Source: SAR116 cluster bacterium AG-426-I14
GTDB taxonomy: Bacteria > Pseudomonadota > Alphaproteobacteria > Puniceispirillales > Marisalimonadaceae
Assembly: GCA_003210055.1 (NCBI GenBank)
Contig: QCNS01000010.1
Location: forward strand, 1 to 64,000
Length of the DNA stretch: 64,000 nt
Direction: 5' to 3'
Position numbers and translations under genes: made by a program. Positions 1-64,000 of the stretch are shown here, in pieces (positions within the stretch are counted from its first letter, which is position 1; each line of letters begins with the position of its first letter). A model generated the notes under the pieces. That model worked only from the letters and a program-made list of their open reading frames with translations. It had not been told where the DNA came from and made no database searches.

Positions 1-1
1 A

Positions 2-679
2 TCGTTGTTTTTAATTAGTTTTTTTAATGTGACTTTATGGCAAGTACTTATGTTATATGGAATTGGTATGCTTGGGGGAGGTAGGGCAGCTGTTTTAACT
101 TATACTATGCCAGTTTGGGCAACTATATTTGCCTCTTTTTTTGGTTATGAGAAAATAAATTTTTCAATATTTATTGCGCTATTACTTGGTGTATTTGGAA
201 TTTTATCTTTATCTATTGAGATAAATATATTTGATAATTTTTTAGGTTTTTTTATAACACTAGCTGCTGGTTTAAGTTGGGGAATTGGGACTATGTTTGT
301 TAAATATGGTGGCATAAAGTCTGATGGATTGATTGTCGCTGGATGGCAACAATTTATTGGAATTTTACCCATTATACCATTTGCTATTTATTTTGACTTA
401 AATAATTTTAGCCCTATAAACTCTAATCATATACTAGTAATTTTGTTTGGAATATTTTTATCGAGTGGTTACACCTATTGGGCTTATTTTACGGTTTTAC
501 AAAAATTTTCGGTTAATGTAACATCAATATCTGTTATGGCAGTTCCAGTTTTGGCAATTTTAATTGATTACTTTTTTGTAGAAGTTGAGTTATCAATGTT
601 TGATTTTCTTGCTTTGTTTCTAATAGTAACAAGTATTTTTGTTGCTGCTACAAAGCCATTTAATAAAAATTATGGTTAG
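2..679 (+). CDS. DMT/EamA-family transporter, 5'-truncated by the window edge
   Basis: This is an inner-membrane drug/metabolite transporter of the EamA fold; the substrate cannot be told from sequence. About 225 residues are visible, almost entirely hydrophobic, giving roughly seven or eight transmembrane segments. EamA proteins usually have about 290 residues and ten segments. The frame is open to the left edge, so the start and first segments lie outside the window; an in-frame TTG at base 5 is not a convincing start. The C-terminal half holds the usual second EamA repeat. The gene ends five bases before the Ldh2-type dehydrogenase and may be co-transcribed with it. The family call is secure. 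Confidence 0.8.
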   Translation, partial: SLFLISFFNVTLWQVLMLYGIGMLGGGRAAVLTYTMPVWATIFASFFGYEKINFSIFIALLLGVFGILSLSIEINIFDNFLGFFITLAAGLSWGIGTMFVKYGGIKSDGLIVAGWQQFIGILPIIPFAIYFDLNNFSPINSNHILVILFGIFLSSGYTYWAYFTVLQKFSVNVTSISVMAVPVLAILIDYFFVEVELSMFDFLALFLIVTSIFVAATKPFNKNYG

Positions 680-684
680 TCAAA

Positions 685-1716
685 ATGGTAAAAAAAGATA
701 AGCTTTTTGATTTTTGTACAAATGTTTTGCTTAAACTAAACATGGATGAAGAAAAAGCGCAAAAAACTTCAGAAATATTGATTGAGGGAGATTTGATGGG
801 ACACTCTACTCATGGAGTTCGACTTCTTCCAATGTACATATCAGATATTGAAAATGGCAAAATGAAAGTCAATGGTGAAATAGGAATTATAAATGATAAA
901 GGATCTTGTATTACGTGGAATGGAAATTTGCTACCAGGTATATGGCTAACCGACGAAGCTATAAAACAAGCTGCAAATAGATGTGAAAAGTATGGTGTAG
1001 TTACTGTTTTGATAGGAAATAGTCATCATAATGCTGCATTAGGTGCTTATATGCTTCCTTATGTTAAAAAAGGATTGATAACTATAATAAAAAGTTCTGT
1101 TCCTTCAAGCGCATCAGTTGCGCCATTTGGTGGAACTGAGCCTTTATTGACACCTGATCCAATGGCAATAGCTTTCCCCACCAACGAGAACCCTGTGATA
1201 ATAGATATAAGTGCATCGATAACGACTAATAATATGATAGGACAGAAAATTTCTAATAATGAGAAATTTGATTTTGATTGTCTACTTACATCAGATGGTA
1301 ATCCAACAAATGACCCTTTAGAAGTTAGAGAAAAAGGAGGTACGGTTTTACCAATAGGTGGGATGCAGTATGGTCATAAAGGTTTTGGGTTGGCATTAGG
1401 AATTGAGGCCTTATCTCAAGGTTTATCTGGCTTTGGTAGGATAAATGAGCCAAAAACTATGAATTTATCAACATTAGTTCAAGTAATTAATCCTGAATTT
1501 TTTTCTGGAATACAAAACTTTAAAGATCAAATGTCCTTTACAGTTAATAAAGCTAAAAAAAATAAACCTATTCCCGGAAAAAAAATATTTATTCCTGGCG
1601 AAAGGGCATTATTTAATAGAAAAAAATCTTTGGAAAATGGTATTTCTCTTTCAAATAGCACTTTAGAAAGTTTAAAAATAATTTCCAAAAATTATGGAGT
1701 AAAATTTTTTAGTTGA
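685..1716 (+). CDS. Ldh2-family malate/L-lactate-type dehydrogenase
   Basis: This is a cytoplasmic NAD(P)-dependent oxidoreductase of the malate/L-lactate dehydrogenase (Ldh2, YlbC-like) family, which reduces or oxidises 2-oxo/2-hydroxy acids or imines. The 343 residues match the usual family length. The N-terminal helical part has the typical GHSTHGVRLLP stretch, followed by the NSHHNAALGAY segment carrying the family's conserved histidine and by a PLLTPDPMAIAFPT stretch. Near the C-terminus is the GHKGFGLAL signature. It follows a DMT transporter after a five-base gap, suggesting uptake and oxidation of a small acid. Its 3' end overlaps the convergent MarR gene by 8 bases. The true substrate is unknown. 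Confidence 0.85.
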   Translation: MVKKDKLFDFCTNVLLKLNMDEEKAQKTSEILIEGDLMGHSTHGVRLLPMYISDIENGKMKVNGEIGIINDKGSCITWNGNLLPGIWLTDEAIKQAANRCEKYGVVTVLIGNSHHNAALGAYMLPYVKKGLITIIKSSVPSSASVAPFGGTEPLLTPDPMAIAFPTNENPVIIDISASITTNNMIGQKISNNEKFDFDCLLTSDGNPTNDPLEVREKGGTVLPIGGMQYGHKGFGLALGIEALSQGLSGFGRINEPKTMNLSTLVQVINPEFFSGIQNFKDQMSFTVNKAKKNKPIPGKKIFIPGERALFNRKKSLENGISLSNSTLESLKIISKNYGVKFFS

Positions 1717-2176
1717 TCTGTCTATTATTCATAGAAGAAATGTCTGACAAAGTTTCTAACAATTTTGTCAATTTTTCTTCACCGTATCTTTTTTGAATAT
1801 TGTTTAAAATAGCAACATATTCTGGTTTAATTTCTTCAAGACGTTTATGACCAACATTAGAAATACGTAAAATAATTTTTCTTTTATCATGATCGTTCGT
1901 TTTTTTTTCAATAAATTGATTTTTACACAAAGTATTAATTATTCTAGATAAACTGGGAGATAATATACATGCTTCGTGAGCTAATTCACCTGCATCGCAG
2001 GGTCCTTTTTCACCGAGCACTCTCAAAACTCTAAATTGTTGTTCTGTAAAATTATGCTTTGCTAACATAGGCCTGAAAGATTGCATAAGAGATTCTCTTG
2101 CTTTCAACAAAGCTATAGTGAGAGATTTCTTTGTTTTAAACAAAGTTATCAAACTGTCTTGTTTACTATCATCCAT
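1709..2176 (-). CDS. MarR-family regulator, HpaR/HpcR-like
   Basis: This 155-residue winged-helix regulator resembles HpaR, the repressor of homoprotocatechuate degradation. The wHTH core spans about residues 43-110, with a recognition helix around LSPSLSRIINTL (72-83) and a charged wing with DKRK at 97-100. Flanking helices form the dimer interface typical of MarR proteins. It is divergent from an HpaI-type aldolase gene, which is the classic position for a regulator of that gene. Inverted repeats lie in the 103-base gap between them. Autoregulation plus aldolase control is inferred. No aromatic ring-cleavage genes are seen nearby, so the effector may not be homoprotocatechuate. Confidence 0.85.
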   Translation of the reverse strand: MDDSKQDSLITLFKTKKSLTIALLKARESLMQSFRPMLAKHNFTEQQFRVLRVLGEKGPCDAGELAHEACILSPSLSRIINTLCKNQFIEKKTNDHDKRKIILRISNVGHKRLEEIKPEYVAILNNIQKRYGEEKLTKLLETLSDISSMNNRQIN

Positions 2177-2193
2177 AATACAAACTAAATTTT

Positions 2194-2205
2194 ATTAAAT
2201 TTAAT
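2194..2205. promoter_or_regulatory. AT-rich palindrome, candidate MarR operator
   Basis: A perfect 12-base palindrome (ATTAAATTTAAT) lies 18 bases from the start of the HpaR-like gene, in the divergent gap. MarR proteins usually bind short palindromes near their own start. In a genome this A+T-rich such a palindrome can occur by chance, so this is weak evidence. Confidence 0.3.
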
Positions 2206-2221
2206 TCATGTGCTCAAGTAA

Positions 2222-2267
2222 AAATTAAATCTTTGAAAACGACTCAATAAATCATAAGATTTAATTT
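2222..2267 (+). promoter_or_regulatory. 12-base inverted repeat before the aldolase ribosome-binding site
   Basis: Two perfect 12-base arms (AAATTAAATCTT at 2222-2233 and AAGATTTAATTT at 2256-2267) are separated by 22 bases. The right arm ends two bases before the GGAG ribosome-binding site of the aldolase at 2280. It could be a paired operator for the divergent MarR protein or an mRNA hairpin that sets access to the ribosome-binding site. The function is inferred; the repeat itself is directly visible. Confidence 0.45.
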
Positions 2268-2279
2268 ACGGAGACTATA

Positions 2280-3068
2280 ATGATTAAAATTGAAAATATT
2301 GCAAAAAATAAGTTAAAAAACAATGAATTATGTATTGGAGTTGGTTTAAGGCAATCAAGAACTGTTGATATTGGTAAGATTATGAAAACATGTGGATACG
2401 ATTGGTTGTTTATTGACATGGAGCATAACAGTATGGATGTTGATATTGTATCTCAAATTTCAGTGGCTGCACAAGATACAGGAATTACACCGATTGTAAG
2501 AGTTCCAGATTTCGCTCACCATCATGCAACCAGAGTTTTAGATTGTGGGGCACAAGGTATAGTTTTTCCTCATGTTGACGATGCAAAAACTGCAAAAAAT
2601 TTAGTTTCGAATTGTTTATACCCACCCGAAGGACATAGATCTATGACAGGAGTTCTTCCACAGTTAAATTTTGAAAAATATTCTATAGCGGATGTTTCTG
2701 AAAAAATTAATCAAGATATAATAATTGTAGTAATGTTAGAATCACCTCAAGCTATACAGAATGTTGATGAAATAGCATCTGTGAAGGGCATAGACGTTTT
2801 GTTAATTGGAACAAACGATTTATGTATGGAAATGGGAATTCCAGGTCAGTATGATCATGAAAAAGTAAAATCATCATATAAAAAAGTAATAGAAGCATGT
2901 ATCAATAATAATATTACTCCTGGTATGGGAGGAGTTTATACTGAGGATTTAATGAAAGAATATATTAAAATGGGAATGCAATTTATTTTGTCAGGTTCAG
3001 ACTTGGCTTTCATGATGTCAGGTGCTAAACAAAGAGCAGATTATTTAAAAAATTTAGACAGGTTTTAA
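2280..3068 (+). CDS. HpcH/HpaI-family class II aldolase
   Basis: This is a metal-dependent aldolase of the HpcH/HpaI family, which cleaves or forms 2-oxo-4-hydroxy acids to give pyruvate plus an aldehyde. The 262 residues form a TIM barrel. The FIDMEH motif places the catalytic-base histidine at residue 49, RVP supplies the substrate arginine at 74, and Glu154 and Asp180 fit the divalent-metal ligands. A clear GGAG precedes the ATG. It is divergent from an HpaR-like repressor and three bases before an Old Yellow Enzyme gene, suggesting one transcription unit. The natural substrate could be 4-hydroxy-2-oxo-heptanedioate or a sugar-acid derivative. Confidence 0.88.
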   Translation: MIKIENIAKNKLKNNELCIGVGLRQSRTVDIGKIMKTCGYDWLFIDMEHNSMDVDIVSQISVAAQDTGITPIVRVPDFAHHHATRVLDCGAQGIVFPHVDDAKTAKNLVSNCLYPPEGHRSMTGVLPQLNFEKYSIADVSEKINQDIIIVVMLESPQAIQNVDEIASVKGIDVLLIGTNDLCMEMGIPGQYDHEKVKSSYKKVIEACINNNITPGMGGVYTEDLMKEYIKMGMQFILSGSDLAFMMSGAKQRADYLKNLDRF

Positions 3069-3071
3069 AAA

Positions 3072-4208
3072 ATGAATCAATCAAAATTATTCTCAGAATT
3101 TAAATTAAAAAACACAACTTTTAGAAACAGAATAGTATTATCACCAATGTGTCAATACAAAGCCGTTAATGGGTATGTTGAAGATTGGCATTTTCAGCAT
3201 TACTCAAGATTTGCTTTTTCGGGTCTTGGAGGTGCATTTATTGAAGCTACGGGCATTTCACCAGAAGGAAGAATTACACATGGTTGTACTGGAATATGGG
3301 AAGATGGTCAAATTGAAGGGCTAAAAAAAATAACCGAAGTTTTTAAAAAATATCATTGTGTTAGTGGTATTCAATTAGCTCATGCAGGAAGAAAAGCTAG
3401 TTTTTTAAGGCCTTGGGATGGAGCTAAGCCAATAGAAACAAATAATGGATTTGAAAAAAAATGGCAAACAATTGGCCCCAGTGCAATTCCAGTCAATGAA
3501 AACTCTCCAACTCCGATAGAAATGACAAATGACGATATTGAAAAAGTTAAAAATGATTTTAAGAATGCAGCCAGAAGGTCTTTAGAAGCTGGTTTTGACA
3601 TATTAGAAATTCATGGTGCTCACGGATATTTACTGCATTCTTTTTTTTCCCCAATTTCTAATAAACGAGAGGATAAATATGGTGGAAATTTAGAAAACAG
3701 AATGAGGTTTGGTTTAGAGATTGTTAGAAATATAAGAGAAGTATGGTCCTCAGAAAAACCACTTTTTTTTAGAATTTCTTCAGTTGATGGTGCAGAAAAT
3801 GGTTCAAGTTTTGAAGAAAATATTGTTTATGCAAAAGAACTTAAAAAAGCTGGTGTCGATATTATTGATTGCTCTTCAGGTGGAATAGGAGGTTCTCCAG
3901 TTCTGATGAAATCCAAAATCATTCCTGGTTTTCAAGTGCCTTTTGCTGAGAGAATTAAAAAAGAAGCAAATATAGATACTATGGCTGTAGGGGCAATAAT
4001 TGATTTTAATCAGGCGGAAGATATTATTGTTAAAGATAGGGCAAATCTTGTTGCTATCGGACGCGAGTTATTGGCTGACACTCAATGGGTTTACAAAGCA
4101 GCTTCATTTTTTGATTTACCAAACGCTAAGGACTTTCTTCCAGAAAGTTATTCATTTTATCTTTCTAGAAGAGATGAATATCTTGATAGACAGGCTAAGC
4201 CATATTGA
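3072..4208 (+). CDS. NADH:flavin oxidoreductase, Old Yellow Enzyme family (YqjM-like)
   Basis: This FMN-dependent ene-reductase reduces activated C=C bonds using NAD(P)H. The 378-residue TIM barrel starts with SPMCQY, whose Cys27 matches the redox-tuning cysteine of YqjM-class enzymes. QLAHAGRKAS follows near residue 101. The HGAHGYLLHSFFSP block gives the substrate-binding pair His181/His184, followed by the typical N-x-R-x-D-x-Y-G-G segment. The C-terminal FMN phosphate site (VAIGRELLAD) is present. It starts three bases after the aldolase, so the two probably share a transcript. Its stop directly abuts the stop of the convergent NIPSNAP gene. The substrate is unknown. Confidence 0.9.
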   Translation: MNQSKLFSEFKLKNTTFRNRIVLSPMCQYKAVNGYVEDWHFQHYSRFAFSGLGGAFIEATGISPEGRITHGCTGIWEDGQIEGLKKITEVFKKYHCVSGIQLAHAGRKASFLRPWDGAKPIETNNGFEKKWQTIGPSAIPVNENSPTPIEMTNDDIEKVKNDFKNAARRSLEAGFDILEIHGAHGYLLHSFFSPISNKREDKYGGNLENRMRFGLEIVRNIREVWSSEKPLFFRISSVDGAENGSSFEENIVYAKELKKAGVDIIDCSSGGIGGSPVLMKSKIIPGFQVPFAERIKKEANIDTMAVGAIIDFNQAEDIIVKDRANLVAIGRELLADTQWVYKAASFFDLPNAKDFLPESYSFYLSRRDEYLDRQAKPY

Positions 4209-4544
4209 TTAAGTGTTATTAGGATTGATAAAATTGTAAAAATCTACTGGAATAACAAGTTTATTTTTTTGTGATTCTAAGGCTCCTAATTCTGCGCTAG
4301 CCTTTCTATAAGCTATCCAGTCAGGATCTGCTTGCATAGCAGCTCTTTTTTTCTCTCTATCTCCAGCATTTTCATAGACCCATATATGAGTATATTCATT
4401 TGGATCACCAGTTTCACAAATTGAAAATAATAAGGGTTGGCCAAGATTCCTAGATTGAGGATTTTTACCTTTTTGCTCATAAAGCTCTAGATGCTTGTTT
4501 ATAGTTCCAGGTTTACACCTATATGTTCTTATATCTAATAACAT
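4209..4544 (-). CDS. NIPSNAP-family protein
   Basis: This 111-residue protein belongs to the NIPSNAP family of small dimeric ferredoxin-like alpha/beta-barrel proteins. It opens with the family-like MLLDIRTYRCKPGTINKHLELYEQ and has the conserved aromatic and charged segment THIWVYENAGDREKKRAAMQADPDWIAY. Bacterial NIPSNAP proteins often accompany catabolic oxidoreductases, but the biochemical role is generally unknown. No ribosome-binding site stands out; GAGG lies just upstream of the ATG. The gene is convergent with the Old Yellow Enzyme and its stop codon directly abuts that gene's stop. Confidence 0.85.
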   Translation of the reverse strand: MLLDIRTYRCKPGTINKHLELYEQKGKNPQSRNLGQPLLFSICETGDPNEYTHIWVYENAGDREKKRAAMQADPDWIAYRKASAELGALESQKNKLVIPVDFYNFINPNNT

Positions 4545-4567
4545 TTTAACCTCGCTTTTTTATTTTA

Positions 4568-4891
4568 ATGTTATATATAAATATATATTTTGTCCCGTTG
4601 TTTTTTATGGAACCACAAGTTATTAATACAGTTAAAAAATTAACTATAGAATCATCTAAAACTACTAGGTACCTAGGTTATCCTAGAAAAGTGCCTTTGT
4701 GGAGACTAAAAATTTCTTTACCAAAAGTCTGTAAAATTTATAGATTTGAAGAAAATTCTGATATAAGTTTAGAAATTGAAAATGGCTTAGGTATTGCTTT
4801 TGTGCCAGCATTATCGTCAAAAGAAGCAATTTTAAGATTAAAAACTCTAATACATGATTTTAAGCTTATAGAAGACGTTGTTAGATCTTAA
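4568..4891 (+). pseudogene. Probable remnant of a LysR-type regulator (C-terminal part)
   Basis: This 107-residue frame does not look like a complete protein. Its second half reads like the end of a LysR substrate-binding domain: a PLWRL stretch, a hydrophobic-plus-charged run, then GLGIAFVPALSSKEAI, which matches the usual GlyLeuGlyIle-Ala-x-x-Pro near the end of LysR effector domains. The DNA-binding helix-turn-helix and the first effector subdomain are absent. The reading frame has no strong ribosome-binding site. I infer a decayed regulator that once controlled neighbouring genes. A small unrelated protein remains possible. Confidence 0.4.
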
Positions 4892-5064
4892 ATTATTATC
4901 ATAATATAAATCATTTGCCTAAAATGAATAAATACAATATTTTATATCTAACTAAATTTTTGATTAGTCATTTTTTAAATGTCTTTTTGTGACTTTGTTT
5001 TTCATTTTTTTGTTCAATATAAGTCTAAAAGTTTATGTTTTATAAATGCAACAGGGAGAAGAAG
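4892..5064 (+). promoter_or_regulatory. Long U-rich leader region before the cold-shock gene
   Basis: About 170 gene-free bases precede the cold-shock protein. They are strongly T-rich on the plus strand and contain short self-complementary stretches (for example CTAA and TTAG arms around 4951-4969). Cold-shock mRNAs commonly have long structured leaders that alter translation with temperature. I see no clear -35/-10 pair. The leader assignment rests on position and composition only. Confidence 0.3.
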
Positions 5065-5274
5065 ATGCCAAATGGAACTGTAAAATGGTTTAATAAAAGA
5101 AAAGGATTTGGTTTTATTGAACCAGAAACAGAAAATGAAAAAGATGTTTTTGTTCATATATCAGCCGTAAAAACAGCTGGAATGCATGACTTAAACGAAG
5201 GTGACAAATTAAGTTTTGAACTTGAAACCGGAGATAACGGAAAAGTTTCAGCTGTAAATCTTAAAAAAAGTTAA
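5065..5274 (+). CDS. cspA: Cold-shock protein (CspA family)
   Basis: This is a single-domain cold-shock protein that binds single-stranded RNA and DNA and melts mRNA structure in the cytoplasm. The 69 residues are the standard length. They include the N-terminal GTVKWFN, the RNP1 motif KGFGFI at 13-18 and the RNP2 motif VFVHI at 28-32. I place the start at 5065 rather than 5035, because AGGGAGAAG lies just upstream and the protein then begins MPNGTVKWFN like its relatives. The gene stands after a long gap and is followed nine bases later by a DUF1330 protein. The paralogue number in the genome is unknown. Confidence 0.93.
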   Translation: MPNGTVKWFNKRKGFGFIEPETENEKDVFVHISAVKTAGMHDLNEGDKLSFELETGDNGKVSAVNLKKS

Positions 5275-5283
5275 TGTTATTTT

Positions 5284-5586
5284 ATGAAAGCCTATTGGGT
5301 TGCAAGGTCAAAGATCATTGATCCAGAAAACTATAAAAAATACACTGATTTAGTTCCAGATATCATTCAAAAATATAGTGGGAAAATACTTGCAAGGGGA
5401 GGTGACTTCGAAATTCTTGAGGGTACTAAAGAATTTCATAGGTTTGTTATTATAGAATTTCCAACCATAAAACATGGAAAAAAATGTTGGGAATCAGAAG
5501 ACTATCAAAAAGCTTCATCTAATAGAAAAAATGGCTCGGGTAAAGTTGATTTAATTTTAGTAGAGGCGGGCGATAAAACTCATTAG
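5284..5586 (+). CDS. DUF1330-family protein
   Basis: This 100-residue protein belongs to the DUF1330 family, small dimeric alpha/beta ferredoxin-like proteins of unknown function. Visible family features are the opening AYWVARSKIIDPENYKKYTD, the central KILARGGDFEILEG and the FVIIEFPTIKHGKKCWES segment. It starts nine bases after the cold-shock gene and may be read through from it, though the two are not functionally linked elsewhere. In many genomes DUF1330 genes sit near catabolic or transport genes, as here. No catalytic residues can be assigned. Confidence 0.85.
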   Translation: MKAYWVARSKIIDPENYKKYTDLVPDIIQKYSGKILARGGDFEILEGTKEFHRFVIIEFPTIKHGKKCWESEDYQKASSNRKNGSGKVDLILVEAGDKTH

Positions 5587-5636
5587 AATTTATTTTGTTA
5601 GGGATAATATTTGATTAAGGATTAAGGGTTATTCGA

Positions 5637-6212
5637 ATGAAAACAAAAAATATTTCAAAAAATGATATGTTAAAAAGAATTTCTTTTTTTAAAAAATCTA
5701 TGCCATTACCTATTCAAATGGATCAAACAATACCACAGGAAGGAAAAGATATAGTTTATGCTAGGGAATTACTTTCTGTCATTGGTCTTGAAGAAAATTC
5801 TAAACATAATACCCCAATAAATAAAAATGCTCCAATAAAAGGTGCAGCCGGCATTACTATGACAATTGCAAAGTGTCCTCCCGGACAAGGGCCTGGGTTA
5901 CATAACCATCACCAGACATTTGAAACATTTACAGTTTTGACAGGCAAATTTTTAATTGAATGGAATGATAATGGAACGGAAAGTGTAGAAATTGAACAGT
6001 TTGATACTATTTCTATACCTCCAGGCGTTTGCAGATCTTTTAAAAATATTTCAAATAATGAAGGACTTCTTCAAGTTATAATTTCTGGTGGCGTTCATGA
6101 TATGAATGATATTGCATTTACTAATGCAGCTAAAGTTAAAATGGAAATGATACAAAAAAATCTTTCAAAAAAATTTGAGCAGGTAGGTTTCAAATTTAAT
6201 GCGGGTCAATAA
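5637..6212 (+). CDS. Cupin-domain protein
   Basis: This is a 191-residue single-cupin protein. The cupin core runs from about residue 60 to 150: GPGLHNHHQTFETFTVLTGKF carries the metal-binding His-x-His and Glu of motif 1, and a DTISIPPGVCRSFKNIS stretch is motif 2. Such folds serve dioxygenases, isomerases or small-molecule sensors, so the reaction cannot be named. The N-terminal 50 residues are not recognisable. It follows the DUF1330 gene after 50 bases and converges on the AEC transporter gene with only four bases between the stops. Confidence 0.8.
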   Translation: MKTKNISKNDMLKRISFFKKSMPLPIQMDQTIPQEGKDIVYARELLSVIGLEENSKHNTPINKNAPIKGAAGITMTIAKCPPGQGPGLHNHHQTFETFTVLTGKFLIEWNDNGTESVEIEQFDTISIPPGVCRSFKNISNNEGLLQVIISGGVHDMNDIAFTNAAKVKMEMIQKNLSKKFEQVGFKFNAGQ

Positions 6213-6216
6213 TTAA

Positions 6217-7128
6217 TCACAACGAGCTTGCTACTGGTATTGTAATAAGAGACAGAAAAGTTGTTATTAGAATAGCTCTTGAAATCATTTCTGGCCTTAC
6301 ACCATAGGTTGAAGAGTATGTTAATGCCATTAAACCGACAGGTGCTGCTGCTACCATTATCGTTGTTTTTGATAATTCAAAACTAATATCAAAAAGTAAT
6401 TTTATTACGAAAACTGCTATTAAGGGATGTACAAAAATTTTTAAAAAGGAAATTAAAAAAGAAATACCAAGCATATTTTCTTCAATTTTAGTTGATAAAA
6501 ATATACCGGTAGCAAATAACCCACATGGTATAGCACTATCAGAAACCATTGTAATAGTCCTTTGAAAAAAAATTGGCATTTCAAAATTTGTATTAACAAA
6601 AAACAAACCAATAATTAAACCAATTAAGGGTGGATTTTTAAATTGACGAAAAAGAATTAATTTTAAATTATTAGAAGTATTATTTAATGTATCTAGCAAA
6701 AAAATTGTAAAAACTAAAAATAAAATGTCTATACCAATTACTCCAATTATTGGAAGAACTAGATTTTCTTGATATTCAAATTTTGTAATTGGGTACACAA
6801 AAAACAAATGATTTGCAAATGCACTAGCCATACCAATAATAATTGATTCAATTATATCTTTGTTTAAAAAGAAATGAGCTATTAATATAGCTAGAGTAAA
6901 AATTATTATCTCAGATACTAAATATCCAAAAATAAGTAACCAAGGTAGATTTGAAACCTCAATTGAAGTTATGATATTTATGACAAGACAAGGTACACCT
7001 ATTTTGCCAACAAATTGTGTTAATGTTATTCCATTTTTATAATTAAAAAAATTTAATTTCGTTGAGACATAACCTAAAAGAACTATTGAAGCGACTGGAA
7101 ATATTGAATTTAATAAAAGTTCAATCAC
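6217..7128 (-). CDS. AEC-family transporter (auxin efflux carrier-like)
   Basis: This is an inner-membrane permease of the auxin efflux carrier (AEC) family, which in bacteria typically moves small carboxylates such as malate. The 303 residues form about ten transmembrane segments in two halves. The first half has the family-like FVGKIGVPCLVINIITS. The second has PPLIGLIIG and SAIPCGLFATGIFLS, and the protein ends with AAPVGLMALTYSSTYG. It starts nine bases after the stop of the DMT transporter gene on the same strand, so the two transporters probably share an mRNA. The substrate is unknown. Confidence 0.87.
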   Translation of the reverse strand: MIELLLNSIFPVASIVLLGYVSTKLNFFNYKNGITLTQFVGKIGVPCLVINIITSIEVSNLPWLLIFGYLVSEIIIFTLAILIAHFFLNKDIIESIIIGMASAFANHLFFVYPITKFEYQENLVLPIIGVIGIDILFLVFTIFLLDTLNNTSNNLKLILFRQFKNPPLIGLIIGLFFVNTNFEMPIFFQRTITMVSDSAIPCGLFATGIFLSTKIEENMLGISFLISFLKIFVHPLIAVFVIKLLFDISFELSKTTIMVAAAPVGLMALTYSSTYGVRPEMISRAILITTFLSLITIPVASSL

Positions 7129-7137
7129 AATTAAAAT

Positions 7138-8013
7138 TTATTTATTTTTTAATCTTGTTAGGATAACACCTGCAACAACAATTAATAAAGAACCTATGAA
7201 GGTGTTTTGAGTTGGAATTTCATCATATAGAAAATATCCCCACACTGCTGCTAAAATAAGAGTTAAGTTTACAAATGGTGCTGCAAAAGAGGCATTAATA
7301 TAAGTTAAAGACTTTATAAAACAAAAATGACCTGCAGTTACAAAGATACCCATACTTAACATTAAGAAGATGTCAAACTTATTAGTGGGAATTTCCCAAA
7401 AAAAATATGCAAGTGGTAATGACAAAAAAGTTCCAGAAATGGCAGTATAAATTAAAGTTGTTGATGGATTTTCTGTAATATTTAAATATTTTGTACTTAT
7501 GGTAAAGAAGGAAAAACATAAGGCGGCCATAAAAGGCAAAATTATGTAATAGTTAAAAATCCCCTTTGTGGGATTTGCTATTATTAGAGCACCCATAAGA
7601 CCCAAACCAATTAAAATAACTTGTCTTCCAGAAACTTTTTCTTTAAGAAAAAAAATTGCTAATAAAGTTGTTAAAACAGGTCCTATCATATAAACAGCAA
7701 TATGTTCTGCAAAAGGGAGTGATGCTAACCCTGCAAACATAAAGCAAGTAGTCATCATAAGCAAAGCTCCTCGACCTATTTGTAATTTTGGCATATTTGT
7801 TTTGGATAAATTAATAAAATTTCTGTTGAAAAGTATTATCAAAAATACTAATTGAGATACATATCTAACAAACACTATAAAAAAAGAGTCATACCTTTGG
7901 CCTAAATCTTTAGCGATTAATTCCATTATTGACCAAATTAAGTATGTTAATATTATTAATATGAAACCATAAGTTGTTTTAGATATTTTGAGATTTTCAA
8001 AAAAAGAAACCAT
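7138..8013 (-). CDS. DMT/EamA-family transporter
   Basis: This is a complete ten-segment inner-membrane transporter of the drug/metabolite superfamily with two EamA repeats (about residues 15-145 and 155-290). The 291 residues are the standard length. The first repeat has the pattern GLASLPFAEHIAVYMIGPVLTTLLAIFFLKEKVSGRQ, a region that in EamA proteins closes the first bundle with an acidic-lysine loop. The second ends with ILAAVWGYFLYDEIPTQNTFIGSLLIV. It is upstream of the AEC transporter with a short gap. Export of amino acids or metabolites is typical of the family; the substrate is not shown here. Confidence 0.87.
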   Translation of the reverse strand: MVSFFENLKISKTTYGFILIILTYLIWSIMELIAKDLGQRYDSFFIVFVRYVSQLVFLIILFNRNFINLSKTNMPKLQIGRGALLMMTTCFMFAGLASLPFAEHIAVYMIGPVLTTLLAIFFLKEKVSGRQVILIGLGLMGALIIANPTKGIFNYYIILPFMAALCFSFFTISTKYLNITENPSTTLIYTAISGTFLSLPLAYFFWEIPTNKFDIFLMLSMGIFVTAGHFCFIKSLTYINASFAAPFVNLTLILAAVWGYFLYDEIPTQNTFIGSLLIVVAGVILTRLKNK

Positions 8014-8049
8014 TTAGTTAACATATTAATTAAAGAATAAAAATACAAT

Positions 8050-8083
8050 AAAAAAAGACGGTAGATGGGGTGCTACCGTCTTT
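8050..8083 (-). terminator. Intrinsic terminator after DUF1127 and its RNA hairpin
   Basis: On the minus strand an 11-base perfect stem (AAAGACGGTAG pairing with CTACCGTCTTT, 8054-8064 and 8073-8083) closes an eight-base loop CACCCCAT and is followed by a run of seven T. This is the clearest rho-independent terminator in the window. It lies about 80 bases after the DUF1127 stop, so it ends that transcript and defines the 3' end of a likely small RNA. It may also block read-through toward the DMT transporter on the same strand. Confidence 0.85.
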
Positions 8084-8161
8084 AATAAAATCATTTATCT
8101 ATTCATGAGGAGGAGGAATGATATAAAAAAAATAGATAAATAATTTATTCTTTATAATTGT
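8050..8161 (-). ncRNA. Candidate 3'-UTR small RNA of CcsR/'cuckoo' type
   Basis: Downstream of the DUF1127 stop on the minus strand, 11-base perfect arms (8131-8141 and 8093-8103) form a hairpin. Its 27-base loop contains CCTCCTCCTC (8116 to 8107), a near copy of the anti-Shine-Dalgarno of 16S rRNA. A terminator hairpin follows ten bases later. In Rhodobacter sphaeroides the CcsR1-4 RNAs have CCUCCUCCC-type loop motifs and are processed from the 3' part of a transcript that begins with a DUF1127 gene. The same order of DUF1127, C-rich-loop hairpin and terminator is seen here in a single copy. Expression and processing are inferred. Confidence 0.6.
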
Positions 8162-8416
8162 TTATGCAGCTTTATTTTTTTCTAATTCCATCATCTTATC
8201 GTTAACTAAATTTTTTGAAATAGGCATCTTTATAACTTCATTTGATTTATAAAAATTACCATTTGAAAGCTGATGTCTTGTGATTCCTAGCTGAGACAAT
8301 TCGTTATCTGACAAAAAAGATAAAGCTTGTCTTGTTCTAATAATAGCAATTTTTTCAAAAATATTGATTATTGCAGTTGAGAGTTTACTTAAATTAAAGA
8401 TCATTTTTTGTTCCAT
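8162..8416 (-). CDS. DUF1127 (YjiS-like) small protein
   Basis: This small protein of up to 84 residues has a DUF1127 core at about 24-50 (RTRQALSFLSDNELSQLGITRHQL), matching the family pattern of basic-R-x-x-x-L-x-x-L-x-D-x-x-L-x-D-I-G-hydrophobic. DUF1127 proteins are small and basic, and some bind RNA; in Rhodobacter one (CcaF1) affects maturation of the sRNAs encoded behind it. Two starts are possible: the ATG at 8416, with no obvious ribosome-binding site, or an in-frame ATG four codons later, which has GGAAC just upstream. The N- and C-terminal extensions are longer than usual. A candidate sRNA and terminator follow. Confidence 0.82.
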   Translation of the reverse strand: MEQKMIFNLSKLSTAIINIFEKIAIIRTRQALSFLSDNELSQLGITRHQLSNGNFYKSNEVIKMPISKNLVNDKMMELEKNKAA

Positions 8417-8436
8417 TCTATGAGTATTTTTCTAAA

Positions 8437-8457
8437 ATTATGTTTATGAGACATAAT
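8437..8457. promoter_or_regulatory. Inverted repeat at the predicted DUF1127 start of transcription
   Basis: Seven-base arms ATTATGT (8437-8443) and ACATAAT (8451-8457) are separated by seven bases. They cover the region from the predicted -10 element to the expected transcription start of the DUF1127 gene. This fits a second operator or a hairpin at the 5' end of the mRNA. The evidence is positional only. Confidence 0.35.
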
Positions 8458-8485
8458 ACTAAATTAACAATTTGTTAATATACAA
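8456..8485 (-). promoter_or_regulatory. Predicted sigma-70-type promoter for the DUF1127 gene
   Basis: On the minus strand TTGTAT (8485 to 8480) and TAGTAT (8461 to 8456) are separated by 18 bases and would start transcription about 30 bases before the ATG at 8416. The spacer is filled by a perfect palindrome. The RpoH-type promoter known for the Rhodobacter relative is not evident. This is a motif match and was not tested. Confidence 0.4.
8463..8479. promoter_or_regulatory. Perfect 17-base palindrome, candidate MarR operator
   Basis: ATTAACAA, one central base, then TTGTTAAT form a perfect dyad. It lies exactly between the predicted -35 and -10 of the DUF1127 promoter and about 140 bases before the divergent MarR gene. 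Its size and its AACAA/TTGTT arms suit MarR-type dimers. Repression of DUF1127 by the neighbouring MarR protein is my inference. Confidence 0.5.
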
Positions 8486-8585
8486 ATTAGGAAAATAATT
8501 ATTTCCAAAATAGAAACAATTAATTTATTTAACCTTAATATTTAATAAATTAGAAATAATAAATTCTAGTAAATAATTTAAAAGT

Positions 8586-8613
8586 TTGACAATTATTAAT
8601 ATGCGTATATACA
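8586..8613 (+). promoter_or_regulatory. Strong sigma-70-like promoter for the MarR-channel operon
   Basis: A consensus -35 TTGACA (8586-8591), a 16-base spacer and a good -10 TATACA (8608-8613) lie directly before the MarR gene. The expected transcription start is about base 8619-8621, which is the ATG itself, so the mRNA would be leaderless or nearly so. This is the best -35 match I noticed in the window. Confidence 0.6.
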
Positions 8614-8620
8614 CATAAAT

Positions 8621-9031
8621 ATGGTTGTTCATGAATATTGTAATTGTTATGTTATTAGAAAAATATCTTTAAAAATTTCTAAAATTTATGATAATGCTCT
8701 CAAAACGAGTGGTCTGAAAATAACCCAATATGCAATTCTTAAATATATAAGTATTTTAAAAAAAACTAACCTCAAAAACCTCTCTACCACTATGGATTAC
8801 AATAGGAGTACTTTGGGAAGAAATATAAGGATACTTGAAAGAAGAAAACTCATTCGCTTTAATAAAGGTAAAGATAAAAGAGAAGTTGAAATTATTATTA
8901 CTAATGATGGAATCAAGATATTTAAGATAGCCAGAAAATCTTGGAAAAATATCAATGATCAAATTTCTAAAAATTTAGGAAAAAATAAAATAAAAATGTT
9001 GGGAGAAATTTTGAATGATAATATTTTATAA
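8621..9031 (+). CDS. MarR-family transcriptional regulator
   Basis: This is a 136-residue winged-helix DNA-binding protein. The order is an N-terminal dimer helix with a CxC near residues 7-9 followed by IRKISLKISKIYDNAL, then a wHTH at about 30-100 with LSTTMDYNRSTLGRNIRILERRKLI as the recognition region and GKDKREVEI as the wing. Family members with the same N-terminal C-x-C pattern are common in proteobacteria, and cysteine-based redox sensing is possible but unproven. It begins a plus-strand run with the three channel genes, 15 bases before the first. It probably regulates that cassette and perhaps the divergent DUF1127 gene, using the palindrome at 8463-8479. Confidence 0.85.
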   Translation: MVVHEYCNCYVIRKISLKISKIYDNALKTSGLKITQYAILKYISILKKTNLKNLSTTMDYNRSTLGRNIRILERRKLIRFNKGKDKREVEIIITNDGIKIFKIARKSWKNINDQISKNLGKNKIKMLGEILNDNIL

Positions 9032-9046
9032 AAATTTGGAGTTTAT

Positions 9047-9508
9047 ATGAAGATTTCTAGGTCCTTTTTACTATGGTGGGTACAAACAGTTGCGATTTGT
9101 TTTGCGTCTTTTTTTATTTATACGTTTGAATGGTTTGACGCTCTTTATAATTCTGATCAAACAAAAATTAGTTTTTTGATAATTACCATTTTTATAATTG
9201 CATCAGTTACAGTTGGTTATTTAAGTTATAGAAATTCAAAAAATTTTAATAAGCTTAGTAATTATGTTTGGTTTTCTTCTGAAACAATGGTTACTCTTGG
9301 CTTAATAGGGACAGTAGCTGGTTTTTTATTAATGTTGAGTTCTGCTTTTGATAATTTAGATGTAAAAAATGTTGAAAATGTTCAAGAAGTGATTACTGAT
9401 ATGTCTCTCGGAATGAGCACTGCACTATGTACAACTCTTGTAGGTCTTGTTTGTAGCGTTTTAACGAAAATTCAAATGGTAATTTTGGAAAATAACCAAG
9501 ATGTCTGA
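9047..9508 (+). CDS. Compact MotA/TolQ/ExbB-like proton channel protein
   Basis: This 153-residue membrane protein has about four transmembrane segments (around 7-26, 41-60, 76-98 and 119-143). The last two carry the proton-channel signature: TLGLIGTVAGFLLML and GMSTALCTTLVGLVCSV, as in MotA, TolQ and ExbB. It lacks the large cytoplasmic domain of MotA (usual length about 290) and is also shorter than ExbB and TolQ (about 220-240). The conserved proline at the end of the last segment is not obvious. It should form the pentameric ring around the single-helix partner encoded next. It overlaps that gene by eight bases, implying coupled translation. The load driven by proton flow is unknown. Confidence 0.75.
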   Translation: MKISRSFLLWWVQTVAICFASFFIYTFEWFDALYNSDQTKISFLIITIFIIASVTVGYLSYRNSKNFNKLSNYVWFSSETMVTLGLIGTVAGFLLMLSSAFDNLDVKNVENVQEVITDMSLGMSTALCTTLVGLVCSVLTKIQMVILENNQDV

Positions 9509-10118
9509 CCCAAGGTATAGATCCTCATTCGGTTTTATAGACCTTTTATTTAATTTATTGGTAGGTTTTGTTTTTCTATTCATGCTAGCATTTATGTTGA
9601 TTAATCCGGTTGCAAAAAAGGAAACAATAAAACCAAAAGCAGAGTACTTTATCATTTTAGAGTGGGATGGCGAAAAGCCATATGACCTAGATATATGGGT
9701 TAAAGATAATTTAGGTCATGTTGTTAGTTTTAGAAGACCGGATGATGCTCTAATTCATTTAGAAAGAGATGATTTAGGTACAATTAATGATACTTATTAT
9801 GATGCCGATGGAAACCTTGTATACTTAAAGGAAAATAGAGAAACTGTCGCAATCAGAACAAATGAGCCAAGAAATTATTTAGTAACAATACATTTTTATA
9901 ATGCAAGAAAAAATCCTGCCCCTTTAGTTCATGCCACTGTAAAATTGATTAAAATAAATCCATATAGAGAAGAATATCATAAAAAGCTTTTTTTTAGTCA
10001 AGAAGGTCAAGAATTACCTGCAATGGTTTTTAGAATAGATTATAATGGCAATGTCGATGTAGGTCCTACGGAGGAATTAATAATAAGAGACGAAGTTGTA
10101 AGAAAAGAGGGTGCTTAA
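9501..10118 (+). CDS. MotB/ExbD-like stator partner with DUF2135-like periplasmic domain
   Basis: This is a 205-residue single-pass protein. A short cytoplasmic N-terminus is followed by one transmembrane helix (about 12-36) that starts FIDLLFNLLVGF. Asp14 sits where MotB and ExbD keep their proton-carrying aspartate. The periplasmic part (about 40-200) has no OmpA-like peptidoglycan domain. Instead it has an all-beta domain beginning FIILEWDGEKPYDLDIWVKD with a later RNYLVTIHFYN, resembling DUF2135/YfaP beta-sandwich domains. Its neighbours are the channel subunit (8-base overlap) and a third membrane protein (one-base TAATG overlap). The fold similarity is judged by eye; the stator role is inferred from the helix and context. 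Confidence 0.6.
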   Translation: MSDPRYRSSFGFIDLLFNLLVGFVFLFMLAFMLINPVAKKETIKPKAEYFIILEWDGEKPYDLDIWVKDNLGHVVSFRRPDDALIHLERDDLGTINDTYYDADGNLVYLKENRETVAIRTNEPRNYLVTIHFYNARKNPAPLVHATVKLIKINPYREEYHKKLFFSQEGQELPAMVFRIDYNGNVDVGPTEELIIRDEVVRKEGA

Positions 10119-10594
10119 TGATTGACTTTTCAATAAGTAGTGGACAACTCATGTTAATTTGGTCTTTTGCTGGTGCAGTATGTTGTTTACCTTTTTTTAC
10201 TAAGAACAGGTGGCAACATTTTGTAATTGTTCCGATTATTTTTTTAGCAATTTTTCTAAGTTTTGAAACAAATCATAATTTTATTGGAAAGCCATTATAT
10301 GACAGACCTCCTAATAGATTCGTTTATCAATTTCATAGTGTGGTTTACGAAAAAGGTGAGAGATGGATAATTCTTTGGGCGATAAAAAATAAGGAAAATA
10401 GATTGTATAAATTTCCACATACAGAGGAAAATGAGGAAAGTTTAGATCAGGCTAGAAGAAATCAAGAGCAATTTGGTATACCTCAAATGGGTGAAATAGT
10501 TCCTGAAGAAAATAATAATGACAAACGCTCTAGAAACAATGAATTTACTCTAAAAACTTATAAGTTTCCATATCAACAATTAATGCCCAAGTAG
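10118..10594 (+). CDS. Unrecognised membrane protein, third gene of the channel cassette
   Basis: I do not recognise this 158-residue protein. It has two predicted transmembrane helices (about 9-27 and 33-49) and then a hydrophilic domain with an aromatic-rich stretch (FVYQFHSVVYEKGERWIILWAI) and an acidic, Asn-rich tail. It starts with a TAATG overlap on the stator-like gene, so it should be made in fixed proportion to it. It is probably an accessory or effector subunit of the proton-channel complex. The stop lies two bases from the end of the convergent LLM gene. No catalytic motif is visible. Confidence 0.55.
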   Translation: MIDFSISSGQLMLIWSFAGAVCCLPFFTKNRWQHFVIVPIIFLAIFLSFETNHNFIGKPLYDRPPNRFVYQFHSVVYEKGERWIILWAIKNKENRLYKFPHTEENEESLDQARRNQEQFGIPQMGEIVPEENNNDKRSRNNEFTLKTYKFPYQQLMPK

Positions 10595-10596
10595 TT

Positions 10597-11709
10597 TTAT
10601 TCTGCTGCTTTAGCTAGTTTAGTAGAAATATAGTCTGAAATTATTGGTTTAATGTTTTCAGACATTTTTTCAAAAGTATTTATCCATAGTTTTTTATGAG
10701 CTGTCATATCATGCCCAGTTAGTAAAAGCGTTCCGAATGGACCAACTATATCAATAAATGCAATTAGCTTATCCAAAACTGTTTTTTCATTTCCAATAAT
10801 AATGAGTTCTTTAGCTTTATTAATAGATTCTGATCTTATTGTTGATAAAGTTAAATTTTCTTTTTTTTCACCGCTAGCAAGTTTACTTACAACATTTAAA
10901 TATAAAAAATATTCAGTAAAAATTCCATGTGGGTCATTTATAATATCATCAGCTTCTTCATTACTATCAGTAATTAAGATACTTCTTCCTACTCTCCAGA
11001 TTGATGGATCAGGAATTATATCTTTTTCTAATGAACCACTTTTATATGTGGGCCAATGAGTTGAAATATCTTTGGGAGGGATAAAGTTTCCAGAAATAGG
11101 AATCCATGATTTTTGACCAGCAAATTTTGCTGTCATTGAATTTGCATTTTTAAGTGAAACCGCAATAGGTGGATATGGCTTTTGATAAGGCTTTATAAAC
11201 TTACCTATCCCTAATTCTGGAACATAATTATTTATTACTTTAAAATTAATGTAATCACCTTCAAACTTAACAGGTTTTTCAGATTCCCAAATTTTAATAA
11301 TTGAATCTATTGTTTCAATCATTGTTAAAGCTCTAGTTTTACCATCAAGGTTATCGAATAATTCCCAATCACTAACAAGTCCACCCGCCCCTATGCCAAA
11401 AATAAATCTTCCTTTTGATAAATGGTCGAAAAGAGCAGCATGTCCTGCTATAACTCCGGGGTGTTGTTGTGGCAAAGAAATTACGCCAGTCCCAAACTTT
11501 ATTTTTTTTGTTTTGTTTATTAGACTTGAATTAAATATTAAAGGAGAGGGTACAGGTTCACCAGAGGAACTGTAATGTTCTCCCATCCAAGATTCGGAGA
11601 AATTAAGCTTATCAGCCAATAAAACTAATTCTTGATCTTCTCTTAAAGATTCACCTAAGTCTTTCCCTGCGGGATGAATAGGCATCATGAACAAGCCTAA
11701 ATTAAGCAT
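10597..11709 (-). CDS. LLM-class flavin-dependent oxidoreductase (luciferase-like)
   Basis: This is a 370-residue TIM-barrel monooxygenase of the bacterial luciferase-like family, using FMNH2 or F420-like flavin to oxidise small organics. Visible features are the N-terminal LGLFMMPIHPAG, the WMGEHY segment typical of luciferase alpha-type proteins, TGVISLPQQHPGVIAGHAALFDHLSKGRFIFGIGAGG, and a C-terminal GTLLLTGHD loop. It is the last gene of a minus-strand run that includes a quinone reductase, TrpG and TrpE. A flavin reductase partner is not seen nearby; the Old Yellow Enzyme or quinone reductase cannot simply be assumed to serve. The substrate is unknown. Confidence 0.87.
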   Translation of the reverse strand: MLNLGLFMMPIHPAGKDLGESLREDQELVLLADKLNFSESWMGEHYSSSGEPVPSPLIFNSSLINKTKKIKFGTGVISLPQQHPGVIAGHAALFDHLSKGRFIFGIGAGGLVSDWELFDNLDGKTRALTMIETIDSIIKIWESEKPVKFEGDYINFKVINNYVPELGIGKFIKPYQKPYPPIAVSLKNANSMTAKFAGQKSWIPISGNFIPPKDISTHWPTYKSGSLEKDIIPDPSIWRVGRSILITDSNEEADDIINDPHGIFTEYFLYLNVVSKLASGEKKENLTLSTIRSESINKAKELIIIGNEKTVLDKLIAFIDIVGPFGTLLLTGHDMTAHKKLWINTFEKMSENIKPIISDYISTKLAKAAE

Positions 11710-11742
11710 AGTCTTATTTACCTCTTTTTATAACTATAATTA

Positions 11743-12717
11743 TTAAATATTGAGAATAATTTTTCCAGTAGTTTTTCGGCTTTCTAATTGATGATGTGCT
11801 TTTTGTATTTCTTCAATTTTATATTCTTTATAAATAGATATTTTTAGTTTTTCTTGATTTATTAAATTAAATAGTTGATTGGCGTTATCTTGCATTTCTT
11901 TGGGATTACTGATGTAAGTTAGTAAACCTCCAGTTGCTATAGAACCAGAAATTGGTCTTAACTTATTAATATCAAAGGGTTCAATTTTTCCTGAAGAGAT
12001 ACCAAAACTTACTATTCTGCCTTTCTTTTTAAGTATATTAATTCCTTTATGAAAAGTAGATTTTCCAACTGAGTCATATATTACATCAACCCCATCGCCT
12101 TTGGTAAAATCAAGTGACAACTTTTCAAAATCGTTCTCATTATAGTTTATTACAAAATCACAGCCTAAACTTTTTGCAACATTTTCTTTCTCCTTAGACC
12201 CAACAGTACCAATAATATTTGCACCAATAAGCTTTGCCCATTGGCAAAGTAATTGACCAACACCGCCTGATACAGCGTGCACAAGTATTGTATGATTTTT
12301 TTTTAGAGACCAAGAGTGATGAAGTAAATATTGCGCTGTAAGACCTTGTAAGGTTGCGGATGCTGCAATTTTTAAATCTGTTTTGTCATCAAGTTTGATA
12401 ACTCTTTTTTTATTAACTACAAATTTTTTAGAAAATGATCCTATATTCATGCAATGACAAACTTTATCTCCAATCTCAAAATTATTTACATTTTTCCCAA
12501 TTTCTATTACAACCCCTGATGCTTCCATTCCAACTTCTGTGGGAAGTTTTTTTAGTGGATATAGACCATTTCTTTGATTTATATCTATATAATTTAATCC
12601 ACAAAATTGATGTTCTATAATTATGTCATCTTCACCAATATTTCTTAAAAAAGTCTCTTCAACCTTTAATTCTTCTACATTACCTTGTTTATATATTTTT
12701 ATTGCCTTTGTTTTCAT
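11743..12717 (-). CDS. Quinone oxidoreductase, zinc-independent MDR family
   Basis: This is a medium-chain dehydrogenase/reductase of the NADPH:quinone oxidoreductase (QorA) type. It has an N-terminal GroES-like domain with FCGLNYIDINQRNGLYP and GMEASGVV, followed by a Rossmann domain with the HAVSGGVGQLLCQWAKLIGA nucleotide-binding loop. No zinc-ligand cysteine set is present, as expected for this subfamily. I use the ATG at 12717 (324 residues) because the protein then starts MKTKAIKIYK like its relatives, and an AGGG precedes it; an ATG eight codons upstream is less likely. It stands between trpG and the LLM gene with short gaps, so it is probably co-transcribed. Confidence 0.87.
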   Translation of the reverse strand: MKTKAIKIYKQGNVEELKVEETFLRNIGEDDIIIEHQFCGLNYIDINQRNGLYPLKKLPTEVGMEASGVVIEIGKNVNNFEIGDKVCHCMNIGSFSKKFVVNKKRVIKLDDKTDLKIAASATLQGLTAQYLLHHSWSLKKNHTILVHAVSGGVGQLLCQWAKLIGANIIGTVGSKEKENVAKSLGCDFVINYNENDFEKLSLDFTKGDGVDVIYDSVGKSTFHKGINILKKKGRIVSFGISSGKIEPFDINKLRPISGSIATGGLLTYISNPKEMQDNANQLFNLINQEKLKISIYKEYKIEEIQKAHHQLESRKTTGKIILNI

Positions 12718-12751
12718 CAGATCAACCCTATAAAACTTCAAAAATTATCTT

Positions 12752-13405
12752 TTAAAAATGATATTTACTCAGAAGAAAATTAGAAATTATTTCCTTACCC
12801 CCTTCACTTGCAAATGACTCAGGATGATATTGTATACCAAAAAGTGGATATTCAATATGTTTTACTCCCATTATTTCATGCATTTTATTAAAACTTTGGA
12901 AAGTTAAAGTAGGTGTTTCATTTTCAGTACAAAATGCAGTGATTTCAAAACAATTTGGAAGACTATTTTGTTCTACAATTAAAGAATGATATCTCATAAT
13001 CTCAATACATTGTGGAATATTTTTGTGAATATTTTGATTATCATGAAAAAGAAATGAGGTTTTTCCATGCATAGGAATTTTGGCTTTAACTATTTTCCCT
13101 CCAAATGAACTTACAATACCCTGCATTCCTAGGCAAATGCCTAAAATTGGTGTTTTTACTCCTATTTGTAAAATAGTTTCTTTGCAAACGCCAAAATATT
13201 CAGAATTTTCTGGAGAACCAGGCCCAGGCGAAATTATTATCTTATTAGGGTTAATTTTTTTAATATCTTTAATATCGACTTCATCATTTCTTTTTACTAA
13301 AATTTGATGTTTATCTTTTGAGTAATGTTTACTTAAAATCTCACCACAATATTGGTAAAGATTAAAAGTAAATGAGTCATAATTGTCTAAAATTAATATC
13401 TTCAC
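12752..13405 (-). CDS. trpG: Anthranilate/aminodeoxychorismate synthase glutaminase subunit
   Basis: This class I glutamine amidotransferase releases ammonia for the chorismate-amination subunit. The 217 residues include LDNYDSFTFNLYQY at the N-terminus, SPGPGSP, the nucleophile in GICLGMQGI, and the His-Glu of YHPESFASEGG near the end. It overlaps trpE by four bases (ATGA), so the two are translationally coupled and act as a pair. In many bacteria one glutaminase serves both anthranilate and p-aminobenzoate synthesis; which is used here cannot be decided. trpD and trpC, the usual neighbours, are absent. Confidence 0.85.
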   Translation of the reverse strand: MKILILDNYDSFTFNLYQYCGEILSKHYSKDKHQILVKRNDEVDIKDIKKINPNKIIISPGPGSPENSEYFGVCKETILQIGVKTPILGICLGMQGIVSSFGGKIVKAKIPMHGKTSFLFHDNQNIHKNIPQCIEIMRYHSLIVEQNSLPNCFEITAFCTENETPTLTFQSFNKMHEIMGVKHIEYPLFGIQYHPESFASEGGKEIISNFLLSKYHF

Positions 13406-14784
13406 TTTTTTTTAAAACTTTCTAAGACTGATTTCATAGCTTGTAATTTTCTTTCTATTTCAATAAACTCATTGACTGGATCTGAGTCATAGACTATGCC
13501 ACCACAAGTTTGAACATATCCAAAATCATCTTTTATAAAAATAGACCTTATAGGAATTGCAAAAGTACAATCACCATTGAAACTAAATTGACCAACAGCT
13601 CCACCATAGGGGCCTCTTCCATCATGTTCAATATTATCTATTATTTTAATGGCTTCAATTTTAGGTGCTCCTGTGAGTGTACCTGCTGGAAAGTTAGAGG
13701 CTAATGCAGAAAACATGTCTTGGTCATCATCAATAATACCTACTATTTCAGAGGAGATGTGCTGAACATGCGAATATCTCTTTATATCCATTAAGTTTCT
13801 AACTTTAACAGTTCCAAATTTTGCAACTCTTCCAATATCATTTCTATGTAAATCAACCAGCATATTATGTTCAGCAATTTCTTTAGGATCGTTTAATAAT
13901 TCTCTGGCTAATCTTGTATCCTCTTGTCTATTTTTCCCTCTTTTTGTTGTTCCTGCCAACGGGTAAGTTTCCATTTCCCCGTTTCTTAATCTAAATAATA
14001 ATTCGGGAGATGCACCAATAATTTTTTGATTATCAAATTTTAAAAAATACATGTGAGGAGAGGGATTTATACTTCTAAGCTTTTCATATATCCTAGTTGT
14101 ATTTCCATCAATTTTGTAAAAACTTTTATACCCTACCTCACATTGAAAAATTAGACCATCCACAATCATTTCTTTGACATTTTTAATTGCGTTTGAGTGT
14201 TCTTTTTTTTCCATAGAGTTATAAAGAAATTCACATGTTAATTTTTCATTAACTTTTGTAACATCATTCATTATTTTTTTAATTAGTTTGAACCTATCAT
14301 CTTGATAAAAATAATAGAATATTTCTCCAGTTACTTGATCATAAACAAGTCCATCTAGAAAAACACCAAACTTAAAAGGCTCAAATGAATTATTTGTCTT
14401 AACATTTATATTTTTTTCAAAAAAATTAATACAGTCATAACCTAAATATCCAATTAATCCACCAGCATATTTTTTGGAGATAATGTTAGATGGAATATAT
14501 TGTTTTAATAAATTATATGGATTATCAGTTTTAATTTTTTTAGAGTTATTTATTTCGTCTAAAATTATTATATGATTTTTATCACATGTAATTATGTATT
14601 TAGGGTCAAATCCTAAAATATGATATCTAGATATATTACTTTCTTCACCTAGTGATTCAAAAAGAAAACAGGTTTTATATTTTTTTTCAATTTTTTTGAA
14701 AAGTTGGAAAAAATCATAATCTTCACTTAATTTTTTGTATTTTGGTTTGCCTGTTAATTTTAATTTGTTTAAATCGAAGTCCAT
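13402..14784 (-). CDS. trpE: Anthranilate synthase component I (chorismate-utilising enzyme)
   Basis: This enzyme converts chorismate plus ammonia to anthranilate. The 460 residues end in a full chorismate-binding domain: GASPELLFRL (257-266), PLAGTTKRGKNRQED (275-289), EHNMLVDLHRNDIGRV (305-320), RYSHVQHISSEIVG (336-349), FPAGTLTGAPK (365-375) and RGPYGGAVG (390-398). The IFQCEVG segment at 212-218 and GQFSFNGDCTFAIPIRS mark a less common TrpE subtype rather than the ordinary alphaproteobacterial enzyme. The RGPYGGAVG region fits anthranilate synthase better than PabB. The gene stands apart from other trp genes, in a run with oxidoreductases, so a role in a special pathway is possible. Confidence 0.85.
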   Translation of the reverse strand: MDFDLNKLKLTGKPKYKKLSEDYDFFQLFKKIEKKYKTCFLFESLGEESNISRYHILGFDPKYIITCDKNHIIILDEINNSKKIKTDNPYNLLKQYIPSNIISKKYAGGLIGYLGYDCINFFEKNINVKTNNSFEPFKFGVFLDGLVYDQVTGEIFYYFYQDDRFKLIKKIMNDVTKVNEKLTCEFLYNSMEKKEHSNAIKNVKEMIVDGLIFQCEVGYKSFYKIDGNTTRIYEKLRSINPSPHMYFLKFDNQKIIGASPELLFRLRNGEMETYPLAGTTKRGKNRQEDTRLARELLNDPKEIAEHNMLVDLHRNDIGRVAKFGTVKVRNLMDIKRYSHVQHISSEIVGIIDDDQDMFSALASNFPAGTLTGAPKIEAIKIIDNIEHDGRGPYGGAVGQFSFNGDCTFAIPIRSIFIKDDFGYVQTCGGIVYDSDPVNEFIEIERKLQAMKSVLESFKKK

Positions 14785-14801
14785 AAAAATTTACTTATAT
14801 A

Positions 14802-15728
14802 TCATTTTAAATAAAGCTTTTCTCTTGCACTAATGATACTTGTAACGACTGTATTGAAGGGGGTATCAATATCAAGCTCTTTTCCAAGAGTCACTACCAT
14901 ACCATTAATAGAACTCAGTTCACATTTTCTTTTGGCTTCAACATCTTGCAACATTGATGGTTTTGATAGGGGCATTTTATTTCCAAAATCTATCACATAT
15001 TTTAGGGTGTCTTCAAAAGAGAAGTTTATGTTTTTGTAATCTCCAATTTTTCTAGCCTCTAAAGCACATCCCAAAGAAACTTTTTTCATATCATCGTCAG
15101 AGAGAATTTCACCTATTGGTTTTCCAAAAACTGAACATGGTCCACTGTATGCCACATTACATACAAACTTTTCCCAAATCAATTGTTGAATGTCCTCAAA
15201 TCCTCTAGAAGTAAAACCTGCTTTTTCCCATGCATTAACAACTTTATTTAATCTTTCAGTTATGCCTCCATTTATTTCACCTATTCTAATCATACTCATA
15301 CCATTATGATGTGCATGTCCTGGTTTTGGAATTGATGCTCCAAAACCTTGAGCAACTCCTAACAAAACATTTTCTGTTGGCATATACTTTGATATTCTTT
15401 CTGCAGCCCCAAGACCATTTTGAATTGTTACAACTAGTGAATTTTTTAATTTAAAAGTTGAAAGTTTTGATGCAGCATCACCAACTGAGTCACCTTTGGT
15501 AGCTAAAATATATAAATCGTGATCTTTTAAATCATCAAATTCACATGTAGCTTTTATTTCATAAACTATATGATTACCACTTACTCCAGATAATCTTAAT
15601 CCGTTTTTATTAATAGCATTTATATGTTCTTCCCAAATGTCATAACATGTCACTTGAAATCCATTTCTAGCGAAAAAAGAGGCATATATTGAACCCATAG
15701 CTCCTGTACCAATTATTCCAATTTTCAT
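14802..15728 (-). CDS. 2-dehydropantoate 2-reductase-like protein (ApbA/PanE family)
   Basis: This is a 308-residue NADPH-dependent reductase of the ketopantoate reductase family. The N-terminal Rossmann fold has GIIGTGAMGSIYAS (residues 4-17), and the catalytic lysine fits Lys187 in QLIWEKFVCN. The C-terminal helical domain has the expected KPSMLQDVEAKRKCELSSINGMVV segment, close to the family's S-M-x-x-D-x-x-x-x-R-x-T-E-x-x-x-x-x-G pattern. PanE makes pantoate for coenzyme A, but many paralogues reduce other 2-oxo acids. Its place between a pirin and trpE, away from panB and panC, favours a paralogue. It is probably co-transcribed with both neighbours (gaps of about 15 bases). Confidence 0.83.
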   Translation of the reverse strand: MKIGIIGTGAMGSIYASFFARNGFQVTCYDIWEEHINAINKNGLRLSGVSGNHIVYEIKATCEFDDLKDHDLYILATKGDSVGDAASKLSTFKLKNSLVVTIQNGLGAAERISKYMPTENVLLGVAQGFGASIPKPGHAHHNGMSMIRIGEINGGITERLNKVVNAWEKAGFTSRGFEDIQQLIWEKFVCNVAYSGPCSVFGKPIGEILSDDDMKKVSLGCALEARKIGDYKNINFSFEDTLKYVIDFGNKMPLSKPSMLQDVEAKRKCELSSINGMVVTLGKELDIDTPFNTVVTSIISAREKLYLK

Positions 15729-15743
15729 ACTTGCTACCTATTA

Positions 15744-16649
15744 TTATTTTTTAATAAATGTTCCATCGTTTAATTCCTTCATTGCTAATTTGATTTCATC
15801 AAAATTATTCATAACAATTGGGCCATGCCATGCTACTGGCTCTTGAATTGGCTTTCCAGATATAAGTAAAAACCTTATACCATTTTCACCAGACATAAGT
15901 TTTATATTATCACCTTTGTCAAAATTAATTAAAGTTTTGTTTCCAGATAGATCTTGCATTTTAATTTCATTACCATTTATCGACTTTTCAATGTTAATTC
16001 CTCTTGGTGAAGAAGCATAATCAAATTTTGCAGAACCTTCAAAAATGTATGCTAATGCATTCTTATCTACAGATACAGGGATTGTTTTAAGGGTATTCGG
16101 AGGAACAAAAATATCTAAAAATTGTGGATCAATGAATATATCTGTTACCGGACCTTTATAACCACGATAGTTACCAACAATTATTCTAATTTTTGAACCG
16201 TCATCATCGTTAATTTCTTTGATTTCTTGAGAAGATATATCTTGATAACGTGGAGATGTCATTTTTAGTGATGAGGGTAAATTTGCCCATAACTGAAAAC
16301 CATGCATTTCCCCTTTTTCATTGCCTTTTGGCATTTCTTGATGAAGGATACCTGATCCAGCTGTCATCCATTGTACATCACCTGAATTTAGGTTACCAAT
16401 ATTTCCTAGACTATCTGAATGTTCAACAGTTCCTTTTAGTATATAAGTTATTGTTTCTATACCTCTGTGTGGGTGCCAAGGAAAACCCTTTTTATAGTCA
16501 TCAGCAATATCATTCCTAAAATCATCAAGTAAAAGAAAAGGGTCAGATAGTTCTGTATCTCCAAATCCAAAAGCTCTATTAAGTTTAACACCAGCACCTT
16601 CTAATGTCGGTTGAGATAAAGATAAATTTTTGATAGGTCTAATGGTCAT
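15744..16649 (-). CDS. Pirin-family bicupin protein
   Basis: This is a 301-residue pirin homologue with two cupin domains. The N-terminal cupin keeps all four metal ligands: His59 and His61 in PWHPHRGIETITY, and His103 and Glu105 in GILHQEMP. Pirins bind Fe(II); some have quercetin 2,3-dioxygenase activity and others act as redox-sensitive regulators. The C-terminal PVAWHGPIVMN block is typical. The gene is first in a six-gene minus-strand run down to 10597, so a promoter should lie in 16650-16723. That gap is very A+T-rich and I can mark no clear -35/-10 pair. The exact role is unknown. Confidence 0.9.
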   Translation of the reverse strand: MTIRPIKNLSLSQPTLEGAGVKLNRAFGFGDTELSDPFLLLDDFRNDIADDYKKGFPWHPHRGIETITYILKGTVEHSDSLGNIGNLNSGDVQWMTAGSGILHQEMPKGNEKGEMHGFQLWANLPSSLKMTSPRYQDISSQEIKEINDDDGSKIRIIVGNYRGYKGPVTDIFIDPQFLDIFVPPNTLKTIPVSVDKNALAYIFEGSAKFDYASSPRGINIEKSINGNEIKMQDLSGNKTLINFDKGDNIKLMSGENGIRFLLISGKPIQEPVAWHGPIVMNNFDEIKLAMKELNDGTFIKK

Positions 16650-16723
16650 ATTTATAACGTCAAAAAAAATCGATTAAAAATGAATTCTTTAAATTTAGAA
16701 TAATATATGTAATTAAATCATTA

Positions 16724-17530
16724 ATGCAAAACTTTTTAAATGAACTGATAACTATATACTCTGGTTTTCATTATTCTTCTTTTTTTTACTTTATTGCATT
16801 TTTATCAGTTTTAGTTGTTTCTATTTCTAAATCTGGATTTGGAGGGAGTTTAGGAGGTTTAGGTGTCCCAATTATGCTCTTTATAATGCCTGCTAAATTC
16901 GTGTTAGCTGTTTTTCTTCCTTTAATTATTCTTACAGATATTTGGGTAGTATATGTTTGGAGAAAATTTCCTGTGTATAAAATATTATTTATCATGTGTA
17001 TGGGTGGAATAATTGGTCAGATAGTTGGTTGGTTAGTTTTTGATTATTTTAATGACACAACAATAGTTATAATTATAGCAACTTTGGCAATAATAACCTC
17101 ATTTAGGTATTACAAAAATTTATTTTTACAAAACATGAAAAATTCAAAATCTATTAAGATAAAATTAGAAATTAAAAAAGGATTGGGGTGGTGTTCTCTA
17201 TCTGGTTTCTCAAGTTTTGTTGCATTAACAGGTGGAATACCAGCTCAGATTTTTTTATTGCCATTAAAATTAGATAGAGAAAAGTTTGTTGCAACAATGA
17301 GCTTTTATTTTTGTTTTATTAATTTCATGAAACTTCCATTATTTTTTAATTTAAATATATTATCTATTAAAACTATAGCGTTTAGCATTTTAATGTTACC
17401 TATAGTACCGATAGGAATCTTTTTTGGAAAATGGCTTAACAAAAAAATGAGTGATAAGTTATTCTATCATTTTACACATGCAGCATTGTTTGTTTGTGGA
17501 ATAAACTTAATTATTAAAGAACTTTATTAG
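16724..17530 (+). CDS. TauE/SafE-family membrane exporter
   Basis: This is a 268-residue inner-membrane protein of the sulfite exporter TauE/SafE (formerly DUF81) family with about eight transmembrane segments in two repeats. The first repeat carries the SKSGFGGSLGGLGVPIMLF signature with PAKFVLAVFLPLIILTDIWVVYVWRK. The second has GFSSFVALTGGIPAQIFLLPLKLDR and MLPIVPIGIFFGKWLNKK. Family members move sulfite, sulfoacetate or other sulfonate and carboxylate anions. The stop codon overlaps the AGGAG of the next gene (carboxymuconolactone decarboxylase family), so the pair is probably one operon. No sulfur-oxidation genes are seen close by. Confidence 0.87.
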   Translation: MQNFLNELITIYSGFHYSSFFYFIAFLSVLVVSISKSGFGGSLGGLGVPIMLFIMPAKFVLAVFLPLIILTDIWVVYVWRKFPVYKILFIMCMGGIIGQIVGWLVFDYFNDTTIVIIIATLAIITSFRYYKNLFLQNMKNSKSIKIKLEIKKGLGWCSLSGFSSFVALTGGIPAQIFLLPLKLDREKFVATMSFYFCFINFMKLPLFFNLNILSIKTIAFSILMLPIVPIGIFFGKWLNKKMSDKLFYHFTHAALFVCGINLIIKELY

Positions 17531-17540
17531 GAGAATGATT

Positions 17541-17924
17541 ATGTCAAGTGAGATGTTTGAAAGAGGAATTGCAAAAAGAAGAAAAGTATTAGGTGATGAA
17601 TATGTGGATAAAGCGCTTAAAACAGCTGATGATTTTGGTGCCGATTTACAAAAATTAATTACCGAATATGCTTGGGGAGAGGTTTGGAATAAAGAAAGTA
17701 TAACTGATAAAGAAAGGTCAATGATTAACTTAGGGATGATAGCTGCATTAAATCGTCCTCACGAACTAAAATTACACATAAAAGGTGCATTAAATAATGG
17801 GTTAACCAAAAATCAAATTAGAGATATTTTTTTGCAAGTTACAGTTTATTGTGGCGCTCCAGCAGGGATTGATTCCATGAGATTGGCAAGAGAGGTTTTT
17901 GCTGAAATTGATAAAACAAGTTAA
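17541..17924 (+). CDS. Carboxymuconolactone decarboxylase-family protein (PcaC-like)
   Basis: This 127-residue all-helical protein resembles 4-carboxymuconolactone decarboxylase, which in the protocatechuate branch of the beta-ketoadipate pathway removes CO2 from 4-carboxymuconolactone. It has the RRKVLGDEYVDKAL N-terminus, a SMINLGMIAALNRPHELKLHIKGALNNGLT core and a QVTVYCGAPAGIDSMRLAREVF end, all typical of PcaC-type proteins rather than the AhpD CxxC type. I chose the ATG at 17541, because AGGAGA at 17529-17534 is properly spaced from it and abuts the earlier ATG at 17535. No other pca genes are nearby, so another substrate is likely. Confidence 0.83.
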   Translation: MSSEMFERGIAKRRKVLGDEYVDKALKTADDFGADLQKLITEYAWGEVWNKESITDKERSMINLGMIAALNRPHELKLHIKGALNNGLTKNQIRDIFLQVTVYCGAPAGIDSMRLAREVFAEIDKTS

Positions 17925-18008
17925 TTGGACTTATTTAGGACAACTTTTTAGTACATATATTTTCAATAAATTTAATTAATTTATGATGCTTGAACTTTGG
18001 AGAGCTAA

Positions 18009-19421
18009 ATGTCTATTGAAAATGACTTAATTAATATTTCAAAAGATAAAGCCTTTGAAAAAGAAGGCTTTAAAAGTTTATTTGGCTTAACTATAGAAGT
18101 TGAAAAAGAAATTATTCTTTCTATTGAGAAAGGCAAAAAAAAGAGACTAATATCATTATTCCAACTTTTGCACCCTGCTGATCAAGCAGATATGCTGGAA
18201 AGGTTATCGAAAAACAATTTGAACTTGTGTCTTAATTTATTAGGGAAAAAGTTAGAACCAGAAACTTTGGTTTTTCTGGATGATGAGGTTAAAAATGAAG
18301 TTATAAAAAAAATTGGAACCTCAGCACTTATAAGAGCTTTGCCTGAATTAAAAACAGATGATGCGGTAGAAATTTTAGAAGAACTTAATGAAAGTGATAG
18401 AAGTATAGTCATCAAAAAGTTACCTAAAACAGAAAGAATGCTGGTTGAAGAAGCCTTCTCATTTCCAGAACATTCTGCTGGTAGGCTAATGCAAAGGGAT
18501 TTTTTATCATTTCCAGAATATTGGACAGTTGGACAAACTATTGATCACATGAGAACAACTTTTTATGAAGAAGAAAAAAACTTTTACTCAGTCTTTATTA
18601 CTGACCCTGCTCAAAGGTTGCTTGGTGAACTTTCATTGGCTAAATTATTATCAAATAATCGTTCTACTAGATTAAAAGATATTATGCAGTTTGAGTTTAA
18701 GTCTGTAAATGTTAATACAGATCAAGAGGAAGTTTCACTCCTTTTCCAACAATATGGTTTAGTAAATATACCTGTTGTAGATGATGAAAAAAGAGTACTA
18801 GGTGTAATTATTGTGGATGATATAGTTGATGTTATTACTGAGGAGGCTGAAGAGGATATATTTGGTTTAGGTGGTGTTAGACACGGTTCAATTCGTGCTT
18901 CTATTTTTGAGACTATGAAAGGAAGATTTTCTTGGCTTATTATAAATTTGATAACAGCAATAATCGCATCATCAGTAATTAGTTTATTTCAGAATGAAAT
19001 TGAAAAAATAGTTGCACTGGCTGTTTTGATGCCAATTGTTGCTTCTATGGGGGGTAATGCTGGAACACAAACTGTTACAGTAGCTGTAAGAGCAATTGCA
19101 ACAAGACAGTTAAATTATGTAAATTTACAAAAATTTGTTTTAAGGGAAACTTGGGTTGGGATGCTGAATGGAATTTTATTTGCATTTCTATCAAGTTTAT
19201 TAGCATTTATCTGGTTTAACGATATTCAAATAGCATTAATAATGGGTGTGGCAATGATAACTAATTTATTAATTGCTGGAATACTTGGAACTTTAATTCC
19301 TCTAACGCTTGAGAAATATAAAATTGATCCTGCTATTTCAAGTTCCGTTTTCTTAACAACTGTAACTGATGTAATTGGTTTTTTTACTTTTCTTGGCTTA
19401 GCCGCTTGGGTTATTTTATAA
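18009..19421 (+). CDS. mgtE: Magnesium transporter MgtE
   Basis: This Mg2+-gated channel of the inner membrane has 470 residues. In order they form an N-terminal superhelical MgtE_N domain (about 35-135), two CBS domains (about 140-265) that sense cytoplasmic Mg2+, and a five-helix channel domain from about 300. The channel contains the selectivity motif in MPIVASMGGNAGTQTVTV and ends with TTVTDVIGFFTFLGLA. Acidic clusters in the N and CBS domains (for example EEAEEDIFG) are the expected Mg2+-binding surface. GGAGAG lies before the ATG. It begins a long plus-strand run and is six bases from the DUF1489 gene. Confidence 0.94.
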   Translation: MSIENDLINISKDKAFEKEGFKSLFGLTIEVEKEIILSIEKGKKKRLISLFQLLHPADQADMLERLSKNNLNLCLNLLGKKLEPETLVFLDDEVKNEVIKKIGTSALIRALPELKTDDAVEILEELNESDRSIVIKKLPKTERMLVEEAFSFPEHSAGRLMQRDFLSFPEYWTVGQTIDHMRTTFYEEEKNFYSVFITDPAQRLLGELSLAKLLSNNRSTRLKDIMQFEFKSVNVNTDQEEVSLLFQQYGLVNIPVVDDEKRVLGVIIVDDIVDVITEEAEEDIFGLGGVRHGSIRASIFETMKGRFSWLIINLITAIIASSVISLFQNEIEKIVALAVLMPIVASMGGNAGTQTVTVAVRAIATRQLNYVNLQKFVLRETWVGMLNGILFAFLSSLLAFIWFNDIQIALIMGVAMITNLLIAGILGTLIPLTLEKYKIDPAISSSVFLTTVTDVIGFFTFLGLAAWVIL

Positions 19422-19427
19422 TTAAGT

Positions 19428-19841
19428 ATGACAGTTCACTTAAAAAAATTAGCAGTAGGTATAAGTTCAATAGAAAATTTGAAAGACAGACAAAGTTTCA
19501 TATTTGATACTTATGGAGAAATAATAAATTTTACGAGGAATAAACCAAAACGAGTTGATGAGTTAATTGAAGGTGGATCTTTGTATTGGATCATCAACAG
19601 AAAAGTTTTTGTCAGACAAAAAATTTTAGAAATCAAAAGTTTTGTTTTGGAAGATGGCAAAAAATCAGCTGGAATTGTTCTTCAAAATAAGTTAATTAGA
19701 GTTAGACCAGTGAGTATGAAACCATTTCAAGGTTGGAGATATTATCAAAAGTCAGACGTTCCTCCAGATATTGATGATGATAATTTTTCAGATGAGAATA
19801 ATGTAGAATTAAGTAAATTGGGTTTTATTAGTAAACAATGA
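19428..19841 (+). CDS. DUF1489-family protein
   Basis: This 137-residue protein belongs to DUF1489, a family largely confined to Alphaproteobacteria, with no known function. Typical stretches are VHLKKLAVGISSIENL at the start, GGSLYWIINRKVFVRQKILEI in the middle and RVRPVSMKPFQGWRYYQKSDVPPDI near the end. The last is the family hallmark. It begins six bases after mgtE and overlaps the RND adaptor gene by four bases (ATGA), so it is part of the same transcript. The shared operon does not by itself reveal a role. Confidence 0.88.
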   Translation: MTVHLKKLAVGISSIENLKDRQSFIFDTYGEIINFTRNKPKRVDELIEGGSLYWIINRKVFVRQKILEIKSFVLEDGKKSAGIVLQNKLIRVRPVSMKPFQGWRYYQKSDVPPDIDDDNFSDENNVELSKLGFISKQ

Positions 19842-20956
19842 TTAGATGGATAAAAAATAATTTTATAAAAATAATTCTTTTTTTCTTAATTTTATTTCTA
19901 AGTTTTTTTGTTTTTAATTTTTTGGTTTCTACAAAACCAATGCCTAAAGCAAAAAATCAGCAAGAGAATTATATTAATGTAAATGTTGTAAGGGCAGAAA
20001 TACAAAATGTAACACCATTTTTGAATGCTTTTGGAAAAGTAAACTCACAAAGATCTGGAACATTAAGTTTTGGTGTCTCTGGAAAAATAGAATATTTATC
20101 AAATAAATTTTTGGATGGTACAATTGTTCAAAAAGGAGAAACCTTAGCAAAATTGGATAAAACTAAGTACTTGTTAGAAGTAAAAAGACTTTCATCAGAT
20201 TATGTGGAATTAGAAAAACAATTATCGATTAGAAAAAAACAACTTAAAAGAAATAAGGTAATGTTAGATAAAAAAGTTATTAGCCCATCAAAATATGACG
20301 ATGAATTAATAAAAATTTCACAAAATAAATTAGAATTGAATAGAACTAAAATTTATTTACAGCAAGCAAAAAAAGACCTTATTGATACAGACTTAAAAGC
20401 TAAATTTGAAGGTTTAATAACTGATGTTAATGTAAGTTTAGGACAATTTGTATCCAGTTCTGAAATAATTTCTAAAATTCAGTCTGTAGAAAATTTAGAA
20501 GTAGAGTTTATTGTTCCATCATCAATATATAGTAAAGCAAAAACTTTGATAGGAAAGTTAGTAACAGTCTATTGGGAGAGTAATGGTAAGGAATTAGTAA
20601 AAATAAAAGCAAAAATAATAAGAGATGAGGGTATTATAAGAGAAAAAGATGGCGGCGGTAAAATTTATGCTGTCATAGAAAATCAAAAATTTGTAAGTAT
20701 TCCTCCTGGAAGTTTTGTAAAAGTCATTTATCCTATTGACACATTTGTATCTGTAATCAAAATACCTGATTCAGCTCTATTTCAAAATCAGTATATCTTT
20801 ATAGAAAATAATGGTTTTTCTAAAAAAATAAAAGTTAACCTTTTATTTAAAGGACAAGATTACTTTCTTATTGACGATTTAATGCTTAATCAAAAAAATG
20901 TAATAATTAATAGATTTTCTTCAGATATTGAAGGTAAAAAAATTAAAATTTTTTAA
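19838..20956 (+). CDS. RND efflux periplasmic adaptor (membrane fusion protein)
   Basis: This 372-residue membrane fusion protein links an RND pump to an outer-membrane channel. It has one N-terminal anchor helix (about 10-30), then a beta-barrel/lipoyl part starting GVSGKIEYLSNKFLDGTIVQKGETLAKLD. A coiled-coil hairpin (about 110-180, rich in Lys, Leu and Glu) is followed by the returning lipoyl half AKFEGLITDVNVSLGQFVSS and a C-terminal beta domain. No lipobox cysteine is present, so it is anchored by the helix. It overlaps the DUF1489 gene by four bases and precedes the permease by 27. No TolC-type channel gene is in this window. Confidence 0.87.
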   Translation: MIRWIKNNFIKIILFFLILFLSFFVFNFLVSTKPMPKAKNQQENYINVNVVRAEIQNVTPFLNAFGKVNSQRSGTLSFGVSGKIEYLSNKFLDGTIVQKGETLAKLDKTKYLLEVKRLSSDYVELEKQLSIRKKQLKRNKVMLDKKVISPSKYDDELIKISQNKLELNRTKIYLQQAKKDLIDTDLKAKFEGLITDVNVSLGQFVSSSEIISKIQSVENLEVEFIVPSSIYSKAKTLIGKLVTVYWESNGKELVKIKAKIIRDEGIIREKDGGGKIYAVIENQKFVSIPPGSFVKVIYPIDTFVSVIKIPDSALFQNQYIFIENNGFSKKIKVNLLFKGQDYFLIDDLMLNQKNVIINRFSSDIEGKKIKIF

Positions 20957-20983
20957 AATTGTAACTAAATTGAGAGATATTCT

Positions 20984-23900
20984 TTGACCAAATTTCCCCA
21001 ATCTAACTTTTTAGGCTTTTTTGTAAAGCATAAAACCGCCGCAAACATAATAATGATTTTGATGTGCATTTGTGGGTTATTATCAATTGATAAATTAAAT
21101 AGGCAATTTTTTCCTAACTTTGATATTGAAAATATTTCTGTTTCTGTAGAATGGCCTGGAGCTACGGCTGAAGAAATAGACAGAAATATTATTTCAATAT
21201 TAGAACCAGAATTAAGACCTATATCAGGAGTAAAAAAAGTATTCTCCAAATCTATAGAAGGGATTGGTTACTCTGTTGTTGAATTTAATTTTGGAAAAGA
21301 TATGCAAAAATCTATGCAAGATGTTGAAACTGCTGTTTCCAGGTTGGATTTCCCACAAAATGCTAAAAAACCAAAAATTTCTCTCGCTGAGTTTTATGAT
21401 ACAATAACTAGAGTTGTTTTATCAGGAAATGTAAGTTTATCTGAATTAAGAAAAGTTTCAAAGGATCTTAAAGAAAAACTACTAAAATCAGGAGTTGATA
21501 AAGTTGTTCTTATAGGGTTGCCTGATGAGGAAATATTAATTGAGGTTTCTCAAGGAGAAATTTCTAAATTAAATATGCCTATAAACGAAATATCTAAATT
21601 AATAAAAGAACAATCAATAGATATACCAGGAGGAGCTTTTGCGAATGGATCACTAAGAGTGAGAACTGAAGGTGAAAAAAGATTAGTTAAAACATTTGAT
21701 AATTTAGAAATCAAAAACTTTATAGACGGTGGACGAATTATTTTAAAAGATATTGCAAAAGTTACAGAGCAATTTGATGATACGAGTATATTAAAATTTG
21801 TTGATAGCAAACCAGCTGTTGAACTTCATGTGATGAGAAGTAAAACAAATGATGCATTAGAAACTTCTAAAAGCGTAAAAAAAATACTTTCTCAATTTAA
21901 AGAAGGAATGTCTAAAAATTTAAAGATTGAGACATATAATTCAGCATCTGAATTAATTGAAGATAGAATTGGTCTATTAGTAAAAAATGGTGCTACAGGA
22001 TTGATTTTAGTATTGGCTGTTCTTTTTTTGTTTTTAGCTTGGAGAACAGCTATTTGGGTGGCTTTAGGGATACCAATAGCTTTTTTAGCTACCTTTGGTG
22101 TGATGTTTTTATCAGGTCAGTCTATCAATATGATATCTTTATTTGGATTGATTATGGCATTAGGTATAGTGGTAGACGATGCTATTGTTGTTGGAGAGCA
22201 TTCAGCTTATTTAAAAACTGTTAGAAAATTAAATAATGTTGATGCTCCGATTGTAGCTGCTACCAGGATGTCTTTACCTGTTATCTGTGCAATGTTAACT
22301 ACTGTTGGTGCCTTTTTACCATTGTTCATGATAAAGGGAGTAATTGGTCAAATTATTTCCGCTATTCCTCTGGTAATATGTGCAGTTTTGGTAGCAAGTC
22401 TTATCGAATGTTTTTTAGTTTTGCCAGCTCATTTATCTCATTACGACAAAAAAAAATATTCTCCAGGAAGGTTTCGAAGTTGGTTTGATAAAAGTTTTGA
22501 TTCTTTTAAAGAAGGTACATTTAAATCTTTTATAACACTCTGCTATAAATTTCGGTATGTTACAATGGTATTTGCCTTTGGTTTGTTCTTGATTTCTATT
22601 GGAATGATGAAAGGCAATAGAGTTCTTTTTAGTTTTTTTCCAACACCAGAGTCAGATCTAATTATTGCTAATTTTGAAATGTTGCCTGGTTCTAATAGAA
22701 ATCAGACTTTTGAGATGATTAACAATTTAGAAGAAGGATTAAAAAAAACAAGAGAACACTTTTCAGAACATCCAAATCTAGTTAATTTCAGCATGTCAAC
22801 ATTTGCAGATAAAGGGTCATTTAGACCGGATAAAGATTCTAGTAAAAGAGGAAGTTATTTAATAGGTTCTATGGTAGTTGAATTGATAACTGCTGATCAA
22901 AGAACTGTAAGAACAAAGCAATTTATTAAGGTTTGGAATAAGAATGTCAACAAAGCCTCTGGTCTTGATAAGCTTAATATAAGAGCACCAAGGGGTGGTC
23001 CTCCAGGAAGAGATTTAGATGTAAGGCTACGTGGTAATAATTTAGACAATCTAAAAAATGGGTCTGATGAATTAATAAATTTATCAAGAACTATCCCAGG
23101 AGTAAGTTCACTAGATGATAATTTTGAAATAGGTATAAAAGAAAAAGTTTTAAAAATTAATAATAAAGGTCAAGCACTAGGTTTTTCTGTAAATAATTTA
23201 GGTATGCAGGTCAGAGCAGCAATTAATGGAGAGGAGATTACAAGGTTTTCGAGAGGTGATGAAGAAGTATCAGTTAAAATTAAATTATTACAGGAAGAAC
23301 TAAAAAATAATATGATTTATAATCTAAGAGTAGTGTCACCAGAAAACAAAAGTGTTGTTTTGGCTCAAGTTGCCTCAATTATTGAGAAATCTCCTTATTC
23401 TTCAATATCAAGACAGGATGGGTTTAGGGAAGTTACTATAACGGGTGATTTGAATTCAGAAATAATGAATACTTCCCAAGCCAGAGAATTTCTTCAAAAA
23501 CAAGGAATAGATAAGATTGCAAAGAAATTTAATTTATCATATAGATTTGCTGGAAGAGACCTTGAGCAAAAAGAAACATTTGCAGACATGAAAATTGGAG
23601 CACTAATCGGTTTAATGATTATTTATATTGTTTTAGCGTGGATATTTAAATCTTGGTTGAGACCTGTAAGTATTATGATAATGATTCCACTCTCATTCAT
23701 TGGAGCTGTTTTTGGTCATTATTTTTTAAATTTAACCATGTCTATTTTGTCTATGTTTGCACTGTTAGCTTTGGCAGGCATTGTTGTAAATAATTCAATC
23801 ATCCTTGTTGCTACGATTGAAAGACGTTTTGAGGAATTACGTTTAGCAAATGATAATTATTCATCAGTTTTTCAAAATGCTGTAATTTCAGGTGTTACAA

Positions 23901-24130
23901 ATAGACTGAGACCAGTAGTTTTAACATCACTGACCACGATGGGTGGTTTGACAACTTTAATGTTTGAAAAATCATTGCAAGCTCAGTTTTTAATACCTAT
24001 GGCTGCGACAATTGTTTTTGGATTAGGTGTAACCGCTGTTTTAGTTCTTATAGTAGTACCTTCTATGATGGGCATTGGTCTAGATTTTTCAAATATTATA
24101 AAAAAAATAAAATTGATTAAAATAATTTAA
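20984..24130 (+). CDS. RND efflux transporter permease (AcrB/HAE family)
   Basis: This inner-membrane proton-driven exporter has 1048 residues, the full family length. It has twelve transmembrane segments and two large periplasmic domains, one between segments 1 and 2 and one between 7 and 8. Segment 4 has GIVVDDAIVVGEH with the paired aspartates of the proton relay. Segment 10 has GIVVNNSIILV, with Asn where drug-exporting AcrB keeps its lysine, so the proton relay or substrate class may differ. I accept the TTG start because it gives the correct MTKFPQSNFLGFFVKH lead-in, GAGAG lies upstream, and no ATG occurs before the first segment. It is paired with the adaptor gene upstream. Confidence 0.9.
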   Translation: MTKFPQSNFLGFFVKHKTAANIIMILMCICGLLSIDKLNRQFFPNFDIENISVSVEWPGATAEEIDRNIISILEPELRPISGVKKVFSKSIEGIGYSVVEFNFGKDMQKSMQDVETAVSRLDFPQNAKKPKISLAEFYDTITRVVLSGNVSLSELRKVSKDLKEKLLKSGVDKVVLIGLPDEEILIEVSQGEISKLNMPINEISKLIKEQSIDIPGGAFANGSLRVRTEGEKRLVKTFDNLEIKNFIDGGRIILKDIAKVTEQFDDTSILKFVDSKPAVELHVMRSKTNDALETSKSVKKILSQFKEGMSKNLKIETYNSASELIEDRIGLLVKNGATGLILVLAVLFLFLAWRTAIWVALGIPIAFLATFGVMFLSGQSINMISLFGLIMALGIVVDDAIVVGEHSAYLKTVRKLNNVDAPIVAATRMSLPVICAMLTTVGAFLPLFMIKGVIGQIISAIPLVICAVLVASLIECFLVLPAHLSHYDKKKYSPGRFRSWFDKSFDSFKEGTFKSFITLCYKFRYVTMVFAFGLFLISIGMMKGNRVLFSFFPTPESDLIIANFEMLPGSNRNQTFEMINNLEEGLKKTREHFSEHPNLVNFSMSTFADKGSFRPDKDSSKRGSYLIGSMVVELITADQRTVRTKQFIKVWNKNVNKASGLDKLNIRAPRGGPPGRDLDVRLRGNNLDNLKNGSDELINLSRTIPGVSSLDDNFEIGIKEKVLKINNKGQALGFSVNNLGMQVRAAINGEEITRFSRGDEEVSVKIKLLQEELKNNMIYNLRVVSPENKSVVLAQVASIIEKSPYSSISRQDGFREVTITGDLNSEIMNTSQAREFLQKQGIDKIAKKFNLSYRFAGRDLEQKETFADMKIGALIGLMIIYIVLAWIFKSWLRPVSIMIMIPLSFIGAVFGHYFLNLTMSILSMFALLALAGIVVNNSIILVATIERRFEELRLANDNYSSVFQNAVISGVTNRLRPVVLTSLTTMGGLTTLMFEKSLQAQFLIPMAATIVFGLGVTAVLVLIVVPSMMGIGLDFSNIIKKIKLIKII

Positions 24131-24148
24131 TTTTCAGAGGTGAATGTA

Positions 24149-24484
24149 ATGAAAGAAATTATGAAAATTAGTGAAATAGAAAATCTTCAATTTAACGAAA
24201 AAGGTCTTATACCTGTCATCACTCAATGTTTCAAAACTAAGGATGTTTTGATGATGGCATGGATGAATAAAATGGCAATCGAAAGAACAATTAGACTTCA
24301 CAAAGTAACATATTTTTCAAGAAGTAGAAATGAACTTTGGGAAAAAGGAGAGAGTAGTGGAAATTTTCAAAAACTTAAAATGTTAATTCCTGACTGTGAT
24401 AAAGATACCCTCCTAGCTGTTGTTGAACAAACAGGAGTTGCATGTCATAAGGGAACATGGAGTTGTTTCAACGAAACTGTTTAA
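24149..24484 (+). CDS. hisI: Phosphoribosyl-AMP cyclohydrolase
   Basis: This enzyme catalyses the third step of histidine synthesis, opening the adenine ring of phosphoribosyl-AMP. The 111 residues are a stand-alone HisI without the fused HisE. It shows MMAWMNKMAIERTI, then TYFSRSRNELWEKGESSGNFQ, the metal-binding DCDKDTLL and the Zn-site cysteines in ACHKGTWSCF. I prefer the ATG at 24149 to the GTG nine bases earlier, because the AGAGGTGA ribosome-binding site overlaps the GTG. Separation of hisI from the other his genes is usual in Alphaproteobacteria. It lies in the run between the RND permease and rlmE. Confidence 0.93.
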   Translation: MKEIMKISEIENLQFNEKGLIPVITQCFKTKDVLMMAWMNKMAIERTIRLHKVTYFSRSRNELWEKGESSGNFQKLKMLIPDCDKDTLLAVVEQTGVACHKGTWSCFNETV

Positions 24485-24487
24485 TTT

Positions 24488-25183
24488 ATGCAAAAAAAAC
24501 CGAATAATGAGTTAAATCCTTCTAACAAAGGAAAAAAGCAAAAATTAAAAAAAAATAAAAATAGAAAGCTTTCTAGTACTAATTGGATTAAAAGACAAGT
24601 CAATGACCCTTACGTAATAGAAGCAAATAGACTTGGATATAAATCAAGGGCTGCATTTAAACTATTACAAATAGATAAAAAGTTTAATTTTTTAAAACCA
24701 GGAAAAATTGTAATTGACTTAGGTTGTGCACCAGGTGGATGGTTACAGGTGGCAGCTAAAAAAGTTTACTCATCCGAAAAAAATATAAGTGTTGTTGGTG
24801 TTGACTTGTTACCAGTATCAAATATCTACGGAACCAAAACAATAGTTGGTGATATTAATGAAGAAGATACTGAAAAAAAAATATTAAATTTGATAGACAA
24901 AAAACCAGATATAATTTTGTCGGATATGGCCGCAAATACAACAGGTCATAAGCAGACTGATCACCTCAGAACAACTCAACTAACTGAAATAGCTCTCAGA
25001 TTTGCTATAAATCATTTAAATAAAGGTGGGGTTTTTTTAGTAAAAACATTCAGGGGTGGTTCGGAAAAAACTATTTTAGAAACTATGAAAAAAAATTTTT
25101 CATATGTAAAAAATGTTAAACCTTTAGCCAGTAGATCTGAATCAGTTGAAAGTTATACAATTTGTATAGATTTAAAGCTTTAG
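24488..25183 (+). CDS. rlmE: 23S rRNA (uridine-2552 2'-O) methyltransferase RlmE
   Basis: This FtsJ/RrmJ-type enzyme methylates U2552 in the ribosomal A-loop late in 50S assembly. The 231 residues have a Lys/Asn-rich tail (1-28), then SRAAFKLLQID with the catalytic lysine near 52, the SAM loop VIDLGCAPGGWLQVA (75-89), the catalytic aspartate in ILSDMAANTTGHKQTDH, and the lysine of FLVKTFRGG. The K-D-K-E set therefore appears complete. It starts three bases after hisI and is followed after 52 bases by guaB. In related genomes rlmE also often neighbours guaB. Confidence 0.93.
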   Translation: MQKKPNNELNPSNKGKKQKLKKNKNRKLSSTNWIKRQVNDPYVIEANRLGYKSRAAFKLLQIDKKFNFLKPGKIVIDLGCAPGGWLQVAAKKVYSSEKNISVVGVDLLPVSNIYGTKTIVGDINEEDTEKKILNLIDKKPDIILSDMAANTTGHKQTDHLRTTQLTEIALRFAINHLNKGGVFLVKTFRGGSEKTILETMKKNFSYVKNVKPLASRSESVESYTICIDLKL

Positions 25184-25235
25184 ATCGGATATTAAGTTTA
25201 TATAATAAAGATGATAATTTAATTAGAAAGTTCTA

Positions 25236-26687
25236 ATGATAGAAGAAGCACTTACCTTTGATGATGTTTTATTACAACCAGCAAAAAGTTCTATTGGTCC
25301 TAATGAAGCGAATTTAGAAACTAAAATTGATGGCTCAATAAAATTAAATATACCTCTAATTTCTGCAGCTATGGACACTGTTACAGAACATAAATTAGCT
25401 ATAGCAATGGCACAATTAGGTGGTCTAGGGGTAATTCACAAAAATTTCTCAATAAAGAGTCAAGTTGAACAAGTTAAAAAAGTAAAAAAATATGAGTCTG
25501 GAATGGTTATTGACCCAATAACCATAACCCCAGAAAAACTTATAGGTGAAGCATTTGAATTAATGAAAAACCATCAAATAAGCGGTATTCCAGTTGTTAA
25601 CAATTTTAGCAGTAAAATAGAGGGAATCCTTACAAATAGAGACATAAGGTTTGCAGAGAACAAAAATGAAAAAGTAAAAAATTTCATGACTAAAAAAGTA
25701 GTCACAGTAAAAAAAAATATTAAACCTGAAGAAGCAAAACGTCTTCTTCATTTGCATAGAATTGAAAAATTAGTTGTTGTAGATAATAATGAAAAATGTA
25801 TTGGATTAATAACAGTCAAGGATATAGAAAAATCTGAAAAATTTCCATTGTCGACTAAAGATAAACATGGACGTTTACTTGTAGGCGCAGCAACTGGAGT
25901 TGGTAAGGAGGGTTTGAAAAGATCTGAAGCATTAATAGAATCTGGTGTTGATTTGTTAGTAGTTGATACGGCTCATGGGCATAATAGTAAAGTATTAGAA
26001 AGCATAAAATATATCTCAAAAAAATATAGTAATAAAAGTATTTTAGCTGGAAATGTAGCGACTCCGGAAGCTGTAAAAGCTCTTATTGATGTAGGTGCCA
26101 CTTCAATAAAAATAGGTATTGGACCAGGATCAATTTGTACAACACGTATGATAGCTGGGGTAGGTTTACCACAATTATCAGCAATTATGGAGTGTGTTAA
26201 AGTAGCAAAAAAAAATAAAGTCAATTTGATTTCAGATGGTGGTATTAAATATTCTGGAGACATAGCAAAGGCTATAGCTGCCGGTGCAAGTGCTGTTATG
26301 ATTGGTTCATTATTTGCTGGAACTGATGAATCCCCAGGTGAAGTTTTTTTATATCAAGGTAGATCTTATAAATCATATAGAGGAATGGGTTCACTTGGAG
26401 CAATGGCTAGAGGTTCAGCTGATCGATACTTTCAAGAAGAAATTGAGCATTTAAAATTAGTTCCAGAAGGGATAGAGGGTCAAGTTCCTTACAAAGGTCC
26501 TCTAGAAAATGTGTTTTATCAATTGGCTGGGGGATTGAAATCAGCTATGGGGTATACAGGGAATCGCAATATTGTAAACATGCAAAAAAATTGTAAATTC
26601 AGAAAAATTACTAATTCAGGATTAAAAGAGAGTCATGTTCATGATGTTTTGATAACACGAGAAGCACCAAATTATAGACCTTCTTAA
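25236..26687 (+). CDS. guaB: IMP dehydrogenase
   Basis: This enzyme oxidises IMP to XMP with NAD+, the committed step to guanine nucleotides. The 483 residues form a TIM barrel interrupted by two CBS domains (about 93-200). Clear motifs are TFDDVLLQPAKS at the start, SAAMDTVTEHKLAIAMAQLGGLGVIHKN, the catalytic loop GPGSICTTRMIAGVG with Cys301, and the flap RGMGSLGAMARGSADRYFQ. The C-terminal K+ site region is intact. It lies eight bases before guaA; together they convert IMP to GMP. The ribosome-binding site is weak (AGAAAG). Confidence 0.96.
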   Translation: MIEEALTFDDVLLQPAKSSIGPNEANLETKIDGSIKLNIPLISAAMDTVTEHKLAIAMAQLGGLGVIHKNFSIKSQVEQVKKVKKYESGMVIDPITITPEKLIGEAFELMKNHQISGIPVVNNFSSKIEGILTNRDIRFAENKNEKVKNFMTKKVVTVKKNIKPEEAKRLLHLHRIEKLVVVDNNEKCIGLITVKDIEKSEKFPLSTKDKHGRLLVGAATGVGKEGLKRSEALIESGVDLLVVDTAHGHNSKVLESIKYISKKYSNKSILAGNVATPEAVKALIDVGATSIKIGIGPGSICTTRMIAGVGLPQLSAIMECVKVAKKNKVNLISDGGIKYSGDIAKAIAAGASAVMIGSLFAGTDESPGEVFLYQGRSYKSYRGMGSLGAMARGSADRYFQEEIEHLKLVPEGIEGQVPYKGPLENVFYQLAGGLKSAMGYTGNRNIVNMQKNCKFRKITNSGLKESHVHDVLITREAPNYRPS

Positions 26688-26695
26688 CAATACCG

Positions 26696-28258
26696 ATGAA
26701 AAAAAGTAAACCAGAAAAATATATTTTGATCATTGATTTTGGAAGTCAAGTTACTCAACTAATTGCAAGAAGATTGAGAGAATTAAAAGTGTATTGTGAA
26801 ATTATGCCATTTCAAAAAATTACTAAAAAGCAATTTAAATCAAACAACCCTGCAGGTATAATATTATCGGGTGGACCATCAAGTGTAATATCTAATTATC
26901 ATCCAAAATTATCATTTAATATTTTAAAAAGAGGAATTCCTGTTTTAGGAATTTGTTATGGACAACAGCTCATGACGTCTATGATGAATGGAGAGGTATC
27001 TAGTAATAGTAATTCATCTGAATTTGGAAAAACATTAATTTCTAAAACAAATGAATCTCCAATTATAAAAGGTTTCTTTAAAAATAAAAAAGAACAAGTT
27101 TGGATGTCCCACGGTGATATTGTCTCAAAATTACCAGAAGGATTTAAGATTATTGCAAGCTCTAAAATCTCTCCAAACGCAATTATAGCTGATGATTTAA
27201 AATTACTCTATGGTGTACAATTTCATCCTGAAGTATTTCACACAACAAATGGAAAAAAAATATTTGAAAATTTTGTAAACATTGCTGGTGTAGACAAAAA
27301 TTGGACAATGAGTTCTTATGCAAGAAAATCAATAGATAGTATAAAGTCTGAAGTTAAAAATGAAAAAGTAATATGTGCACTATCAGGTGGTGTTGATAGC
27401 GCTGTTACTGCTATTTTAATCCATAAAGCTATTAGTAAAAATTTAACGTGTATATACGTTGACCATGGTTTAATGCGAGAAAATGAGACGAATGAAATAA
27501 AAAAAATGTTCAAAGAATCATTTGATATAAAATTAGTAGTTGTGAATGCTTCAAAAATATTTTTTAAAAAACTAAAAGGTGTCAAAAATCCAGAAAGAAA
27601 AAGAAAAATTATTGGCAATTTATTTATTAAAATCTTTGAAAGTGAAGCCAAAAAAATAGGAAATGTTAAATTTTTGGCTCAAGGAACATTATATCCAGAT
27701 GTAATAGAAAGTGTAAGTTTTTCTGGAGGTCCATCAGTAACTATTAAATCACATCATAATGTTGGAGGTTTGCCAAAAAAGATGGATCTAAAACTTATAG
27801 AACCCCTTAGACAATTATTTAAAGATGAAGTTAGAAATTTAGGGAAAGAATTAGGAATTTCTAAAGATTTTATAAATCGACATCCATTTCCAGGACCAGG
27901 TCTTTCTATAAGATGTTTAGGTGTTGTATCAGAAAAGAAAATAAAAATTTTAAGAAAGGTTGATAATATTTTTGTTTCTCAACTTAAAAAATATAATCTT
28001 TATGATAAAATTTGGCAAGCTTTTGCAACTATATTGCCTGTCAAAACGGTGGGTGTAATGGGTGATAATAGAACGTATGAAAATGTTTGTTGCTTGAGAG
28101 CGGTAACCTCAATAGATGGAATGACAGCAGAGACTTATAAATTTGATCATGATTTTTTGATGGAGACAGCTACAAAGATTGTAAATGAGGTAAAAGGTAT
28201 AAATAGAGTTACTTATGACCTTACAACAAAACCTCCTGGTACAATCGAGTGGGAGTGA
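26696..28258 (+). CDS. guaA: GMP synthase (glutamine-hydrolysing)
   Basis: This enzyme aminates XMP to GMP using glutamine and ATP. The 520 residues have a class I glutaminase (about 8-195) with Cys87 in GICYGQQLM and His177/Glu179 in FHPEV. An ATP-pyrophosphatase domain follows, with the PP-loop SGGVDS at 230-235, and then a C-terminal dimerisation domain ending TTKPPGTIEWE. It follows guaB by eight bases and probably ends the long run that begins at mgtE. A nine-codon open frame and a small membrane protein lie directly downstream. Confidence 0.96.
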   Translation: MKKSKPEKYILIIDFGSQVTQLIARRLRELKVYCEIMPFQKITKKQFKSNNPAGIILSGGPSSVISNYHPKLSFNILKRGIPVLGICYGQQLMTSMMNGEVSSNSNSSEFGKTLISKTNESPIIKGFFKNKKEQVWMSHGDIVSKLPEGFKIIASSKISPNAIIADDLKLLYGVQFHPEVFHTTNGKKIFENFVNIAGVDKNWTMSSYARKSIDSIKSEVKNEKVICALSGGVDSAVTAILIHKAISKNLTCIYVDHGLMRENETNEIKKMFKESFDIKLVVVNASKIFFKKLKGVKNPERKRKIIGNLFIKIFESEAKKIGNVKFLAQGTLYPDVIESVSFSGGPSVTIKSHHNVGGLPKKMDLKLIEPLRQLFKDEVRNLGKELGISKDFINRHPFPGPGLSIRCLGVVSEKKIKILRKVDNIFVSQLKKYNLYDKIWQAFATILPVKTVGVMGDNRTYENVCCLRAVTSIDGMTAETYKFDHDFLMETATKIVNEVKGINRVTYDLTTKPPGTIEWE

Positions 28259-28294
28259 TTAAAAAATGAATAAAAACAATGAGTTAGAAGCATA

Positions 28295-28531
28295 ATGAAG
28301 TTATTGTCCTTAAGTATAGTTTTGGGTTCTTTGTTAATTTCTTTTCATTATGTTTGGATAAACAGAATAGAGATTGTAAATTTAAATGATAGGTCTTCTA
28401 TTATTTACAACAAATGGACTGGTAAACACTGTGTTTTTTCTCATTTAAAAAGAATGAGAAACGACACGAGATTTACGGATGAAATAAACTCTTGTAACGT
28501 AGATAAAAATGGGAAGATACAATTTCCTTAA
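28295..28531 (+). CDS. Small membrane-anchored protein of unknown function
   Basis: This 78-residue frame is not recognised. Residues 3-20 form one hydrophobic segment (signal anchor or uncleaved signal), followed by a polar basic domain with two cysteines (in GKHCVFSH and NSCNV) that could form a periplasmic disulfide. Its ATG overlaps by one base the stop of a nine-codon frame at 28266-28295, and there is no good ribosome-binding site of its own, so translation may depend on coupling. It might be read through from guaA. It could also be a chance frame, though its codon use looks normal for the window. Confidence 0.5.
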   Translation: MKLLSLSIVLGSLLISFHYVWINRIEIVNLNDRSSIIYNKWTGKHCVFSHLKRMRNDTRFTDEINSCNVDKNGKIQFP

Positions 28532-28569
28532 CAAGTTTCAAAGTAGTTTCAAACTTTTGAAAAATTCAA

Positions 28570-28587
28570 TGTAAACAATGGTTTACA
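28570..28587. promoter_or_regulatory. Short hairpin or dyad upstream of the Cys-rich gene
   Basis: Seven-base arms TGTAAAC and GTTTACA are separated by four bases, in a 200-base gap that also holds a repeated AGTTTCAAA (about 28535-28552). It could be an operator or an RNA stem. The stretch 28532-28735 holds no supported gene, and I see no strong promoter in it. Confidence 0.3.
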
Positions 28588-28735
28588 AGGTTTGGATTGT
28601 TGAGTGGGGGTGAATAAAAATTTAATACATAAGTAGATTAAAGAATTAAATTTATAATATTATTATTAGTAAAGATTGATAATTGGTTTAAAAATTGCTA
28701 ATTATTTACTTATTAAAATTGTATGGAGTTCCATA

Positions 28736-28885
28736 ATGACCGAACAGATGGAAAATCTAGAGACTTGTTGTAAAGACAGTTGTTGTGCAGATGGTTGTTG
28801 TAGTGATGGTTGCAATACTGGTGATTGCAGTAGTTCTTGTTGTAGAGACGGATGTTGTGTTGCGAAAGATAACTGCTGCTCATAA
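28736..28885 (+). CDS. Cysteine-rich 49-residue peptide with five-residue periodicity
   Basis: I do not recognise this protein. It has 14 cysteines among 49 residues. Cysteines occur at 11, 16, 21, 26, 31, 36 and 41, a strict five-residue period, most of them in CC pairs followed by x-D-G or similar. The first ten residues are acidic with no cysteine and no signal peptide. A clear GGAG seven bases before the ATG at 28736 supports this start over the longer open frame. Possible roles are a metallothionein-like metal buffer, an iron-sulfur or Cu/Zn scavenger, or a modified-peptide precursor. No modification enzymes lie next to it. Confidence 0.65.
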   Translation: MTEQMENLETCCKDSCCADGCCSDGCNTGDCSSSCCRDGCCVAKDNCCS

Positions 28886-29012
28886 TGAACACTAATATCA
28901 AAAACTACTAGCTGTAAAAAAGATAATATTAAAATTTAATTATAAGGTTTGGGTAATTAAATGAGAGAAAATATTGTTTTTCTTTTTACTCTTAATTTAT
29001 GATAATTAAAAC

Positions 29013-31298
29013 ATGAAGACATCAGGAATTACTCCATCCCGAGAACAACTCAATACTCTATTAGAGTATTTTGAAAATGGAAGATTTGATAAAGCTGAAA
29101 AATTAGCACTTTCTCTTTCAAAACAATTTCCACTTGATAATATAAGTTTGAAGATACTTGGGTCAGTACTAAACAAAACAGATAGATTGGCTGAGGCACG
29201 AACTGTTTGGATGAAAGTAACTGATATTAATCCTAATGATGCCAATTCATTCTTCAGTTTAGGCAATACTCTCCAAGAATTAAATAGGCTTGAAGAAGCT
29301 AGAGAAAGTTATAACAAAGCTATAGCTTTGAAACCTGACTATGCTGAAGCCCACAACAATTTGGGTGTTGCTCTTAACAAGCTAGGTATATTAGATGATG
29401 CTGAGAGGAAATATAAGCAGGCGATCAAATTCAAACCTGATTACGCAGAAGCATACAGTAACTTAGGTAACACGCTTAAAGAACTTAACAGATTAGAAGA
29501 GGCGGAGGAAAGTTATAACAAAGCTATTATTTTAAAACCTGATTATGCTGAAGCTCATAACAACTTGGGTAGCACTCTCAAAGAATTGGGTAGACTAGAA
29601 GCAGCAAGGAAAAGTTATAACAATGCTATAGCTTTAAAATCTGACTATGTCGAAGCCTATAATAACTTGGGTGGTATACTCATGGAATTGGGAAGATTTG
29701 AAGCTGGTATTTCAGCTTATGCAGAAGCAGTTACTTTAAAACCAAACTCCAAAGAAATTATTATAAACTTTAGTTTGGCAGTAAAAAATGTCAGGTTTAA
29801 CTCATCTAAACCTAAGCTATATCCAATATTTTATAATATCCTCAAAAAAAAGAATTTCTTTCGTCCCAAGGATCTTGCTGGACCTATTATAAGTTTATTA
29901 AAGCATGACCCTTTAATAAAGGATTTACTTGATAAGAAAAATATTGTTTTAAGTCTTGCAGAGGCCACGTCAATTATTAAAGATCTTAATAAACTCCCAC
30001 TTCTGCATCATTTAATGCGTATATGCCCAATTCCTGACCTACAATTAGAAGCTGTTTTAGTTAAATTACGTAAAGTATTTCTTAAGGAAATAAAACAAGT
30101 TAAAAACTTTCCTGAGCTTATTTACTTTTTATCCTCATTGTGTCTTCATTGTTTTATTAATGAATATGTTTACTTTGAGAGTGATAGTGAAACTGATTTG
30201 GTTAAGGAATTGGAGATTGATATTAAGGAAAGAATCATTCAATCAGAACAACTAGAACTATCAAAGATATTATGCCTTGCTTCTTACCGTCCTTTGTATG
30301 AATTCGATTGGTGTAAAAGATTAGACCATCTAGATGAAGAGATAAAGACACGCCTGATTGACGAGCCACTTAAAGAGAGAGAAATTGTTGAAACTATACC
30401 GGTATTAGGGGATATATCCGATGATATTTCTCGAAAAGTTAGGGAGCAATACGAAGAAAACCCATATCCTCGTTGGGTAAATCTTACAATTCCCACAAAA
30501 AAATACTCAGTTGCTGAAGTTTGTAATAGTATCAATTTAAATCTTTATTCTGACAAAATTAAAGATGTTTCTTCACCCTCGATACTTATCGCAGGTTGTG
30601 GTACTGGACAACATTCGATAGAAACAGCCTCTCGTTTTTCTAATTGTCAAGTAAGAGCGGTAGATATAAGTCTCGCTAGTTTGACTTACGCTCAGAGAAA
30701 AACAACTGAGCTTGGTATCTGTAACTTACAATATTTACAGGCAGACATTTTGAGCCTTAATCAGCTTAATAAAAAATTTGATATTATAGAAAGTACAGGT
30801 GTTCTTCATCATATGAAAGAACCAATAGTTGGATGGAGAGTTCTTAGAGAGCTATTGAATTCTGGTGGGTTAATGAAGATAGGGCTATATAGCAAATTGG
30901 CTAGACGGCATATTATAAAAGTTCGACAAAAAATTTCAGCACTTGAAATAGGGTTGTCTAAAGCAGATATAAGGAACTTTAGGAGAAAATTAATTAAATC
31001 TCAAAACAAGAATGTTTACAAATTAACTAAGTCAAGAGATTTTTATACTCTCAGTTCATTAAGAGATTTAATATTTCATGAGCAAGAGCATAACTTTACT
31101 ATCCCACAGATTCAAGACCTCCTAGATAAGTTGAGATTGAAGTTTTGTGGATTTGAGGGCCAGGAGATTGTTGAAGAGTTTAGAAGACTTCATGGTCAAG
31201 GATCAAATATATGTGACTTAGCATTATGGCATCAGTTTGAAGAGGTTAATCCAGACTCTTTCGCTGGCATGTACCAATTTTGGTGTCAGAAATTATAA
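29013..31298 (+). CDS. TPR-repeat protein fused to a class I SAM methyltransferase
   Basis: This 761-residue protein has two parts. Residues 10-246 are about seven TPR units of 34 residues, the middle ones nearly identical (for example PDYAEAHNNLG). After a helical linker (about 260-470) come the family landmark VREQYEENPYPRW (475-487) and a Rossmann methyltransferase with the SAM loop ILIAGCGTGQHS at 523-534 and VRAVDISLASLTYA, followed by IIESTGVLHHMKEP. The fusion is common in marine bacteria, where the target is not established; protein or glycan methylation is possible. The gene looks less A+T-rich than its surroundings and stands alone between gaps, which suggests lateral gain. Confidence 0.85.
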   Translation: MKTSGITPSREQLNTLLEYFENGRFDKAEKLALSLSKQFPLDNISLKILGSVLNKTDRLAEARTVWMKVTDINPNDANSFFSLGNTLQELNRLEEARESYNKAIALKPDYAEAHNNLGVALNKLGILDDAERKYKQAIKFKPDYAEAYSNLGNTLKELNRLEEAEESYNKAIILKPDYAEAHNNLGSTLKELGRLEAARKSYNNAIALKSDYVEAYNNLGGILMELGRFEAGISAYAEAVTLKPNSKEIIINFSLAVKNVRFNSSKPKLYPIFYNILKKKNFFRPKDLAGPIISLLKHDPLIKDLLDKKNIVLSLAEATSIIKDLNKLPLLHHLMRICPIPDLQLEAVLVKLRKVFLKEIKQVKNFPELIYFLSSLCLHCFINEYVYFESDSETDLVKELEIDIKERIIQSEQLELSKILCLASYRPLYEFDWCKRLDHLDEEIKTRLIDEPLKEREIVETIPVLGDISDDISRKVREQYEENPYPRWVNLTIPTKKYSVAEVCNSINLNLYSDKIKDVSSPSILIAGCGTGQHSIETASRFSNCQVRAVDISLASLTYAQRKTTELGICNLQYLQADILSLNQLNKKFDIIESTGVLHHMKEPIVGWRVLRELLNSGGLMKIGLYSKLARRHIIKVRQKISALEIGLSKADIRNFRRKLIKSQNKNVYKLTKSRDFYTLSSLRDLIFHEQEHNFTIPQIQDLLDKLRLKFCGFEGQEIVEEFRRLHGQGSNICDLALWHQFEEVNPDSFAGMYQFWCQKL
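29241..29750 (+). repeat. 102-base tandem repeats encoding TPR units
   Basis: About five successive 102-base units (34 codons) are strongly alike at the DNA level, especially the parts encoding YNKAI-x-LKPDYAEA and NNLG. The similarity is higher than needed for the TPR fold alone, which suggests recent duplication or gene conversion. It is coding and not a CRISPR array. Confidence 0.75.
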
Positions 31299-31473
31299 GC
31301 AAAATGTCATTTCCACAATCATTCATGAAACAAACTAAAACAAAAAACAATAAAACTTTTATTTCATACAATTAATCAAAAAATCTAGACAAAGTTTACC
31401 TTTAATGAGAAAACTTAAATAATAATTAAACTTTAATACTTCAAATATTTAATTCATTAAATAGGTTTAAAAA

Positions 31474-31662
31474 ATGTCAAATCAAAAAGTAGATACACTA
31501 ATTGAGCTAAACTCAGATACGATTCCTTTAATTAAAGATATTGTCAAAAAATATAAATTAAAAAATCAGTCAAAAGCCTTTAGAGTAATTCTAGATTATA
31601 TTTCTGAAAATGAGAGTGAATTGGATATAATATTTAAAAAAAGACGTTGTAAGAGATGTTAA
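31474..31662 (+). CDS. Small protein with possible ribbon-helix-helix fold and C-terminal CxxC
   Basis: This 62-residue protein is not firmly recognised. The order is a beta-like stretch (VDTLIELNSDTIPLI), then KYKLKNQSKAFRVILDYISENES, whose N-x-S-x-A-F-R-x-I-L pattern resembles the helices of ribbon-helix-helix DNA-binding proteins. It ends with basic KKRRCKRC. It lies 27 bases before fhs on the same strand, after a 175-base gap, so it may be the first gene of a folate one-carbon operon and might regulate it. The terminal Cys-x-x-Cys could bind metal. The fold is a by-eye judgement. Confidence 0.55.
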   Translation: MSNQKVDTLIELNSDTIPLIKDIVKKYKLKNQSKAFRVILDYISENESELDIIFKKRRCKRC

Positions 31663-31689
31663 ACTTTTAGAACTTATATTATAATTTTT

Positions 31690-33363
31690 ATGTTAAAATC
31701 AGACATTGAAATCGCAAGAAAAGCAAAAACTATTTCTATTCAAAAAGTAGGAAGCAAACTTGGTTTAAAGGAAGAGCATTTGCTTCCGTATGGAAATGAT
31801 AAAGCTAAAATTAGCGAAAAATTCATAAAATCTGTTCAGAAAAATAAAAATGGAAAATTAATTCTAGTAACAGCGATTAATCCTACTCCAGCAGGTGAAG
31901 GGAAAACTACAACTACAGTTGGGCTTGGAGATGGACTTAATGCACTGGGTAAAAAAACCTCGGTTTGTATTCGTGAAGCTTCCCTTGGACCATGTTTTGG
32001 TATGAAAGGCGGAGCTGCTGGTGGTGGTTTATCTCAAGTAATACCAATGGAAGATATGAATCTTCATTTTACAGGAGATTTTCACGCCATTACAAGTGCT
32101 CACAATTTACTATCGGCTATGATTGATAATCATATATATTGGGGTAATAAGGAAAAAATAGACTTAAGAAGAGTTGTTTGGAGAAGAGTTGTAGATATGA
32201 ATGATAGAGCTCTTCGTGATATAGTTACTAGTTTAGGAGGAGTTTCAAATGGAGTACCTAAACAAACAGGATACGATATTACTGTAGCCTCAGAGGTGAT
32301 GGCTATCTTATGTTTAGCAAACGATTTGCAAGACTTACAAAGAAGATTAGGAGATATAATAGTTGCTTATAGAAGTGACAAGAGTCCAGTCTACTGTAGA
32401 GATATTAAAGCTGATGGTGCGATGACAGTTTTGTTGAAAGACGCAATTCTTCCAAATCTAGTTCAAACGTTAGAAAACAACCCTGCTTTTGTACATGGAG
32501 GACCATTCGCTAATATTGCTCATGGTTGCAATTCGATTATAGCAACAAATACTGCATTAAAAATTTCTGATTATGTAGTAACAGAGGCTGGTTTTGGGGC
32601 AGATCTTGGAGCCGAAAAATTTATGAATATAAAATGTAGAAAAGCTAATTTATATCCTTCTGTTATAGTTCTAGTTGCAACTGTAAGAGCAATGAAAATG
32701 AATGGAGGAGTGAAAAAAAATGATCTTGAGATGGAAAATATTAATGCAGTAAAAGCAGGTTGTAGTAATTTAGGTTGGCATATAGAGAATTTACAATCTT
32801 TTGGTGTGCCTGTAGTTGTAGCTCTAAATCATTTTATTAAAGATACTGATGCTGAAATTAATGTTATTAAAAACTTTGTTTCAAATAAAAGTTCAGAAGT
32901 ATTTGTATGCAAACATTGGGCACAAGGTTCAAAAGGCATTGTTCCTTTAGCTGAACGAGTTTCTCAGATTGCTGATGAAGGTAAAAATGATTTTCGTTAT
33001 CTTTATAATGACGAAAATTCATTATTTGAAAAAATAGAAACTATTGCAAAAAAAATATATAGAGCTGATGAGGTTATTGCAAACACAACTATAAGAGAAA
33101 AACTAAAACATTGGGAAAAAGAAGGATATGGTTCCTTTCCAATATGTATGGCAAAGACACAATATAGCTTTACAACAGATCCTAATCGAAGGGGATCGCC
33201 ATCTGGACATTCAACACCAATAACTGATGTAAAACTATGCGCCGGTGCAGGATTCATAGTTGTTTTTTGTGGTGAAATAATGACCATGCCTGGTCTACCT
33301 AAGGTTCCAAGTGCTGAAAATATTACAATTAATAAGCATGGTGATGTAGAGGGTCTTTTTTAA
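31690..33363 (+). CDS. fhs: Formate-tetrahydrofolate ligase
   Basis: This enzyme makes 10-formyltetrahydrofolate from formate, THF and ATP, feeding purine synthesis and one-carbon metabolism. The 557 residues are the full family length. Visible features are the P-loop in [23 protein letters not shown] (61 onwards), [33 protein letters not shown], and [15 protein letters not shown]. In marine alphaproteobacteria this enzyme helps use formate released from methylated compounds, but no demethylation genes are in this window. It is followed two bases later by a YbaK-family gene. Confidence 0.96.
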
Positions 33364-33364
33364 A

Positions 33365-33928
33365 ATGAATAATGAAAATGTTAATACAATTGAAGAACTA
33401 AAAATTATTGAAAAAAAATTACCAACATCGCCTGATGAACTATACAAATTGCTTGATAATTTTAAATTAAAATATAAATGTTATTTTCATAAACCACTAA
33501 ATACAGTTGAAGAATCTAAGATTGTTCAAAAGGAGTTGTTAAGCTCAAATAAAGATTTTGTTCATATAAAAAACTTATATTTAAGAGACCATAAGAAGAA
33601 AAATTTTTTAATAGTTGCTGAACAAGATCAAAAAATTGACCTTAAAGTGTTGAAAGATGTTTTGTGTTCAGGAAGGCTGTCTTTCGGTTCATCTGAAAGA
33701 CTTATGGAAAATCTTGGCGTCTTTCCAGGAGCAGTTACTCCTTTTTCAATGATTAATGGATTAAAAAATAATGTAATGCTTTACCTAGATAAAAATATAA
33801 ATTCTTACTCAAAAATATATGCTCATCCTTTAGTAAATCATGCGACATTAGAAATGAATGTAGTGGATTTAATTTATTTTCTAAATAAAATGAAAATAAA
33901 TTTTAACTGGATAAATTTTGAGAGTTAA
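33365..33928 (+). CDS. Prolyl-tRNA editing protein (YbaK/ProX family)
   Basis: This free-standing trans-editing deacylase of the INS superfamily probably clears mischarged Ala-tRNA(Pro) or a related product. The 187 residues have KKNFLIVAEQDQKIDLKVLKDVL, then SGRLSFGSSERLMENLGVFPGAVTPFSMINGL, in which GxxPGxVTPF is the ProX signature, and a final HPLVNHATLEM block. The catalytic lysine of the family fits KKKNFL. It begins two bases after fhs and six bases before the DUF3147 gene, so it is probably co-transcribed. Confidence 0.88.
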   Translation: MNNENVNTIEELKIIEKKLPTSPDELYKLLDNFKLKYKCYFHKPLNTVEESKIVQKELLSSNKDFVHIKNLYLRDHKKKNFLIVAEQDQKIDLKVLKDVLCSGRLSFGSSERLMENLGVFPGAVTPFSMINGLKNNVMLYLDKNINSYSKIYAHPLVNHATLEMNVVDLIYFLNKMKINFNWINFES

Positions 33929-33933
33929 ATTTA

Positions 33934-34281
33934 ATGTTATATATTATTTGTAAAGTTCTTTTAACAGCAATATTTATTGTTTTAATTAGTGAGTTTGGTA
34001 AAATAAATGATAGGCTTGGTGGTTTAATAGCAGCAATGCCTTTGACAACATTTTTTGTATTATTTTGGTTTTATTTTGATAATGTTTCTATAAATAAGAT
34101 TTCTAATCATATGACATATACCTTGATATATTTGTTACCTACAATTCCTATGTTCATTTTGTTTCCAATACTTTTAAAAAAATTTGGTTTTCACATAACT
34201 GTTCTCATATCATTTGTGTTAACTTTACTTCTAGTTTTTATTGTAGATTTTTTTTCAAAACAATTTCAGATAAAGTTTTAA
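33934..34281 (+). CDS. DUF3147-family membrane protein
   Basis: This 115-residue inner-membrane protein has four predicted transmembrane segments. It resembles DUF3147, small integral proteins of unknown function: the LLTAIFIVLISEFGKINDRLGGLIAAMPLTTFFVLFWFY stretch is typical, with an R-x-G-x-x-x-x-x-P in the first loop. It follows the ProX-like gene by five bases and precedes a cupin gene by 22. No transport or catalytic residues can be named. Confidence 0.7.
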   Translation: MLYIICKVLLTAIFIVLISEFGKINDRLGGLIAAMPLTTFFVLFWFYFDNVSINKISNHMTYTLIYLLPTIPMFILFPILLKKFGFHITVLISFVLTLLLVFIVDFFSKQFQIKF

Positions 34282-34303
34282 AGTTTTACTAAGAATAATA
34301 GAA

Positions 34304-34606
34304 ATGAAAATTAAAAATAAAATTGCAACTTCAAAAGTTCAAATTGACAATAAATCTGTTATAGTAACAGAATACAGTTTTTCACCAGGATCTGAAACCA
34401 CATTTCATAAACATGAAATGGATTATATAGTTGTACCAATCAATGATGGAGAATTACAACTGGTTGATAAATTTGGTAATAACGTTAAATCGAGGTTAAA
34501 AAAAGGTGTTTCATATTTCAAAAAAGCTGGAGTAGAACATAATGTAATTAATTCTGGTAATAAGGACTTAAAGTTTATTGAAATTGAGATAAAAACTCGT
34601 TCTTAA
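34304..34606 (+). CDS. Small cupin-domain protein
   Basis: This is a single cupin of 100 residues. Motif 1 lies in FSPGSETTFHKHEMDYIVVPINDGEL, with two histidines (H-x-H) and a following acidic residue, and motif 2 in KKAGVEHNVINSGN, with one histidine. These would bind a divalent metal. The protein is too short and generic to assign a reaction; relatives are often annotated only as cupin. It sits in the run downstream of fhs, between a DUF3147 protein and an FkbM methyltransferase. Confidence 0.75.
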   Translation: MKIKNKIATSKVQIDNKSVIVTEYSFSPGSETTFHKHEMDYIVVPINDGELQLVDKFGNNVKSRLKKGVSYFKKAGVEHNVINSGNKDLKFIEIEIKTRS

Positions 34607-34626
34607 AAATTATTTATTTATTCGAT

Positions 34627-35493
34627 ATGTCACTAAATATTTTAAACGAAAAGAAAAAAGAAGAATTTTTTAATGCATTGAAAGTTGTTCATTCGTATTA
34701 CGAACAATTAAATTTGGGTAGACTAAATTTTGGAGATTTGACAATAGATAAAAAAGCTAAAATTAGTGAAGTTTTGAGTTTCATCTCTTTATTTAAGTCT
34801 ATGATTGTTTCTACAAAATTAATTAGAATTGGTAGTAAGGGTGATGGTGGTTATTTGATTCCAGATGATTTTAAAGATGTTAAATTTTGTTTTTCACCTG
34901 GAATAAATGAAATTGTTAATTTTGAAAAAGATTTAGCAGAAAAATTTGGGATCAAGTCCTTCATGATTGATGGAAGTATAAAAAAACCTCCATTAAATAA
35001 TAATTTATTTAAATTTAAATGTTTAAATTTAGGTTCCAATAATGATAAGTATACTACAACATTATCTAATTGGATTAAAAACTCAGTTGATAAAAAAGAA
35101 TCAGAAATGATACTCCAAATGGATATTGAAGGTTCAGAATATGAGGTTTTAATTGAAACATCTATTGAAACTTTATCAAGATTTAGAGCCATAATAATTG
35201 AGTTTCATGGTTTAAATAACTTGTTTGAACAATTTTATTTAAAGGTTATTACTTCAATTTTTAATAAGCTAGGAACGTATTTTTCAATAGCTCATTGTCA
35301 TCCTAATAATTGTTGTGGGGAAGTAAATGTTGAAAATATTACAGTACCTCGAGTTTTAGAGATTACATTTATTAGAAATGATAGAATAAAATATGTTTCT
35401 GAAAACAACCCATTTAATCTACCACATCGTTTAGATGAAAAAAATGTCAAAAAAAATCCAGATTTAATAATGCCAGATATTTGGTGGAAATAA
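34627..35493 (+). CDS. FkbM-family methyltransferase
   Basis: This 288-residue protein has a class I SAM-dependent methyltransferase core of the FkbM type. The first part has LIRIGSKGDGGYLIPDDF and FSPGINEIVNFEKDLAEKFG, corresponding to the SAM-binding strand. The later LQMDIEGSEYEVLIE followed by FRAIIIEFHGL is the FkbM hallmark (D-x-E-G-x-E-x-x-x-L). FkbM enzymes O-methylate sugars, polyketides or glycans. No glycan or polyketide genes adjoin it, so the substrate is unknown; surface polysaccharide is one guess. It is the fifth gene after fhs on the same strand. Confidence 0.78.
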   Translation: MSLNILNEKKKEEFFNALKVVHSYYEQLNLGRLNFGDLTIDKKAKISEVLSFISLFKSMIVSTKLIRIGSKGDGGYLIPDDFKDVKFCFSPGINEIVNFEKDLAEKFGIKSFMIDGSIKKPPLNNNLFKFKCLNLGSNNDKYTTTLSNWIKNSVDKKESEMILQMDIEGSEYEVLIETSIETLSRFRAIIIEFHGLNNLFEQFYLKVITSIFNKLGTYFSIAHCHPNNCCGEVNVENITVPRVLEITFIRNDRIKYVSENNPFNLPHRLDEKNVKKNPDLIMPDIWWK

Positions 35494-35534
35494 ATTAATA
35501 TACATAATAAATTTTTGATTTATATTGTAATTAA

Positions 35535-35879
35535 ATGGAAGTTTTTAAAAATGGCAAAAATTTTGCTATAGCAATTAGAAATGTCAAAGGTACTGACTTT
35601 CAAAAGAGAGTATGGTCTGAAATTTGTAAGATAGAGATTGGAAATGTTTTAACCTATCAAGATATAGCAAGAAATATTGGACAACCAAAAAGTGCTAGGG
35701 CCGTAGCAAATGCATGTGGTAAAAATCCATACTTAGAAATTATACCTTGTCATAGAGTAATAAGATCTGATGGTAAATTAGGAGGTTATAGTGGAAAGGG
35801 TGGAGTTGAAAGGAAAAAAGAACTTTTAAAAAGTGAAGGCCTAAAGTTTAATAATGATTTAAAATTAATACTAAACTAG
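35535..35879 (+). CDS. Methylated-DNA-[protein]-cysteine S-methyltransferase (Ogt/MGMT-like)
   Basis: This suicide repair protein removes alkyl groups from O6-alkylguanine. The 114 residues are only the C-terminal catalytic domain: FQKRVWSEICKI, the helix-turn-helix with the arginine finger (SARAVANACGKNP) and the active site PCHRV with Cys72. The N-terminal ribonuclease-like domain of Ogt is nearly absent, leaving about 20 residues, which occurs in short members of the family. It stands between an FkbM gene and a coiled-coil membrane protein. Confidence 0.9.
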   Translation: MEVFKNGKNFAIAIRNVKGTDFQKRVWSEICKIEIGNVLTYQDIARNIGQPKSARAVANACGKNPYLEIIPCHRVIRSDGKLGGYSGKGGVERKKELLKSEGLKFNNDLKLILN

Positions 35880-35891
35880 TTTGGATATATT

Positions 35892-36362
35892 ATGAGTGAA
35901 AGTAAAGACTTAAAAGATAGAATTTTGCAAATGAGACAAGATAATAACATTGATACCAGTAAAGTTCATAATGAAGATATAAAAACAATTGCAGAAAAAG
36001 AAGTAGGTTTACCTAAAACACTAAATTCTGAGAATACAAAAAAAGACTTAAATGTAAAGAAATCTAAAGAAGAGGAAGCTTTTAAGTTGTTAGCCTCTAA
36101 GTTCAATCAATCTGTAGAAGTAATTCTAGAATTAACAAAAAGAGTTGAAAAGCTAGAAACCCTTGTCCGTCTTCAATCAATGCAATCCGAGAATGTTAAA
36201 AGTAATAAAACTGAAAACCTGAGAGCAAAAAAAGGTAAAAATAAAATATTTTTTTTGACGATGTTGTTATTGGGTGGAGTTTATTTGGTTTATTTTTTTA
36301 AAATTGATCTAAATATTTTGAATGAAATAATTTCAGAATTTTCAAGTATAATAAAAAAATAA
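35892..36362 (+). CDS. Hypothetical coiled-coil protein with C-terminal membrane helix
   Basis: This 156-residue protein is not recognised. It has a charged, polar N-terminal half with a predicted coiled coil (about 58-95, LLASKFNQSVEVILELTKRVEKLETLV), a basic linker, one transmembrane helix (about 117-134) and a short amphipathic tail. The tail-anchored layout suggests a cytoplasmic scaffold on the inner membrane. It starts 12 bases after the repair gene. Its stop is two bases from that of the convergent DUF3126 gene. Confidence 0.65.
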   Translation: MSESKDLKDRILQMRQDNNIDTSKVHNEDIKTIAEKEVGLPKTLNSENTKKDLNVKKSKEEEAFKLLASKFNQSVEVILELTKRVEKLETLVRLQSMQSENVKSNKTENLRAKKGKNKIFFLTMLLLGGVYLVYFFKIDLNILNEIISEFSSIIKK

Positions 36363-36364
36363 AC

Positions 36365-36580
36365 TTATTTGTTTTCTATATCAATATCTAAAATTGTCAT
36401 ATTGAAATGATAACAAGTTTCTCCATCGTCTTTATCCTCAAAAATCACACCAATAAATTCATCATTTAATAAAACTTCTGCAGAATCATTTTTGTTTTCT
36501 CTACCTTGGACATTAATCTCTTTTGATTTGAAGATATTTCTCAAGTAATTTTGAATTTTTGATAATGTTTGTCTTTGCAT
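36365..36580 (-). CDS. DUF3126-family protein
   Basis: This 71-residue protein belongs to DUF3126, a family of small alphaproteobacterial proteins of unknown function. It has the typical layout: an N-terminal helix (LSKIQNYLRNIFKSKEINV), a charged turn, SAEVLLNDEFIGVIFEDKDDGETCYHFNMTILDID and a short end. It probably forms a small alpha/beta fold with a conserved DEGE/DDGE-type turn. It is eight bases downstream of the DUF2794 gene on the same strand; both are small clade-typical proteins and may be co-expressed. Confidence 0.83.
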   Translation of the reverse strand: MQRQTLSKIQNYLRNIFKSKEINVQGRENKNDSAEVLLNDEFIGVIFEDKDDGETCYHFNMTILDIDIENK

Positions 36581-36588
36581 ATTAAACC

Positions 36589-36954
36589 CTAACTTATATT
36601 TCTTAACCTGTAACTGGCAAATTTTTTATCTAATTTTTTTATTAATAAATTTAATGATGAGCTGTTTCCGAATTCTTGATGATTATATTTTAAAATAAAT
36701 TTAGGCATAAAATTATTTTTTTTTGTTAAAATTTTTTGAATTTGAAAAATGGGCTTATCAAATGAATGTTTATAGAACGAAAAGATTGCTATTTTATTAT
36801 TATAATCTATAGCATAATCTTTAATTATTCCTTTTGCAACTTGCTTACTATATAATTGTAAAATGGATTTGAGTTCTATGTTAGAAAAAAAAGTGATAGA
36901 TTTTGATTTTTGTTTTTTTTGTTTAGTAACTTTATTAAATTTTAAAAGTTGCAT
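36589..36954 (-). CDS. DUF2794-family protein
   Basis: This 121-residue protein matches the alphaproteobacterial DUF2794 pattern, seen as FFSNIELKSILQLYSKQVAKGIIKDYAIDYNNKIAIFSFYKHSFDKPIFQIQKI. The family usually reads F-x-R-x-E-L-x-x-I-L-x-x-Y-x-x-x-V-A-x-G-x-x-x-D-Y-A-I-D with a later A-x-F-S. The basic N-terminal tail and Lys-rich C-terminus are lineage-specific. The function is unknown. It is the first gene of a two-gene minus-strand unit with the DUF3126 gene. Confidence 0.72.
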   Translation of the reverse strand: MQLLKFNKVTKQKKQKSKSITFFSNIELKSILQLYSKQVAKGIIKDYAIDYNNKIAIFSFYKHSFDKPIFQIQKILTKKNNFMPKFILKYNHQEFGNSSSLNLLIKKLDKKFASYRLRNIS

Positions 36955-37045
36955 ATTTCTGTCCTTAAACTTATAAGTAAGATTAATTAAGCTATATATT
37001 TAAATTATAATCAAGCATGATAAAATAAAAATTTGGTAATTGAGC

Positions 37046-37687
37046 ATGGCAGATATTTTTGATGAAGTGACTGAGGAACTCAGACAAGATCAACTAAAAA
37101 ATTTATGGAAAAAATATAATAAATTTATTTTCATTGTCATAACTTTTGTGATTTTATTTATTGGTGCCTTTAAATTTTTTGAGTATCGAAATAATAAAAT
37201 TGCTATTGAAAATGTTAATCTTTTTCTAAATTCTTTAGATGATGTTAAAAACAAAAAATTAAAGGAAGCTGAGTTAAAATTACTTAAAATTAAATCTCAA
37301 GGTGATACTGGCTTGATAACTCTTTCTTTGTTTGCTTTAGCGGATATAAGTAAAAAAAGAGAAGATGAAAAAAAGATGCAAGAGTTTTATGATTTAATTA
37401 TTAATAATGATGAAATAGATACTTTTTATAAAAATTTAGCAATATTTTATTCTACAAAAAATTCAACTGAATTAAGTTTATCTGACAAAATTAAAAAATT
37501 AGAACCAATTTTAACTAGCCCAAATGAATTGCAGTCAATAGGTTCAGAATTAGAAATTCTTTATCTTTTTAATGAACAAAAAAAAGTTTTAGCAACAAGG
37601 AAATTAGAGAATTTGATGAAACAAAAAAATTTAAATATAAATCAAAGAAACCGTCTTGATATAATTAAAGAAATTTATAAAGATTAA
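37046..37687 (+). CDS. YfgM-like membrane-anchored TPR protein
   Basis: This 213-residue protein has a cytoplasmic N-terminus with the family-like DEVTEELRQDQLKNLWKKYNK, one transmembrane helix (about 29-46) and a periplasmic helical TPR-like domain. It matches the tetratricopeptide family of YfgM, an inner-membrane ancillary factor linked to SecYEG and periplasmic chaperones. The following genes, bamB and der, are the same neighbours as in Escherichia coli, which strongly supports the call. I use the ATG at 37046, not a TTG two codons earlier. Confidence 0.82.
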   Translation: MADIFDEVTEELRQDQLKNLWKKYNKFIFIVITFVILFIGAFKFFEYRNNKIAIENVNLFLNSLDDVKNKKLKEAELKLLKIKSQGDTGLITLSLFALADISKKREDEKKMQEFYDLIINNDEIDTFYKNLAIFYSTKNSTELSLSDKIKKLEPILTSPNELQSIGSELEILYLFNEQKKVLATRKLENLMKQKNLNINQRNRLDIIKEIYKD

Positions 37688-37706
37688 TAGTTGTAATTAT
37701 TAAGTT

Positions 37707-39020
37707 ATGTTTAGATTCTTTAAAATTTATGCTCTAGTTAGTTTTTTGTTTGTAGCTTCTTGTTCAACTGAAAATAAAAATTTATTAATCGGAAATAAAA
37801 TTGAATTTAAAGAGGATAAAATTGAAGTCAATAAAAGATCATTTGAAGAAACTTCTCAATTAGACCAACAAATATATAATAGCTCTTGGACACAAAAGGG
37901 GGGAGATCAATTTCACTCACTATCAAATATTTTTTTTAAATTTCCTATTAAGAAAAAATGGAGTTTTGATACTGAACAAGAAATTTCAGATAACTTGCCA
38001 TTATTAACCGAACCTGTAGCTTTTGATGGAAAACTATATATTTTAAATGCCTATGGATATTTATATTCCTTAAATATTTTAAATGGTTCTTTAGAATGGA
38101 AATTAAAAGTTTTAAGTTCAAATGAAAACCTGCTTTTAGGAAGTGGTTCAGCAGTAATTTCTCAAAAATCAAACTCTTTGTTTTTGCATAATGGAAGTAA
38201 CGAAATTATTTCACTGGATTTAAAAACCAAAAATATCAATTGGACAAAAAAACTTAAAATGCCATTAAGAGGATCATTTGGCATAAAAAATAATAATTTG
38301 TTTATAAATGATTTTGATGGAAATTTGATTAATTTAAATACAAAGAATGGAAATATTTTATGGAAAAATAAGTTGAATTCCTCAAAAGTATCAATGTACG
38401 CTAACTCACGACCAATTATTGTAAAAAATAATGTAATAAACCCTGGTCCAAACGGTATATTTCATATTTTGAACATTAAATCTGGGAATTTAGTCTTTAG
38501 TGATATTCTTGGTTCAAATCAGAGAAAGATTAGATTTTTTGATAATAATGATATAATAGCTAATCCTATTTTTAAAAGTCCTTACTTATACATTAACTCA
38601 CATTCAGGAAATATTTCAGCTTATGATTCTTTATCTTTTATAAGGAAATGGAGAGTACCCATAGGTAGTAAAAATACTCCTGTAACCTCAGGAAAAACAA
38701 TTTTTAACATAGATAACACAGGTACACTATATGCCTTAGATAGAGAAAATGGTTTTGTAAGGTGGAAAACTAAATTTCAAACAGAACTTAAAACAGGATA
38801 TTTTTTTGAAGAAACAAAGTTTATTAGTTTTAATGGACCTTATGTAATTGGTGACAAGGTGATATTGTTGGATGATAATCAGAATTTGTATTTAATAGAA
38901 CCAGATAATGGCAAAGTTATTTTAAAGAAAAGATTAAATGGTAATGTTAGTTCAGCTATATTTTTAACAAAGCAAATTATATTTTTATTTTCAAATGGTA
39001 TAATTACTTCTTATAATTAA
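37707..39020 (+). CDS. bamB: Outer-membrane assembly lipoprotein BamB (PQQ-like beta-propeller)
   Basis: This lipoprotein of the BAM complex helps insert outer-membrane beta-barrels. The 437 residues begin with a signal peptide and lipobox (FVASC, cysteine at about 19). The mature part is an eight-bladed propeller with repeated PQQ-type motifs such as LYSLNILNGSLEWK, IISLDLKTKNINWTKKL, LINLNTKNGNILWKNKL and LYALDRENGFVRWKTKF. A linker of about 60 residues precedes the first blade. It follows the YfgM-like gene and precedes der, a conserved order. Confidence 0.92.
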   Translation: MFRFFKIYALVSFLFVASCSTENKNLLIGNKIEFKEDKIEVNKRSFEETSQLDQQIYNSSWTQKGGDQFHSLSNIFFKFPIKKKWSFDTEQEISDNLPLLTEPVAFDGKLYILNAYGYLYSLNILNGSLEWKLKVLSSNENLLLGSGSAVISQKSNSLFLHNGSNEIISLDLKTKNINWTKKLKMPLRGSFGIKNNNLFINDFDGNLINLNTKNGNILWKNKLNSSKVSMYANSRPIIVKNNVINPGPNGIFHILNIKSGNLVFSDILGSNQRKIRFFDNNDIIANPIFKSPYLYINSHSGNISAYDSLSFIRKWRVPIGSKNTPVTSGKTIFNIDNTGTLYALDRENGFVRWKTKFQTELKTGYFFEETKFISFNGPYVIGDKVILLDDNQNLYLIEPDNGKVILKKRLNGNVSSAIFLTKQIIFLFSNGIITSYN

Positions 39021-39035
39021 ATTTTATAACCGACA

Positions 39036-40379
39036 ATGTTTACATTTGCAATAATTGGAAGACCTAATGTAGGTAAATCAACTCTTTTTAATAAATTGGT
39101 TGGTAAAAAAAAAGCTATTGTAAGTAATTTTTATGGAATTACACAAGATAGACAGTTTGCTATAGCGAATATTGCAGGTTTACAATTTAAAATTATAGAT
39201 ACTGCTGGTATTGATAAAACTGAGGAAAAAAGTAATGAAAATGACTATTTGTTTCAAACTAAAGAGGCAATAAAAGAATGTGACTTTATTTTTTTTGTAG
39301 TAGATATGGCAAGTGGCATATTACCAATTGATTTTAGTTTGAGTAAGCTATTAAAAAAAAGTGGGAAAGAAGTTATTTTAATAGGAAATAAAATAGATAT
39401 TAAATCAAAAAATCATTACCTAATTGAAGAAAAAAAATTAGGATTTAGTAATATTGTGCTTTTATCCTCAGAACACAAAATTGGTTTTAATAATCTCTAC
39501 TATAAAATTAACGATGTAATCAAACTCAAACTTGATGAAAAAAAAAATAATGAAAATGAAATTAGTAATGATTTAATAAGAGTTAGTTTTATTGGAAAAC
39601 CAAATACTGGAAAATCAACTTTGATTAATCATATATTAGGGGAAAATAGACTTATTGCTAGTCAAAAGTCTGGTCAAACAAGAGACTCTATTGAAGTAGA
39701 ATTTTTACATCAAAAAAAAGAATATGTTTTAATTGATACTGCTGGTATAAGAAAAAAGTCAAATATCACCAATTTGATTGAAAAGTATAGTGTTAGTAAT
39801 ACTTTTAATGAAATCAAAAGATCAGATATTTGTATTCTTCTAATTGATGCTAATTATAATATTAACAAACAAGATCTATTAATATCAAACAAGGTACTAG
39901 AATTCGGCAAAGCTCTTATTATTGTTATTAATAAATGGGATACAATAAAAGATAAAATTAAAAAAAGAAAAAAAATTTTAGCAAGATTAAAAAAATCTCT
40001 ATCTCAAATTAAACAGATAAATTTAATTACTATTTCGGCTTTAAGAGGTGATGGAGTAACAAAATTGTTAGATGAAATATCTAAAGTTCATAATAGATTT
40101 GGAAATAGAGTTGAAACAAATATACTCAATAAATTTTTTAAGCTTATTATAGAAAAAAATCCACCACCTCTTGTAAATGGAAAAAAAAATGCTTTAAAGT
40201 ATATTACTCAGGTAAAATCTAAATCACCAACATTTATTTTATTTTGTGCATTTCCTGATAAAATTCCCAGAAGTTATATCAGATTTATTGAAAACTCTCT
40301 AAGAGAAAGTTACAGTTTTCAGGGAATGCCAATAAAGATTTTTTTAAGAAAAAGTGTAAACCCTTATTCAAAAAAATAA
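39036..40379 (+). CDS. der: Ribosome biogenesis GTPase Der (EngA)
   Basis: This essential GTPase with tandem G domains acts in 50S assembly. The 447 residues have domain 1 with the P-loop GRPNVGKST (7-15), DTAG and NKID, and domain 2 with GKPNTGKST (about 190), DTAG and NKWD. A C-terminal KH-like domain has PPLVNGKKNALKYITQVKSKSPTFILF. All G1-G4 motifs are intact in both domains. It follows bamB after 15 bases and converges with an SDR gene at a gap of four bases. Confidence 0.96.
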   Translation: MFTFAIIGRPNVGKSTLFNKLVGKKKAIVSNFYGITQDRQFAIANIAGLQFKIIDTAGIDKTEEKSNENDYLFQTKEAIKECDFIFFVVDMASGILPIDFSLSKLLKKSGKEVILIGNKIDIKSKNHYLIEEKKLGFSNIVLLSSEHKIGFNNLYYKINDVIKLKLDEKKNNENEISNDLIRVSFIGKPNTGKSTLINHILGENRLIASQKSGQTRDSIEVEFLHQKKEYVLIDTAGIRKKSNITNLIEKYSVSNTFNEIKRSDICILLIDANYNINKQDLLISNKVLEFGKALIIVINKWDTIKDKIKKRKKILARLKKSLSQIKQINLITISALRGDGVTKLLDEISKVHNRFGNRVETNILNKFFKLIIEKNPPPLVNGKKNALKYITQVKSKSPTFILFCAFPDKIPRSYIRFIENSLRESYSFQGMPIKIFLRKSVNPYSKK

Positions 40380-40383
40380 TCAT

Positions 40384-41085
40384 TTATATATTTATTAACT
40401 CTCCATGTTTTAGATTTTTATTATCAATACATAATATGATTTTAGACGCAACTTCTTTTGCAGATGGGTTGGTATCAGGATCTTCTCCTGGCATTGCTAA
40501 AGCTCTCATTTTAGTTCTTGTAGCACCAGGATTTATGATATTTATTTTTAAATTAGTTTTTAAATTCTCTGCAGCCCAAATTTTCCCCATATTTTCAAGA
40601 GCTGATTTTGAGATGGCATATGCACCCCAATAAGCTTTTGGATTTTTGGCCGCTCCAGAAGAAATAACAAAGGCGGTTGTTTTAGATTTCTTGGATTTTA
40701 ATAAAATGTCGAGAGATCTTATTAATCTAAAGTTGGCGATAACATTTACATCCATTACCTCTTGGAACTCGTCTACATTTTGATGATGAAGAGGACCTAA
40801 AGTTCCTAAAATACCAGCGTTCAAAATTAGAATGTCTAATTTTTTAAATCTTTTAAATATTTCAAAACCCAATCTATCTATTCCGTCATGATCTTTTAGA
40901 TCTAATTTTAAAATTGAGGAACTACCTTTGTATCGTTCAATTTCTTTATGAATTTTTTCTAGTTTGTTTTTATCTTTCCCAGTTAACAAAATATGTATGT
41001 TTTTCTGAGATAATTGAAGTGCAAGTTCTCTACCTATACCGGATGTAGAGCCAGTAATTAATGCAATATCTTTATTAGTTTTCAT
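40384..41085 (-). CDS. SDR-family oxidoreductase
   Basis: This 233-residue classical short-chain dehydrogenase has the nucleotide loop TGSTSGIGRELA (12-23), ILNAGILG, a catalytic serine in VISSGAAKN and the YAISKSAL Tyr-x-x-x-Lys site. The protein ends soon after, with no C-terminal extension. It overlaps the 3' end of purF by 11 bases, so it is translated from the purF mRNA; an SDR behind purF is common in Alphaproteobacteria. Its substrate is unknown, as for those relatives. Confidence 0.9.
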   Translation of the reverse strand: MKTNKDIALITGSTSGIGRELALQLSQKNIHILLTGKDKNKLEKIHKEIERYKGSSSILKLDLKDHDGIDRLGFEIFKRFKKLDILILNAGILGTLGPLHHQNVDEFQEVMDVNVIANFRLIRSLDILLKSKKSKTTAFVISSGAAKNPKAYWGAYAISKSALENMGKIWAAENLKTNLKINIINPGATRTKMRALAMPGEDPDTNPSAKEVASKIILCIDNKNLKHGELINI

Positions 41086-42475
41086 TTTTTTTAAAAAATT
41101 CAGTTACGTCTACTGGATAATCTCCAGTAAAACAATGATCTGTAAACTGAGGAGATTTTGCATTTCTCTGTTCACATCCCATTGCTTTATAAGTTCCATC
41201 TAGAGATAAAAAAAATAAAGAAGTAGCTCCTACTAATTTCGTCATTACATTTACATCATTATTAGAAGCAATTAATTCATCAAAATTTGGCGTATCTATT
41301 CCATAAAAATCTGGATATTTTATTGGAGGACAAGAAATGCCAAGATGAACTTCTTTTGCACCTGCTTCAAAAACCATTTTTACAATTTTGTTTGCTGTCG
41401 TGCCTCTTACAATCGAGTCATCAATTAGAACTACTTTTTTATTTTCTATACATGATCTATTAACACTATGTTTTAATTTTACTCCAAATTGTCTAATCGA
41501 TTGTGATGGTTCTATAAAAGTTCTACCAACATAATGGCTTCTAATTATTCCAAGCTCAAATGGGATTTGAGATTGTTGAGAATAACCTATTGCAGCTGAA
41601 ACACCAGAATCTGGTATTGGTACAATTACATCAGCAGTAAGTTTGTTTTCAAGAGCTAATTGTTTCCCTAACTCTTTTCTATAAGTGTAAACAGTCTTAC
41701 CGCCAATAATACTTTCTGGACTTGCAAAATATATTCTTTCAAAAATACATGGACGTTCTTTCACACTTTTAAAAGGTTTTACACTTTCGACTCCTTCATC
41801 AGTAATTATAACTATTTCACCATTTTCAATATCTCTGACATATTTTGCACCAATCATATCTAATGCACATGTTTCAGAAGCTAAAACATGAAAGCCATTT
41901 TTTTCTCCCAAAACAAGAGGTCTTATCCCATAAGGATCCTTTGCACCAATTAATTTTTTATTTGTTAAAATAACAAGAGAGTATGCACCCTGAATTTGCT
42001 TTAAAGCATCTATAAGTTTTTCTATAAGCTTTATTTTTTTTGACCTAGCAACAAGTTGTAAAATCACTTCAGTATCGGATGTTGTTTGAAAAATTGAACC
42101 TAACTCTACAAGTTTTTTTTTTAAAGAAATTGAGTTTGTTAGGTTACCATTATGCGCACAAGCAAAACCTCCAATGGCTAAATTAGCAAATAATGGTTGT
42201 AAATTTTCTGATTTTGATTCACCTGTAGTAGAATATCTTACATGTCCAATTGCAGTTTTCCCAGGTAATTGAGATAGGGTATTTATATTATTAAAGTTAT
42301 CTCCAACAAGACCTTCTTTTTTTATAGAATAAAATTTTTTACCATCAAAACTAACTATGCCTGCACCCTCTTGACCTCTATGTTGAAGAGAGTGAAGACC
42401 AAGGGCAGTATGAACTGCAGCTTCATTAGTTTTATAAATACCAAAAATTCCACACTCTTCTTTTAATTTATCCAT
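41075..42475 (-). CDS. purF: Amidophosphoribosyltransferase
   Basis: This enzyme makes 5-phosphoribosylamine from PRPP and glutamine, the first step of purine synthesis. The 466 residues have an N-terminal nucleophile glutaminase exposed after removal of a short leader (Cys8 in EECGIFGI). HSLQHRGQEGAGI, the glutamine-loop GHVRYSTTG and CAHNGNLTN follow. The C-terminal phosphoribosyltransferase domain has the PRPP motif VVLIDDSIVRGTT. Upstream lie cvpA and mlaFE, as in related genomes. Regulation by a PurR box or riboswitch was not seen. Confidence 0.96.
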   Translation of the reverse strand: MDKLKEECGIFGIYKTNEAAVHTALGLHSLQHRGQEGAGIVSFDGKKFYSIKKEGLVGDNFNNINTLSQLPGKTAIGHVRYSTTGESKSENLQPLFANLAIGGFACAHNGNLTNSISLKKKLVELGSIFQTTSDTEVILQLVARSKKIKLIEKLIDALKQIQGAYSLVILTNKKLIGAKDPYGIRPLVLGEKNGFHVLASETCALDMIGAKYVRDIENGEIVIITDEGVESVKPFKSVKERPCIFERIYFASPESIIGGKTVYTYRKELGKQLALENKLTADVIVPIPDSGVSAAIGYSQQSQIPFELGIIRSHYVGRTFIEPSQSIRQFGVKLKHSVNRSCIENKKVVLIDDSIVRGTTANKIVKMVFEAGAKEVHLGISCPPIKYPDFYGIDTPNFDELIASNNDVNVMTKLVGATSLFFLSLDGTYKAMGCEQRNAKSPQFTDHCFTGDYPVDVTEFFKKNEN

Positions 42476-42532
42476 TTATATTCCTATTTTTTAAATATAA
42501 TCATCAAAACATTACACATAGAAGAAATTAGA

Positions 42533-43030
42533 CTAAAGAAAAGAAAATTTCCAAATATAAATTGAAAAATTTTTCACCGGTTCAAAAATAGAAGACTGAT
42601 TCATAAGTTCAGGAAAATTTTCTTTAGTTTTAAATAAATAAGCTACACCAATGTAGCATAAAATTAAAATTAAAACTCCCCTAAAAATACCAAAAATTAA
42701 GCCTAATAGCTTATTTAATAATAATGAATTAGATTTATTTAAATTATTTAAAATTAATTTAAAAAATATTTCATTAAGTAAAAATATCAGTAAAAATGGT
42801 ATAAAAAAAGACACAACTTTTAATACAATCTGATTATTAATAAAACTTGAAAATATTACTTGGAATTCTTCAAGAAATGTGAAAGTTATTAACACTGATA
42901 ATAGCCATATTAAAATACTCACTAATTCTTTTAAAAAACCATTTTGATAACCTATAAAAGCTGAAATTATTAATATAATTGAAAATGTAAGGTCAATAAT
43001 ATTTATTTGAAATCCATAAAAATCAATCAT
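42533..43030 (-). CDS. cvpA: CvpA-family membrane protein
   Basis: This 165-residue inner-membrane protein of the CvpA/colicin V production family has four predicted transmembrane segments. It shows the family opening INIIDLTFSIILIISAFIGYQNGFLKELVSILIWLLSV and a central GLIFGIFRGVLIL. The role is poorly known; it is linked to envelope homeostasis and often co-occurs with purF, as here (57 bases upstream). It follows the MlaF gene by four bases on the same strand. Confidence 0.87.
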   Translation of the reverse strand: MIDFYGFQINIIDLTFSIILIISAFIGYQNGFLKELVSILIWLLSVLITFTFLEEFQVIFSSFINNQIVLKVVSFFIPFLLIFLLNEIFFKLILNNLNKSNSLLLNKLLGLIFGIFRGVLILILCYIGVAYLFKTKENFPELMNQSSIFEPVKNFSIYIWKFSFL

Positions 43031-43034
43031 AATT

Positions 43035-43784
43035 TTATTTATTTTTTAAAAAGTTTTTTATAGTTTGATTTTTTGAATTATTCATTTTCTTTGGTTCACC
43101 AACCCATTCTATTTGATTATTGTTAATCAAAATAACTCTGTCAGCAAATTTAAACACAGAGGACATATCATGTGTTATTGTAATAGCGGTAACACCCAAC
43201 CTACTAACAGTATTTTTAATTAAATCATCTATAATAGAACCAGTAATTGGATCAAGGCCAGAAGTTGGTTCATCAAACAACAATATTTTAGGTTTATCGC
43301 AAATTGCTCTTGCAATGGCGACTCTCTTTTGCATTCCACCGGATAATTCTGAAGGATAGAGATTTAGTATATTTTTATCTAATCCAAGATTTAAAATAAT
43401 TGATAATGCTAAATTTTTAGCATCATTTTTTGATAATTTTTTAAATTTAATGGTACGAAAAACAATATTTTCCCATACTGAAAGAGAGTCAAATAATGCT
43501 CCATTTTGAAAAGTTACTCCAAAGTCTAATAAAATTTTTTCTTTGTCCTTTGAAGATGAATTTACAATTTCTCTTCCATCAATCTTAATAGAACCTTTAT
43601 TTGGAGTTAATAAACCTATAATACATTTTAATAAAACTGATTTCCCTGAACCAGATTTTCCAATAATTGCTAAAGACTCTTTTTCAAATAAATCAAGATT
43701 AATATTATTTAAAATTAAATTATTATCGAAACTTTTTGTTAAGTTTCTAACTTTAATTATCTTATTTTTACTTTTTTTTTTCAT
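43035..43784 (-). CDS. mlaF: Phospholipid ABC transporter ATPase, MlaF-like
   Basis: This 249-residue ABC ATPase pairs with the MlaE permease to move phospholipids between the membranes and keep outer-membrane asymmetry. It has Walker A GKSGSGKSV (about 41-49), the signature LSGGMQKRVAIARAI, Walker B ILLFDEPTSGLDP and the switch histidine in TITHDMS. It starts three bases after mlaE. The substrate-binding lipoprotein MlaD, normally the next gene, is not present nearby; cvpA takes its place. Confidence 0.9.
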   Translation of the reverse strand: MKKKSKNKIIKVRNLTKSFDNNLILNNINLDLFEKESLAIIGKSGSGKSVLLKCIIGLLTPNKGSIKIDGREIVNSSSKDKEKILLDFGVTFQNGALFDSLSVWENIVFRTIKFKKLSKNDAKNLALSIILNLGLDKNILNLYPSELSGGMQKRVAIARAICDKPKILLFDEPTSGLDPITGSIIDDLIKNTVSRLGVTAITITHDMSSVFKFADRVILINNNQIEWVGEPKKMNNSKNQTIKNFLKNK

Positions 43785-43787
43785 TTT

Positions 43788-44567
43788 TCAAATAAATATG
43801 GCTGTAATGAAATAAGTACTTGTTAAGATTAAGACAGATGATGTAACTACGGATATAGTTGTAGCTCGACCAACTCCCTCAGCTCCACCATTCGCATTAT
43901 AACCAAAATAACAACTTATTATTGAAATTATAATACCAAATATTAGGGCTTTTACTAATCCTTGTGCTATATCCATTAAATTGATATGATTTAAAGTAGA
44001 TACAATATATAATGTTGGACTAAAATCTAATTTAAAAGAAGCAACTACGAACCCACCAAAAACTCCAATTATATTCCCAATTAAAACTAATATAGGGACA
44101 CACATTATTGAAGCTAAAAATCTTGGAACAATTAGATATTGTATAGGTCTCGTAGCTAAAGTTTCTAAAGCGTCAATTTGATTAGATACTCTCATAGTAG
44201 CAATTTCTGCTGCCATTTTGGCTCCAACTCTTCCGGCTACCATTAAACCAGCTAATACAGGACCTAATTCTCTCAATATAGATGTTAGAACAATTTTTGC
44301 GACAGTGTTTTCATTATTAAAATTTTCAAACCCAGAATAGGTTTGTAAGGCCAAAACCATTCCAGAAAAAAATGTAGTTAATCCAACAACAGGTAATGAA
44401 TAAAATCCTATATCTAAAATTTGTTTGTTTATTTGTTTAAAATAAAAAGGCCTCCTAAAAGACCAATTTACACTTAATAAAAAAAAATAAATTATTTTGC
44501 CAATTGACTGAAAAAAAAATAACGTACTTTTTCCAATGGATGAAAATATATTAACTACTATGCTCAT
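43788..44567 (-). CDS. mlaE: Phospholipid ABC transporter permease, MlaE-like
   Basis: This 259-residue MlaE-family permease (DUF140) has an N-terminal amphipathic stretch and about five transmembrane helices. Family motifs are LPVVGLTTFFSGMVLALQTY, RELGPVLAGLMVAGRVGAKMAAEIATMRVSNQIDALETLA and, near the end, YFGYNANGGAEGVGRATT. It lies between alr (34 bases upstream) and mlaF on the minus strand, forming the inner-membrane core of a phospholipid transporter with mlaF. Confidence 0.93.
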   Translation of the reverse strand: MSIVVNIFSSIGKSTLFFFQSIGKIIYFFLLSVNWSFRRPFYFKQINKQILDIGFYSLPVVGLTTFFSGMVLALQTYSGFENFNNENTVAKIVLTSILRELGPVLAGLMVAGRVGAKMAAEIATMRVSNQIDALETLATRPIQYLIVPRFLASIMCVPILVLIGNIIGVFGGFVVASFKLDFSPTLYIVSTLNHINLMDIAQGLVKALIFGIIISIISCYFGYNANGGAEGVGRATTISVVTSSVLILTSTYFITAIFI

Positions 44568-44601
44568 TAGAAATAACTCTTAAATGTAAAATGTAAAAAA
44601 A

Positions 44602-45693
44602 TTATTCATAAATTTTTTCTATTCTATCTGATAAATGTGTAAAAATCTCATAAATATTGAAATCAGGTTTTTTATGAAAAATAGATATAAAATTTTTTGC
44701 ATTTATTATTTCAATGTAATCTCCAACTTGCAAATAATTTTCATCGATATCAGATATGTCTATCATGAAACTATCCATAGTAATATTCCCTAATATTTTA
44801 CAATCAATATCTTTAATTTTGATCGATAATATTTTTTTAAACATTCTAAATATACCATCAGCATATCCAATTCCAATAGTAGCAATAATAGAGTTTTTAG
44901 TAAGTTTTGTAATTCCTTCATAAGATATAGTTTCATTTTTTTTTACTTTTCTTATTTGAAGAATAGGACATTTTAAAACAAATGGTATCTCCAGATTTGT
45001 CTGATTTATAATAATTTCTTTACCATTTGCATCCAATCCAAAAATGCCAATACCCGGTCTAGTTTGATCAAGAACAAACTTTTCTCCAAGAAGAATACCG
45101 TTTGTATTTGAAAGGCTTAATTTTATATCTTTGAAGATTGAAGAAAATTTTTTTATTTTATTTAATTGAGATTTATTTATAAGACTTTGGGGTATATTAG
45201 AATGAGATAAATGTGACATTAAGAAAATTATATTTTCAGAATTTATAATTTTATTTTCTGACTTAATATGCATTATTTCCTGTTCTTCAAAACCAAGTCT
45301 ATTCATTCCAGTATCAATATTTAATATTGCTTTTAAGAACTGCTTCTGTTTTTTTGAATTATAATTATTTAATTTACTTAATTGATTTGAATTATTTAAA
45401 ATCGGGATAATATCATTTTGTATATAGTCAATTGGTTCATGAACCATTCCTTCAAACACAGCAACTTTGATATTTTTGGAATTAATTTTTTTTTTAAACT
45501 CGATAGCCTCATCAAACTGAGCTACATAAAAAAAATTGCAGCCCTTTTCTAACAATGATTTTGATATCTCTTCCATACCAAACCCATAACCATTTGCTTT
45601 AACAACTGCAGATGCTTTGAAATTAGATTTTAGGTTAATTAATTGCCAATTTTTTTGAATTTTCCTTTTAAAAATAATTAATTTGCTCTGCAT
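44602..45693 (-). CDS. alr: Alanine racemase
   Basis: This PLP-dependent enzyme interconverts L- and D-alanine for peptidoglycan. The 363 residues form an N-terminal TIM barrel with the PLP lysine in SAVVKANGYGFGM (about Lys33), HLSHSN, a TRPGIGIFGLD stretch, and a C-terminal beta domain beginning with the catalytic tyrosine region in SYEGITKL and IGYADGIFR. It follows dnaB with a gap of five bases, an order conserved in Alphaproteobacteria (dnaB-alr). The N-terminus is a few residues shorter than many relatives. Confidence 0.93.
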   Translation of the reverse strand: MQSKLIIFKRKIQKNWQLINLKSNFKASAVVKANGYGFGMEEISKSLLEKGCNFFYVAQFDEAIEFKKKINSKNIKVAVFEGMVHEPIDYIQNDIIPILNNSNQLSKLNNYNSKKQKQFLKAILNIDTGMNRLGFEEQEIMHIKSENKIINSENIIFLMSHLSHSNIPQSLINKSQLNKIKKFSSIFKDIKLSLSNTNGILLGEKFVLDQTRPGIGIFGLDANGKEIIINQTNLEIPFVLKCPILQIRKVKKNETISYEGITKLTKNSIIATIGIGYADGIFRMFKKILSIKIKDIDCKILGNITMDSFMIDISDIDENYLQVGDYIEIINAKNFISIFHKKPDFNIYEIFTHLSDRIEKIYE

Positions 45694-45698
45694 TCTTT

Positions 45699-47231
45699 TT
45701 ACATAGTTCTATCAGGTAAATTATTATTTTCTATTAAGTCTAAAAATCTAGTAAATTTTGACTCAAATTGTAGTTGAATTAAGCCAGTGGGTCCGTGTCT
45801 TTGTTTTGCAACAATTATTTCTGCTTTTCCTTGAGCTTCACTACATCTTAACTCCCACCTTAAAAATCTATCCTTAAAAGCTTCACTTGTTTCGTTATCT
45901 CTTTGAACAGGTAAATTTTTTTCTAAATAATATTCCTCACGAAAAACAAACATTACAATATCTGCATCTTGTTCAATTGAACCTGACTCTCTTAAATCAG
46001 CAAGTATTGGTTTTTTATCCTCTCTTTGCTCCACTGCTCTACTTAGTTGTGACAAGGCAAGAATAGGGACATTTAACTCTTTTGCAATAGATTTTAAACC
46101 CCTTGTAATATTAGAAACTTCTTGGACTCTAGAATCTGAGTTTCTTAAGTTTTTTGATTGTAACAACTGTATATAATCTACAACTATTAATTTAAGACCT
46201 TGTGTTCTTTTTATTCTTCTTGACCTTGAAGCTATTTGTCCTATTGATAATGCTGGTGTATCGTCAATAAAAAAAGGTAAATTCATTATTTCATTTTGAG
46301 CAGAAACTAAACTTGTAAATTCTCTATCTTCAATACTTCCATTTCTAATTCTATGAGAGTCAATACCAGCCTGTTCAGATAATATTCTTTGAGCAAGTTG
46401 TTCTGAAGACATTTCTAAAGAAAAAAATAAGACAGGTAATTTCTCATTATCTTCGTCTATTTTTGCTGCTTTGAAAGCAATATTGGTTGCCAAAGCTGTT
46501 TTACCCATTGAAGGTCTGCCTGCAAGAACAATTAAATCAGATTTATTTAATCCTCCCAAAAATCTATTTAATCCTGAAAATCCTGTATCAACTCCAGGTA
46601 GCCCTGTTCCTCGCTTATATGCTTCATCTATTAATTTTGTGGCAGATTGAAGTGTAGACTTAAAATCTTTTGGTCCACCTTCCATTTTATCAATTTCAGC
46701 TAAATTAAATAATAATTCTTCTGCATACGAAATCTGATCCTCAGGTTGAACATCTATTTTGGGATTTAAAGATTGGTTTATTATTTCATCACTAATTTTT
46801 ATTAAGCTTCTTCTGATATAACAATTTTTAATTTCTAATGCATAATTTTTAGCACTTGAAACAGATAAAGCTCCATCTTGCAATTGATTTAAATACTTTG
46901 AAATGTCTTGTTTCCTATTTAAATTTCTATCTTTTAAATAAGCATTTAAAGTAATTGGATCAGCGATGTTACCTTTTTCAAATAAGTTCAAGCAAGCTAA
47001 GAAAATATCTTTGTGCAAAGGATCATAAAAATGATATTCTTTTGTTATATCTACTATCGTTTCTAAAACAGTGTTATCAAAAAGTATTGATCCAATTAAA
47101 CCCTGTTCAGCTTCAAGGTTTTTAGGAGTTTTATCAGTTTTATCAACTTCATTATTTACAATAATTCCAAGTTTGTTTTTATCAAAATTTGAAACAGAGT
47201 TCTCATTAGAATTCTCATTAGTCATTTTCAA
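45699..47231 (-). CDS. dnaB: Replicative DNA helicase DnaB
   Basis: This hexameric 5'-3' helicase of the replication fork has 510 residues, with a low-complexity Asn-rich N-tail (about 1-35), an N-terminal collar domain from PKNLEAEQGLIGSILF, and a RecA-like C-terminal domain. The Walker A motif is in GRPSMGKTALATNIA, Walker B in LKLIVVDYIQLL, then LSQLSRAVEQRE and a final KQRHGPTG arginine-finger/sensor region. No intein is present. It is 57 bases after rplI and five before alr on the minus strand. Confidence 0.95.
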   Translation of the reverse strand: MKMTNENSNENSVSNFDKNKLGIIVNNEVDKTDKTPKNLEAEQGLIGSILFDNTVLETIVDITKEYHFYDPLHKDIFLACLNLFEKGNIADPITLNAYLKDRNLNRKQDISKYLNQLQDGALSVSSAKNYALEIKNCYIRRSLIKISDEIINQSLNPKIDVQPEDQISYAEELLFNLAEIDKMEGGPKDFKSTLQSATKLIDEAYKRGTGLPGVDTGFSGLNRFLGGLNKSDLIVLAGRPSMGKTALATNIAFKAAKIDEDNEKLPVLFFSLEMSSEQLAQRILSEQAGIDSHRIRNGSIEDREFTSLVSAQNEIMNLPFFIDDTPALSIGQIASRSRRIKRTQGLKLIVVDYIQLLQSKNLRNSDSRVQEVSNITRGLKSIAKELNVPILALSQLSRAVEQREDKKPILADLRESGSIEQDADIVMFVFREEYYLEKNLPVQRDNETSEAFKDRFLRWELRCSEAQGKAEIIVAKQRHGPTGLIQLQFESKFTRFLDLIENNNLPDRTM

Positions 47232-47288
47232 ACAATAACATAAGAATAATAAAAAGTAATTTATTAAAATGAATGCATTAAAAGATTT

Positions 47289-47975
47289 TTATTCAATATC
47301 TTTATTTTCAGACTCATTTTCTTTCATTAAATCTTTATCACTTATTTCAGCAAAATTTTTATCTTTTTCAGATTGAATCTCTTTTGATTTTGATACAGTA
47401 TTTTCGGTTTTAGTAGTTTTATTTTTGTTAATTTCTGATTGATTATTTATTTTTTCAACTTTATTGACTTCATCAGTTTCTTCATTTGCGGTAATTGGTT
47501 TTTTTAATTCTGTTTGTTTGTTAGCTTCATCTTCTGACCGAGCTACATTTAGTGGTATTTCAATTATTATTTCAGGATGCAACTTTAACTGAATGTTTTC
47601 ATAAGTAAGATTTTTTAATGATTTATTTAAAATAATTTGATTCTTATCAATTTGAAGACTTTTTTCTTTAAAAAAATTTGCAATATCTCGTGAAGATACC
47701 GACCCATAAAGTTGGCCTGAGTCACTAGCAGCTCTAATTAATCTTATTTCAACTTTACCAACCTTTTTTGCAAAGGTTTCGGCTTCCTTTTTAGTTTTTA
47801 AATTCTCAGACTCAATTGCTTCCTTTTTTTCATTAAAAAATAATTTGTTATCTTCGTTTGCAATTAAAGCCTTGCCTTGAGGTAAAAGGTAATTTCTAGC
47901 ATAACCTGCTTTAACTTTAACTACATCACCAATTCCACCAAGCTTATTTATTTTTTCCATTAATATTACTTCCAT
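47289..47975 (-). CDS. rplI: 50S ribosomal protein L9 with a long charged tail
   Basis: This binds 23S rRNA and bridges to the L1 stalk. Residues 1-148 are a normal L9: MEVILMEKINKLGGIGDVVKVKAGYARNYLLPQGKA at the N-terminus, the long helix and the C-domain ending at EIPLNV. Here the protein reaches 228 residues because of an extra tail of about 75 residues that is almost only Lys, Glu, Asn, Thr, Ser and Asp, with no fold expected. Many alphaproteobacterial L9 proteins have some extension, but this one is long. The gene lies 13 bases after rpsR and before dnaB. Confidence 0.93.
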   Translation of the reverse strand: MEVILMEKINKLGGIGDVVKVKAGYARNYLLPQGKALIANEDNKLFFNEKKEAIESENLKTKKEAETFAKKVGKVEIRLIRAASDSGQLYGSVSSRDIANFFKEKSLQIDKNQIILNKSLKNLTYENIQLKLHPEIIIEIPLNVARSEDEANKQTELKKPITANEETDEVNKVEKINNQSEINKNKTTKTENTVSKSKEIQSEKDKNFAEISDKDLMKENESENKDIE

Positions 47976-47988
47976 AATAATTCTCCAT

Positions 47989-48243
47989 TTACCCAGCCAA
48001 GTAAGGCATTAAGGCTAAATATCTAGCTCTTTTAATTGCTTTAGAGAGTTCTCTTTGTTTTTTTGCTGAAACAGCAGATATTCTTGAAGGTATTATTTTG
48101 CCTCTTTCAGAAACAAATCTAGAAAGTGTTTTTATGTCTTTATAATCAATAGTTTTAGCGTCAGGTGATGAGAATGGACAAGATTTTCTCTTTTTTTGAT
48201 ATGGTTTTCTTAATGCTTGCCTTGTTATTTTTAGTTGTGTCAA
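47989..48243 (-). CDS. rpsR: 30S ribosomal protein S18
   Basis: This 84-residue S18 binds with S6 on the platform of the small subunit. The core [53 protein letters not shown] is fully conserved. The N-terminal part contains a single cysteine in KKRKSCPF rather than a zinc-binding set. It lies between rpsF (30 bases upstream) and rplI (13 downstream), the usual S6-S18-L9 operon. AGGAGA is visible before its start. Confidence 0.96.
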
Positions 48244-48273
48244 TTAAATCTCCTTATCTACAAGTTATTGTAT

Positions 48274-48627
48274 TTAACTTTTATCTTTTATACTTGAGTT
48301 ATCAGTAACATTTTGCATCATTATAGATGGCTTTTCTTCAAACTTATCAACTTTTATAGTAATATATCTTATAACGTCTTCGTGTATTCTCATTTTTCTT
48401 TCATACTCTGATATGGTGTTTGGAGCTGTTTCAAGTATTAGCATACAATAATGACCTTTTTTATTTTTATTTATCTCATAAGCTAGATTTTTAAGCCCCC
48501 AATATTCTGTTTTTTTGATAGTTCCTTTTTGATCTGTGATAATAGAGCTGAATTCATCAATTAATTTATCAAATTGACTTTTTGTAATATCTTGTCTACC
48601 GACAATGACGCTTTCATAAATAGGCAT
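48274..48627 (-). CDS. rpsF: 30S ribosomal protein S6
   Basis: This small-subunit platform protein partners with S18. With the ATG at 48627 it has 117 residues and begins MPIYESVIVGRQDI, as S6 proteins do. AAAGGAG lies directly before this ATG, so the longer frame reaching 48684 is not used. It has the ferredoxin-like fold with LKNLAYEINKNKKGHYCMLILETAP and RMHEDVIRYITIKVD. There is a modest C-terminal tail. It is the first gene of the minus-strand ribosomal-dnaB run and is divergent from fabD. Confidence 0.95.
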   Translation of the reverse strand: MPIYESVIVGRQDITKSQFDKLIDEFSSIITDQKGTIKKTEYWGLKNLAYEINKNKKGHYCMLILETAPNTISEYERKMRIHEDVIRYITIKVDKFEEKPSIMMQNVTDNSSIKDKS

Positions 48628-48655
48628 TCTTTCTCCTTTTGAGTAAAACCTTAAG

Positions 48656-48684
48656 ATTAAAGCCAACAAAATAAGTGTTAGCAA
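48656..48684 (-). promoter_or_regulatory. Predicted promoter for the rpsF operon
   Basis: On the minus strand TTGCTA (48684 to 48679) and TTTAAT (48661 to 48656) are separated by exactly 17 bases and would start transcription about 20 bases before the S6 start codon. The elements are fair but not perfect. I saw no S6:S18 autoregulatory RNA structure that I could draw by eye. Confidence 0.35.
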
Positions 48685-48773
48685 GGAGTTAATATATTCA
48701 ACAACATAATAAATTATAAAAATTTTGCAATATTTAATTTTCGTATTACCTTGTTTAGAAAAAAGGGGGTTTT

Positions 48774-49715
48774 ATGCGAGTTTTTGTTTTTCCTGGTCAA
48801 GGTTCTCAGAAAGTAGGAATGGGTTATGATTTGTATCAAAACTTTTCTGAAGCAAAATATGTGTTTCAAGAAGTAGATGATACATTGGGTTTTAAATTAA
48901 GTAATATAATGTTTAAAGGCGATTTGACTGAGCTTTCAATGACACAAAATACTCAACCTGCATTGATGACAATTGGAATTGCTGTTTTAAAAGTTTTAGA
49001 AAAGGAACTAGGCAAAAAAGTAAGTGATATTTCAAGTTATTTGTGTGGTCACTCTTTAGGAGAATTTACAGCATTATGTGCTTCAGGAGTATTAGAACTT
49101 AAAGATACAGCAAAAATATTAAAAATTAGAGGTAAAGCTATGCAAGAATCTGTTCCTTTAGGATTAGGCGCAATGGCTGCAATGATTAGCAAAGACTTTA
49201 GTAAAATTGAAGATCTATTATTAAAAGTTAAAAGTATAGGAATTTGTGAGATAGCAAATGAAAATTCCAATGATCAAATTGTTATCAGTGGTAACGCTGA
49301 TGCTGTTAAAGAAGCAATTAAAATATCTTCAGATTTTAATATCAAAAAATCTATTTTATTGAATGTTAGTGCCCCTTTCCATTGCAAATTAATGCTTCCA
49401 GCTCAAGAAAAACTTAAACAGGAACTTAACAAAATTAAATTTAATAATCCACAGGTAAATATCATTTGTAATTATACTGGATTGCCGGAAACAGATCCTA
49501 TTAAATTAAAAAACAACATTATTGAACAAGTTACAAACAAAGTTAAATGGAGAGAAACGATGAATTTTTTAGAAGAAAAGAAGATAGAACAATTAGTAGA
49601 GCTAGGTTCTGGAAAGGTTTTGACGAACATAGCTAAAAGAATGTCTGAACAAATTTATGCGTTTAGTATGGAGACTTTTGAGGATATAAAAAATAATTTA
49701 AACAAGTTTTCATAG
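48774..49715 (+). CDS. fabD: Malonyl-CoA:ACP transacylase
   Basis: This enzyme loads malonyl groups onto acyl carrier protein for fatty acid synthesis. The 313 residues have the FPGQGSQKVGMG N-terminus, the active-site serine at residue 94 in GHSLGEFTAL and the catalytic histidine in SAPFHCKLM. The QLVELGSGKVLTNIAKR C-terminal motif is intact. It starts the plus-strand fab cluster, eight bases before fabG, after GGGGG upstream of its ATG. It is divergent from the rpsF operon. Confidence 0.95.
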   Translation: MRVFVFPGQGSQKVGMGYDLYQNFSEAKYVFQEVDDTLGFKLSNIMFKGDLTELSMTQNTQPALMTIGIAVLKVLEKELGKKVSDISSYLCGHSLGEFTALCASGVLELKDTAKILKIRGKAMQESVPLGLGAMAAMISKDFSKIEDLLLKVKSIGICEIANENSNDQIVISGNADAVKEAIKISSDFNIKKSILLNVSAPFHCKLMLPAQEKLKQELNKIKFNNPQVNIICNYTGLPETDPIKLKNNIIEQVTNKVKWRETMNFLEEKKIEQLVELGSGKVLTNIAKRMSEQIYAFSMETFEDIKNNLNKFS

Positions 49716-49723
49716 GAGTTTAT

Positions 49724-50461
49724 ATGTTTTCATTAAAAGATAAAAATGTACTTTTAACCGGGGGTTCAGGTGGAATTGGTCAAGAAATAGCTAGGATGCT
49801 TCATAAACAGGGAGCAAATATTATATTGTCAGGTACAAATGAAGAAAAACTTATAGAGTTATCTTCTATATTAGGAGATAGAGTTAACTATATCGTTGCC
49901 AATTTAGAAAAAAGAGAGGATATCGATCATTTGTCTTTAAAAGCTGAGGAGATATTAGGTCATATAGATATTTTAATAAATAATGCTGGTATAACAGCAG
50001 ATAATTTATTTATCAGAATGAAGGATGAGGAGTGGGATAAGGTTTTGAATGTTAACTTGGGGGCAAATGTAAGATTAACCAAAAATATTATTAAAGGAAT
50101 GTTAAAAAGAAGATTCGGTAGAATAATTTTTGTCAGTTCTATTATTGGATATACAGGTAATGTAGGACAATCCAATTATGCTTGTTCTAAGTCAGCTTTA
50201 TCTGGATTTACTAAGTCAATATCTCTAGAAATTGCTAACAGAGGTATAACTTGCAACTTAATTGCACCAGGTTTTATAAAAACACCAATGACAGAAAAAT
50301 TAAATGAAAATCAACAGAAAGTTATACTCGACAAAATTCCTATTTCTAGATTAGGAATACCTGAAGACATTGCGGCTGCTTGTGTTTATTTGGCAAGTGA
50401 TGAGGCAAGTTATATTACTGGAACAACAATTCATGTAAACGGAGGTATGGGCATGTTTTAA
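49724..50461 (+). CDS. fabG: 3-oxoacyl-[ACP] reductase
   Basis: This NADPH-dependent SDR enzyme catalyses the first reduction of each fatty acid elongation cycle. The 245 residues include TGGSGGIGQEIA (12-23), NNAGIT (86-91) and the triad Ser139, Tyr152, Lys156 in NYACSKSALSGF. The C-terminal YLASDEASYITGTTIHVNGGMGMF block is fully typical of FabG. It is between fabD and acpP. AGGAG precedes the ATG. Confidence 0.95.
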   Translation: MFSLKDKNVLLTGGSGGIGQEIARMLHKQGANIILSGTNEEKLIELSSILGDRVNYIVANLEKREDIDHLSLKAEEILGHIDILINNAGITADNLFIRMKDEEWDKVLNVNLGANVRLTKNIIKGMLKRRFGRIIFVSSIIGYTGNVGQSNYACSKSALSGFTKSISLEIANRGITCNLIAPGFIKTPMTEKLNENQQKVILDKIPISRLGIPEDIAAACVYLASDEASYITGTTIHVNGGMGMF

Positions 50462-50542
50462 AAAAACAAATATATACTTGGCATATTTTTTTAAATATGT
50501 TAACTCCAATAATTATTTGGACAATTATAGGGGAAATAAAAT

Positions 50543-50779
50543 ATGAGTGACATAGATAATCGAGTAAAAAAAATTGTTGTTGAACATCTAGGAATTGAAG
50601 AATCCAAAGTTATAGACACTGCAAGCTTCATTGACGACTTGGGTGCAGATAGTCTAGATACAGTGGAATTAGTAATGGCTTTTGAAGAAGAATTTGATTG
50701 TGAAATTCCCGATGAAGCTGCTGAAAAAATTCAAACAGTTAAAGATGCCATTGATTTTATTAAAGATCATACATCTTAA
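50543..50779 (+). CDS. acpP: Acyl carrier protein
   Basis: This small acidic carrier holds acyl chains on a phosphopantetheine arm. The 78 residues have the modification site DSLD with Ser37 and the usual four-helix pattern, [17 protein letters not shown] to [20 protein letters not shown] ribosome-binding site lies 9-10 bases upstream. An 81-base gap before it, with a weak stem (CATATTT/AAATATG), may hold an extra promoter, which is common for highly expressed acpP. It is followed by fabF after 18 bases. Confidence 0.97.
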
Positions 50780-50797
50780 TTATCTCTTTTAAAATAA

Positions 50798-52066
50798 ATG
50801 CGTGAAGTTGTTGTTACTGGATTAGGATTAGTTACTCCTCTTGGAATTGGAACCAAAAATAATTGGAAAAGGCTAATTTCAGGTAATGTAGGTATAGATA
50901 AGATAACTAATTTTGATGTTTCAGATTTACCTTGTAAAATAGCTGGCCAAATACCTTCAAAAGAGAATGATAAAGAGGCTGGACTGGAATTTAACGATTG
51001 GATAAACCCAAAAGAACTTAGAAAGATTGACAGATTTATTGCTTATGGATTAATTGCATCTCAAATAGCGGTTGAGGACTCTGGCTGGAAGCCAGATACA
51101 GAACTTCAAAAAATGCGAACTGGTGTTTTAGTTGGCTCCGGTATTGGTGGTCTAGAAACTATTGCAAACACAACGGAAATACTCTTAACAAAAGGGGTAA
51201 GAAGAGTTAGCCCTTTTTTTATACCTTCTTCTCTCATAAATTTACTTTCTGGACAAATAAGTATTAAATTTCAATTCAAAGGTCCAAACCATTCTGTAGT
51301 AACTGCTTGTTCAACAGGTACACATTCTATTGGTGATGCAGCCAGAATAATTGTTAATGGGAATGCGGATGTTATGATAGCTGGAGGGTCTGAAGCTGCT
51401 TGTTGCAGGATTGGTATGGCAGGTTTTTCCTCAGCAAAAGCATTGAGTACAAACTTTAATGATAACCCAAAAGAATCTTCCAGACCATGGGATATGCAAA
51501 GAGATGGTTTTGTGATGGGTGAAGGTTCTGGTATTTTAGTGCTTGAAGAAAAATCTCATGCAAAAAAAAGAGGAGCAAAAATTTATGCTCAAATAAAAGG
51601 TTATGGAATGTCTGGTGATGCATTTCATATAACTGCTCCAGAAGAAAATGGTGATGGTGGATTTAGAGCTATGAAAGCTGCAATTGAAGATTCAAACTTA
51701 AGTACTAACGATATTGATTATATTAATGCTCATGGAACTTCTACTCCTTTAGGCGATATGATAGAATTAAAAGCTATAGAGAAGTTATTTGATAAAAATA
51801 TCAAAAATATTAGCATTAGTTCTACCAAGTCTGCTACTGGACACTTGCTAGGAGCTGCAGGTGCTATAGAAGCAATTTTCTCAATTTTGGCAATAAAAAA
51901 TAATATTATACCTCCTACAAATAATTTGAAATCTCCTGAAAAAGGCACTGAGAATTTTGACTTGGTACCATTAAAAGCAAAAGAAAAACAGGTTAAAAAT
52001 ATTTTATCAAATTCTTTTGGATTTGGAGGTACTAATGCAAGTCTAGTTATTGGTGAAGCTGATTAA
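50798..52066 (+). CDS. fabF: 3-oxoacyl-[ACP] synthase II
   Basis: This condensing enzyme elongates acyl-ACP with malonyl-ACP. The 422 residues form a thiolase fold with Cys171 in VVTACSTGTHSIGDA and the two active-site histidines in NAHGTSTPLGD and SATGHLLGAAGA. The gatekeeper FGFGGTNASLV lies near the end. It follows acpP by 18 bases and overlaps the putative start of mltG, so translation of mltG may be coupled. Confidence 0.96.
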   Translation: MREVVVTGLGLVTPLGIGTKNNWKRLISGNVGIDKITNFDVSDLPCKIAGQIPSKENDKEAGLEFNDWINPKELRKIDRFIAYGLIASQIAVEDSGWKPDTELQKMRTGVLVGSGIGGLETIANTTEILLTKGVRRVSPFFIPSSLINLLSGQISIKFQFKGPNHSVVTACSTGTHSIGDAARIIVNGNADVMIAGGSEAACCRIGMAGFSSAKALSTNFNDNPKESSRPWDMQRDGFVMGEGSGILVLEEKSHAKKRGAKIYAQIKGYGMSGDAFHITAPEENGDGGFRAMKAAIEDSNLSTNDIDYINAHGTSTPLGDMIELKAIEKLFDKNIKNISISSTKSATGHLLGAAGAIEAIFSILAIKNNIIPPTNNLKSPEKGTENFDLVPLKAKEKQVKNILSNSFGFGGTNASLVIGEAD

Positions 52067-53009
52067 AATTTTGAAAATTAAACTTTTTTGTTTTTTTATT
52101 ATATTCATATCTTTACTTACATTAATTAAAGTTTCTTCTCTTAATAATAGACATATTTGTCAAAATGATAGTCTAATATTAGTAAATAAAGGTTTAAATG
52201 AAAAACAACTAATAAAAAAATTAAACAAATTGAATATAGAAGTATCATACTTAGAATGGAAAATTGTAAAAAAAATTTTTAATCCAAATATTTCAATTAA
52301 ATATGGTGAGTATTTTATACCAAAATACTCTACCATTTCAGATTTACAAAAAAAATTAGACTCAGGTAAAACTTTTGTACGTAAATTTATATTAATTGAA
52401 GGTTGGAATGCAAGAGATCTAAAAGAAAAATTAAATTCATCAGTTGGTTTAATTGGAAAGGTTAAATCACTAAAAGAGGGAATTTATAAACCAGATACTT
52501 ATAATTACAATTGGGGTGATACAAAGTTATCTTTATTAAAAAGAATGGAAGATGAACAAAATAAAATACTAGATAAATACTGGAGTGTAAGGTCAAAAAA
52601 TCAACAAATTAAAAGTAAGTATCAAGCATTAATTTTGGCATCTATAATTGAAAAAGAAACTAATAAAAAATCTGAAACTAAGCTAGTATCAAGTGTTTTT
52701 ATTAATAGGTTAAAAAAAAATATTAGATTGCAATCTGATGTTACTGTTGCATACGGTTTAAATATTTCTGGTGAAAAATTAGTAAAAAAAAATTTAAAAA
52801 CAAAAAATAATTTTAATACCTACATAAATTTTGGATTACCTCCATCACCAATAAGTTATCCTAGTGAATTTTCAATCGAAGCTGCTCTTTTACCTTATAA
52901 GAGTGATTATCTTTTTTTTGTTTCTGATGGAGAAGGTGGTCATAGATTTTCAAAAACTTACAAAGAACATAAAGAAAATATTAAATTGTGGTTAAAAAAT
53001 AAAAAATAA
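52050..53009 (+). CDS. mltG: Endolytic murein transglycosylase MltG (YceG family)
   Basis: This inner-membrane enzyme cuts nascent glycan strands of peptidoglycan. It has about 319 residues, with an N-terminal membrane helix (about 10-27), a LysM-like region with GWNARDLKEKL, and the catalytic core ALILASIIEKETNKKSE with its glutamate, followed by FINRLKKNIRLQSDVTVAYGL and LPPSPISYPSEFSIEAAL. The start is uncertain: TTG at 52050, GTG at 52053 or TTG at 52071 are all possible, the last with GGTGAAG upstream. No ATG fits. It sits between fabF and gmk, a conserved position. Confidence 0.92.
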   Translation: MVKLIKILKIKLFCFFIIFISLLTLIKVSSLNNRHICQNDSLILVNKGLNEKQLIKKLNKLNIEVSYLEWKIVKKIFNPNISIKYGEYFIPKYSTISDLQKKLDSGKTFVRKFILIEGWNARDLKEKLNSSVGLIGKVKSLKEGIYKPDTYNYNWGDTKLSLLKRMEDEQNKILDKYWSVRSKNQQIKSKYQALILASIIEKETNKKSETKLVSSVFINRLKKNIRLQSDVTVAYGLNISGEKLVKKNLKTKNNFNTYINFGLPPSPISYPSEFSIEAALLPYKSDYLFFVSDGEGGHRFSKTYKEHKENIKLWLKNKK

Positions 53010-53022
53010 CTAAGATAATTTT

Positions 53023-53649
53023 ATGAGTTTTTTTGACAGATTCGGTGCATTAATTGTAATTTCTTCTCCATCTGGAGCTGGAAAAACAACAATTTGCAAA
53101 AAATTAATTAGTGAAGACAAAAATTTATATTTATCTGTTTCTGTTACAACTAGAAAAAAAAGAAAGAAAGAAACAGAAGGAATCGATTATTTTTTTTATT
53201 CTAAAAACGATTTTTTGAAATTACAAAAACAAGGTAAATTTCTCGAAACTGCTCAAGTGTTTGATAATTTATATGGTACTTTAAAAGAAGAGGTTAATGA
53301 CAAATTAAAAAAAGGAATTGATGTTATAATAGATATTGATTGGCAAGGTACTAGACAAATTGATAGTTATATGGATGGAAATTTAGTTAAGATTTTTTTA
53401 CTTCCACCCAGCCTTGAAGATCTAAATAAAAGACTGAGTTCTAGAGGTACTGAAAGTTCTGAGGAAATAGAATTGAGACTATCTAAAGCAGTTAAAGAAA
53501 TAGAGCATTTTGATGAATATGATTATATATTAATAAATGATGATTTGAAATCTACATATGAAAACATTAGATCAATTATTAACGCTGAAAGAATGAGAAT
53601 TTCAAGACAAAAGAACTTAAAAAATTTTATTGATATTTTAACAAAATAA
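53023..53649 (+). CDS. gmk: Guanylate kinase
   Basis: This enzyme phosphorylates GMP to GDP with ATP. The 208 residues have the P-loop SSPSGAGKTTICKKL (14-28), the GMP-binding SVTTRKKRKKETEGIDYFF segment with its arginines and tyrosine, and the IDIDWQGTRQI region. The lid and C-terminal helix are normal. It begins 13 bases after mltG and ends six bases from the convergent ksgA. It links with guaB and guaA in the window for GTP supply. Confidence 0.96.
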   Translation: MSFFDRFGALIVISSPSGAGKTTICKKLISEDKNLYLSVSVTTRKKRKKETEGIDYFFYSKNDFLKLQKQGKFLETAQVFDNLYGTLKEEVNDKLKKGIDVIIDIDWQGTRQIDSYMDGNLVKIFLLPPSLEDLNKRLSSRGTESSEEIELRLSKAVKEIEHFDEYDYILINDDLKSTYENIRSIINAERMRISRQKNLKNFIDILTK

Positions 53650-53654
53650 ATGAC

Positions 53655-54476
53655 TTAACCAAGTAATTTTTGTTCTAATTTACAAATTTCTTCTAAAGTA
53701 AGATTTTCTGGCCTTTTTATGGGAGATATATTTAAGTTGTTAAGCATTTCATCACCGCCTTGATTCTTAAAAATTGTTCTCAGCATTTTTCTTCTTTTAG
53801 AGAAAATAAAATGAGTTATCTTTTCTACATTTTTAAAGTTAAATTCATAAAGTGGTTTTTTTCTTGGGGTTAACTCTACAACACTTGAATTAACTTTTGG
53901 TTTTGGATAAAAGGAGGTATTAGAAATATCGAAAAGAATTCTTGATTTTGTAAGCAGGTTTGTTAATACCGATATCCGTCCAAAATTTTTGTTTCCTGGT
54001 CTAGCTACTAATCTTTTAGCAACTTCTTTTTGAAACATTAATGTGATTTTACTATAATTATTAATTTTCTGTAATAATATTATCAACAACTTAGTACTTA
54101 TATTATAAGGTAAGTTTGCGATTATTTGTCTTGGGAAAGTACCTAAATTATAAATTGGAAAAGTTAATGCATCATCATTTATAACTTTTAATCTCTCGGT
54201 ATATAAATTTTGTAAGGGTTGAAGTAACTTAATAGACTCTTTGTCTTTTTCAATGGCATATAAGTTTTTAGCACCATTTTCTAAAATTGCCCTAGTTAAC
54301 CCCCCTGGTCCCGGGCCTATTTCTATAATTGTACTACATAATGGCATTGAATTTATAACAATCTTATTTGTTAAATTCATATCAAATAAGTAATTTTGAC
54401 CATAACTTTTTTTTATTTTAAAGTCATTTTTTAACAAAGTTTCTTTGTTAGGGAATTTATTTTTATTTAATTTCAT
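53655..54476 (-). CDS. rsmA: 16S rRNA dimethyladenosine transferase RsmA/KsgA
   Basis: This enzyme dimethylates A1518 and A1519 of 16S rRNA, a checkpoint of 30S assembly. The 273 residues have GQNYLFDMNLTNKIV, the SAM loop IEIGPGPGGLTRAIL, the catalytic NLPYNIS, and a C-terminal domain with FYPKPKVNSSVVEL and FSKRRKMLRTIFKN. It overlaps pdxA by four bases (ATGA) on the minus strand. The gene is also known as ksgA. Confidence 0.95.
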   Translation of the reverse strand: MKLNKNKFPNKETLLKNDFKIKKSYGQNYLFDMNLTNKIVINSMPLCSTIIEIGPGPGGLTRAILENGAKNLYAIEKDKESIKLLQPLQNLYTERLKVINDDALTFPIYNLGTFPRQIIANLPYNISTKLLIILLQKINNYSKITLMFQKEVAKRLVARPGNKNFGRISVLTNLLTKSRILFDISNTSFYPKPKVNSSVVELTPRKKPLYEFNFKNVEKITHFIFSKRRKMLRTIFKNQGGDEMLNNLNISPIKRPENLTLEEICKLEQKLLG

Positions 54477-55471
54477 TTTTTTTTAATCAACTGTTCAGCT
54501 TTTTTTATTGCTAACATCATGCTAGTGGGGTTGGCTAAATCATGACCTGCTATATCAAGAGCAGTTCCATGATCAGGAGATGTTCTCAAAAAGTCTAATC
54601 CCAGTGTAATATTTACTACTTTGTTAAAGTTTAGAGTTTTGATAGGAATTAAGGCCTGATCATGAAACATACAAACGGCAACATCAAATTTTTTTCTAAT
54701 TTTTTTTTCAAACATTATATCACCAGATATTGGACCAAATACATTGATTCCCTTTTTCTGCAAATAACTAATTGCAGGAATTATGGTTTCAATCTCTTCT
54801 TTACCTATAACTCCATTATCTCCTGAGTGTGGGTTAAGACCTGAAACATAAATTCTAGGTTTTTTAATTTTTAAATATGTCTTTAATTCATCATTTAAAA
54901 CTTCAATTTTTTCAATCAATAATTTTTTAGTAATATTTTTTGAAATATCTTTAATAGGTATATGAGTTGTTAAGGGAACTACATTTAAGTTATATGAATG
55001 TAATAACATTATAGGAATTTTTTTTTTCTTTGAGTGTGATGCTAAAAATTCCGTGTGCCCATTATATTTAAAACCATTTTTTTTCAGTAAGAACTTATTA
55101 ATTGGACAAGTAACCATAGCATTAGCAAGTTTTTCATTTAATAAATAGATGGCTTTTAAAATTGATTTCACGACAAAATTACAATTTACTTCATCTAACA
55201 CACCAGGAGATGGCATTTTACTTAATTTAATTGGCAAAATATTTATAAAATTATATTTATAATCATTAAATTTATGATTTGTAGATAAAATATTTATAGG
55301 TAGTTTAATATTAGATTTGTTACAATAGTGTTTAACTAAATTAGGATCCGTAATGCATATTATTTCAATATCTTTTTTATGAGAATAATTTTGAAGGGAC
55401 TTTACAGTAATTTCTGTAGAAATACTTGCGGGTTCTCCAGCTGTAATGATAATTCTTTTTTTTTGTAGCAT
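54473..55471 (-). CDS. pdxA: 4-hydroxythreonine-4-phosphate dehydrogenase
   Basis: This NAD-dependent enzyme of pyridoxal phosphate synthesis by the DXP route has 332 residues, with an ITAGEPASISTEI opening, the metal-ligand segments NGHTEFLAS, VSGLNPHSGDNGVIG and MFHDQALIP, and a final LRTSPDHGTALDIAG motif. The opening GEPASIS differs slightly from the common GDPAGIG, but the metal ligands are present. It is adjacent to surA (no gap) and ksgA (four-base overlap), the usual surA-pdxA-ksgA order. Confidence 0.93.
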   Translation of the reverse strand: MLQKKRIIITAGEPASISTEITVKSLQNYSHKKDIEIICITDPNLVKHYCNKSNIKLPINILSTNHKFNDYKYNFINILPIKLSKMPSPGVLDEVNCNFVVKSILKAIYLLNEKLANAMVTCPINKFLLKKNGFKYNGHTEFLASHSKKKKIPIMLLHSYNLNVVPLTTHIPIKDISKNITKKLLIEKIEVLNDELKTYLKIKKPRIYVSGLNPHSGDNGVIGKEEIETIIPAISYLQKKGINVFGPISGDIMFEKKIRKKFDVAVCMFHDQALIPIKTLNFNKVVNITLGLDFLRTSPDHGTALDIAGHDLANPTSMMLAIKKAEQLIKKK

Positions 55472-56722
55472 TTAATTATTTTTTATTTCAATTATTGCTT
55501 CGTTTTTAAGTCTTCTTAATAATTTTGATGTAAGGATTTCAATTTTTTTATTTAAAATCAATCTTTTTAACTTTTCTTTTTTTGTAATAATTGAATTTAT
55601 TTTAATTTTTTTACATTTTAAAAATATCATTTCGTAATTTTTTTGGACAATAGGCCTCGTTAATTCGTTTAACTTTATAGAATTAAGTTGATTAATTAAA
55701 AACTCATTTAAATCAGCTAATCTGACTATTAATTTTTCTGTTTTAACTTTATTAGATACATCAATATTTTTTTTAAATTTTTTACAATCATTATTTGTTT
55801 TAAGTGTATTAATTTTTTTATTTAAATCAGCACGTGATATTACATTTGTATTGTATACAATTTTTAAAACTTCAAATTTATCTTCTCTTTTACTTTTTTC
55901 TCCATCTATTCTTTTAGCTAACAATTTAATAAATTTAATATGATTTTTTTTATCAATTCTAATGATTTGACCCTCTTGCATTTTGAAAATTTTTTTAAAC
56001 AAAGACTCTGGTATTTCATTTATATTTTTCCAACTAATTGTTTTGTTTGAAATTTTAATCTTTTTTGAATAGATTTTTTCAATATATTTAAAATTGAATC
56101 CTTTTTTTAAATCTAATAATATTAATTTTAAAATTTGATTTAGTTTCTTTGTATTTTTATCTTTATGTATTCTAATTTCTTCAAAATTGACTTGATTTAG
56201 CTTTTTATCTTTTAAAATTTGACTAGCTTCCTCATCAACTTGCTTAGTATAAAGTTCTAATTCATTTGAAAATTGATTATCAATTAAATATTTTTTTATC
56301 ATTTTGATTTGAAAATTCATTAAAAAAACATCTTCAGATAGATTAAATTTATTTAAGAAATCTTCAAACTTAATCCTTGATCCAGAAAAATTTTTTAAAA
56401 CAAAACTAGATGCATCGTTTTTAGTTAAAATAAGTATATCCTTATTAAATTTTTTTGCTTCATTAATTATTAATTTTTCTTCAACAAGTTTATCTAATGA
56501 TTTTTTAAAATAGATTTCTATATTTCCGTAATCATTATTTTTTTTTGTATTAAAATGTATTAATTTTGATTTTTCTAGTATATCAATTGAAGTTATAGGA
56601 TTATTATCTACCAAAGCTACTATATAATTATCAGCTTTAACAACTTGCAAAGGTAGGATTATACAAATAAAAATCCTTGAAAATAAAGTTAGATATAAAT
56701 AAAAATTATTTACTTTCATCAA
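55472..56722 (-). CDS. surA: SurA-like periplasmic chaperone/peptidyl-prolyl isomerase
   Basis: This periplasmic chaperone for outer-membrane proteins has 416 residues. It begins with a signal peptide (hydrophobic 10-30, cleavage near KADN), then a SurA N-domain starting IVALVDNNPITSIDILEK and FKKSLDKLVEEKLIINEAK, and one or two degenerate parvulin-like domains (about 175-275) without clear catalytic residues. The C-terminal helix is Lys-rich. The sequence is diverged, but the place between lptG and pdxA is the conserved surA position. The start overlaps the end of lptG by 17 bases. Confidence 0.78.
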   Translation of the reverse strand: MMKVNNFYLYLTLFSRIFICIILPLQVVKADNYIVALVDNNPITSIDILEKSKLIHFNTKKNNDYGNIEIYFKKSLDKLVEEKLIINEAKKFNKDILILTKNDASSFVLKNFSGSRIKFEDFLNKFNLSEDVFLMNFQIKMIKKYLIDNQFSNELELYTKQVDEEASQILKDKKLNQVNFEEIRIHKDKNTKKLNQILKLILLDLKKGFNFKYIEKIYSKKIKISNKTISWKNINEIPESLFKKIFKMQEGQIIRIDKKNHIKFIKLLAKRIDGEKSKREDKFEVLKIVYNTNVISRADLNKKINTLKTNNDCKKFKKNIDVSNKVKTEKLIVRLADLNEFLINQLNSIKLNELTRPIVQKNYEMIFLKCKKIKINSIITKKEKLKRLILNKKIEILTSKLLRRLKNEAIIEIKNN

Positions 56723-57836
56723 ACGAACTCACTAAAAAACAACCTGAAAAAAAACTTAACATTGATGGGCCCAAGCCTGCAAGAATTGGATTTAATTTTT
56801 CCATTGAACCAAGAGCTAATATTAAATCTGCAACAAAGTAAATAACAAATCCCACTATTAAAGTAAGTGATATAATTGCGAGAGGAAATTTTCTTTCATT
56901 ATTTTTTAAAATAAGTGAAGCAGAAATTAAAACCATTGATACCATTAAAATTGGCAAACTTAATATTTTTAAAAAATAAATAATATGATTTGATAAGTTT
57001 AATCCAGAGTTACTCATTAAATTAATGTAATTGTAAAGAGAAAAAACATCTAAATGTTCAGGTTTTTCAGTCAAAATTTTAATTTTCTCAAACTTCTTGT
57101 CAGTTAACAATAATAAAGAATTAAACTTATTAGGTTCTTTTTTTCTAGAAAAAATGGTTCCATCAATTAATTCTAACTTTCCATTATTGTATCTCGCTGA
57201 CTCAGCCTTAATCTTACTTATAAACTTATCATCATTATTAAATCTAAAAACATTTATTTTTTTTAAAATATTTTTGTTTTGGTTTATTTTATTTGCATTT
57301 ATTATAAAAGTGGAATTATCATTTTTTTTTAAAAGCCATAAACCTTGTGTTCCAAGGGAGAATTGAGGTATTTGTTTATGTCCAAAAAAATCGTTTTCTA
57401 AATTATAAAATTTTTTATTTAATATGCTTGATATCGGGTTTAAAAATAAAATAGATATAATGCCTATAATTAATACGCTTGAACAAATTGGTAAAATTAA
57501 TTTCCATAATGAAATACCAACAGTTCTGATTACAATAAAATAATTATTTTGTCTCCATTTTATAAAGGTTATGATAGAACCAATTAAAATTGTTAACGGT
57601 AAAATTTTTTGCATTACGTTTGGGCCTTTTAGAAAAGACATTAAAATCAAGTTACTAAAACTAATATCTTTTAATTCACCATAATTAATTTTATTTTCAG
57701 ACCTTCTGTAAAGTTCAATTAGGTCTACAAGAAAAATTAAAATGAAAAATATTGAGAAAATCAAAATCAAATTTATTAAATGATTTTTAATAAGATATTT
57801 AAATAAAATTTTAGGATATGTTTGTTTATTGAGCAT
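56706..57836 (-). CDS. lptG: LPS export ABC transporter permease LptG
   Basis: This inner-membrane subunit of the LptB2FG lipopolysaccharide extractor has 376 residues and six transmembrane segments, three on each side of a periplasmic beta-jellyroll domain (about 145-270). The N-terminus YLIKNHLINLILIFSIFFILIFLVDLIELYRR is typical, and a late segment reads LAGLGPSMLSFFSG. It follows lptF with an 11-base overlap and overlaps surA at its other end. The lptD gene often found between lptG and surA is absent here. Confidence 0.9.
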   Translation of the reverse strand: MLNKQTYPKILFKYLIKNHLINLILIFSIFFILIFLVDLIELYRRSENKINYGELKDISFSNLILMSFLKGPNVMQKILPLTILIGSIITFIKWRQNNYFIVIRTVGISLWKLILPICSSVLIIGIISILFLNPISSILNKKFYNLENDFFGHKQIPQFSLGTQGLWLLKKNDNSTFIINANKINQNKNILKKINVFRFNNDDKFISKIKAESARYNNGKLELIDGTIFSRKKEPNKFNSLLLLTDKKFEKIKILTEKPEHLDVFSLYNYINLMSNSGLNLSNHIIYFLKILSLPILMVSMVLISASLILKNNERKFPLAIISLTLIVGFVIYFVADLILALGSMEKLNPILAGLGPSMLSFFSGCFLVSSFDESK

Positions 57837-58977
57837 TTGTTTTCCATATTTTGAAATTTAGATTTTTAAAAAAAGTTTCAAACTGGAGTAACAGAAAACC
57901 TGATATTACTATTGAGATAGGAATTAAATATAAAAAAGGTAGAAAATTGATATCTTTTGTACTCAAGTTTTTAAAAACTATAAGGATTGTTTGAGTGAGA
58001 AATATTAATCCAAAAATTGATACCCTATACAAAATATTATATTTTCTTGAATTACTAATTAATAATAAGAAACTTAGAACAATCATAGAAAATGTTAAAG
58101 GTAAAAATGAGTTTACATTTCTTGAATGAGCTTCAGCTAAATATTTACTATGATTTTTAAACTCATTATGTAACTTAGACTTATCTATCAAGTCAAAAAA
58201 ACTCAATTCTTTATCTTCTACAAATCTTGATTTAATTGCTGTGCTAACTCCAAATTCAAAATTTTTATTTCTTTTATCACTTTCTTGCAAGTTTATTGTA
58301 TTCATTTCAAAGTCTATGATAGTTGGTATTTTGTTTTTAGGTGAAAATATTTTTGTTCCTTCCTTCAAAACTAAAAAAATGTTACTTTCTTTAGAATAAA
58401 AAATACCTTCTTTAGCAAATATTTCTATATTTTCTTTAATATTTCTTCGATCTTGAACAAATACATTGGTAATTTGATTTTGTGTGCTTTTGTTTTCAAA
58501 GAATATTGTTGTATATTTATCTACATCAATAAATGTTTTTTCATTGAAAGATATTTCAGGAGATCTGTATCTTATTTCATTTTGATAATTTTTAAAGATA
58601 GTATAACTCATTGGAGAGAGAAAATGTAGATTTAAAAATAACAGCACACTAATAAAAAAACTTATTAGTATACCAGGAAAAGCAATTTGCATTCCATTCA
58701 AACCCGCTGACTTCATCACAATAATTTCTTTATCATTTTCCAATCTAGTATATGAAATAAAAATACCAAAAAATATACCAAAGGATAAACTTATTGATAA
58801 CCATGAAGGGATACTTAGAAAAGAAAGTTTAAAAAAATCAAAAATATTACCACCTTTCTCTAAAATAAATTTTATTGACCTAAAAGATTGACTTAACCAT
58901 ACGATACCCATTATTACTAATGTTGAGATTAGCGTGTTTATAAAAGTTATTTTTAGAATGTATTTTGTTATTCTCAT
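57826..58977 (-). CDS. lptF: LPS export ABC transporter permease LptF
   Basis: This is the partner permease of LptG. The 383 residues have six transmembrane segments around a periplasmic jellyroll. The N-terminal part has LSQSFRSIKFILEKGGNIFDFFKLSFLSIPSWLSISLSFGIFFGIF, and the coupling-helix region YTRLENDKEIIVMKSAGLNGMQIAFP matches LptF well. The C-terminal segments begin with FLPLTFSMIVLSFLLL. It is first in a minus-strand run lptF-lptG-surA-pdxA-ksgA and is divergent from pepA, with 54 A+T-rich bases between the start codons. Confidence 0.92.
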   Translation of the reverse strand: MRITKYILKITFINTLISTLVIMGIVWLSQSFRSIKFILEKGGNIFDFFKLSFLSIPSWLSISLSFGIFFGIFISYTRLENDKEIIVMKSAGLNGMQIAFPGILISFFISVLLFLNLHFLSPMSYTIFKNYQNEIRYRSPEISFNEKTFIDVDKYTTIFFENKSTQNQITNVFVQDRRNIKENIEIFAKEGIFYSKESNIFLVLKEGTKIFSPKNKIPTIIDFEMNTINLQESDKRNKNFEFGVSTAIKSRFVEDKELSFFDLIDKSKLHNEFKNHSKYLAEAHSRNVNSFLPLTFSMIVLSFLLLISNSRKYNILYRVSIFGLIFLTQTILIVFKNLSTKDINFLPFLYLIPISIVISGFLLLQFETFFKNLNFKIWKTNAQ

Positions 58978-59031
58978 TTTAAATAATTATATTTAAATAA
59001 ACTTATTTAGTAAATTGTAATAGGGATGATT

Positions 59032-60501
59032 ATGACAAATGTAAATGATTTAAAAATTAAATTTATTAATAAGGTCGATAAAAAGATTTTATTAAAAGAT
59101 AGTGTTCAAATAATTTTTTTTAATAAAAAAAGAAAAATATCATATAGTTCAAACTGGTTTGATAAAAAAGCTGTTTCTTTTTTAGAAAAAAGTTTCAGTT
59201 CTAAAGATTTAAAAAATTTAACATTATTTAGATGTGAGTTTGGTTCTTTTCTTGTTGTATTAGAAGATGAATTAAAGATTGAAAATCAAAATCTTTCATA
59301 TCAAAATTTAGGAGGAAAAGCTTGTGATGTAACAAAAATAAACTCTTTTAAAAATATTAATATTTTTATAGATGATGTTTACCTTGCTTGCAACTTTTTG
59401 TACGGTTTCTGTTTAAAATCCTATAAATTTGATAATTATAAAAGTTCAAAAAAATCTGCCTTTGAAAATAATATAAATTTAATATCAAATAATTGTATTA
59501 AAATTAAAAAATCATTTGATGATTATAAAAACATAATTAGTGGAGTTTATTTTACTAGGGATCTTGTCTGGAAACCTGCAAATATTTTAAAACCATCTAC
59601 TTTTGTTGATGAATGTAAAAAATTATCAAAAAAAGGTGTAAAAATATCAATTTTTGATGAAAAAAAACTTAAGCAATTGGGTATGCATGCACTTTTAGCT
59701 GTTGGTCAAGGTTCTTCTCAACCTAGTTATGTTGTAGTTATGGAATGGAAAGGGGGAACAAAAAAAGATAAGCCTCTTGCATTTATTGGAAAAGGCGTTT
59801 GTTTTGATTCTGGTGGATTATCTCTAAAACCTTCAAAATCTATGGAAGACATGAAGTGGGATATGGGGGGTGCTGGCGTTGTAACCGGATTAATGGATGC
59901 TATATCTGGGACAAAGTTAAAACATAATGTAATTGGTGTTATAGGATTAGTAGAAAATATGCCAGACGGAAATGCTCAGAGACCTGGAGACGTAATAACT
60001 TCTTTTTCTGGCAAAACTATTGAAGTTTTAAATACTGATGCTGAAGGTAGATTAGTACTTGCAGATTTACTTTCCTGGACTGAAGAAAAATTTAATCCAG
60101 CGTTTATGATTAATTTAGCAACTTTAACTGGTGCAATGATCGTAGCACTTGGAAACATTAGGGCAGGCATGTTTTCAAATAATAATCAATTAATTCAAAA
60201 ATTATTAAAATCAGGGGAAAATACTGGTGATAAAGTTTGGAATATGCCAATGGATGTTGAATATGATAAAATGATTAATACTGAAATAGCAGATATGAAA
60301 AATATTGGGGGTATAGGTGCAGGATCTATTACTGCTGCGTGTTTTTTGAAAAGACATATTAAAAGAACAGCATGGGCTCATTTAGATATAGCTGGTGTAA
60401 CATGGAGTAACAAACCCTCAGATACAAATCCAGTTGGAGCATCAGGATGGGGAGTTAAATTGTTATTTGATCTTATTAAAGATTTTGATTATAAAATTTA
60501 G
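59032..60501 (+). CDS. pepA: Leucyl aminopeptidase (M17 family)
   Basis: This cytoplasmic two-metal hexameric aminopeptidase has 489 residues, with a poorly conserved N-domain and a catalytic C-domain. The C-domain contains [30 protein letters not shown] (metal Lys and Asp ligands), [13 protein letters not shown] and the family signature [14 protein letters not shown]. The C-terminus is complete. I use the ATG at 59032 because AGGG runs into an earlier ATG at 59026, leaving the second properly spaced. It is 20 bases before ndk and divergent from lptF. Confidence 0.94.
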
Positions 60502-60521
60502 TAAAATTAATTGGAGAATTT

Positions 60522-60947
60522 ATGGGAATAGAAAAAACTTTGTCAATAATAAAGCCTGACGCCACAAAAAGAAATATAACAGGGAAAATTAACTCAAAAC
60601 TGGAAGATTCTGGATTAGAAATTATTGGGCAAAAAAGAATACTTTTGACAAAACAAAGAGCTGAGGAATTTTATTTTGTTCACAGAGAAAGACCTTTTTA
60701 CAATAGTCTTGTAAATTATATGATTTCAGGACCAGTAGTTGTACAAGTTTTAATGGGTGAGAATGCTGTCACTCAAAACCGAGAAATTATGGGAGCAACA
60801 GATCCAAAAGAAGCAAAAGTTGGAACTATAAGAAAGGAATTTGCTAAAAGTATCGAGGAAAATTCTGTTCATGGTTCAGATTCTCTGGAAAATGCAAAAA
60901 AAGAAATAGAGTTTTTTTTTACCAACGAGGAAATTATTGAAAATTAA
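60522..60947 (+). CDS. ndk: Nucleoside diphosphate kinase
   Basis: This enzyme balances nucleoside triphosphates by phosphate transfer through a phosphohistidine. The 141 residues match the family length, with [15 protein letters not shown], the [18 protein letters not shown] segment, [18 protein letters not shown] and the active-site His117 in [20 protein letters not shown] precedes the start. It ends in a four-base overlap with a convergent microprotein. It follows pepA without the holC (DNA polymerase chi) gene that often lies near pepA. Confidence 0.96.
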
Positions 60948-61072
60948 ACTAGAAAAATCGTCAAAAGTGCAAGTAATATTATTATAGCTATAGTGGTGAA
61001 AATCGTAAACTTCAAAAAATTTTCATAAAAAAGTTTATTGTCTTTTAATTGTTTTTCTAATTTTTTTTCCAT
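60944..61072 (-). CDS. 42-residue membrane protein, probable aa3-type oxidase subunit IV
   Basis: This small minus-strand gene fits the alphaproteobacterial aa3-type cytochrome c oxidase subunit IV family. A charged N-terminus ([13 protein letters not shown]) leads to an aromatic-F-x-x-F-x-K motif (YENFLKF) and one transmembrane helix to the C-terminus. Members of that family have a short polar head, a T-F-x-G-F-x-K-like motif and one helix. AGAAAG lies before the ATG. It follows purN by ten bases, so it is the third gene of purM-purN, and its stop overlaps ndk. The assignment rests on a short motif and size. Confidence 0.5.
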
Positions 61073-61082
61073 CTGAAACTTT

Positions 61083-61715
61083 CTAAATTGAATATAAAAT
61101 CTTACTATATTTATTTTTTTTATTTTTTAAAGAATTTTTATTTTTTTTAAAATAAAAATTTAATATGTAATTTCTTATTGCCTTCGAGTATAAATAATGT
61201 TCACTTTTTTTTATTTTTTCTTCTATGCTTTTTTCATCATCCAAATTGTCAATAGCTATAGCAGATTGAGCTATTATAGTACCTGTATCAATACCTTTGT
61301 CCACAACATGTACTGTAGATCCATGAATCTTCATTCCCTGTCTAATAACCCTTGTATGAGTATTTAATCCAGGAAATAGTGGTAAAATAGAAGGATGAAT
61401 ATTTAAAATCTTTTTTTCCCATTTTTTTACAAATTCTTTCCCAAGTATTTTCATGAATCCTGCAAGACAAATCAACTCAATTGCATTTTTTTTAAGAATA
61501 TTATGTACCTCTTTTTCAAAATGACATTTTTTATAATTTTCAAACATATAAGTTTTATTTATTATAGATTTTGAAAATTCATAACCATCACATTTTCTAT
61601 CTGAAATAACTACCACTATCTCAAACGGATAATCTTCTTTTAAACTATTTCTGTAAATTGACTTAAAGTTCGAACCTTCACCAGAGATAAAAACCGCTGT
61701 TTTAATTTTATTCAT
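61083..61715 (-). CDS. purN: Phosphoribosylglycinamide formyltransferase
   Basis: This enzyme transfers a formyl group from 10-formyl-THF to GAR in purine synthesis. The 210 residues have ISGEGSNFKSIYRNS at the phosphate site, the catalytic NIHPSILPLFPGLNTHTRVIRQGMKIHGSTVH (Asn, His) and VDKGIDTGTIIAQ with the catalytic Asp. The C-terminus is Lys/Asn-rich and longer than usual. It overlaps purM by one base. It depends on formyl-THF, which fhs (31.7 kb) can supply. Confidence 0.94.
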   Translation of the reverse strand: MNKIKTAVFISGEGSNFKSIYRNSLKEDYPFEIVVVISDRKCDGYEFSKSIINKTYMFENYKKCHFEKEVHNILKKNAIELICLAGFMKILGKEFVKKWEKKILNIHPSILPLFPGLNTHTRVIRQGMKIHGSTVHVVDKGIDTGTIIAQSAIAIDNLDDEKSIEEKIKKSEHYLYSKAIRNYILNFYFKKNKNSLKNKKNKYSKILYSI

Positions 61716-62767
61716 TATAAACCCATAAAGTTTACTTTTTTATTCTTCTTTATTATTACTTCTCCAATTATCCAGCCTTTATAACCAACATTTGAAATTT
61801 GTTGCATAGCTCTCTCCACATCATCTTGATCCAAATAAACAAGTAATCCAACTCCACAATTAAATGTATTTAATAATTCTTTCCATGATAAGTTTCCTAT
61901 TTCTTTAATCCAATGAAACATAGGATCAATTTCATAGCTTTTCATATCTAATTTTATTGATAATTTATCCGAAAAAGATCTTGGTGGGTTATCAATCAAT
62001 CCACCACCTGTAATATGTGTAATACCATTAATCTTAACTTTTGTTTTTAGACTTTCAAATAATTTACAGTAAATATTAGTAGGCTTAAGTAGTATTTCTT
62101 CAAGAGATTTATTTTTGTTAAAAGGAGCTTTATTATACAAATTTATGGATTTATCTTCTATTATTTTCCTTAGAAGAGAAAATCCATTTGAATGAAAACC
62201 GCTACTTTCAATAGCTATGATAATATTATTTTCTTTTACATCATTTATATTAAAAATTTCATTTCTTTCTGCTGCGCCAATACAGAAACCAGCTAAATCC
62301 AGATTCTCTTCATTATAATGTCCTGGCATTTCTGCAGTTTCACCTCCTACGAGAGCACAATTAGCTAATTTACATCCTTTAACAATACCTTTTATAATTT
62401 CTGAAGTAATATTAATTTTTAGTTTACCTGTGGCAATATAATCCATAAAAAAATGAGGAGTACCTCCTTGTGCTATTATATCATTTACACACATTGCAAC
62501 TAAATCTATTCCAATATTAAAAAAATTTTTTGTTTTGATAGCTAGTTGAAGTTTTGTTCCTACTCCGTCAGTAGTACTCAATATTAATGGGTCAGCATAT
62601 CCAAGTTTTTTAATGTCAAAAATACTAGAAAAACCTCCAATATTTTTTAGAACTGAGTTATTATGAGTTGATGTTATGAGTGGTGTTAAGTCAGAAATTA
62701 ATTTATCTGCTTTTTTAATATCAACACCAGACATTTTGTAGGTTGAAGAACTATTTTTTTTACGCAT
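61715..62767 (-). CDS. purM: Phosphoribosylformylglycinamidine cyclo-ligase
   Basis: This is AIR synthetase of purine synthesis, ATP-dependent. The 350 residues contain GVDIKKADKLI, a glycine-rich FSSIFDIKKLGYADPLILSTTDGVGTKL, the VAMCVNDIIAQGGTPHFFMDY region, LVGGETAEMPGHY and GITHITGGGLIDNPPR. All are typical of PurM. It is the first of the purM-purN-microprotein unit and is divergent from the DUF2066 gene by 75 very A+T-rich bases. Confidence 0.95.
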   Translation of the reverse strand: MRKKNSSSTYKMSGVDIKKADKLISDLTPLITSTHNNSVLKNIGGFSSIFDIKKLGYADPLILSTTDGVGTKLQLAIKTKNFFNIGIDLVAMCVNDIIAQGGTPHFFMDYIATGKLKINITSEIIKGIVKGCKLANCALVGGETAEMPGHYNEENLDLAGFCIGAAERNEIFNINDVKENNIIIAIESSGFHSNGFSLLRKIIEDKSINLYNKAPFNKNKSLEEILLKPTNIYCKLFESLKTKVKINGITHITGGGLIDNPPRSFSDKLSIKLDMKSYEIDPMFHWIKEIGNLSWKELLNTFNCGVGLLVYLDQDDVERAMQQISNVGYKGWIIGEVIIKKNKKVNFMGL

Positions 62768-62842
62768 GTTTTTTCTTTTCTGGCAAAATTACTATTTTAT
62801 AATTAAATTAGATATTTTATGTGATTTCTAATAATATTAATA

Positions 62843-64000
62843 ATGTTTAAAATAAATAATACGATGCTTTTTTCAAAAATAAACCATAGTTTTCTAGTAT
62901 TAATTGTTTTTATTATTATCAATAACATTTTTTACATTAAAAACTCTCTTTCATCAAATTTTAAAGATTGTAAAGATAAGGCATATTATATAACTAATAT
63001 TAAATCTGATATAACAAGTCAAAACATACAAAAGGCAAAAACAATTGCAGAAAATAACGCCAAGTCTATAGCATTTAAAAAAATTTTTGAACGCTTAGTT
63101 TTAAATCCAAAAAATGAAAAAAAGTTCAAAATAGATTTAAAAAATCTGATAAATTTTATTAAAATTAATCAAGAAGCTAGTAGTATTAAAAGATTTGTAG
63201 GAAGTTTTGATGTTTGTTTCAACAAGTCTGAAACAACAAAATTATTCGAAAAAAACAATTTATCATATTCAGAAATTTTTAGTGTTCCAATTTCGGTATT
63301 ACCAATTTACGGTAGTCCAAGAGGTTATGTATTTTTTGACGACAAAAATTTCTGGCAAATTTTATGGACTAAGGAAATAGAAAGTTATAATGGACTTTTA
63401 AATCTAAAAATTTCAAAAGGTAATATTTTTTTAAAAAGAAAACTGAAAGCAAAAAAAATTTTAAGTTCAGAATCATCTGAAATTCTTAAAATACTTAAAT
63501 ATGATAAAACTAAAAGGTTAATAACAATAGTAGCAGAACCCGTTTTATTAAAAAATGGTAATTTTGCATTAAAAACTTTTGCTAAATTGTATGATAAAAA
63601 GGGTGAATTTATAGCCAACATATACAGCAATATTAAAAATTTTAAAAATTATGAAAATGTTCAAAAAAATGAAAAGAGGTATCTAGAAAAAGAAGTAAAA
63701 AATATAATTTATATTTACAGTGAAAGTTGGAAAAAATCTAATTTATTTAAAAAGGATGTTTTAACTCATATTGACTTGTATGTTCCAATTAATAAAGAAA
63801 ATAATTGGTCTAATTTCATAAGTTTAGTTGATAAAATTCCATATATAAATGATTTTATAATTGTAGCAATTCGCAATGATGTTGGTAAAGTAAGAATTCA
63901 ATTTCAAGGTACTGTAGATACTTTGTTTAGCATTTTTAACGAAAAAGGTCTAAAATTTAAAAAAGTTAAAGATGAATTTATTCTCTTAAGTACTGATTAA
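62843..64000 (+). CDS. DUF2066-family protein
   Basis: This 385-residue protein has an N-terminal signal peptide or anchor (about residues 15-33, LVLIVFIIINNIFYI). It resembles the alphaproteobacterial DUF2066 family of periplasmic or lipid-anchored proteins of unknown function, with the early AKTIAENNAKSIAFKKIFERLVL segment (usually A-R-x-x-A-x-x-x-G-x-x-x-A-F-x-x-L) and a central PISVLPIYGSPRGYVFFDDKNFWQILW (usually V-L-P-V-x-x-x-x-x-x-x-L-W-x-x-x-N-x-W). It is divergent from purM, the standard place for this family. The stop codon is the last three bases of the window, so the gene is complete. Confidence 0.8.
   Translation: MFKINNTMLFSKINHSFLVLIVFIIINNIFYIKNSLSSNFKDCKDKAYYITNIKSDITSQNIQKAKTIAENNAKSIAFKKIFERLVLNPKNEKKFKIDLKNLINFIKINQEASSIKRFVGSFDVCFNKSETTKLFEKNNLSYSEIFSVPISVLPIYGSPRGYVFFDDKNFWQILWTKEIESYNGLLNLKISKGNIFLKRKLKAKKILSSESSEILKILKYDKTKRLITIVAEPVLLKNGNFALKTFAKLYDKKGEFIANIYSNIKNFKNYENVQKNEKRYLEKEVKNIIYIYSESWKKSNLFKKDVLTHIDLYVPINKENNWSNFISLVDKIPYINDFIIVAIRNDVGKVRIQFQGTVDTLFSIFNEKGLKFKKVKDEFILLSTD

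Follow-up and report, generated by a model that had tools for sequence, protein, structure and literature searches.

A DUF1127 gene and a probable anti-Shine-Dalgarno RNA in a conserved cassette with a candidate LysR-type promoter box, from a SAR116 family apparently devoid of hfq

The minus strand of the analysed stretch of SAR116 DNA (the window, 64 kb) carries a gene for a small DUF1127-like protein followed by a C-rich hairpin and a terminator, which raises the question of whether an anti-Shine-Dalgarno (aSD) RNA is encoded behind the gene. The combination of a short DUF1127 gene and a CcsR-like sRNA, termed CIN1, is an established association in Alphaproteobacteria (PMC10253847). In the open-access literature no report of a DUF1127-aSD module in SAR116 was found, and the literature search also retrieved no description of post-transcriptional regulation for SAR116 bacteria with small, A+T-rich genomes.

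The region 8050-8516 (minus strand) is one self-contained cassette of promoter box and promoter, DUF1127 gene, aSD hairpin and terminator, since the box moves with the module between two genomic settings, beside either MotA/ExbB-like genes or an MFS-transporter-like gene. The conserved box (8490-8516, minus strand; 27 nt, TTTCTATTTTGGAAATAATTATTTTCC) contains a T-N11-A dyad of the LysR type and represents a candidate activator site. A candidate -10 hexamer, TATTAT (8453-8458, minus strand), lies 31 nt downstream of it according to the promoter alignment. The gene (8162-8404, minus strand, stop codon included; 80 aa) was assigned from Pfam and from the comparison with the relative L003. It is followed on the same strand by the aSD hairpin with a perfect 11-bp stem and a 27-nt loop (8093-8141) presenting the motif CCUCCUCCUC (DNA CCTCCTCCTC; 8107-8116), which is complementary to GAGGAGGAGG, and by an intrinsic terminator with an 11-bp stem, the loop CACCCCAU and seven T (8050-8083). 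Every relative has a terminator at this place.

A direct check of the sequence showed the hairpin arms (8131-8141 and 8093-8103) to be perfect 11-base complements and placed the terminator arms at 8073-8083 and 8054-8064 around the loop CACCCCAT, with the seven T at 8050-8056, three of them within the stem. The predicted fold of the RNA 8050-8161 (minus strand) reached -27.9 kcal/mol compared with a mean of -8.7 kcal/mol for shuffled sequences (z = -7.7; 0 of 200 shuffles equally stable), and the first stem of the aSD hairpin extends past 11 bp in it. The arms, C-rich loop, terminator stem and T run described in the initial annotation are thus exact.

The 10-mer of the loop alone is not rare, as two matches with at most one mismatch occur in the 64 kb and two were reached in 22 of 100 shuffles. 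For genome-wide searches 824 kb of the window's own assembly (1.88 Mb, 65 contigs, 78% complete) were sampled. This portion has a GC content of 0.29 and contains 792 occurrences of CCTCC and 20 of CCTCCTCC. Nevertheless, the combination in the window of a CCTCC hairpin with a 17-bp stem (G-U allowed) and a real terminator is unique in the 824 kb, where only a weak 6-bp stem stands behind the one other hairpin with CCTCC.

The protein itself scores below the threshold of the Pfam DUF1127 model (PF06568; 14.1 bits, gathering cut-off 23.3), and 19 of 30 homologues match it (E <= 0.1, best 4e-08), so that the Pfam support for its identity comes from the relatives. A Pfam DUF1127 search over the whole class was discarded, its best matches being other subtypes, mostly without the motif. 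The region up to 8416 noted in the initial annotation is probably too long for the gene: the second ATG at 8404 is more likely to be the start, because L003, a relative of 90% identity, has the first ATG in another reading frame. The cassette is adjoined by a divergent MarR-like regulator gene (8621-9031, plus strand). This gene was rejected as the cognate regulator, being confined to genus g1.

The family of the window's genome (f1) was represented by 34 genomes of four genera (g1-g4) with 36 DUF1127 copies, including duplicates in G017 and G023; the copy G023:C8 was counted through its covariance model match. All 36 copies are followed by a terminator and by hairpins with a CCUCC(UCC) loop, one in g1 and g3 and two in g2 and g4, and no f1 genome was found to keep the gene without the hairpin. 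The stem sequences differ between the genera (UUUAUCUAUU in g1, UCUAGAUA in g3, AGUAUCC or AAUAUUCG in g2 and AAUACCUGC in g4) while the loop is constant. The alignment of this 3' UTR, proposed with the initial annotation as a search for compensatory changes, revealed them in g2/g4, pairing being kept as the stems change between genera: over 21 sequences 97.7% of the cells are paired, compared with 29-57% in slid controls, and double changes occur at four pairs. The window and L003 differ at eight of 112 nt, and both 11-bp stems as well as CCTCCTCCTC are free of differences. The C-rich character also claimed for the second (terminator) loop is kept in g1, g2 and g4 and is absent from g3, and is therefore not general.

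A search of 101 genomes with the covariance model R1 detected no full copy apart from DUF1127 genes; its weak additional matches either covered the module terminators on the opposite strand or were two truncated copies in G009 at contig ends. The module, initially noted as a single copy, is so in this assembly, but some relatives possess two. Duplicated cassettes were seen in g2 genomes at L149 and L150 (G009) and at L019 and L092 (G017). Some g2 assemblies that look complete lack the module, which was not accepted as a loss, as G009 (100% complete) holds two RNA 3' halves at contig ends and is a case of a collapsed duplicated module. Automatic presence/absence calls for DUF1127 mislead in such g2 assemblies, both G009 copies being cut at contig ends. 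Furthermore, a small conserved hairpin-like element, GAAGGAATAAGCCTTC, was observed in L015, L018, L023 and other g2 loci in the leader between the promoter and the DUF1127 start.

Nearly every f1 copy is preceded by TTTCY-N5-RGAAA-YAATYATNTTCY. In the window the box is the only match at 0-3 mismatches, with none expected. In 101 relatives the matches with at most one mismatch number 31, each of them at a module, and 10 others with two mismatches are scattered; by hand count the matches in 101 genomes comprise 32 DUF1127 modules (0-2 mismatches), one stand-alone RNA and the 10 scattered ones (two mismatches). In the promoter alignment, built from the best 27-mers of 28 f1 modules and two stand-alone sRNAs, the best TATAAT-like hexamer is located 31-40 nt past the box in all 30 promoters (36 nt in 16). 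Relative to the start predicted in this way, the T-N11-A dyad with its half-sites TTTC(C/T)/(G/A)GAAA would span approximately -70 to -56. At the nfeR1 promoter LsrB occupies a T-N11-A box at -72 to -60, close to the position predicted here; the LsrB half-sites are TGCA/GCAT compared with TTTCC/GGAAA here (PMC10746234). The box sequence thus suggests a regulator of the LysR type, as a class only, its half-sites not being those of LsrB. The Brucella VtlR/LsrB motif was likewise rejected as an equivalent of the box due to differing half-sites (PMC12595884, PMC10746234). A second box with two mismatches in the window's own genome lies inside a surE-like coding sequence and was taken as chance. 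In L096 (G095) and L097 (G082) a box with two mismatches, TTTCCATAATGGAAAAAATTAGTTTCC, precedes a gene that resembles those for ABC-type substrate-binding proteins and has a GGAGG site; this may reflect the same regulator or chance.

Beyond f1, CCTCC occurs within 130 nt downstream of 13 of the 16 DUF1127 genes of family f4, compared with GGAGG in the same place at one of 16 and CCTCC further downstream or upstream at none of 16 each. The order-level relatives f2 encode more distant DUF1127 genes, only one of seven with CCUCC. The DUF1127 proteins of f2 and f4 match the f1 profile weakly and seem to be other subtypes.

In the sister family f3 a search of five genomes (61-88% complete) detected no DUF1127 gene, and four of the five contain a stand-alone aSD RNA of about 45 nt, with a clear box in two. 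In G068 (L129, 255-425, minus strand) and G062 (L130, 1501-1629, minus strand) the box and a -10-like hexamer are directly followed by GTTTCCTCCCAGAAATAAA and a terminator without any gene between them; the same RNA is present in G059 (L133) and G065 (L136) with a less clear box. This RNA consists of a CUCCCA mini-hairpin and a terminator and is flanked by MOSC-like and flavodoxin-like genes. Its terminator stems vary with pairing kept (CTCTGCCA/TGGCAGAG, CCTCACCT/AGGTGGGG, CCCTACCT/AGGTAGGG). Since the f3 RNA stands without any gene in front, the aSD RNA is independent of the DUF1127 gene, and since the same box precedes it, the box belongs to the promoter of the RNA.

We consider it likely, with a probability of roughly 0.7, that the cassette encodes an aSD RNA which acts like NfeR1/alpha-r14 and CcsR, yet without Hfq. 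Gene and RNA would be transcribed together, probably activated by a LysR-type regulator bound around -70, and the 3' end would be released by cleavage in the AU-rich stretch behind the stop codon, RNase E being the probable enzyme. The presumed product, an sRNA of some 100 nt, would comprise the C-rich loop and the terminator; its loop would pair with GGAGG ribosome-binding sites and thereby block translation. The most likely targets are solute-binding proteins of transporters, together with further uptake or energy genes of high expression.

The hairpins might instead act in cis as a 3' UTR, protecting the DUF1127 mRNA and ending transcription, with a C-rich loop that has no target in trans. 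This would agree with their position directly 3' of the gene in f1. However, the loop is kept while the stems change, the opposite of what mere stability would need, and a box of the same type would drive an aSD RNA without a gene in front in f3, so that a purely cis-acting element seems unlikely. Clearly less probable is an autoregulation in cis, with the CCUCC loop pairing either to the ribosome-binding site of the DUF1127 mRNA that carries it or to that of the gene behind the module. Loop and gene share a transcript, and in the g2 copies this following gene has an AGGAG site. However, GGAAC is all that the DUF1127 leader itself offers in g1/g3, GGAGG is missing from it in g2, and the gene behind the terminator varies between copies (EamA or another). 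Even less can be said for an attenuator or terminator control of the downstream EamA transporter gene. In g1 and g3 this gene follows in the same orientation, but g4 and some of g2 have another gene in its place, and neither the minimum-energy nor the centroid structure contains an alternative anti-terminator fold. A chance C-rich hairpin is excluded by the 36/36 conservation, and an element of the opposite strand (GGAGGAGG site before an ATG) can practically be dismissed since, despite GAGGAGGAGGAATG on the plus strand, the ATG opens only M-I-stop and is absent in the g3 copies.

Returning to the aSD RNA acting in trans, GGAGG sites are few: even when starts were chosen to favour Shine-Dalgarno matches, 4.3% of 727 ORFs have one. 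A strict search for GGAGG-N3-9-ATG yielded none in the window and 18 genes in the 824 kb, seven of which encode solute-binding proteins (SBP_bac_5, Peripla_BP_6 twice, TctC twice, DctP twice); the others include a xanthine/uracil permease, an ABC ATPase, proteorhodopsin and HU. The initial annotation had described GGAGG sites as strong at ribosomal and fab genes, but none of the 18 belongs to either group. Signal-peptide-like proteins were enriched 5.3-fold (odds; p = 0.003) among the GGAGG genes in a heuristic, post-hoc test. The list matches the target class of NfeR1 and AbcR, yet it may reflect expression only, because strong Shine-Dalgarno sites usually belong to highly expressed genes and thus mark abundant proteins. 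The mRNAs of solute-binding proteins are verified targets of NfeR1 and AbcR1/2 (PMC8844928) and are repressed by NfeR1 (PMC10746234, PMC8844928). The strongest predicted pairing (-26.3 kcal/mol) was rejected as a ribosome-binding site, as it falls on (GGA)5, a glycine run within hemF-like coding sequence whose start was misassigned. The run in this gene (L181, 18241-18927, minus strand) is fully complementary to the loop and may be a target within a coding region.

RNAs of this kind usually rely on Hfq as helper protein. The Pfam model PF17209 scored above its cut-off in none of the f1 genomes compared with 42 of 43 genomes of other families. In f3 the gene order is trkA-hfq-hflX; in all 15 f1 genomes checked (L195-L209, L195 being the window's genome) trkA is followed by a D-amino-acid-aminotransferase-like gene and an hflX-start ORF, both named from their sequences, with no hfq between. 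Judging from these gene contents, hfq has apparently been lost from family f1, so that Hfq would not be the partner of the f1 RNA, unless undetected. A tentative extension, which we regard as rather improbable, is that the DUF1127 protein from the same transcript serves as a dedicated partner of the aSD RNA, forming a minimal RNA-plus-chaperone cassette that replaces Hfq. The distribution over the families agrees with such a replacement, f1 possessing DUF1127 without Hfq, f3 Hfq without DUF1127 but with the stand-alone RNA, and f4 both.

The LysR-type box marking the cassette, the stand-alone form in the sister family and the persistence where hfq is apparently lost are new. The riboregulation module of Rhodobacter and rhizobia is thereby extended to SAR116 bacteria of the open ocean, whose genomes are small and A+T-rich and in which a simple one-RNA brake on nutrient-uptake proteins is suggested. 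A DUF1127-sRNA pair that persists where hfq appears gone furthermore provides a natural case bearing on the dispute whether the DUF1127 domain binds RNA or protein (PMC12501420).

Processing by RNase E with the help of the RNA-binding DUF1127 protein is one of the marks of the CcsR/CIN1 locus. The ccaF1-CcsR locus of Rhodobacter sphaeroides (CcsR1-4/CIN1) resembles the cassette in its layout, aSD hairpin RNA and an intrinsic terminator lying behind a short DUF1127 gene in the same orientation, as in all 36 f1 copies. It differs in its four homologous RNAs, its RpoHI/RpoHII promoter (PMC10253847) and the interaction of the CcsR RNAs with Hfq (PMC8307010), compared with one aSD hairpin, a LysR-type box with a TATAAT-like -10 and an apparently absent hfq here. 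AbcR1/AbcR2 (alpha-r15) also pair through aSD motifs with the ribosome-binding sites of ABC transporter mRNAs, abcR1 being activated by LsrB (PMC8844928), and the f3 mini-hairpin with its CUCCCA loop invites this comparison; they bind Hfq, however, and are transcribed without a DUF1127 gene, and the window has no Rfam match to alpha-r15. In the Brucella VtlR regulon a LysR-type regulator likewise controls DUF1127 genes and an aSD sRNA (PMC12595884), but there AbcR2 is a separate gene and the VtlR motif CAATGCAGCCATGCA differs from the box.

NfeR1 of Sinorhizobium meliloti (SmelA075/SmelA099, alpha-r14) shares the CCUCCUCC loop on variable stems and has a T-N11-A box upstream of a sigma-70-like promoter, as is predicted here; its independence of Hfq and its solute-binding-protein targets would probably be shared as well (PMC10746234, PMC8844928). 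In contrast, it has its own transcript with three CCUCCUCCC hairpins and other half-sites in its box. The CCUCCUCC(C) loop of alpha-r14 is represented by CCUCCUCCUC in the window and by CCUCCUCCC on differing stems in the relatives, but instead of two to four adjacent motif hairpins the window, g1 and g3 have one, with two in g2/g4; cuckoo RNAs possess three and four (PMC3927594), and RS0680a two. A covariance search of the kind proposed with the initial annotation gave no score above threshold: the whole window contains no Rfam match at gathering thresholds, the best family, ar14 (RF02344), reaching 26.7 bits compared with the required 58.8 (E 0.0041 for 481 nt), and no match with E <= 0.05 was obtained in the loci of 20 relatives. 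A CcsR/cuckoo-like aSD RNA behind the DUF1127 gene thus stands in its main lines, by anatomy and by its conservation throughout f1. Taking into account that two tests fail, the number of motif hairpins and the Rfam score, the RNA of the window is a reduced variant of the CIN1/CcsR/alpha-r14 (NfeR1, "cuckoo") kind rather than a member.
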